Source of the DNA: Bermanella sp. | GTDB lineage: Bacteria > Pseudomonadota > Gammaproteobacteria > Pseudomonadales > Oceanobacteraceae | Length of the DNA stretch: 33,530 nucleotides | Direction of reading: 5' to 3' | Assembly (NCBI GenBank): GCA_002683575.1 | Contig: NYTP01000044.1 | Location: 21,705 to 55,234 of the forward strand | Shown: positions 1 to 33,530 of the stretch, one piece after another | Numbering within the stretch: position 1 is the stretch's first letter | How the letters are laid out: the number at the start of each line of letters is the position of its first letter | Position numbers and translations under genes: made by a program | Notes under the pieces: generated by a model | Database searches by the model: none | What the model saw: only the letters and a program-made list of their open reading frames with translations | What the model was told of the DNA's origin: nothing

Positions 1-618
1 ACCAACGGCACGCGTGTTTTTGTGCAGTCGGGTATTAAAGATGCATTTATGGCTCAGTTACTCAAACGCACCCAGGAAAATATTGTGTGCGGTGACCCGA
101 TGAACCCCGATGTGAACTTTGGCGCGCTGATCTCGAAAAAGCATCATGACCTGGTCATGGGGTATATCAATAAAGGTCAGGCTGAGGGTGCGGTACTAGC
201 GTGTGGTGGTGAAAGCCTTCACCCGCAAGGTTGCGAAAACGGTTATTTTATTGCACCGACTATTTTTACCGACTGCACCGACGATATGACCATCGTTAAA
301 GAAGAAATTTTTGGCCCAGTAATGTCGGTACTGGAATTCGCGTCTGAAGAAGAAGTGGTCGATCGTGCCAATGATACTGAGCTTGGCTTAGCGGCAGGAG
401 TCTTTACCAAAGACATTCGTCGTGCGCATCGTGTGATTCATAAGATTCAAGCCGGTATTTGTTGGATTAATGCCTATGGTAATTCACCATCACAAATGCC
501 AGTGGGTGGGTTTAAATCATCCGGTTTAGGTCGTGAAAATGGCATAGAGACTTTGCGTCATTATACTCAGATTAAATCTGTGTATGTGGGCATGAACCCA
601 ATAGAAAGCCCGTTTTAG
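1..618 (+). CDS. betB: Betaine-aldehyde dehydrogenase, C-terminal part (5' truncated by window edge)
   Basis: Frame is open from base 1 (TNGTRVFVQSGIKDAFMAQLLKRT...); ALDH C-terminal motifs EEIFGPVMSVLEF, AGICWINAYGNSPSQMPVGGFKSSGLGRENG; followed directly by betA. Confidence 0.93.
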   Translation, partial: TNGTRVFVQSGIKDAFMAQLLKRTQENIVCGDPMNPDVNFGALISKKHHDLVMGYINKGQAEGAVLACGGESLHPQGCENGYFIAPTIFTDCTDDMTIVKEEIFGPVMSVLEFASEEEVVDRANDTELGLAAGVFTKDIRRAHRVIHKIQAGICWINAYGNSPSQMPVGGFKSSGLGRENGIETLRHYTQIKSVYVGMNPIESPF

Positions 619-624
619 GAGTCG

Positions 625-2298
625 ATGATGAGTGAATATGATTACATAGTTGTCGGTGCGGGCTCAGCCGGTTGTGTGTTGGCCAATCGATTAACCGAAG
701 ATGCGGATAAGCGCGTACTGTTAATTGAAACCGGCGGCAGCGATCGCAGTATTTTTATTCAGATGCCAACTGCACTGTCTATTCCCATGAGCACCAACAA
801 ATACGCGTGGCAGTTTCATACTGACCCTGAGCCGTATCTAGATAACCGCGAAATGCACTGCCCAAGGGGCAAGGTGCTGGGTGGTTCATCCTCCATAAAC
901 GGTATGGTGTATGTGCGTGGCCATGCCCGTGACTTTGATGAGTGGGCGGATCAAGGGGCAAAGAATTGGGATTACGCAAACTGCTTACCCTATTTTAAAA
1001 AAGCGGAAACCTGGGCATTTGGTGGTGACGAATATCGAGGCGATTGCGGTCCTCTGGCCACCAATAACGGCAATAATATGCAAAACCCTTTGTATAAAGC
1101 GTTTATCGAAGCCGGTAAACAAGCTGGTTATGGGTTTACAGCGGACTACAACGGTCGTCAACAAGAAGGCTTCGGCCCGATGCACATGACGGTTAAAAAC
1201 GGTGTGCGCTGGTCAACCGCCAATGCGTATTTGCGCCCAGCCATGAAGCGCGCCAATTTAACGGTCATGACCCATGCTCAGGTGCATAAAGTATTATTAG
1301 AAGGCAAGCGCGCAACTGGTGTGCGTGTTGAGCGCAAAGGTCGTATTGAAGATATTATGGCGAACCAAGAAGTCATTTTATCGGCAGGCTCCGTGGGTTC
1401 GCCACATATTTTGCAGCTATCAGGCATTGGTGCACCAAGTGTATTAAAAGATGCTGGCATTGAGGTTCAGCATGAATTAGCCGGTGTCGGTGAAAACTTA
1501 CAGGACCATCTAGAGTTTTATTTTCAGTTCAAATGTAAGCAGCCGATCACACTCAATAGCAAGCTGGGTTTGTGGAGCAAGTTTTTAATTGGTAGTCGTT
1601 GGTTGTTTAATCGTACCGGTTTAGGGGCAACCAATCACTTTGAGTCATGTGGTTTTATTCGCTCTAAAGCGGGTGTCGAATGGCCAGATTTGCAGTATCA
1701 CTTTTTACCTGCGGCGATGCGTTATGACGGTAAAGTGGCGTTTGATGGTCATGGTTTTCAAGTGCATATCGGGCACAATAAACCTAAGAGTCGTGGCCAT
1801 GTGCATGTGCGCAGTAGTAACCCCCATGATCATCCGTCCATTCAGTTTAACTATTTGCAGTCAGAGGTAGACCGAGAAGGCTTCCGTGACTGTGTCAAAC
1901 TGACCCGTGAAATTATTAATCAGCCTGCGTTTGATGAATACCGTGATGGTGAGATTCAACCTGGCGAAGCTGTGCAAACCGATGAACAGATCGACGCCTT
2001 TGTTCGCAGTGCCGTTGAAAGTGCGTACCATCCGTCTTGCTCTTGTCGCATGGGTGAAGACGACATGGCGGTGGTGGATAGTGAAACACGAGTGCGCGGT
2101 ATTGCTGGGTTAAGGGTCGTGGACTCCTCTATTTTCCCAACCATTCCAAACGGCAACTTAAATGCTCCCACTATTATGGTGGCTGAGCGAGCGGCGGATA
2201 TGATTCGAGGCAAAACAATGGCACCCGTATCAGATGCGCAAGTGGAAATGGATGCAAACTGGGAAACGCGCCAACGCACAAATCCAGTTAAGCCCTAA
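625..2298 (+). CDS. betA: Choline dehydrogenase (GMC oxidoreductase)
   Basis: N-terminal FAD motif [20 protein letters not shown] signatures [28 protein letters not shown] and [27 protein letters not shown]; 6 bp after betB. Confidence 0.96.
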
Positions 2299-2369
2299 AG
2301 ATTGAAAGAAACCGAGAAAATGCGGGTTGTGAATATCGACCCGCTCTAATAACTAAACGGAGAAAAAGC

Positions 2370-3293
2370 ATGAAGTTATTGAGAAGTATAGTGGCAACGG
2401 CATTGGCCGTAGTGGCATCGGCCAGTATGGCCGGTCAGTGTGAGAAAGTTCGTTTTTCTGACGTAGGCTGGACAGACATCACCGCGACCACCGCATTAAG
2501 TTCTGTTGTCTTAGAAGGACTTGGCTACAAGCCAAGCACGCAAATGTTATCTGTGCCGGTAACCTATAAGTCCTTAGAAAATGGCGACATCGATATTTTC
2601 CTTGGTAACTGGATGCCAACCATGGAAGGGGATATTCGTCCTTACCTAAATCGCGGCACAGTGGAAACCGTAAAAACCAACTTAACCGGTGCAAAATACA
2701 CCTTGGCAGTGCCTAAGTATGTATACGATGCTGGCGTGAAAAGCTTCGCTGACATTGCAAAGTTTGCGGATAACTTTGATGAAAAAATTTACGGCATCGA
2801 GCCAGGTAATGACGGTAACCGTTTGATCCAAGACATGATTGATCAAAATGCATTTGCATTAAAAGACTTCGAAGTGGTTGAGTCCAGTGAAGCGGGTATG
2901 TTGTCACAGCTTAAGCGTAAAGTGCGTCGTGATAAGTGGATTGTATTTCTAGGTTGGGAGCCACACCCAATGAACAGCAACTTTGAAATTGCTTACTTAA
3001 CCGGTGGTGATGATTTCTTTGGCCCAGATTTAGGTGGTGCCAGCGTTATGACGAATGTGCGAAAAGGTTACATCCAAGAATGTGCAAATGTAGGTCGCTT
3101 CCTTAATAACTTAGATTTCACTTTAACGTTAGAAAACGAAGTGATGAAAGCCATTTTGGATGATAAGAAAAAACCTGAAGATGCGGCGCGTAGCTGGTTA
3201 AAAGCGAATCCTGCTGTATTGGATACTTGGTTAGATGGCGTGACTACATTAGATGGTAAGCCAGGCGTGCCAGCAGTTAAAGCGTCTCTATAA
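2370..3293 (+). CDS. choX: Choline ABC transporter, periplasmic substrate-binding protein
   Basis: Signal peptide; OpuAC-like sequence (CEKVRFSDVGWTDITATTALSSVVLEGLGY, DIFLGNWMPTME); sits between betA and the permease gene. Confidence 0.92.
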   Translation: MKLLRSIVATALAVVASASMAGQCEKVRFSDVGWTDITATTALSSVVLEGLGYKPSTQMLSVPVTYKSLENGDIDIFLGNWMPTMEGDIRPYLNRGTVETVKTNLTGAKYTLAVPKYVYDAGVKSFADIAKFADNFDEKIYGIEPGNDGNRLIQDMIDQNAFALKDFEVVESSEAGMLSQLKRKVRRDKWIVFLGWEPHPMNSNFEIAYLTGGDDFFGPDLGGASVMTNVRKGYIQECANVGRFLNNLDFTLTLENEVMKAILDDKKKPEDAARSWLKANPAVLDTWLDGVTTLDGKPGVPAVKASL

Positions 3294-3302
3294 AGTTGTT
3301 AT

Positions 3303-3336
3303 AAGTGAGCCGTTTTGCTCAAGCAAAACCGCACTT
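3303..3336 (+). other. Hairpin just after choX (possible mRNA-stabilising/attenuating element)
   Basis: GTTTTGC (3312-3318) TCAA GCAAAAC (3323-3329), with outer AAGTG/CACTT pairing; no long T-run follows. Confidence 0.5.
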
Positions 3337-3450
3337 GTATTTTATATCTGAAACTTTAAGAGTTTCTCAATCCTAATAGGCGGTGTTTCATTTCTTGATG
3401 CCGCCATGACCAGGAGCTGACTGCAACAGTGGTCAGCTACCATTTAAGCT

Positions 3451-4281
3451 ATGGAAAATTACAAATTACCGCTCGGTGAATATATCGAGTTATTCTTCGA
3501 TTGGCTGGTGGGTGTGGCTGCCGGTTTTTTTGATGCGATCTCAATGTCATTGGAGTGGCTCATCACTTCTTTTACCGATGTTTTACTCTGGCTACCACCG
3601 GCATTATTTATTGCTTTATTGGCAGGCTTTGCGCTTTGGTTGCATCGTTCTTGGGGATTACTGGTGTTTGTGGTTGTCTCCCTTTTGCTCATCTGGAACC
3701 TGGGCTACTGGGAAGAGATGATGCAAACCTTATCATTGGTATTATTTGCCACTGTGTTCTGTGTTTTGTTGGCATTGCCTCTAGGCATATACGCGGCCCA
3801 TCATCCATGGATGTATACCATGCTGCGACCCATTCTTGATTTGATGCAAACCGTGCCGCCGTTTGTGTATTTAATTCCTACTTTAACCTTGTTTGGTTTA
3901 GGTGTGGTGCCTGGTTTAATCTCAACCATTATTTTTGCCATCGCGGCACCTGTGCGTCTGACGTACCTTGGTATTTCTGCGGTGCCAAAAGAGTTGGTAG
4001 AAGCGGGGCAATCGTTCGGTGCAACCCACCGTCAACTATTGTGGCGTATTGAGCTACCAGCTGCCGCTTCTAGTATTGCTGCGGGTATTACCCAGTGCAT
4101 CATGTTGTCACTTTCTATGGTAGTGATTGCCGCACTTGTGGGAGCTGATGGCCTTGGGAAACCGGTTGTACGTGCATTAAATACCGTTGATATTGCATCG
4201 GGTTTTGAAGCCGGACTTGCCATCGTATTGTTGGCCATTGTGTTGGATCGTTTGTTTAAGCAACCAGAGGCCGTGAAGTAA
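3451..4281 (+). CDS. choW: Choline ABC transporter permease
   Basis: Multi-TM protein, ProW-like EAA loop (VPKELVEAGQSFGATHRQLLWRIELPAA). Confidence 0.92.
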   Translation: MENYKLPLGEYIELFFDWLVGVAAGFFDAISMSLEWLITSFTDVLLWLPPALFIALLAGFALWLHRSWGLLVFVVVSLLLIWNLGYWEEMMQTLSLVLFATVFCVLLALPLGIYAAHHPWMYTMLRPILDLMQTVPPFVYLIPTLTLFGLGVVPGLISTIIFAIAAPVRLTYLGISAVPKELVEAGQSFGATHRQLLWRIELPAAASSIAAGITQCIMLSLSMVVIAALVGADGLGKPVVRALNTVDIASGFEAGLAIVLLAIVLDRLFKQPEAVK

Positions 4282-4282
4282 T

Positions 4283-5452
4283 ATGATCGAAATTAATAAT
4301 CTGGATGTAGTATTCGGTAAGAAACCAGAGGCGGCTTTACCCTTACTTGATCAAGGAATGGACCGCGAACAAATCCGAAATGAAACCGGTTTGGTTGTGG
4401 GTGTTAAGAATGCCACATTAAAAGTTGGCCGAGGTGAAATTTGCGTATTGATGGGGTTATCCGGCTCGGGTAAATCCAGCCTATTGCGTTGTATTAATGG
4501 TTTGAATCCCGTTGCTCGCGGTGAAATTCTCATTTCACGAAATGGCGAAATGGTGGATTTTGTTGGCAGCGACGCAGTCACTAAACGTGAAATATGCCAA
4601 CGTGATATTTCCATGGTCTTTCAAAAATTCGCCTTGATGCCATGGTTAACCGTTGCTGAAAATGTCGCAATGCCTTTAGAAATTCAAGGGCTAGATAAAG
4701 CTGAAATTAAGCGTCGTACGCAAGAGCAACTTGAGCTGGTGGGTTTAAGTGAGTGGAGCAATCTCAAGCCCTCAAAACTATCAGGTGGCATGCAGCAGCG
4801 AGTGGGTCTTGCCCGTGCGCTTGCCATGGAAACCGATATTTTATTGATGGATGAGCCTTTTTCAGCACTGGACCCTCTTATTCGTACTCAGCTACAAGAT
4901 GACTTATTAGAGCTACAGGAAAAGCTTAAGAAAACCATTATTTTTGTGAGCCATGATTTAGACGAAGCGTTAAAACTGGGTAACCATATTGCTATCATGA
5001 AAGATGGCGAAATCGTCCAACATGGTAAGCCCGAAGACATCGTATTGAATCCTGAGACCGATTACGTGAGGGATTTTGTGGCCCATACAAACCCGTTAAA
5101 TGTTTTGCGTGCTACATCCATCATGCGTGAGCTAAGTTCGGTATGGGAAGCAAGTAATGGTTACTGCTTAAGTAAGAAAAATGACATCTGGTTGAGCAAT
5201 GATCAAAAAGCGGTTCGCTATAATAATGAATCCATTGAGGTTCATCATTGGCAGGCGCAAGATGATGTGGCGTCTTACCGTTCGATGCCGGTTTGTGTGC
5301 CGGTGGATATGCCCATAAGAGATGTGATGGAAATTCGTTACCTAACCGGTTACCCAGTATTGATTCGCGATGGCGATGAAATGACAGGAGTCATTGGTGA
5401 TCGTGAGTTATACCATACTCTGTTAGGCAAAATGCTATCGGACGATAATTGA
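4283..5452 (+). CDS. choV: Choline ABC transporter ATP-binding protein (with CBS-like C-terminus)
   Basis: Walker A GLSGSGKSS, signature LSGGMQQRVGLARALA, Walker B ILLMDEPFSALDP; ProV-type N-terminal extension; starts 1 bp after the choW stop. Confidence 0.94.
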   Translation: MIEINNLDVVFGKKPEAALPLLDQGMDREQIRNETGLVVGVKNATLKVGRGEICVLMGLSGSGKSSLLRCINGLNPVARGEILISRNGEMVDFVGSDAVTKREICQRDISMVFQKFALMPWLTVAENVAMPLEIQGLDKAEIKRRTQEQLELVGLSEWSNLKPSKLSGGMQQRVGLARALAMETDILLMDEPFSALDPLIRTQLQDDLLELQEKLKKTIIFVSHDLDEALKLGNHIAIMKDGEIVQHGKPEDIVLNPETDYVRDFVAHTNPLNVLRATSIMRELSSVWEASNGYCLSKKNDIWLSNDQKAVRYNNESIEVHHWQAQDDVASYRSMPVCVPVDMPIRDVMEIRYLTGYPVLIRDGDEMTGVIGDRELYHTLLGKMLSDDN

Positions 5453-5497
5453 TTTATTTTATTAAATTAAAGCGATCTTAGTCTTAATACTAAAATG

Positions 5498-5546
5498 CGC
5501 CTGCTATTTACTCAGTGTTAATGAGTGTAAGTAGCAGGCGTTTTTT
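5498..5546 (+). terminator. Rho-independent terminator after choV
   Basis: Inverted repeat CGCCTGCTA.TTACTCA / TGAGTGTAAGTAGCAGGCG followed by TTTTTT. Confidence 0.85.
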
Positions 5547-5553
5547 ATGTGGA

Positions 5554-7092
5554 TCACTTAAACTTGTGTTTAATAATAACGGTTGTGCTGTTTAATTTTA
5601 ATTGACTAGGAATCGATGGTAACGGTGCCGAGTCTCTAATGGCGTCACGCACTTCTTTATTCAAAATATCATGGCGGCTAATGTTTTTATCCGTTATCTG
5701 CAAGATGTCTCCTTCCTTTGAAATGCTGACTGCCATTTCTACACTGCCTTTTTGATTTAAGTTTTTAGCCCAAACAGGGTATTCGATTTGATTGTTAATA
5801 ATGGTTTTAACATCATCAATATACTGACTTAATATCGACTTGTACTGAGCGCGACTTATGCCTTTTGTATTGTTGAGTGAATCAGGCAGGGTCGGTTTTT
5901 TAAGATACGGTTGATCATCGGATTTAGGATCAAAGTTATAACTAATACTCATGGGCCATTGATTGCCCGGTAGTGCATCAGGTGGCAATATAAACGGTGT
6001 GACATTTAAAATGGCTCGGGTCAATTCGGTTACCAGTAGTCCGGATACTTGTGAGTTGTCACCTTTAATATCACTGACTTCCGCTTGTCGATTAACTGAG
6101 AAGTTAAGCGTAACGTTTCCTTTCTGGCCGAATTTTTTCGCCCACGCAGGGTATTCCACTGCATTTCGAATCTCGCGGATGAGTTCCCATCGGTATAAGT
6201 TAAGATAGTATTGATTCTCTTGCGCAATGACCTTTTTGCTTTTGGATGTTGATGGCTTAGACGGTGCACTTACGATTTTTTTCTTTTTTGTAATGGCTTT
6301 CTTTTTAGCGACAGACTTCGGTGGTTGATAGGTTTTCTTTCTTTTCTTTTCAGCTTTTTGTTTCGCTAATAATAAGGCATTGGCTTGTGCTTGATTTTCA
6401 GCTTTTTGCTTGGCTTGTCTCGCGCGTTCTAACTTCTCTTTTTCAATCGCTTCTTTTGCACGTAGATCAGCCAATAACGCATTCTCTCTTTTGGTGATCC
6501 ATGAGGCGATTAATTGGGTTCTGCTGGAAGAGTAAGTTATAGAGTTGTAACGATTTAATAGCGCTTGATTATTCTCTGGACTATTACCAAGGATGCCGTC
6601 TTTAAATTCTCCAGTGGGCGGTAATTTACCAATCCAAGCATTGAGTAAAAAATCAAATAGTTCAGAGGTCGGAGTATTGATTACTTTGACATCATTAATT
6701 TTAATAATGGTGCCTACGCTTGAAATGTAGTCGATGGTGATCTCATCGCCTCTGATGAGGTTGTCATCTAAAAAGCCCGTAAAGGTTAACAAATGATCGG
6801 TTAAGTTACTGCTGCCCTGTGCTGTGTTATTAATAGCAATGTCATTTTGCCATTGCAAAGACCAGCGTCTAGGGCTCCAGCGTTTCGCCATTACTTTTAG
6901 AGCCATGCGTTTGCTGGTGCCATTTTGATGGATGGATTTGGGATCGTTAGACTTTTCTGTTAAATACAGGGCACCAATATAAAATTCTTTTCTAAGTTGG
7001 GTGTAAGAACCTATTCCATTTAGTTCTAATGCAAAGCTACTTTGAATGAAAGAAAAGCTAAGTAGGGCGCATAAAATTGTTTTAATAATCAT
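5554..7092 (-). CDS. Secreted chalcone-isomerase-like domain protein fused to a Lys/Ala-rich linker and two TonB C-terminal-like domains
   Basis: Signal peptide; N-terminal LELNGIGSYTQLRKEFYIGALYLTE resembles bacterial chalcone-isomerase-like proteins; tandem YPAWAKKFGQKGNVTLNFSVNRQAEV and YPVWAKNLNQKGSVEMAVSISKEGDI resemble TonB_C. Confidence 0.7.
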   Translation of the reverse strand: MIIKTILCALLSFSFIQSSFALELNGIGSYTQLRKEFYIGALYLTEKSNDPKSIHQNGTSKRMALKVMAKRWSPRRWSLQWQNDIAINNTAQGSSNLTDHLLTFTGFLDDNLIRGDEITIDYISSVGTIIKINDVKVINTPTSELFDFLLNAWIGKLPPTGEFKDGILGNSPENNQALLNRYNSITYSSSRTQLIASWITKRENALLADLRAKEAIEKEKLERARQAKQKAENQAQANALLLAKQKAEKKRKKTYQPPKSVAKKKAITKKKKIVSAPSKPSTSKSKKVIAQENQYYLNLYRWELIREIRNAVEYPAWAKKFGQKGNVTLNFSVNRQAEVSDIKGDNSQVSGLLVTELTRAILNVTPFILPPDALPGNQWPMSISYNFDPKSDDQPYLKKPTLPDSLNNTKGISRAQYKSILSQYIDDVKTIINNQIEYPVWAKNLNQKGSVEMAVSISKEGDILQITDKNISRHDILNKEVRDAIRDSAPLPSIPSQLKLNSTTVIIKHKFK

Positions 7093-7193
7093 AGGTTCTA
7101 AGCCTTGCAGTATCTATCGATAGTATAGACTAGATTACCGGCCCGCGACCTTGACGGTATTGACTTAGTGAGATGGCTAAGTCGTGAAAAGGG

Positions 7194-7742
7194 TTAATCA
7201 AACTCCCAATGTTTGATGACGACTAAGAATTTCCATTGCCCTTGGCTTATGCGAATTCGCTCAGGCAAGGCGTAATAGTCGTTATACCTTAAGAACTCCA
7301 CCTTCCATTTATCTTGTTTTATTTGCGACAGTTGCTTGTTTTTATTCATATCACGCTGAGCCGGGCTATAAGGCGCAACCTGACCCTTTAGCCAAAAGGG
7401 TAAATTTTCAATAGGGAAAAACCAGCCAAGCTCTTCATAGATTAATTGCTGAGGATTAATGCCTTCAACGGTTTTACCCCCTTGGGTCAGACTGATGCTA
7501 GCGATATTACCCTGGATACGAGTGCTACCAACACTGAACGGGCCGCTGACATATATATCAAAGTCTTTACCTTGTTGTTTCCATAGAATAAACCCAGCCA
7601 CGCTTTGAGTTGGCGTAGTAATGCCGATCTTACCGCTAACGGCCCAGTTACTTTGTGCGGGTGAATCAGGAACCGTACTGCAGGCAAGCAAAAGCTGGCA
7701 CAAGGCCAGCGTGAAAATCAGTTTCAACATGTTATAAATCAA
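7194..7742 (-). CDS. lolB: Outer-membrane lipoprotein insertion protein LolB
   Basis: Lipobox LLLACS, WAVSGKIGI, FDIYVSGPFSVGSTRI; located next to hemA/prfA as is common in gammaproteobacteria. Confidence 0.88.
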   Translation of the reverse strand: MIYNMLKLIFTLALCQLLLACSTVPDSPAQSNWAVSGKIGITTPTQSVAGFILWKQQGKDFDIYVSGPFSVGSTRIQGNIASISLTQGGKTVEGINPQQLIYEELGWFFPIENLPFWLKGQVAPYSPAQRDMNKNKQLSQIKQDKWKVEFLRYNDYYALPERIRISQGQWKFLVVIKHWEFD

Positions 7743-9423
7743 CTTCTAAACGCAGGAGGGTGTCTTTGAGAATATCGCTATCGGGGGTTTTGTTTAACGC
7801 TTTGCTCCAAATGGCTTTAGCTTGAGCGCGATCTTCCAGTGCCCAAAGCACTTCACCTAGGTGCGCAGCCACTTCGGCATCAGGAAACAAAGCAAAGGCT
7901 TGCTCTAATAATGTGAGCGCTTGTTTCAGTTTACCCATGCGGAAATATACCCAACCAAGGCTATCTAAAATGGCAGGATCTTTTGGTGCCAGTTGCAAAG
8001 CTTTTTCAATGAGAACCAGTGCTTCATCTAAGCGTGAAGTGCGATCCGCCAGAGTGTAACCCAGTGCATTTAAAGCGGTGGCATTGTCGGGCTCTAGGCT
8101 GATGATGTGATTGAGATCTTTTTCTAATTGATCAAGGTTGCCGAGTTTTTCAGCCACCATGGCCCTTGAGTAGCGTAAGTCTGTGCTGTCTTGGTAAGCT
8201 TTAAGGGCAGCGTTAAGTACTTTGAGCGAGGCATCATACTCACCAGAGCGATTGAGAATATCTACCTCCATTAAAAAATAGGCTTGCTGGTTTTCGTTGT
8301 CGATGGTGCGCTGTTGGCGAATATGGTTCAGAGCCTGCGAATGATTACCTTGCTTCATGTGAATATTAATAATGGCGCCTTGCGCCGCTAAATATTCACG
8401 GCCGCCTTTCATGGCTAGGTAATGATTCAATGCGGCAAGGTCGTTGCCTTGGTATTGTTCAATTCGGCCTAAATAATAATGGGCTTCACTTTGCATTTGA
8501 TGCAGATTAAGTAATTTTTGCAGTGATAATTTTGCAGCCGAATGGTCTTCCAGTTCTAATTGTGTCAGTGCTAATGGCAGCAAAATGTGCGCATCATTGG
8601 GGTGTTGTTCGTGTAACTCAGCAAACACCTTGCTGGCTTGTTTAATGTCTTTGTCTTTGATGAGCAGACGCGCCTTAAGCAAGGAAAAAGATTTATCCTG
8701 CTTAAATGTTTTGAGTGCCTGGTTAATGGTTTTAATGGCGCCTTTAAAGTCTTGCCCAGTAGCTTGTAAGCGTGCTTTTAAAGACCAAGCTGGATAAAAA
8801 TCAGGGTGCTGCTTTAAAAGTTCAGTGCAGATGGTCAGTGCTTGTTCGAGGTTGTTTTGCTGTTGGTGCAAGCTGGCGATGTTAAATAATAATGCTTGAT
8901 TTTCTTTATAGCGTGATACCAAAGGCGTAAGGGATTCCAGCCAAAGCTCTCGTGAGCCTTCTGTCATATCCACCCCTTGTAAGCTAATGAAGTTCACGTT
9001 GAGCATCGGCTCAAGGTCCAAGGCTTTTTGCAGGTGTAATGCCGACTCACTGAAGCGCGCTGCTTTTACTAGCTCGGAGCTGAGTGCTTGCTGGGCCAGA
9101 GGATTCTCTGCGTCCAACTTGACCCAGAGCGTGGCAGCATCCAGCGCTGCTTGGTCTGCACCAATAAATTGAGCAATCTGGGTGGCGCGGGCGGTTACAC
9201 CTGCGTCCTGGGTGCGGTGTGACTCTAACAAGTAGTTACCCAATGCCACATCATAAAGTTGTCGCTGGCCAGCCATTTCAGCCACAAGCAACGCATAAAA
9301 GGTGTTTACACTGTATTCATCGTCAGCAGTCTTCTTTTCTGGGTCATCCGAAGGTACAGCCGCCCAACTGGGCAGAGCCAGCAGTAGACTAAAAAGTGGA
9401 ACCAGTAATACGCGGTTTGTCAT
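7732..9423 (-). CDS. Tetratricopeptide-repeat periplasmic/envelope protein
   Basis: Signal peptide and many TPR units (e.g. PAILDSLGWVYFRMGKLKQALTLLEQAFALFP); 3' end overlaps the lolB start. Confidence 0.88.
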   Translation of the reverse strand: MTNRVLLVPLFSLLLALPSWAAVPSDDPEKKTADDEYSVNTFYALLVAEMAGQRQLYDVALGNYLLESHRTQDAGVTARATQIAQFIGADQAALDAATLWVKLDAENPLAQQALSSELVKAARFSESALHLQKALDLEPMLNVNFISLQGVDMTEGSRELWLESLTPLVSRYKENQALLFNIASLHQQQNNLEQALTICTELLKQHPDFYPAWSLKARLQATGQDFKGAIKTINQALKTFKQDKSFSLLKARLLIKDKDIKQASKVFAELHEQHPNDAHILLPLALTQLELEDHSAAKLSLQKLLNLHQMQSEAHYYLGRIEQYQGNDLAALNHYLAMKGGREYLAAQGAIINIHMKQGNHSQALNHIRQQRTIDNENQQAYFLMEVDILNRSGEYDASLKVLNAALKAYQDSTDLRYSRAMVAEKLGNLDQLEKDLNHIISLEPDNATALNALGYTLADRTSRLDEALVLIEKALQLAPKDPAILDSLGWVYFRMGKLKQALTLLEQAFALFPDAEVAAHLGEVLWALEDRAQAKAIWSKALNKTPDSDILKDTLLRLEVDL

Positions 9424-9579
9424 AATACCTCAGGGTGCCTAGGCAACGGTGTGTTAAATAGCGAGTTTTAAAAGCAAGCCAGCTATTTTGCGCAATAATA
9501 GATATAATACGGCTCTTTTTAATAAGTTTGAAATAAATGGCCCACATTTCGGTCCTTTCAACAGAAAACAAAGTAATAC

Positions 9580-10845
9580 ATGACGTTATTGACCCTAGGT
9601 ATTAATCATAAAACCGCCCCTGTGGCGGTGCGCGAGAAAGTGGCCTTTGCTCCGGATCATTTACCTGCCCAATTAAGGCAGGTGAATGTAAGCCATGGGG
9701 TGGATGAAATCGCCATTCTATCTACCTGTAACCGTACTGAGTTGTACTTCACCGCTAAAGATAATAATCCTAGTGCATTATTAAACTGGCTGCAGCAGGT
9801 CCATGATGTGCCATTAGATCAGTTGGAGAGCTGTCATTATGCCCTGACGGGTGAAACGGCGGTGCAGCACATCATGCGCGTAGCCAGCGGTTTAGACAGT
9901 TTGATATTGGGTGAGCCACAGATTCTTGGCCAAATGAAGAGTGCCTATGCCGTGGCTCAAGAGGCCGGCACCATCGGCCCAGAGTTAGACAGGCTATTTC
10001 GCCAAACCTTTAGTGTGGCCAAGCAAGTGCGTACCGACACCGCCATAGGTGAAAACCCTGTGTCGGTGGCCTATGCGGCCGTGAATCTTGGCCAGCGGAT
10101 TTTCTCGGATTTATCGAAAAGCCGTGCCCTTTTAATTGGCGCAGGTGAAACCATCGATCTTGTAGCTCGACACCTCGTGGATGCTGGGGTCAGTGATATT
10201 ACGGTTGCTAACCGCACCTTAGAGCGTGCCGAAGCGTTGGCGGAGCAATTTGGAGCCAAGGCCATTTTGCTGTCTGCCATACCGGATGAACTGTACAAAG
10301 CCGATATCGTGATTGCCTCGACCGCCAGCCCGCTGCCTATTTTAGGCAAGGGTACGGTTGAGCGAGCGCTTAAAAAGCGCAAGCACGAGCCTATGTTTAT
10401 GGTGGATATCGCGGTACCCCGTGACATCGAAACCGAAGTGGGTGACTTAAATGATGTTTACCTGTACACCGTGGACGACCTAAAGGACATCATTGAAGAA
10501 AATGTGCGTCAGCGAGAACATGCCGCACAGGACGCAGAAGAAATAATAGAAGCAGGCAGCGCTGCATTCATGCGACAATTGCGCACCCTGGATGCTGTCA
10601 CCACACTTAAGGCTTTCCGCCAGCACGCTGAAACCCTTCGTGATCAAGAGCTAGAGAAAGCGCTCAAGCGTCTGCAAAAAGGCGATGATGCGCAAGCCGT
10701 CGTGGCCACGTTAGCCAATATGCTGACCAACAAATTAATCCATCAGCCCACGGTAAAAATGCGAGAAGCCAGTAGCGTGGGACGCAAAGAAGTCATGACC
10801 TGGGTACAAGAACTGTATCAGTTGTCTGACTCGGACTTAGAATAA
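9580..10845 (+). CDS. hemA: Glutamyl-tRNA reductase
   Basis: [46 protein letters not shown]. Confidence 0.97.
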
Positions 10846-10901
10846 CAGGCCAATAATTAAAGCGTTTGGCGCCCAGCGCCTGACTTTTGTTAGAGAGAAG
10901 C

Positions 10902-11990
10902 ATGAAAGATTCAGTAAAAACAAAATTAGAAACCCTTGCAGAGCGTTATGAAGAAATTGGTCACTTGTTGTCCGATGCCAGTGTCATCAGCGATCAAAAC
11001 CGTTTCCGTGCTTTATCAAAAGAATACGCTGAAATCGAACCTGTGGTAAAAGCGTTTGAGCAATACATGGAAGCCGAGGGCAATCTAGAAGAAGCCCATG
11101 TCTTGATTCAAGATAGCGACCCAGAGATGCGAGAAATGGGTCAAGAAGAATTAAAAAGTGCCAAGGCCGAAATCGAGCGCTTAGAAGGTGAGCTGCAAAT
11201 ACTGCTTTTACCAAAAGACCCCAATGACGGCAAAAACGTAATTGTTGAAATTCGCGCGGGTACCGGCGGTGATGAAGCTGCGATTTTCTCGGGTGACTTA
11301 TTCCGCATGTACACCAAGTATGCTGAAAAACGTGGCTGGAAATTCGAAGTGATGAACGCCAATGAAGGCGATCATGGCGGCTATAAAGAAATGATTTTGC
11401 GTATCGCAGGTGATGCGGTTTACAGCCAGTTAAAATTTGAATCGGGCGCTCACCGCGTGCAACGTGTACCGGCCACTGAAAGCCAAGGCCGGGTTCACAC
11501 CTCTGCTTGTACCGTGGCCGTGATGCCTGAGGTGGAAGACGAAGCAGAAGTGGATATCAATAAGGCGGACTTAAAAATTGATACTTTCCGCGCCAGTGGT
11601 GCGGGTGGTCAGCACGTGAACAAAACGGATTCAGCGATTCGTATTACCCACATTCCAACCGGTTTTGTGGTGGAATGTCAGGACGAGCGTTCGCAACATA
11701 AGAACCGTGCTCGTGCCATGTCTATCTTGGCTACCCGTTTAAACGATGCCATTTCACAAAAAGCCCAAGCCGAGCAAGCCGCTGAGCGTAAAAGTTTAGT
11801 GGGCAGTGGCGATCGCTCTGAACGCATTCGTACCTATAACTACCCACAAGGCCGTGTGAGTGATCACCGAATTAATCTGACGCTGTATAAGCTAGATGAG
11901 TTAATGGAAGGGGATCTGGATTCCGTCGTACAACCGTTAATTCAAGAGCATCAGGCAGAAATGCTGGCAAACATGGGTGTGGAAAACTAA
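10902..11990 (+). CDS. prfA: Peptide chain release factor 1
   Basis: [23 protein letters not shown] motif [24 protein letters not shown] at 10902 with SD GAGAGAAG is preferred over the TTG at 10887. Confidence 0.96.
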
Positions 11991-11999
11991 ATTCTAGCC

Positions 12000-12830
12000 A
12001 TGACCATCAGCATTAAACAGGCCCTCCTAGAGGGCCAAGCCTTTATAACTCATTCCGATACACAAGCATTAGATGCCGAACTGATTTTATTGCACACGCT
12101 AAATGCCCATCGCAATATCTTGTTTACGGATCCAGATAAGCACCTTACCCAAGCCCAAGTCACTGACTATCGCAGCAACCTTCAGCGTCGCGAAGCAGGT
12201 GAGCCTGTTGCCTATATTTTAGGTGAGCAAGGTTTCTGGGATTTAACCTTAAATGTGGCGCCCCATACGTTGATTCCGCGCGCTGATACTGAGTCGTTAA
12301 TTGACTGGGTATTAGAGCAAGACATACAGCCCAAGCGCATTTTGGATTTGGGTACCGGTACGGGGGCCATAGCCCTTGCTTTGGCAAAAGAATTTCCAAA
12401 TGCTCATGTACTGGGTGTGGATTTAATTCCGCAAGCAGTTGAATTAGCCAATTCGAACAAAGTCAAAAACCAGTTATCGAATGTAGAGTTTTTGCAAAGT
12501 AGCTGGTTTGAACATGTGCCTAATGAACGTTTTGATTTAATTGTCAGTAACCCTCCTTATATTGATGAGCTCGATGAGCACTTATCAAAAGGGGATGTGC
12601 GTTTTGAGCCGGCTTCTGCCTTGATTGCACACAATCATGGGTTAGCGGATTTGCAGCATATTGCTAATGAATCCAAACCATTCCTCAATGAGGGAGGGTG
12701 TTTATTAATGGAGCATGGCTGGCAACAGGCGCAAGAAGTACGTGATTACTTACAAGAGTGTGGTTATAAAAATTCGGGCAGTGGTAAAGACTTGGCAGGG
12801 CAGTGGCGCTTTAGTTACGGGTTTGCTTAG
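12000..12830 (+). CDS. prmC: Release-factor glutamine N5-methyltransferase
   Basis: SAM motif ILDLGTGTGAIALALA and NPPY motif VSNPPYID; directly follows prfA. Confidence 0.95.
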   Translation: MTISIKQALLEGQAFITHSDTQALDAELILLHTLNAHRNILFTDPDKHLTQAQVTDYRSNLQRREAGEPVAYILGEQGFWDLTLNVAPHTLIPRADTESLIDWVLEQDIQPKRILDLGTGTGAIALALAKEFPNAHVLGVDLIPQAVELANSNKVKNQLSNVEFLQSSWFEHVPNERFDLIVSNPPYIDELDEHLSKGDVRFEPASALIAHNHGLADLQHIANESKPFLNEGGCLLMEHGWQQAQEVRDYLQECGYKNSGSGKDLAGQWRFSYGFA

Positions 12831-12835
12831 TCCCG

Positions 12836-13465
12836 TTACCCTTTAGGTGTCAGCTTGGTCACTTTGTTTTGATTACTCGTGATTTTTTTATTGTCTTGCA
12901 GTGCCCACTCCAGTTTAAATTCTTTCACATATGCCATGGCATCATTCATGGATTGATTCGAATGCCAAATCACTTTTTGCCCCAGAATTTTTTTATCTTT
13001 CACCGGTCGCACAACATTGTGGGGTGAAATAGGTTTGTCTGGATATTGAAGCTGACTCCACTCATTACTGACTACTTCATATTGTCGCCAATTGGTGTGG
13101 CGGTCCCAGCTGAATTTTATTTCTTGTGAAAATAACTCAAATACCGGCGTTTGAATAATATTCATTTCAATGAATACACTTTCTAAGCTGCTAATGGATA
13201 AGTTATAACCACGGGTTAAATGAATGCATTCGCGGATGGCTTGGTCAATAGAGCTTAAGTAACCTTCTCTATCGGTATAGCGGTTCAAATGATGAATACG
13301 CTGTTTATGATCACGCATGCACACACTGGCTTCACTTTCTTGAATCCACCAAACATTAGCCTGAAATGCTGATACCGGTTTACCGGGCTGAAACTGAAAG
13401 TTTGCCGGTATTAGGTTCATGGTTTCAATGCTGGCAACAGGACAGCAGCTAAGTATTTTCTTCAT
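12836..13465 (-). CDS. Hypothetical protein, convergent with prmC
   Basis: 209-aa ORF with no overlapping recognised gene; family not recognised. Confidence 0.6.
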   Translation of the reverse strand: MKKILSCCPVASIETMNLIPANFQFQPGKPVSAFQANVWWIQESEASVCMRDHKQRIHHLNRYTDREGYLSSIDQAIRECIHLTRGYNLSISSLESVFIEMNIIQTPVFELFSQEIKFSWDRHTNWRQYEVVSNEWSQLQYPDKPISPHNVVRPVKDKKILGQKVIWHSNQSMNDAMAYVKEFKLEWALQDNKKITSNQNKVTKLTPKG

Positions 13466-13913
13466 GTGATTTGCAAAGCACTCAATTGAAGTAGTTCCCT
13501 ATCTTAGTGCAAACTGCGTCACATGTATGTTATTCGATTGTAAAGTTGTGAGCTTCTCCACTTAAATAATTAAATGTCAAAGTTTAAGACATAAAAATAC
13601 CTTTAAATAACCAATTATTCTTACTGTTTTTTTTAGATAACTCGAATTTTATATTTTCCTTTTTATACATTGATGGTTTATGGGTAATCGTGAGGAGGCA
13701 ATGATATATAAATGTAAGTGTGTCTTAACTTACGAGATAAGCGTGAATTAAGTCAGACTAAGTTTGTCAGTCATGATGGGTATAGTTGGTAAAATAGCAA
13801 GCAGATACTTTGTTATTTTATTTGTTTTTTTAGAAAGAAAATGTTGCCAAAATTATCTACTGCCTTAATCAATTAGACGCTAGATTTAAATATATAGGGC
13901 AAAGGAGAGCAAC

Positions 13914-16157
13914 ATGAAAACTGTACTTACTTTTGTAGTAGTAGTGGTTATTTGCTCCACGAGTCTGGGGGTGTTTTACGATCGCTTAGAGCAACGTTTC
14001 TTACCAAAAACCAGCGGTTTGATTGTGCTGAATACACCGCCTGATGTTGCGCTAAAAAAAGAGCAAAGCGCTTATCAGGGTTTGCATCCTCGCCAACAAG
14101 CGCGTCCTGCTGAGACGTTTCCTTTTCCGATTAAACTGAATCAAACGGGCCCTGTCACACCTCTTTTTTCCGCACCGAATCAGTACCCTTTTATTTGTGA
14201 TACACAACACAGTGGTTTAGGCCAACCCTTGGTGGATAACCAAGACAAGCAAGGTATTGCTGTATTTGTAGTCAATGACAACGATAAAAAAACTAAACAG
14301 TTGATGGGATACAGCAAAGATTGCCGCTTGCCTACGCGCATTCAATATTATGTTAAAGATGAAAAACAAGATGGTTTTGTTAAAGCAGATAATCTTGTCT
14401 CATTGGATATGGAAACCAAAACCATTATACGCATCGAAACGGGTACCATTAATCGGTTTATATATGTATTGGCCATTCCAGTAAATAAACAAGATACACC
14501 AGAATTATTTAATAACAGTAAGTGGAATCAAAAATTAATTTATCGATTTAAAGGTGGCGTTGGCGTTGGGCGTAAACAAGGGAATGTGAATATCGATAAA
14601 TTATTGTATGAGCATGAAGCACAACTGCAGCAAGGTTATGCTGTCGCGTTTAGTACCGGCACACAAACCAGTAATCATTATGATATTTGGTTAAGTGAAG
14701 ACACCGCGTTACGCGTAAAACGTCAATTTGAAACCCAGTATGGTAAACCGTTATACACCGTGGGAATGGGCGGCTCTGGCGGCGCCATTCAACAGTATTT
14801 ACTGGCACAAAATCATCCAGGTATTATTGATGCCGCGATTCCATTGTACGCCTATCCCGACATGGTCACTCAAGTGAGCTATGCATTGGATTGTGAACTC
14901 ATGCATTACTATTTTGACGAAACCAGTGACAATCCAAAATGGGAACAATGGGAGAATCGATCGTTAATCGAAGGCAGTCATGCGCGCCAAGGATACAAAA
15001 ACCGTTACGGTAATTTGCAAGGAATAGCCGCCATGATGAACGGTGACTTCAGTAAAATGCCTAAAGGGGCCAGTGAATGTACGAATGGCTGGAGAGGCCC
15101 TGCCCATTTGATTAATAACCCTAAGTTCTTTGCCGATTATCACGAAGTGGCCACTGATGTATTTAAACGCTTTGATTGGAGTCACTGGGGTGACCTACAA
15201 CATGTTTATGGCACAGATCAGCATGGCTTTGGTCGACGTTTCTGGGGAAATGACGGTGTGCAATACGGTTTATCATCGTTAGTGAAAGGTGAATTATCAG
15301 TGGGCGAATTTATTAACTTAAATGAAAAAATTGGCGGTTGGAAACCCCCCATTGAAATGGAGAATGATCGGTTTTGGCACATCAGTGGTGATGATTCATT
15401 AAAGCGCTTGTCACTTTGGAGTCAGCATAATATGACGCACGAGGGGGAGTCCATATCCGCCCCTAGAAGCCAAGGGGATGCCCAGGCTGCACAAGCGGCT
15501 TATGATGCGGGCTTAGTATTTTTAGGTGTGGCGGATATTCCGATCATTGATTTACGCCATTATTTAGATCATCAATTAGATATGCATCATTCCATGGCCT
15601 CATTTGCGACCCGTAAACGCATTGAATATGCCATGGGCAATAGTGAACACCAGTTAATCTGGATGATGGAAAAAGACGATAACCTATCCCGCAAAGACCT
15701 GATCCGCAGCCTTCCTATTGGCGATGCCTTGCGGGTCATCGACCAGTGGCTGTTTAATATGAAGACCCACCCACAGCTAAGTTTACAACAGAACAAGCCC
15801 GCCTCTGCCAGTGATCGCTGTTATGATGCGCAACAGAATATTATTGATGATGCGCCCAATACATGGGACGGGCTGTGGAATGAAAAAACACAAGGAGTGT
15901 GTCAACAGCGCTTCCCCCACTTTACCCAGTCTCGCTTTGTGGCGGGTGAAAGTATTTATGGTGACACTCTATATTGTGATAAGCAGTCAGTGGCGGCGGC
16001 CATTGCATCGGGTGTGTATGGTAGTGTGGATATGAAAGCGTTTCAGTCCCAATTAGAGTCTATTTTCCCTAATGGTGTGTGCCAGTATCCCAGTGGTGTT
16101 AATTCAAACGTGACACGCTTGCTTAAAAATTTAGATAAGAGCCAAGATCAGAGTTAG
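13914..16157 (+). CDS. Large exported DUF6351-like protein with alpha/beta-hydrolase-like GxGGSGG motif
   Basis: N-terminal hydrophobic signal/anchor, SD AAAGGAGAG, motif TVGMGGSGGAIQQYLLAQNHPGIIDAAIPLYAYPDM. Confidence 0.7.
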   Translation: MKTVLTFVVVVVICSTSLGVFYDRLEQRFLPKTSGLIVLNTPPDVALKKEQSAYQGLHPRQQARPAETFPFPIKLNQTGPVTPLFSAPNQYPFICDTQHSGLGQPLVDNQDKQGIAVFVVNDNDKKTKQLMGYSKDCRLPTRIQYYVKDEKQDGFVKADNLVSLDMETKTIIRIETGTINRFIYVLAIPVNKQDTPELFNNSKWNQKLIYRFKGGVGVGRKQGNVNIDKLLYEHEAQLQQGYAVAFSTGTQTSNHYDIWLSEDTALRVKRQFETQYGKPLYTVGMGGSGGAIQQYLLAQNHPGIIDAAIPLYAYPDMVTQVSYALDCELMHYYFDETSDNPKWEQWENRSLIEGSHARQGYKNRYGNLQGIAAMMNGDFSKMPKGASECTNGWRGPAHLINNPKFFADYHEVATDVFKRFDWSHWGDLQHVYGTDQHGFGRRFWGNDGVQYGLSSLVKGELSVGEFINLNEKIGGWKPPIEMENDRFWHISGDDSLKRLSLWSQHNMTHEGESISAPRSQGDAQAAQAAYDAGLVFLGVADIPIIDLRHYLDHQLDMHHSMASFATRKRIEYAMGNSEHQLIWMMEKDDNLSRKDLIRSLPIGDALRVIDQWLFNMKTHPQLSLQQNKPASASDRCYDAQQNIIDDAPNTWDGLWNEKTQGVCQQRFPHFTQSRFVAGESIYGDTLYCDKQSVAAAIASGVYGSVDMKAFQSQLESIFPNGVCQYPSGVNSNVTRLLKNLDKSQDQS

Positions 16158-16181
16158 GTTATTGTATTTGTAGGCGCCTGA

Positions 16182-16394
16182 TCAGGTGAGGTGTTCAGGT
16201 ACCACCATGATCACAACGGCGGTAATGGCACCGATGAATAACAATACAAACACCAAGGCGGCAACCACATAAACAACCGGGTTGGGAGCTTGAAGATCAC
16301 GCTGCATGTTTTTGCGCTTTTGTACGCCAAAGGCGGCGGCCATCACACTGAGTAGTGCGGTGAAAAACTGAATATTGTTTTTGTTATCTTTCAT
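16182..16394 (-). CDS. Small membrane protein, DUF2970-like
   Basis: FFTALLSVMAAAFGVQKRKNMQRDLQ followed by one hydrophobic TM helix, the arrangement of DUF2970 proteins. Confidence 0.7.
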   Translation of the reverse strand: MKDNKNNIQFFTALLSVMAAAFGVQKRKNMQRDLQAPNPVVYVVAALVFVLLFIGAITAVVIMVVPEHLT

Positions 16395-16399
16395 GATGA

Positions 16400-16828
16400 T
16401 TATGCACTCATAGGCTGAAGTTGCTCGCGCTTAACAGCATACCCTTGGCGACTAAGCCAATCAAAGGCTTCAGACTCATCCCGAAATACGCGCCGCTCAA
16501 ATTCCCCCATTGAGCTTTTCACGAGCCTGTCCATCTGGTATTGCTTGAGCATGCTTGGGCTATAAACTTGAGCGGTACGCTTGAGTCCATGTTCAATGAC
16601 CCAGGCCACAAGCTCACTGATGACTTGTTCAAATTCAGGTGTGCCCAGTTCCCAATCATCTAAGTAGACGATATGTGCCCAGTCACTGTGAATTAAAGGC
16701 TGAGCGGCTTGCTTGAATTGCTCTGCGTAAAGCTTCGCCATCTCTTGATTCCAAGAGCCTTTTAAGCGGGCCAAGACCACCTGATTATCGAGCCAGATGT
16801 CAAAATGTCCATGTGCTTCCATAAGCAC
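16400..16828 (-). CDS. Hypothetical STAS/SpoIIAA-like protein
   Basis: 142-aa ORF; FDIWLDNQVVLARLKGSWNQEMAKLYAEQFKQ.. resembles SpoIIAA/STAS-like proteins; start may be the second Met. Confidence 0.55.
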   Translation of the reverse strand: MLMEAHGHFDIWLDNQVVLARLKGSWNQEMAKLYAEQFKQAAQPLIHSDWAHIVYLDDWELGTPEFEQVISELVAWVIEHGLKRTAQVYSPSMLKQYQMDRLVKSSMGEFERRVFRDESEAFDWLSRQGYAVKREQLQPMSA

Positions 16829-16893
16829 CTCCCAATCGTCTAAATATAGTCCAAAATATAAGTTTCTACCTTTAAGCTCTTAAGCGAGGCTGC

Positions 16894-16899
16894 TATAGT
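16894..16899 (+). promoter_or_regulatory. Candidate -10 (TATAGT) for the trpE leader transcript
   Basis: TATAGT 34 bp upstream of the leader ORF; -35 is weak (TTTAAG at 17-bp spacing). Confidence 0.4.
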
Positions 16900-16932
16900 A
16901 GCGCCTTCTTTATCGTATCTAGGAATAACAGG

Positions 16933-16995
16933 GTGAAAGTACTCCTTAACCCCAATCGATTGAACACCGGCCTTCAAGCCAAGCGATGGCTTTAG
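16933..16995 (+). CDS. Candidate trp leader peptide upstream of trpE (VKVLLNPNRLNTGLQAKRWL*, GTG start)
   Basis: 20-codon ORF with upstream AGGA, Trp codon as penultimate codon, stop overlapping a hairpin arm, directly upstream of trpE. Confidence 0.6.
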   Translation: MKVLLNPNRLNTGLQAKRWL

Positions 16996-17046
16996 CAGGA
17001 CGCGCGAGCTCCTGTCTGCCTCGTAGTCTCAGCGTCCTGCCTGCCA
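16986..17046 (+). promoter_or_regulatory. Candidate attenuator hairpin of the trpE leader
   Basis: Perfect 9-bp stem GCAGGACGC (16995-17003)/GCGTCCTGC (17032-17040), extended by TGGC/GCCA after an internal loop; T-rich tract TTATTTATTTGTTTTTT follows at 17057-17073. Confidence 0.5.
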
Positions 17047-17092
17047 CCATTACTGCTTATTTATTTGTTTTTTCGTATTAGGATCAAGATCC

Positions 17093-18577
17093 ATGACGCC
17101 AGAATTGTATACTGAGTTGTCTAAGCAAGGCTTCAATCGTATTCCGGTTTTCCAAGAAGTATTAGCTGATTTAGACACCCCATTAAGTACCTATTTAAAA
17201 GTTGCCCAAGGGCCTTACTCGTATTTACTCGAATCCGTGCAAGGGGGTGAGAAGTGGGGCCGTTACAGCATGATCGGCATGCCATGTAAGCGCGTGCTGA
17301 AGGTCTTTGCGAATAAAGTACAGATTATTGAACACGACCAGCTCATTGAAGAGCACGATGTGGATGATCCACTGGACTTCATCGCAGACTATCAAGCCCA
17401 ATTTAAAATTGCCCCTGTTGAAGGTTTACCAAAATTTGATGGTGGCTTGGTTGGGTATTTTGGTTACGACGTAGTGCGGTATGTTGAAAAACGTCTGGCC
17501 GAATCTGCCCCGGATGATGACATCGGTAACCCTGATATCCTGCTGATGCAATCTGAAGAGGTCATTGTATTTGATAACCTCAGCGGTAAGTTGTTCTTTA
17601 TTGTGCTGGCAAACCCAGAAGAAGCAGGCGGGCTTGAAAAAGCCAAGCGTCGCATCACGATTATGCGCGGACAAATTCGCCGCGCTTATCAAGGGCAAAT
17701 TGGTCAGCCATTAATTCAACCTCGCGATGTGCAAGAGTCCGACTTTGTATCCGGTTATGGCGAGCAGGCTTTTATGGAGTCTGTGGATAAAATTAAAGAA
17801 TACGTTCTGGCCGGTGACATCATGCAGTGCGTGATCAGTCAGCGTCTCACCGTGGATTTTCATGGTCACCCCTTAAACTTATACCGTGCACTTCGCACCC
17901 TAAACCCAAGCCCATATATGTATTTCATGGATTGCGGTGATCACCATGTGGTGGGTTCAAGTCCTGAAATACTGGCTCGGTTTGAAGACGGCACGATTAC
18001 CGTTCGCCCCATTGCAGGGACTCGCTACCGCGGTGAAACCCCAGAACAAGACTTAGCACTTGAAGAAGAGCTATTAAGTGATCCTAAAGAAATTGCTGAA
18101 CATTTAATGTTGATTGACTTAGGTCGCAACGATGTTGGCCGCGTCAGTAATATGGGTGAAGTGAAAGTGAGTGATCAAATGGTGGTAGAGCGTTACTCCC
18201 ATGTGATGCACATCGTCAGTAACGTTGAAGGGCAAGCTAAACCGGGTATTTCGTCTATGGACGTATTAAAAGCCGCACACCCAGCAGGCACACTAAGCGG
18301 TGCGCCAAAAATCCGTGCCATGGAAATCATCGATGAGTTTGAACCGGTTAAGCGCGGTGTATATGGCGGCGCGGTGGGTTACCTGGGTTGGAATGGCAAT
18401 ATGGATACCGCCATTGCCATTCGTACCGCGGTAATCAAAAACAAAAAGATTTATGTGCAAGCCGGTGCTGGTGTCGTTGCAGACAGTGTGCCGCGCCTTG
18501 AGTGGAAAGAAACCATGAATAAAGCACGGGCGATCTTTAAAGCCGTGGCCATGGCTGAGTCAGGGTTGGATAACTAA
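17093..18577 (+). CDS. trpE: Anthranilate synthase component I
   Basis: [35 protein letters not shown]-like region, [17 protein letters not shown]. Confidence 0.96.
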
Positions 18578-18580
18578 GCA

Positions 18581-19399
18581 ATGAATACCACGAATCTTCA
18601 GCAGCGTTTTATGTCGTTGCGCAGTAATAAAGGGTTTGAGCTGTTTGTTGTGGGTGTGATTTTGTTTTCGGCCATTGTGGTTGGTGCAAAAACCTATGAC
18701 TTACCACCAACTATGTTGAGCATCATGGTTTGGTTGGATCATTTAATTACGCTGATCTTTTTGGTGGAGTTGATTGTTCGCTTTGCCGGTGAAGAAAACA
18801 AACGCCACTTTTTTAAAAGTGGCTGGAATATCTTTGATACCTTGATCGTTATCGCAAGCCTGGTACCCGTTGATGAAAGTGAGATGGCGTTTATCGGCCG
18901 CTTACTGCGTATTTTCCGTGTGTTAAGAATGGTGTCGATCATTCCAGAGCTGCGTGTATTGTTAAACTCATTGCTCAAAGCATTACCGCAATTAGGTTAT
19001 GTGATGCTGCTGATGTTTATTATTTTTTATATCTATGCGGCCATTGGTGCAACCTTGTTTGCGCCGATTAATCCAGAACTGTGGGGCGATATTTCTATTT
19101 CATTATTAACCCTGTTTAGGGTTATGACATTCGAAGATTGGACGGATGTCATGTATGAAACTATGGAAGTGTATGGTTTAAGCTGGATTTATTATTTAAC
19201 TTTTATTTTCTTAACGGCTTTCGCCTTTTTGAATATGGTGATTGGTATTGTGGTCAGTGTCATTGAAAAAGAAAATGCCATTGAAGATGCGGCTCACTCC
19301 AATGAGCCGTCCATGGCGGATTTACATGAAGAAATTCAATCACTAAAGGCCATGATCACAAAGCTGGCCAATGATGAACCCAACAAAGGACAGTCCTAA
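18581..19399 (+). CDS. Voltage-gated cation channel, bacterial single-domain NaChBac-like ion transporter
   Basis: Six-TM topology; S4 [13 protein letters not shown] with Arg every third residue; pore-loop [16 protein letters not shown]-terminal coiled-coil tail. Confidence 0.88.
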
Positions 19400-19983
19400 T
19401 GTTATTAATGATCGATAATTATGATTCCTTTACTTACAACGTGGTTCAGTATTTTGGTGAGCTGGGTGCGGATGTTAAGGTGTTTCGAAATGATGAAATC
19501 ACCATTGAAGAAATAGAGGCTCTGAATCCAGATCACCTGGTCATCAGCCCTGGCCCGTGCACACCCAATGAAGCGGGTGTGTCGGTAGCCGCCATTAAAC
19601 ACTTTGCAGGCAAGCTACCTATTTTAGGTGTGTGTCTTGGTCATCAGAGTATTGGCCAAGCATTTGGTGGTAAAATCATTCGCGCTGGGCAAGTGATGCA
19701 TGGTAAAACCAGTGACGTTTTTCATGAAGATAAAGGGGTGTTCGCTAACTTGAATAACCCTTTTACCGCCACCCGTTATCACTCTTTAGTTATTGATAAG
19801 GACACCTTGCCGGATTGTTTAGAGGTTACCGCTTGGACACAAAATGAAGATGGCAGTATTGAAGAGATCATGGGCGTGCAACACAAAACCCTTGCCATTC
19901 AAGGGGTGCAATTCCATCCTGAATCCATCTTGACTCAGCACGGTCATGATTTATTCGCCAACTTTCTTAAAATGAAAGTCTAA
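19399..19983 (+). CDS. trpG: Anthranilate/aminodeoxychorismate synthase component II (glutamine amidotransferase)
   Basis: [57 protein letters not shown]; start overlaps the channel stop (TAATG). Confidence 0.94.
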
Positions 19984-20000
19984 GTTGTTTGCTTGATATG

Positions 20001-20025
20001 AAAACCACCTTCGGGTGGTTTTTTT
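20001..20025 (+). terminator. Rho-independent terminator after trpG
   Basis: AAAACCACC TTCG GGTGGTTTTTTT: stem with UUCG tetraloop and T-run. Confidence 0.9.
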
Positions 20026-20140
20026 GTATCTAGGGCCTGCTTTGTGTTTTGGCTATTGTATTACTGTCTAGACAAATGAATTGATTTGTCTACATCTGCG
20101 GTATAGCCTAGCCCATGACTTTTATTTGATTGGGTGTGAC

Positions 20141-21217
20141 ATGCAAGCATTGTTTTTTGTTATGGGTATCATTGTGGTGCTATTAACATTTTTACCTATG
20201 CTTCCCCATTCCCATTGGTTGATTCGCGTATTTGATTTTCCTCGGTTACAAATTACGATTTTTGCAAGTCTTGTGCTGAGCGCTCAGTGTATTTTATTTC
20301 AGTTTGATAACGCACTATCAATCGTGAGTATTGTCTTTGTTAGTTTATGCATGGCATGGCAATTGTGGTGGATTTTACCCTATACCCCCATTTGGCCCTG
20401 TGAGGTCAACGCCACAACAGTGGCGGATAAAGATCGTACCCTGACATTTTTAACATCCAATGTCTTGGCCACCAATAAAAATAGTGAGGCCTTAATCGAA
20501 CTGGTGAAACAACATCAACCGGATGTTTTAGTGACACTGGAGTCGAATCATTGGTGGCAGTCGAAACTGCAGGTACTGGAAGACACCATGCCCTTCACCA
20601 TGAAGTGTCCGCTTGAAAATTTATATGGCATGCATGTCTATTCACGTTTGCCGTTGACGCAAACACACATCGCGTTCTTAGTTGAAAACGATGTGCCCTC
20701 TATGCACGCCAATGTCACGCTTCACTCTGGCGATGTGGTGCGTTTACATTTTGTTCACCCTGCACCGCCAAGTCCAACGGAAAACACCTACTCATCTGAG
20801 CGAGATGCTGAGTTGAGTGTGTTGGCACGACAGGTGAGTGAAGAAGCCGGCCCAATTATCGTCACGGGGGATTTAAATGATGTGGCTTGGTCTTCGACCA
20901 CACGTTTATTTCGCAAGGTGAGCGGTTTGTTAGACCCAAGGGTGGGCCGAGGTATGTTTAATACCTTCCATGCGGGATACCCATTTTTGCGCTGGCCATT
21001 GGATCACACCTTTCACAGTGCAGACTTTTCATTTAGCTTTATTAAACGCATGCCCAGTATTGGCTCGGATCACTTCCCCTTGTTAACTCAGTTGGTTTAC
21101 TTGCCCAGTCATGGCCAAGACCAAGCAGGCTTAGATGCCAATCAAGCTGATCAGCAGCGAGCCAAGCACCTCGCTAAAGCCCACGCCAAGGATAATCCCT
21201 CTGTTTCTGCTGAGTGA
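20141..21217 (+). CDS. Membrane-anchored endonuclease/exonuclease/phosphatase family protein
   Basis: N-terminal TM helices then EEP fold motifs (FLTSNVLATNKNSEALIELV, PIIVTGDLNDVAWS, GSDHFPLLTQL). Confidence 0.82.
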   Translation: MQALFFVMGIIVVLLTFLPMLPHSHWLIRVFDFPRLQITIFASLVLSAQCILFQFDNALSIVSIVFVSLCMAWQLWWILPYTPIWPCEVNATTVADKDRTLTFLTSNVLATNKNSEALIELVKQHQPDVLVTLESNHWWQSKLQVLEDTMPFTMKCPLENLYGMHVYSRLPLTQTHIAFLVENDVPSMHANVTLHSGDVVRLHFVHPAPPSPTENTYSSERDAELSVLARQVSEEAGPIIVTGDLNDVAWSSTTRLFRKVSGLLDPRVGRGMFNTFHAGYPFLRWPLDHTFHSADFSFSFIKRMPSIGSDHFPLLTQLVYLPSHGQDQAGLDANQADQQRAKHLAKAHAKDNPSVSAE

Positions 21218-21328
21218 CTTTAAGCCCGCAAACTTAACATTTGAACACCATAGGCCAGAATAACTGCCCACTAGCTAGCTCACTTGCTTTCGGTAAACGC
21301 AGTCTATACTCATTGAAGGTTATTCTAT

Positions 21329-22615
21329 ATGGGGCCGGCTATGGCATCGTCTTTCGATCTCGATAAACGTCACACATTGTCAACCTTGGCAAAGGTCGGC
21401 GCAGCTGGGTGTGCAATCACAGGTGCGCCTTACGTTTTTGCAAAACAGAAAACCACAATAAGAGTGCTCGGCACCCATGTCACGCTTCAAGAAGAGTTAC
21501 GACAAAGGGCCATGCAAGACCTTGGGATCGAAGTGATATTTGAACCCAGAGGCAGTGCAGCGGTGCTGCAGAAGGCATCGCTATACCCTGATACCTTTGA
21601 TTTGTATGAGCAGTGGTCAAATAGCATTAACGTGTTATGGCACTCAGGCTCCATTCAAAGTATTGATACCCGACGCATCACACACTGGGACGAAATCAAT
21701 AACCTCTCTAAGACCGGACGCTTGAGTAACGATGCACGAATGGGGGCAGGGGACGCGCCTCATAAGATTTTATATGTGCAGGATGATGATGAATTCAGCG
21801 CAACTCCCACTCAAAATGTCAGCTTTTTGCCCTATGTTCATAATGTGGATTCCTTTGGTTATAACACCAATGTTATTAAACCGGGTATCGCTTATGAAAC
21901 CGAGAGCTGGGGTTGGTTACTGGATAAAGAGCACGCGGGTAAAGTCGCAATCGTCAATGCGCCAACCATTGGCATATTTGATTTGGCATTGGCCGCACAA
22001 GCAAAAGGGTTTGTAAGCTTTAAGGATATTGGTGCCATTACCCAATCAGAAATGAATCAGCTTTTTAATATCTTAATCGAGATGAAAAAAAGTGGGCACT
22101 TTAGCGGCTTTTGGACATCGGTGCCTGAGTCAGTGAATTTTATGGCTTCTGAGCGTGTGGTGATTGAGAGCATGTTTAGCCCTGCTGTCTCGGCATTAAA
22201 TGGTCAAGGTGTACCTGTTCGTTATGCGGCACCCAAAGAAGGTTATCGTGGTTGGCATGGTGTGATGTGCCTATCTTCATCAACCCAAGGAAGGCAGAAA
22301 GACGCCGCCTATGAATACATGAACTGGTGGTTATCGGGTTGGCCTGGTGCTTTTATTGCGCGCCAAGGCTATTACATTTCTAACCCGCAGCGGTCTAAGT
22401 CTTATCTGTCACAGGCTGAGTGGGATTACTGGTACGCCGGCAAACCTGCGGCCAACGAATTAAAAGGAACCGATGGCAGGGTGTCTGTTAAAACCGGTGA
22501 CGTTCGAAATGGAGGCAGTTATGAGCAGCGTTTTAGTAATGTCGCTGTTTGGAATACCGTCATGCCCACTTATGATTACAGTTTGCAAAAATGGTATGAG
22601 TTTGTCAGTGCTTAG
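21329..22615 (+). CDS. Orphan extracellular solute-binding protein (PotD-like), possible ligand-sensing partner of the downstream kinase
   Basis: Signal-like N-terminus, type-II SBP features (FLPYVHNVDSFGYNTN, AYEYMNWWLSGWPGAFIARQGYY); no permease/ATPase nearby; 9 bp before the kinase ORF. Confidence 0.8.
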   Translation: MGPAMASSFDLDKRHTLSTLAKVGAAGCAITGAPYVFAKQKTTIRVLGTHVTLQEELRQRAMQDLGIEVIFEPRGSAAVLQKASLYPDTFDLYEQWSNSINVLWHSGSIQSIDTRRITHWDEINNLSKTGRLSNDARMGAGDAPHKILYVQDDDEFSATPTQNVSFLPYVHNVDSFGYNTNVIKPGIAYETESWGWLLDKEHAGKVAIVNAPTIGIFDLALAAQAKGFVSFKDIGAITQSEMNQLFNILIEMKKSGHFSGFWTSVPESVNFMASERVVIESMFSPAVSALNGQGVPVRYAAPKEGYRGWHGVMCLSSSTQGRQKDAAYEYMNWWLSGWPGAFIARQGYYISNPQRSKSYLSQAEWDYWYAGKPAANELKGTDGRVSVKTGDVRNGGSYEQRFSNVAVWNTVMPTYDYSLQKWYEFVSA

Positions 22616-22624
22616 GGACAGTGA

Positions 22625-25243
22625 ATGAAAATTCGGTCATTGCAGGCCCAGGTAAGCATCGTGTTATTAGTGCTGGCTGTAACACTTTTGACGCAGCTGC
22701 TCTTTGCTCGTAATAGCGTGTCGACACTGATAAAAAATCAATCAAGTCTAACGTACTCACATAGCCATGTGGGTGTGGTGTATGAACTTGAGCGTGATGT
22801 GATTGATTTACAGCGAAATCTCCTTATTTACAAAGCCACAGGTAGTGACAGTGCGATTCACCGTTTTCATACTATTATGGAATTAGTGAATGAGCAAATT
22901 CTTAAATTATCCAAGGAAGTGGGTGGCGGTAAACAATATCTGATCAATGAAGAAAACTTTTCAAGAATGGTGAGTCACCTAGCTGACTACGAGCAAAATT
23001 TCACCTCAGTGATTAATGCCAAAGACCAGCAAGAAAGCGCCATTGAAAGCATTGACAGTGATCTTGCCAGTATTGATCAATATACATCGAAAAGAAGTAA
23101 TCAAGTATCGATTGATATTAAAAGTGAAGTGGTAAGTTTAAGAGAAATTATGTCGAGTTATCTTGCGAAATTTAACCCGTTAGATATAAGTCGATTTAAT
23201 AAGAAAATCAGTAAGGTTATTTCACAGTTTACCCGCATTCAGTATTTGGATGGTGTTGAAAAAGCTAAGCGTATCAAAAAACAATTTAGGCGTCTTATTC
23301 AGTTAACCAGAGGGTATCAATTTCTGGTGAGTGTGGTGATGGCCGGATCAGCCAATGAATTTCTATTTATTACAAAAAAGATAAGAGAAGCAGCACTTGA
23401 GAAACAAGATTTAATTGAATTAGAGGCAGAACGTGCAGCCAAAGAAGCGCAATTTGTAAATGGCGTGATTAGTGTGGTTTCAATTTTAATTATTTTATCC
23501 ATTGCTTGGTTTTTATCTCGTAAAATTATTTTTCCCATTAAAAATATTACGGATATCTTTACAGTGCTATCCAGAGGCGATGATATTGATCGTATCCCCA
23601 GTGTTAATCGTAATGATGAAATAGGTGATTTAGCCAAAGCGGCAGAAATTTTCCATCAAAATAATAGCTTAACCAAAAAACTATTGGTGGAATCACAAGA
23701 TATGATTGCCACTCAAGAAGTGCTCAATATCCAACTAGAGCAGCAAAAAAAGAAAGCCGAATTAGCGGCCAAATCAAAAAGTGATTTTTTAGCGAATATG
23801 AGTCATGAAATTCGAACCCCCATGAATGGCATTGTTGGGCTGGTAGATCTTGTTTTAAAGACCAAACTAACAAACAAACAAAAGCAGTATCTTGATCGTA
23901 TTTCCTATTCTGGTCAGATCATGATGAATGTTATCAATGATATTTTAGATTTTTCAAAGATCGAAGCGGGTAAAATGGAGATCGAATCCGTTGAGCTTGA
24001 TATCAATACAATTATTGAAAATCTAATTTCATCAATGATGGTATGGGTAAACGATAAACAGTTAGATTTTAAAGTCTGGGTTTCCCCTAATGTTCCGAAG
24101 AAAATCATAGGTGATCCGCTGCGAATTAGTCAGGTTTTACTCAATTTATGCAGTAATTCCATTAAGTTTACGGACAGCGGTAGCATTATTATTAAGTTTG
24201 ATTATATCGACAATCAATTGTGTTTTAGTGTCCATGATACGGGCATTGGCATGACACAAAGTCAGCTTGATTCCATTTTTGAGTCCTTTACCCAAGCTGA
24301 TGGGTCCATTAGCCGAAAATATGGGGGCACAGGTTTAGGTCTATCTATTGTCAAGAAACTCATTGAGCTGATGCACGGAGACATCAAAGTTGAATCTAGC
24401 GTTAATGTTGGCACAGAGATATACGTATCCATTGCTTGTGATATTGCCGACCAGACGCCACTGCTTACGCCTTTGACCGGCGACCTGCCTTCGATTCATT
24501 ATGCCGGGCGAAACGGCAAGCCCTCTTATATTAAATATGTATTTGAACAGCTTCACATTCCTCTGGTTGATATCAGTACAATCCAAGGTGCACAGGTCAT
24601 AACGAGTGAACAAGAGCAATTTGTCTTATTTGAAGGAATCAAGGCACTGCCCGCTTCCTATTTATCGAGCTGTCTGAAATCCAAGGTTCAACTATTTTGT
24701 GTTTTGAACTCCAATGACAACGCAGAGAAAGTAAAAGTACGCGAAATGGGGGATATTACCGTGCTTCAACATCCGTTTTCACCCAGTCAATATGAACGCT
24801 TCTTTAGAGAGATACTTGGGGTCAATCAGTCACCTGCTGTAATATCCTCCACTCCAGTTGGCGATGTCCACGCAATGACGGGCCATGTATTACTGGTGGA
24901 AGATAACCCCATTAATCAATTAGTAGCAGGGGATATGTTAGAAGGCCTGGGGATAAGCTATGACCTTGCTGAAAATGGCATTGAAGCTGTCAAAGCGGTT
25001 AAGGAAAAAGAATATGACCTTGTCTTTATGGATGTGCAGATGCCAAAAATGGACGGCTATACGGCTACAAAAACACTAAGAGACGCGGGTTATAATGATG
25101 TAATCATCTGTGGTTTGTCAGCCAATGCATTAAAAGAAGACTTAGAGAAGGCAGAACAGTCAGGCATGAATGACTATTTAACCAAGCCTTTAATTCATGA
25201 CAGCTTAAAAGCCCTGCTTGAGAAATATTTAATTCAATCTTAG
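22625..25243 (+). CDS. Hybrid sensor histidine kinase (periplasmic helical sensor-HAMP-HisKA-HATPase-REC)
   Basis: H-box FLANMSHEIRTPMNGIVGL, N-box LLNLCSNSIKFT, G-box YGGTGLGLSIVKKL, REC VLLVEDNPINQLVAGDM...DLVFMDVQMPKMDGY...LTKP. Confidence 0.93.
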   Translation: MKIRSLQAQVSIVLLVLAVTLLTQLLFARNSVSTLIKNQSSLTYSHSHVGVVYELERDVIDLQRNLLIYKATGSDSAIHRFHTIMELVNEQILKLSKEVGGGKQYLINEENFSRMVSHLADYEQNFTSVINAKDQQESAIESIDSDLASIDQYTSKRSNQVSIDIKSEVVSLREIMSSYLAKFNPLDISRFNKKISKVISQFTRIQYLDGVEKAKRIKKQFRRLIQLTRGYQFLVSVVMAGSANEFLFITKKIREAALEKQDLIELEAERAAKEAQFVNGVISVVSILIILSIAWFLSRKIIFPIKNITDIFTVLSRGDDIDRIPSVNRNDEIGDLAKAAEIFHQNNSLTKKLLVESQDMIATQEVLNIQLEQQKKKAELAAKSKSDFLANMSHEIRTPMNGIVGLVDLVLKTKLTNKQKQYLDRISYSGQIMMNVINDILDFSKIEAGKMEIESVELDINTIIENLISSMMVWVNDKQLDFKVWVSPNVPKKIIGDPLRISQVLLNLCSNSIKFTDSGSIIIKFDYIDNQLCFSVHDTGIGMTQSQLDSIFESFTQADGSISRKYGGTGLGLSIVKKLIELMHGDIKVESSVNVGTEIYVSIACDIADQTPLLTPLTGDLPSIHYAGRNGKPSYIKYVFEQLHIPLVDISTIQGAQVITSEQEQFVLFEGIKALPASYLSSCLKSKVQLFCVLNSNDNAEKVKVREMGDITVLQHPFSPSQYERFFREILGVNQSPAVISSTPVGDVHAMTGHVLLVEDNPINQLVAGDMLEGLGISYDLAENGIEAVKAVKEKEYDLVFMDVQMPKMDGYTATKTLRDAGYNDVIICGLSANALKEDLEKAEQSGMNDYLTKPLIHDSLKALLEKYLIQS

Positions 25244-25407
25244 TCCATCACTACTCATTTCTTTTACCTCTCATATTCTATATGGCTCAAATGGTTATCT
25301 ACTTTCTTCCGTTTTAATGGCTGTATTGCATCTCGTGACATCTCAGCGATTCATCTTTAAAAGAAAAAATGAAAACTAGAGTAAAAAACTTAATCAGGAT
25401 TCGGCAT

Positions 25408-25422
25408 GCTTATATTTGGTGC
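25408..25422 (+). promoter_or_regulatory. Candidate NtrC-like binding site
   Basis: GCTTATATTTGGTGC: right half TTGGTGC and GC-N11-GC spacing match the NtrC site form; left half is degenerate; about 140 bp upstream of the predicted sigma-54 start. Confidence 0.35.
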
Positions 25423-25527
25423 GTCCTGATCTTAATGCATGCATCAATTTAGACTAAAAATAATTTTATAAAAAATTAATATTAATAAAACTGAGGTTTT
25501 ATGCGGGCTAGGAACAAGATTTTGTTT

Positions 25528-25543
25528 TTGGCACCAACCTTGC
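25528..25543 (+). promoter_or_regulatory. Sigma-54 promoter (-24/-12) upstream of FNT-cynS
   Basis: TTGGCAC CAACC TTGC: near-perfect match to YTGGCAC-N5-TTGC with GG and GC at the required 12-nt offset; 49 bp upstream of the FNT start. Confidence 0.78.
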
Positions 25544-25591
25544 GTTACTGGGTTAACCCTTAAACAAAAACCACAGTAGAGGCTTTAAAAT

Positions 25592-26404
25592 ATGGCTTAC
25601 ATTGAACCAAGTGAGTTTGTCACCAAGATGGTGGATGCAGGCGAATCCAAATGTTACATGTCCACGAAAGATACGTTTATTCGTGCTTTTATGGCCGGTG
25701 CCATTCTGGGTTTGGCCGCGGTGTTTGCAATTACAGTTGCAACAAAAACAGGTAGTCCAATTTTAGGCGCGTGTTTGTTCCCTGTTGGTTTTATCATGCT
25801 TTATTTAATGAAGTTTGATTTGCTAACCGGTGTGTTCACACTAGTACCACTGGCATGGTTAGATAAACGTCCAGGCATTACGCCATCACAAATTTTAAGA
25901 AACTGGGGTCTAGTATTTTTAGGTAACTTTGCAGGTGCCATGACCACTGCATTCTTTGTCTCCTTTATTTTAACCTACGGCTATAACACCGACGGTGGAG
26001 CTCTGGCTGCGAAAGTTGCTTCAATTGGTGAGTCTCGTACATTGGGTTATCAAGAGCATGGTGTTGCAGGTTGGTTTACGATTTTTATTCGCGGCATGTT
26101 ATGTAACTGGATGGTTTCAATGGGTGTGGTTGGCGCCATGATCTCTACGTCTGCAGGTGCAAAAATTGCAGCCATGTGGATGCCAGTAATGTTGTTCTTC
26201 TTTATGGGTTTTGAACACTCAATTGTAAACATGTTCCTTTTCCCGTTCTCTATGATTATGGGTGGTGAGTTTACGGTTTATGATTATCTTATCTGGAATG
26301 AAATTCCAACGGTTCTAGGTAACCTTGCTGGAGGTTTATTACTAGTCGGTTTGCCTCTTTATTATACCCATGTGAAAACCAGCCCAGAACGTCAGTTAGC
26401 GTAA
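25592..26404 (+). CDS. Formate/nitrite transporter (FNT) family channel
   Basis: FNT-like multi-TM sequence (FIRAFMAGAILGLAAVFAITV, FLGNFAGAMTTAFF, GFEHSIVNMFLFPFSMIMG). Confidence 0.92.
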   Translation: MAYIEPSEFVTKMVDAGESKCYMSTKDTFIRAFMAGAILGLAAVFAITVATKTGSPILGACLFPVGFIMLYLMKFDLLTGVFTLVPLAWLDKRPGITPSQILRNWGLVFLGNFAGAMTTAFFVSFILTYGYNTDGGALAAKVASIGESRTLGYQEHGVAGWFTIFIRGMLCNWMVSMGVVGAMISTSAGAKIAAMWMPVMLFFFMGFEHSIVNMFLFPFSMIMGGEFTVYDYLIWNEIPTVLGNLAGGLLLVGLPLYYTHVKTSPERQLA

Positions 26405-26434
26405 TCACACTTTAAATTTGAGGGAGTAATATTG

Positions 26435-26875
26435 ATGAATAAAGTAGAAATGACGGAAGCCATTATTCTTGCAAAAAAAGAGCAGTCGTTAACGTGGGAG
26501 AAAATAGGTACAGACTTAGGTATTTCACCTGTTTGGCTGACATCGGCTTGCTTAGGAATGAATAGCGCGCCCAAAGAAAAAGCACTGGCCATATCAGAAT
26601 ACTTGAGTCTGGGCAGTGACGTGGCTGAAGCGCTGATGGCCTACCCAACTAAAATTTGGGATCAAGCTGTGCCCACTGACCCACTAGTATATCGCTTGTA
26701 TGAAGTGGTTGGCGTTTATGGCGAGACACTAAAAGAAGTCATCCAAGAGAAATTTGGTGATGGCATCATGAGTGCCATCGACTTTTCCATGGATGTTGAT
26801 AAACAAGAAGACCCGAAAGGGGATCGCGTTATACTGACATTAAATGGCAAGTTCTTACCTTATAAATCATGGTAA
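26435..26875 (+). CDS. cynS: Cyanate hydratase (cyanase)
   Basis: N-terminal helical region LAKKEQSLTWEKIGTDLGISPVWLTSACLG and catalytic C-terminal domain YRLYEVVGVYGETLKEVIQEKFGDGIMSAIDF with the expected Arg, Glu and Ser. Confidence 0.96.
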   Translation: MNKVEMTEAIILAKKEQSLTWEKIGTDLGISPVWLTSACLGMNSAPKEKALAISEYLSLGSDVAEALMAYPTKIWDQAVPTDPLVYRLYEVVGVYGETLKEVIQEKFGDGIMSAIDFSMDVDKQEDPKGDRVILTLNGKFLPYKSW

Positions 26876-26903
26876 TTTCTTCTTTAAATTTCTATTTATT
26901 GGG

Positions 26904-26935
26904 AACCCTCACTCTTAATTGAGTGAGGGTTTTTT
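26904..26935 (+). terminator. Terminator-type hairpin after cynS, overlapping the translation initiation region of the next gene
   Basis: Perfect 11-bp stem AACCCTCACTC / GAGTGAGGGTT with TTAATT loop, then T-run; ATG of the next CDS at 26940. Confidence 0.88.
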
Positions 26936-26939
26936 ATTT

Positions 26940-28670
26940 ATGAAAAAACAATTAAAAATTGCTGTTGGTCAAAGCACAAGCAAGGGCCGTAAAGCGGTTA
27001 ACCAAGATAGCCATGGAGTACACATTCCAGATAACTATTTACTGGATGCAAAAGGGATTGCCATTGCCATTGCCGATGGTATCAGTAGTAGTGACGTGAG
27101 TGATATTGCCAGTCAAACGGCGGTTAATGGATTTATTTCGGATTATTATTGTACTGCTGACGTGTGGTCTGTGAAGCACTCTGCGCAAAAAGTACTGCAA
27201 GCCACTAACCTCTGGCTGTATGCACAGGGGCAAAACGGGCTTAGTCGTTTTAATAAAGATAAAGGTTATGTTTGTACGTTTAGTTCGATTATCTTTAAAT
27301 CGAATTCATTTCATATTCTGCATTGTGGTGATAGTCGCATTTATCGTTTAGCGAATAATAGCTTAGAGCAATTAACACAAGATCATAGAAGAGTGGTTTC
27401 AGAAGACACCAGTTACCTGACCCGCGCATTAGGCATTCAATCTCAACTGGATTTTGATTATTCAATGCAAAGTTTAGAGATAAACGATGTTTTTATTCTG
27501 GCAACCGATGGCATCTATGAATACATTGATGACAGTGCGATGTTGGCATTAATGTCTGAATACAAACAAGACTTAAATCTAGCTTGCGAGAAAATAATTC
27601 AGCATGCCTATGATAATGGCAGTGAAGATAATTTAACTATTCAAATTGCTCAGATACTCGAGTTGCCTTTACATCAAATCGATGAAGTACAGCAGCAGGT
27701 CGCCCGCTTACCATTGCCGCCTTTGTTAGAGCCCAGAATGGAATTTGATGGTTATCAAATCCTACGCAGTATTTATATCAGTAGTCGCAGTCATGTGTAT
27801 TTGGCAAACGATACCGATACACAGCAGCAGGTGATTCTTAAGATACCTTCGACCGAGTTAAGAGAAAATAAACCCTATTTAGAAAGCTTTTTAATGGAAG
27901 ACTGGATTGCCAAGCGTATTGATAACCCCCATGTTTTAACGGCAATAGAATCACCCAGAAAGCGGCAATACTTATATAACGTGACGGAATATATTAAAGG
28001 ACAATCATTGTCACAGTGGATCGTTGATCACCCTAAGCCAAAACTCGATCAAGTCAGGGGGATTGTTTCTCAGGTGGCAAAAGGCTTACAAGCATTTCAT
28101 CGACAAGAAATGGTGCATCAAGACTTACGTCCAAATAATATTATGATCGATGAATTTGGTACCGTGAAGATCATTGATTTTGGTGCGACTCAAGTGGGCG
28201 GTGTCATGGATATTGGCCAGAACCGAAACGCCAATGACATTAAAGGAACAGCGCAATTCACCGCGCCAGAATACTATTTGGGTGAGGGTGGCTCTCACCG
28301 TTCAGATATTTTCTCATTGGGTGTCATTACTTATCAAATGCTCACCGGTAGGCTGCCTTACGGCACCGGTGTGTCAAAAATAAAAAACCGTCGAGACCGG
28401 CAGAAGCTTGTGTATCAATCTATTTTAGAAGATCAGCACCCGTTGCCGCCTTGGGTAGACGCTGCTATCAAAAAAGCCGTCCATGTTGAGCCATTAAAGC
28501 GTTATGCAGAAGTCTCTGAATTTGTGTTTGATTTAAATACACCCAGTGCGTCTTTTTTAAAGCGGGACAAGCCGCCATTAATTGAACGTAACCCACTGGC
28601 TTTCTGGCAAGGTGTCTCGGCCATGTTGTTATGCGTGGTCATTTTTTTAAGCTATCGATTACTTGTTTAG
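26940..28670 (+). CDS. Bifunctional PP2C-type phosphatase / Ser-Thr protein kinase with C-terminal TM helix
   Basis: PP2C motifs IAIADGISSSD, LHCGDSRIYRL, LATDGIYEYID; kinase motifs VHQDLRPNNIMID, IIDFGATQVGG, GTAQFTAPEYYLGEGGSHRSDIFSLGVITYQMLTGRLPY; C-terminal hydrophobic segment. Confidence 0.92.
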   Translation: MKKQLKIAVGQSTSKGRKAVNQDSHGVHIPDNYLLDAKGIAIAIADGISSSDVSDIASQTAVNGFISDYYCTADVWSVKHSAQKVLQATNLWLYAQGQNGLSRFNKDKGYVCTFSSIIFKSNSFHILHCGDSRIYRLANNSLEQLTQDHRRVVSEDTSYLTRALGIQSQLDFDYSMQSLEINDVFILATDGIYEYIDDSAMLALMSEYKQDLNLACEKIIQHAYDNGSEDNLTIQIAQILELPLHQIDEVQQQVARLPLPPLLEPRMEFDGYQILRSIYISSRSHVYLANDTDTQQQVILKIPSTELRENKPYLESFLMEDWIAKRIDNPHVLTAIESPRKRQYLYNVTEYIKGQSLSQWIVDHPKPKLDQVRGIVSQVAKGLQAFHRQEMVHQDLRPNNIMIDEFGTVKIIDFGATQVGGVMDIGQNRNANDIKGTAQFTAPEYYLGEGGSHRSDIFSLGVITYQMLTGRLPYGTGVSKIKNRRDRQKLVYQSILEDQHPLPPWVDAAIKKAVHVEPLKRYAEVSEFVFDLNTPSASFLKRDKPPLIERNPLAFWQGVSAMLLCVVIFLSYRLLV

Positions 28671-28671
28671 T

Positions 28672-29580
28672 TCACTCATGCCAATCTTTAAAGTGTTCGA
28701 GCAGATAATCGATAGCAAGGCGGGCACGTAAGGGTAAAAAGCGGCGGTTTTTATACACAATCCAGCTGCTGGCCCCTGAGCTCCAATAATTTTGCAGCAC
28801 TGGGGTTAATATCCCTTGTTCAATGGATTTTAAAAAACTGCTCTTGGGCATATACGCAATTCCCAAGCTTTGTTCACAGGCTGTCACCACTGCATGGGCA
28901 TTATTACTGCGCCAGCGACCGTGGACTTTATAGCTTAGCTCTTTGCCTGCATCGTTAAAGCGCCAATGTTCATTATTGGAGATTAAGCAGCTGTGCTGTT
29001 TTAACTCTTTTGGGTGGGTGGGGCTGCCATGCTCATTCAAGTAACGAGGGCTGGCAGCGGCCATCATGGGGCGGTCTAGCAGTTTTCGTGCGACCAAACC
29101 TGAGTCTTGAAGTTGGCCGTATCGAATTGAAAAGTCGATGCCATCTTCAACAAAATTGACCATACGACTATTGAAGTCCATATCAATGGTGAGCTCTGGG
29201 TGCAGCTTAGCAAACGCCATTAACACAGGGGCGACAAATTGTTCAGCAAACGCACCCGCTGCGCTGACCCGCAAGGTGCCGCTGAGTTGAAGTTGCTCAA
29301 GGCTGACTTGCTCGTTGGCCTGCTGTAAGCCATTTACTAATTCTTTACACTGCTGATAATACAGCTGACCACTTTCTGTCAGGCTTACTAATCGAGTGGT
29401 TCTGGCCAGTAGCGCACTGCCAAGGCGTTCCTCTAGGCGTGAAACTTGGCGGCTCACATGACTGGTGCTCACCCCTAGCTGCTTGGCCGCGGCCGAGAAC
29501 CCCTGACTTTCGGCTACTGCTACAAACTCAATAATGCCTTCGAAGCTGTCCATATCAATCCTATTGTTGCTATTTGGCAA
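28672..29580 (-). CDS. LysR-family transcriptional regulator
   Basis: N-terminal wHTH FVAVAESQGFSAAAKQLGVSTSHVSRQVSRLEERLGSALLARTTRLVSLTESG. Confidence 0.94.
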   Translation of the reverse strand: MPNSNNRIDMDSFEGIIEFVAVAESQGFSAAAKQLGVSTSHVSRQVSRLEERLGSALLARTTRLVSLTESGQLYYQQCKELVNGLQQANEQVSLEQLQLSGTLRVSAAGAFAEQFVAPVLMAFAKLHPELTIDMDFNSRMVNFVEDGIDFSIRYGQLQDSGLVARKLLDRPMMAAASPRYLNEHGSPTHPKELKQHSCLISNNEHWRFNDAGKELSYKVHGRWRSNNAHAVVTACEQSLGIAYMPKSSFLKSIEQGILTPVLQNYWSSGASSWIVYKNRRFLPLRARLAIDYLLEHFKDWHE

Positions 29581-29681
29581 TAGTAATTTGTCATTCTAGC
29601 GGATTATCAGCTCAAAGGAATGTAATTATCATGTGTCCATAGATTGAGAGATCTCATAAATACTCAAATATTGGAGCAAAC

Positions 29682-30353
29682 ATGAAAAAAGTACTTATTT
29701 TCGTAACCAACCACGCCACCCTTGGTGAAACTAACGAAGCCAACGGCACGTTTGCACCTGAGCTGACCCACGCGTTACATGTGATGTTAGAAGCCGGTTT
29801 AGATTACGACCTTGTTTCCATTAAAGGTGGCCAGGCGCCGTTGTACGGCACCGACATGGAAGGCGATAGCGTTAACGCTGATATTCTTGCAAACAGCGAA
29901 TTCCAAAACCGCATTAATAACACGATTCCAGCATCGCAAATTAACGGTGATAACTACGACGCTGTATTTTATCCTGGTGGTTTTGGTTTGTTATCTGACT
30001 TGGCGAGCAATGAAGAAGTGGCCAAGATCAGTGCCAAGCATTATGAAGATGGCGGTGTGATTGCAGCGGTTTGTCACGGCCCAGCCGGTCTACTGCCTAT
30101 CACGTTAAGTAATGGTGAAAAGTTGATCGCTGATAAAGCGGTGACGGGCTTTACTCGTGAAGAAGAAGTGGACTACGGCACCATTGATAACATTCCATTC
30201 CTACTTGAAGAGTCGCTTGCCCGTACTGCCAAGCAGTATAATAAAGTACAACCTTGGGGTGAGTTTGTGGTGGAAGACAATCGTGTGATCACGGGTCAAA
30301 ACCCATCGAGTGCCCATGCGGTTGGTGTTGCATTAGTTAAGCACCTAGCATAA
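29682..30353 (+). CDS. DJ-1/PfpI-family protein (type 1 glutamine amidotransferase-like domain)
   Basis: YDAVFYPGGFGLLSDLASN and nucleophile elbow GVIAAVCHGPAGLL; divergent from LysR gene. Confidence 0.9.
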   Translation: MKKVLIFVTNHATLGETNEANGTFAPELTHALHVMLEAGLDYDLVSIKGGQAPLYGTDMEGDSVNADILANSEFQNRINNTIPASQINGDNYDAVFYPGGFGLLSDLASNEEVAKISAKHYEDGGVIAAVCHGPAGLLPITLSNGEKLIADKAVTGFTREEEVDYGTIDNIPFLLEESLARTAKQYNKVQPWGEFVVEDNRVITGQNPSSAHAVGVALVKHLA

Positions 30354-30404
30354 CCACTTGGTTTGAACACCAAGCCTAAGTCAATGCTAATGCACTGGCT
30401 TGTA

Positions 30405-30440
30405 ACACAAAAACGCCCTCATAAGAGGGCGTTTTTGTGT
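30405..30440. terminator. Bidirectional terminator
   Basis: Perfect 16-bp stem ACACAAAAACGCCCTC / GAGGGCGTTTTTGTGT with ATAA loop between convergent genes. Confidence 0.9.
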
Positions 30441-31282
30441 CAGGTATCAGAGCTGTTTTGCCGTGTATTAAAGTCTTGGCAGGCGGCTTGATACAAGGTT
30501 ATTTCATCACGAGGCCAGATGGTTTCTCTTTTCTTTCGATACCTAAATCCCCCTTTAAAAAACAATTTAAGTGTTCGCCCGACAAAACCAATAAAGGGAA
30601 GCCAGTTACGCGGGTTAATGAGTGTTTTGTCTTTTATCAATAAGTACAACTGCACTGGGAAAATAGATAACACGGTAACCGGTAACCAGATACACAATAG
30701 GCTTAATATGATTCGAGCATTATTGGTTAAGCTGTGCGGGTAGGCCTTTTTATAAATAACATGACAAATCGATTGATGCTCAAGCTCTTCAAGGCAATGC
30801 CATAATAAAAAATTCGAAGCGCTATTGGGCTTAACCTGATCACCCAGCCAATACTCTTTGTGGGCTAATACGTCTTTACTAATGGCTGCGGTAATATGTT
30901 CAAACGCCACAGGAATGGCCAAACGAAAGGCAGGAGAGCTGCTTTTTTGTACCAGTGCCATGAATTTTGTTTGTAATGTGATTATCCATTTAAGCTCAGG
31001 GTGTCGATGCAAGATGGCCTGATTGGCGCGACGATGCATCACGGCATGCTGTCCTTCTTGCTTGATTAGCTCGGTTATTAAGATGTGTATATTGGCATCA
31101 TTTATTTGAATTTGATGTGTGCGTAATATTTCAATGACGGTGCGTTCAGACGAAGGAATAAACAGAGATAACGCTTGCATGAATTGTGTTTTTATCGAGT
31201 CCGCTAGCCAGGTGGCGTGTACGTCATGGAATGTAAAATCCACCCGACGAGTAATTAAAGGCATGGTCTGTATGTGGGACAT
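30440..31282 (-). CDS. Predicted metal-dependent hydrolase, PF10118-like
   Basis: TRRVDFTFHDVHATWLADS..FMQALSLFIPSSERTVIEILR..LIKQEGQHAVMHRRANQ..CLEELEHQSICHVIY matches the conserved His/Glu pattern of this family. Confidence 0.75.
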   Translation of the reverse strand: MSHIQTMPLITRRVDFTFHDVHATWLADSIKTQFMQALSLFIPSSERTVIEILRTHQIQINDANIHILITELIKQEGQHAVMHRRANQAILHRHPELKWIITLQTKFMALVQKSSSPAFRLAIPVAFEHITAAISKDVLAHKEYWLGDQVKPNSASNFLLWHCLEELEHQSICHVIYKKAYPHSLTNNARIILSLLCIWLPVTVLSIFPVQLYLLIKDKTLINPRNWLPFIGFVGRTLKLFFKGGFRYRKKRETIWPRDEITLYQAACQDFNTRQNSSDT

Positions 31283-31335
31283 AAGGCGATTCGATATTTT
31301 TATTATTATGTTTAAAGTGTACCAAGCCTAAAGCA

Positions 31336-31362
31336 AAAACGCCCTCACAAAGAGGGCGTTTT
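31336..31362. terminator. Terminator between the allantoinase and PF10118-like genes, likely functional for the minus strand
   Basis: 11-bp stem AAAACGCCCTC / GAGGGCGTTTT; 3' end of the minus-strand allantoinase gene is 4 bp away. Confidence 0.85.
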
Positions 31363-31365
31363 GAA

Positions 31366-32268
31366 TTAAGCGGCGGGGTGATGTTCTATCCAGTGCCTGG
31401 CAATGTCTTCGCGGGTGCAAACCCAAGCATCATTATGCTGCATGACATAATCTAAAAATCGTGCAAGGGAGGCGGCGCGCCCAGGGCGACCCACTAAGCG
31501 ACAGTGTAGCCCAATGCTCATCATCTTTGGTGTATCGCTGCCTTCGGCATACAGCACATCGAAGCTGTCTTTTAAGTAACTAAAGAATTGGTCTCCACAG
31601 TTAAACCCTTGTGGTGAGGCAAAACGCATGTCGTTGGCATCTAGCGTGTAAGGCACCACTAAGTGGGGTTTTTCAAAGTCGTGTAGCCAATAAGGCAGGT
31701 CATCGGCGTAGGAGTCAGCATCGTAAAGCAACTTCCCTGTTTCAACGACTAAGCGGCGGGTGTTTGGGCTCATGCGACCGGTGTACCAGCCCGCGGGCAA
31801 TTTGCCGGTGACTTTTTGGTGGATATCCAAAGCTTGTTCGATGTGTTCTTTTTCAACCGATTCAGGCACGTATTGGTAATCAATCCAGCGCAAGCCGTGA
31901 CTAGCAATTTCCCAGTCGGCCTTCAGCATGGCTTCAACGGCATCTGGGTTGCGCTCAAGTGCCATGGCCACACCAAAAACGGTTACCGGTAAATTACGTT
32001 CGGTAAACATGCGATGCAGGCGCCAAAACCCAGCGCGTGAGCCGTATTCATAGATGGACTCCATGTTCATGTGGCGCACGCCAGGCAAGGCCTGCGCACC
32101 GACAATCTCAGATAAAAAGGCTTCACTGGCATCATCACCGTGCAGAATGCAGTTCTCACCACCTTCTTCATAATTGATGACAAACTGCACCGCCACTTTT
32201 GCTTTATTAGGCCATTGCGCCTTAGTGGGGTGTGGGCCGTAGCCGATCATATCTCTTGGGTAGCTCAT
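31366..32268 (-). CDS. puuE: PuuE-type allantoinase / polysaccharide deacetylase family protein
   Basis: YPRDMIGYGPHPTKAQWPNKAKVAVQFVINYEEGGENCILHGD..SEAFLSEIVGA and ASHGLRWIDYQ are typical of PuuE-type allantoinases. Confidence 0.85.
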   Translation of the reverse strand: MSYPRDMIGYGPHPTKAQWPNKAKVAVQFVINYEEGGENCILHGDDASEAFLSEIVGAQALPGVRHMNMESIYEYGSRAGFWRLHRMFTERNLPVTVFGVAMALERNPDAVEAMLKADWEIASHGLRWIDYQYVPESVEKEHIEQALDIHQKVTGKLPAGWYTGRMSPNTRRLVVETGKLLYDADSYADDLPYWLHDFEKPHLVVPYTLDANDMRFASPQGFNCGDQFFSYLKDSFDVLYAEGSDTPKMMSIGLHCRLVGRPGRAASLARFLDYVMQHNDAWVCTREDIARHWIEHHPAA

Positions 32269-32404
32269 GCTGACACCTTAAATGAAATAGTAACAATGGG
32301 CCTTAAACTAAATAAAGCTGACTAAGTGGTCAACCTTATTTATCAAGCAATCGTCTCACCCCCCTGATTAAAGCCCATATCCATTAAGCTGAACAGCGCT
32401 AAGC

Positions 32405-32433
32405 TTGGAGCCATTAGAGGACACTGGTATAGT
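32405..32433 (+). promoter_or_regulatory. Candidate sigma-70 promoter of the trpD leader
   Basis: TTGGAG (32405-32410) - 17 bp - TATAGT (32428-32433), upstream of the leader ORF. Confidence 0.55.
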
Positions 32434-32470
32434 GAGCCCACTTTTTTCACCTGTGTATTGGGAAGTCGCC

Positions 32471-32533
32471 ATGGGGATTTTAACACTCAATAAAACCATT
32501 GCTGTTGTGCGAATGGCTTGGCGATGGCGTTAG
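32471..32533 (+). CDS. Candidate trp leader peptide upstream of trpD (MGILTLNKTIAVVRMAWRWR*)
   Basis: 20-codon ORF with SD-like GGGAAG, two Trp codons within the last four sense codons, followed by GTCCCCTTTTTT and then trpD. Confidence 0.65.
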   Translation: MGILTLNKTIAVVRMAWRWR

Positions 32534-32548
32534 AGAGTCCCCTTTTTT
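32473..32548 (+). promoter_or_regulatory. Candidate attenuator structure upstream of trpD
   Basis: GGGGATTTT (32473-32481) can pair with GAGAGTCCCC region (32534-32542, two G-U pairs) immediately before T6; competing CGCCAT (32467-32472)/ATGGCG (32524-32529) pairing. Long loop (about 52 nt) lowers certainty. Confidence 0.4.
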
Positions 32549-32586
32549 GTCGACCCTTTTCCCATAATTGATACAAGGATCCTTTC

Positions 32587-33530
32587 ATGGATATGAAACA
32601 CGCTTTAAATACAGTGGTTGCCCGCCAAGACCTTAATGAAGAGCAAATGATGGCCGTCATGAAAACCGTCATGACAGGCGAAGCCAGCGATGCACAAATT
32701 GGCGGCTTTTTAGTGGCTTTGCGCATGAAAGGCGAAACCATTGATGAAATCACAGGCGCGGCGCGTGTTATGCGTGAGCTGGCCACCCCCGTCATTATTG
32801 ACGACGAACACCTAGTGGATACCTGTGGTACCGGAGGCGATGGCGCGAATATATTTAATGTCTCCACGGCTGCAGCCTTTGTGGTGGCAGCGGCTGGCGG
32901 TAAAGTGGCGAAACACGGCAATCGCAGTGTGTCATCGACCACCGGCAGTGCCGATGTATTAGAAGCCGCGGGCGTGAATTTAAATTTAAGCGCCGAACAA
33001 GTCACCCGCGCCATTAATGAAATAGGCGTAGGCTTTATGTTTGCCCCTGCACATCATGGGGCCATGAAACACGCCATTGGCCCGCGTAAAGAATTAGCCA
33101 TGCGCACCATTTTCAATATGCTTGGCCCTATTACGAATCCTGCGAATGTGCCGAACCAAGTGTTAGGTGTATTCAACGGTGAGCTATGCAAACCACTGGC
33201 TGAAGTGTTAGGCCGTTTAGGCTCAAAACATGTGCTGGTTGTGCATGCCAAAGATGGTCTAGATGAAATCAGTTTGGCCTGCGCTACTCGCGTGGCAGAA
33301 TTAAAAGATGGTCAAGTGACTGAATATGATATCACCCCAGAAGATTTTGGTATGAAAAGCCAAAGCCTGATTGGTTTGTCAGTAGAAAGTGCCGAGCAAA
33401 GCTTAGCACTAATAAAAGATGCATTAGGTAAACGCGAAACCGAAGCCGGAATAAAAGCGGCGGACTTAATTGCGCTGAACGCAGGTGCAGCCATTTATGC
33501 GGCTAATTTGGCAAGTTCATTGGCAGAAGG
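32587..33530 (+). CDS. trpD: Anthranilate phosphoribosyltransferase, 3' truncated by window edge
   Basis: Open frame from ATG 32587 to window end; [78 protein letters not shown]. Confidence 0.95.

Follow-up and report, generated by a model that had tools for sequence, protein, structure and literature searches.

An FNT channel gene, cynS and a PP2C/kinase gene in Bermanella sp.: a candidate Ntr-controlled nitrite/cyanate channel module

In Pseudomonas pseudoalcaligenes CECT5344, cyanase is encoded in the cynFABDS cluster, which has a sigma-54 promoter, is controlled by ammonium and needs CynF for its expression (PMC6627978); sigma-54 control of cyanase has also been published elsewhere (PMC12316311). 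FNT (focA/nirC)-cynS pairs were reported in the nitrifiers Nitrospira defluvii, N. lenta and Nitrososphaera gargensis, and the FNT protein was proposed from context alone as the nitrifier cyanate transporter (PMC10753782, with reference to Spang 2012 and Palatinszky 2015); no kinase partner or sigma-54 control was noted for these pairs. In Synechococcus PCC 7002 the FNT protein NitM imports nitrite, and in alpha-cyanobacteria its gene is linked to nirA, with no kinase partner reported (PMC4390861). The adjacency of FNT and cynS genes, the idea of an FNT carrying cyanate and the sigma-54 control of cyn genes are all already known, and cyanate transport by an FNT has so far been a guess from a few nitrifier genomes. 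In the open-access literature, no description was found of an FNT-PP2C/kinase pair or of a swap between FNT and CynABD, and nothing relevant on a PP2C/kinase in nitrate assimilation.

The window analysed here is a stretch of 33,530 nucleotides from a Bermanella sp. draft genome of 3.16 Mb (about 89% complete), in which one FNT gene and one cynS gene were found. The FNT-family channel gene (25592..26404, + strand, 270 aa) is followed on the same strand by cynS, encoding cyanase (26435..26875, 146 aa), and by a gene for a PP2C phosphatase/Ser-Thr kinase of 576 aa with a C-terminal hydrophobic segment (26940..28670). From the FNT gene to the ATG start of cynS the gap is 30 bp (27 bp to an in-frame TTG at 26432), and from cynS to the kinase gene 64 bp. 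These identities and their order had been given in an earlier note on this DNA and were borne out by profile matches. The FNT protein matches PF01226 over its full length (profile positions 1-240 of 240; 221.9 bits, cut-off 34.6) and belongs by sequence to the same fold family as FocA, NirC and LCIA, whose structures are solved. It differs from FocA and NirC in falling under the cut-offs of both their models (133.8 of 290.1 and 54.6 of 293 bits, respectively) and forms a separate subfamily. CynS matches PF02560, PF21291 and TIGR00673 (169.9 bits, cut-off 113.3), and the kinase PF13672 and PF00069. As judged by eye, R87, E90 and S113 of the CynS translation stand at the places of the catalytic R96, E99 and S122 of the E. 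coli enzyme.

Compared with the described systems, the locus shares with the nitrifier pairs an FNT gene adjoining cynS, with cynFABDS a cyanase gene under a sigma-54 promoter, and with NitM of marine cyanobacteria the FNT family and a nitrogen anion uptake that is here proposed. Unlike the window, the CECT5344 cluster encodes the ABC transporter CynABD, has no FNT and no kinase gene, and includes cynF, which has no counterpart next to the genes of the window. The reading preferred here, to which we give slightly better than even chances, is that of a nitrite/cyanate channel under Ntr control and paired with a kinase of its own, which would stand in for CynABD where cynS adjoins.

Directly upstream of the three genes and on the same strand lies a gene for an extracellular solute-binding protein, followed by one for a hybrid histidine kinase with a receiver domain (21329-25243). 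Downstream, a LysR-type gene (28672-29580, - strand) is divergent from a DJ-1/PfpI gene; it was considered as CynR and rejected, scoring 89.9 of 277 bits and matching YafC and AaeR better. The module and other genes, about 12.6 kb in all, separate trpE-like and trpG-like genes (17093-19983) from a trpD-like gene (32587-33528), the trp names being given by eye and the last with a match to PF00591.

Promoter and NtrC-like sites

A sigma-54 (-24/-12) promoter, TGGCACCAACCTTGC, with GG at -24 and GC at -12, is located at 25529..25543 (+), the only exact match to TGGCAC-N5-TTGC in the whole window; the earlier note had placed its start at 25528, taking in the preceding T. With one mismatch or fewer, three matches occur in the window against 3.55 expected, and taken alone the match is modest evidence. 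The promoter is conserved in relatives: of 80 sequences, that of the window among them, 32 have TGGCA[CT]-N5-TTG[CT] in the 350 bp ahead of the first gene, compared with 0.15 in shuffled sequences and 22 of 4616 control stretches. Of 81 upstream regions, 33 contain a site resembling that of NtrC (GCACY-N5-RGTGC, at most one mismatch), where shuffles give 1.2; the distance from this site down to the sigma-54 element is often 80-110 bp. Neither number is a set of independent counts, since the loci are related.

The NtrC-like site proposed earlier for the window, GCTTATATTTGGTGC (25408..25422, +), is weak: its right half-site alone fits, with three mismatches in ten positions to GCACY-N5-RGTGC. 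Relatives carry better sites in this position. The sites of loci L008 and L036 agree with it in place and have similar letters; in two Colwellia loci a similar sequence, GATCTTATTTGGTGC, precedes the sigma-54 site by 110 bp. The genome also has an ntrC gene. Together with the conserved promoter and the relatives' sites, this supports the nitrogen control suggested before, and Ntr/sigma-54 control of the module is likely. Transcription is expected to start near 25555.

Conservation of the locus

The locus was surveyed by a scan with one genome per species, of which the best 80 loci, mostly of Gammaproteobacteria, were kept. In 73 of these 80, a PP2C/kinase gene follows the FNT gene on the same strand. 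A cynS gene is found in 37, lying upstream in 17, between the two genes in 7, downstream in 6 and convergent in 7. The conserved core is therefore the FNT-kinase pair, which stays together in many marine bacteria, with cynS as an optional partner of variable placement. A survey of FNT-cynS adjacency had been suggested in the earlier note: the association does recur and is complementary to CynABD, but it is not the conserved unit.

The CynS proteins linked to an FNT fall into two subclades of the CynS tree, mixed with unlinked ones. On the CynS tree linkage requires 8 changes, each either a gain or a loss, and on the FNT tree 20; for the unlinked label, the minima imposed by starred branches are 3 and 5, respectively. 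Both trees are quick ones with many weak branches. The cynS gene appears to have joined the FNT-kinase pair several times, and its four different placements and its origin from two CynS subclades support the preferred reading. Counting against it, among 43 close relatives whose locus lacks cynS, 27 had none found in the genome, many of these genomes being drafts; the other 16 carry cynS elsewhere.

Among the best 80 loci the FNT proteins are 79-91% identical to that of the window, far more conserved than the CynS (44-79%) and kinase (mostly 44-61%) encoded next to them, which is unusual for a transporter; an alignment of 102 rows has 89 near-invariant positions. In locus L074 (2347-2787), the gene order cynF-cynS-FNT is that of other Alteromonadales and CynS is from the other subclade, as if replaced in place. 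One draft genome, the uncultured Enterobacterales B3_Bin_27, holds two close FNT copies, L024 and L052, of which one follows cynS and the other precedes the kinase gene, possibly by duplication or in a mixed bin.

Substrates of the channel

Co-occurrence was assessed in 231 class-level genomes besides that of the window, filtered at 90% completeness, of which 21 carry FNT, 32 cynS and 110 nirB. By tests that ignore kinship, FNT-positive genomes are enriched in nirB (19/21 against 91/210 of the FNT-negative genomes, p 2e-5) and in cynS (12/21 against 20/210, p 8e-7), the latter also among nirB-positive genomes (10/19 against 11/91, p 3e-4). All 21 FNT-positive genomes have nirB or cynS. Those without cynS have nirB in nine of nine cases, and the two without nirB (G136 and G203) both have cynS near FNT. 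Where both FNT and cynS occur, they are at most about 2.5 kb apart in 11 of 12 genomes. Because of the nirB enrichment and the constant presence of nirB in FNT-positive genomes without cynS, nitrite is a likely substrate of the FNT in general; where cynS is linked, cyanate is likely as well. Calling the protein a cyanate channel, as first proposed, is too narrow, since in this good-quality sample the same FNT occurs in genomes without cyanase, all with nirB. What stands of that proposal is a likely involvement of cyanate, backed by the cynS association and the complementarity with CynABD, next to a probable passage of nitrite.

The FNT could be a channel for nitrite only, joined by cynS because a shared Ntr promoter benefits both as genes of nitrogen starvation; cyanate would then enter otherwise or arise inside the cell, and CynS would scavenge or detoxify it. 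The nirB figures fit this well, some loci have FNT-kinase genes adjoining nirB, NarK or a NIT/ANTAR regulator gene, and NitM is not inhibited by cyanate (PMC4390861), a real caution for the cyanate reading. The FNT-positive genomes that lack nirB and have cynS argue the other way, as do the complementarity with CynA-type genes and the cyanate-type regulator CynF facing cynS-FNT in relatives, and nitrite alone is considered possible but doubtful. The FNT sequence hardly changes with the presence or absence of cynS, so that no cyanate-specific residues stand out, which counts against the preferred nitrite/cyanate reading. Several alignment columns do differ between cynS-positive and cynS-negative genomes (e.g. 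199 I/V and 107 L/W); they were rejected as substrate determinants because the test ignores kinship and genomes of like cynS status cluster on the tree.

The complementarity was measured with NMT1_2 as a proxy for CynA, a family that also takes in nitrate-type binding proteins. Such a gene lies within 4 kb of none of 12 FNT-linked cynS genes (window included), as against 10 of 21 unlinked ones (p 0.005). In the window's genome, contig C14 carries the sole NMT1_2 gene found, and there is no CynA-type gene next to cynS. No CynX (TIGR00896) scored over the cut-off in the 33 genomes examined, that of the window (about 89% complete) included. In P. pseudoalcaligenes, a strain without CynBD still takes up cyanate when nitrate is present (PMC6627978), which points to nitrate/nitrite transporters and is counted for the preferred reading.

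A regulator links the two transporter types in relatives. At locus L152, a sigma-54 activator gene is divergent from an operon of a CynA-type gene, two genes of the right size and cynS, the gene order of cynFABDS in P. pseudoalcaligenes. Seven Alteromonadales-type loci (L013, L016, L036, L038, L047, L068 and L074) have a full-length homologue of this CynF-like activator divergent from cynS-FNT, in likeness to the described cluster. That of L016 (3270-5147, - strand) is a PAS/AAA/Fis protein whose sensor region is 41-52% and whose AAA domain is 61-69% identical to those of the activators at ABC-type loci, compared with 18% and 45% for NtrC of the window's genome. Upstream of several cynF-facing cynS genes, a variant sigma-54 site, TGGCA[CT]-N5-TCGC, was found. 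The same type of regulator thus faces either an ABC transporter or an FNT. This sharing, seen in relatives and not in the window, provides the strongest context evidence that the FNT may carry cyanate. At the window locus no CynF neighbour was found, which counts against the preferred reading, as does the half NtrC site.

The bicarbonate that cyanase uses as co-substrate, rather than cyanate, might also be what the FNT supplies. The solved chain nearest to the window's protein is LCIA of Chlamydomonas (9v2a, E 2e-24), a bicarbonate channel, on whose structure no paper was found in the open-access literature, and many chemoautotrophs, Thiomicrorhabdus and Hydrogenovibrio for example, have the FNT. 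LCIA is a remote match, and matches to other FNTs exist as well; nitrogen control and the nirB association, also in heterotrophs (Vibrio, Colwellia), speak against bicarbonate, which appears very improbable.

A wider claim, held tentatively and below even chances, is that the FNT with a membrane-anchored PP2C/kinase forms a widespread phospho-gated nitrogen-anion channel module of Gammaproteobacteria, a true cyanate channel that has repeatedly replaced CynABD in cyanate operons under the same CynF/Ntr control. The several positions of cynS, the CynABD complementarity and the CynF-like regulator make the cyanate question testable in cultured marine bacteria, for example in Marinomonas transparens and Catenovulum sediminis. 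The pairing of channel and kinase is also relevant to the way in which marine bacteria import nitrite and cyanate and avoid being poisoned by them.

The kinase/phosphatase

The PP2C motifs NQD, ADGISSS, GD.R, TDG and DN and the kinase motifs K, HQD, DFG and APE are conserved in 70 relatives. A C-terminal hydrophobic segment, consistent with a membrane-anchored enzyme, is present in 69 of the 70. In most loci, the FNT-adjacent kinases are about 49-61% identical to that of the window.

Between cynS and the kinase gene, a terminator-like hairpin of 14 pairs followed by a T run (26901..26934, +) was identified, which had been missed when the three genes were first described as an operon. With the hairpin in place, it is not certain that the three genes are transcribed together. 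The 3' arm of the hairpin contains GAGTGAGGG, and no other letters ahead of the kinase ATG resemble a Shine-Dalgarno sequence. Of 74 loci, 35 have a terminator-like hairpin in front of the kinase gene (shuffles give 3.1), which suggests that partial termination may damp kinase expression or uncouple it from that of the channel.

These hairpins, and gaps of up to 394 bp between the FNT and kinase genes of relatives, would also suit a kinase/phosphatase that merely follows the FNT and acts, as a separately expressed regulator of nitrogen status, on other targets. Its conserved linkage makes this unlikely: the gene adjoins FNT in the 73 loci, also where cynS is absent, and in 18 of the 21 sampled FNT-positive genomes, two of which (G154 and G259) keep it adjacent in divergent orientation. 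The hydrophobic segment and a paralogue likewise placed beside a nitrate transporter gene point the same way. Of the two targets named in the earlier note, channel and cyanase, the channel is the more likely, since the kinase stays with the FNT when cynS is missing. With this pairing there is a defined case in which a bacterial Hanks-type kinase might control a channel.

For the nitrite/cyanate channel preferred here, the following mechanism is proposed from gene context. At low nitrogen, active NtrC would let sigma-54 RNA polymerase transcribe FNT and cynS, and the FNT would admit small nitrogen-bearing anions, cyanate for CynS in this bacterium and nitrite for NirB both here and in related genomes. 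The membrane-anchored PP2C/kinase, whose expression the hairpin probably weakens, would set channel activity by phosphorylation and dephosphorylation of the FNT. The direction of the effect is presumed to be such that the channel plausibly closes upon a build-up of ammonium or of nitrite or cyanate, which are toxic. With cynS alongside, the module would replace the ABC cyanate transporter CynABD.

The paralogue in the window's genome lies on contig C137 (L005:10318-12021, - strand), directly after a NarK-type nitrate transporter gene (12168-13646, - strand), and nirB is on the same contig. The architecture is that of the window, a PP2C/kinase gene directly after an anion transporter gene, with an MFS nitrate transporter in the place of the FNT and a kinase that is 40% identical. 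Pairing of such kinases with nitrogen-anion transporters may thus be general. A second group of kinases, about 40-48% identical to that of the window and represented in the window's genome by the paralogue beside NarK, is often found on the nirB contig.
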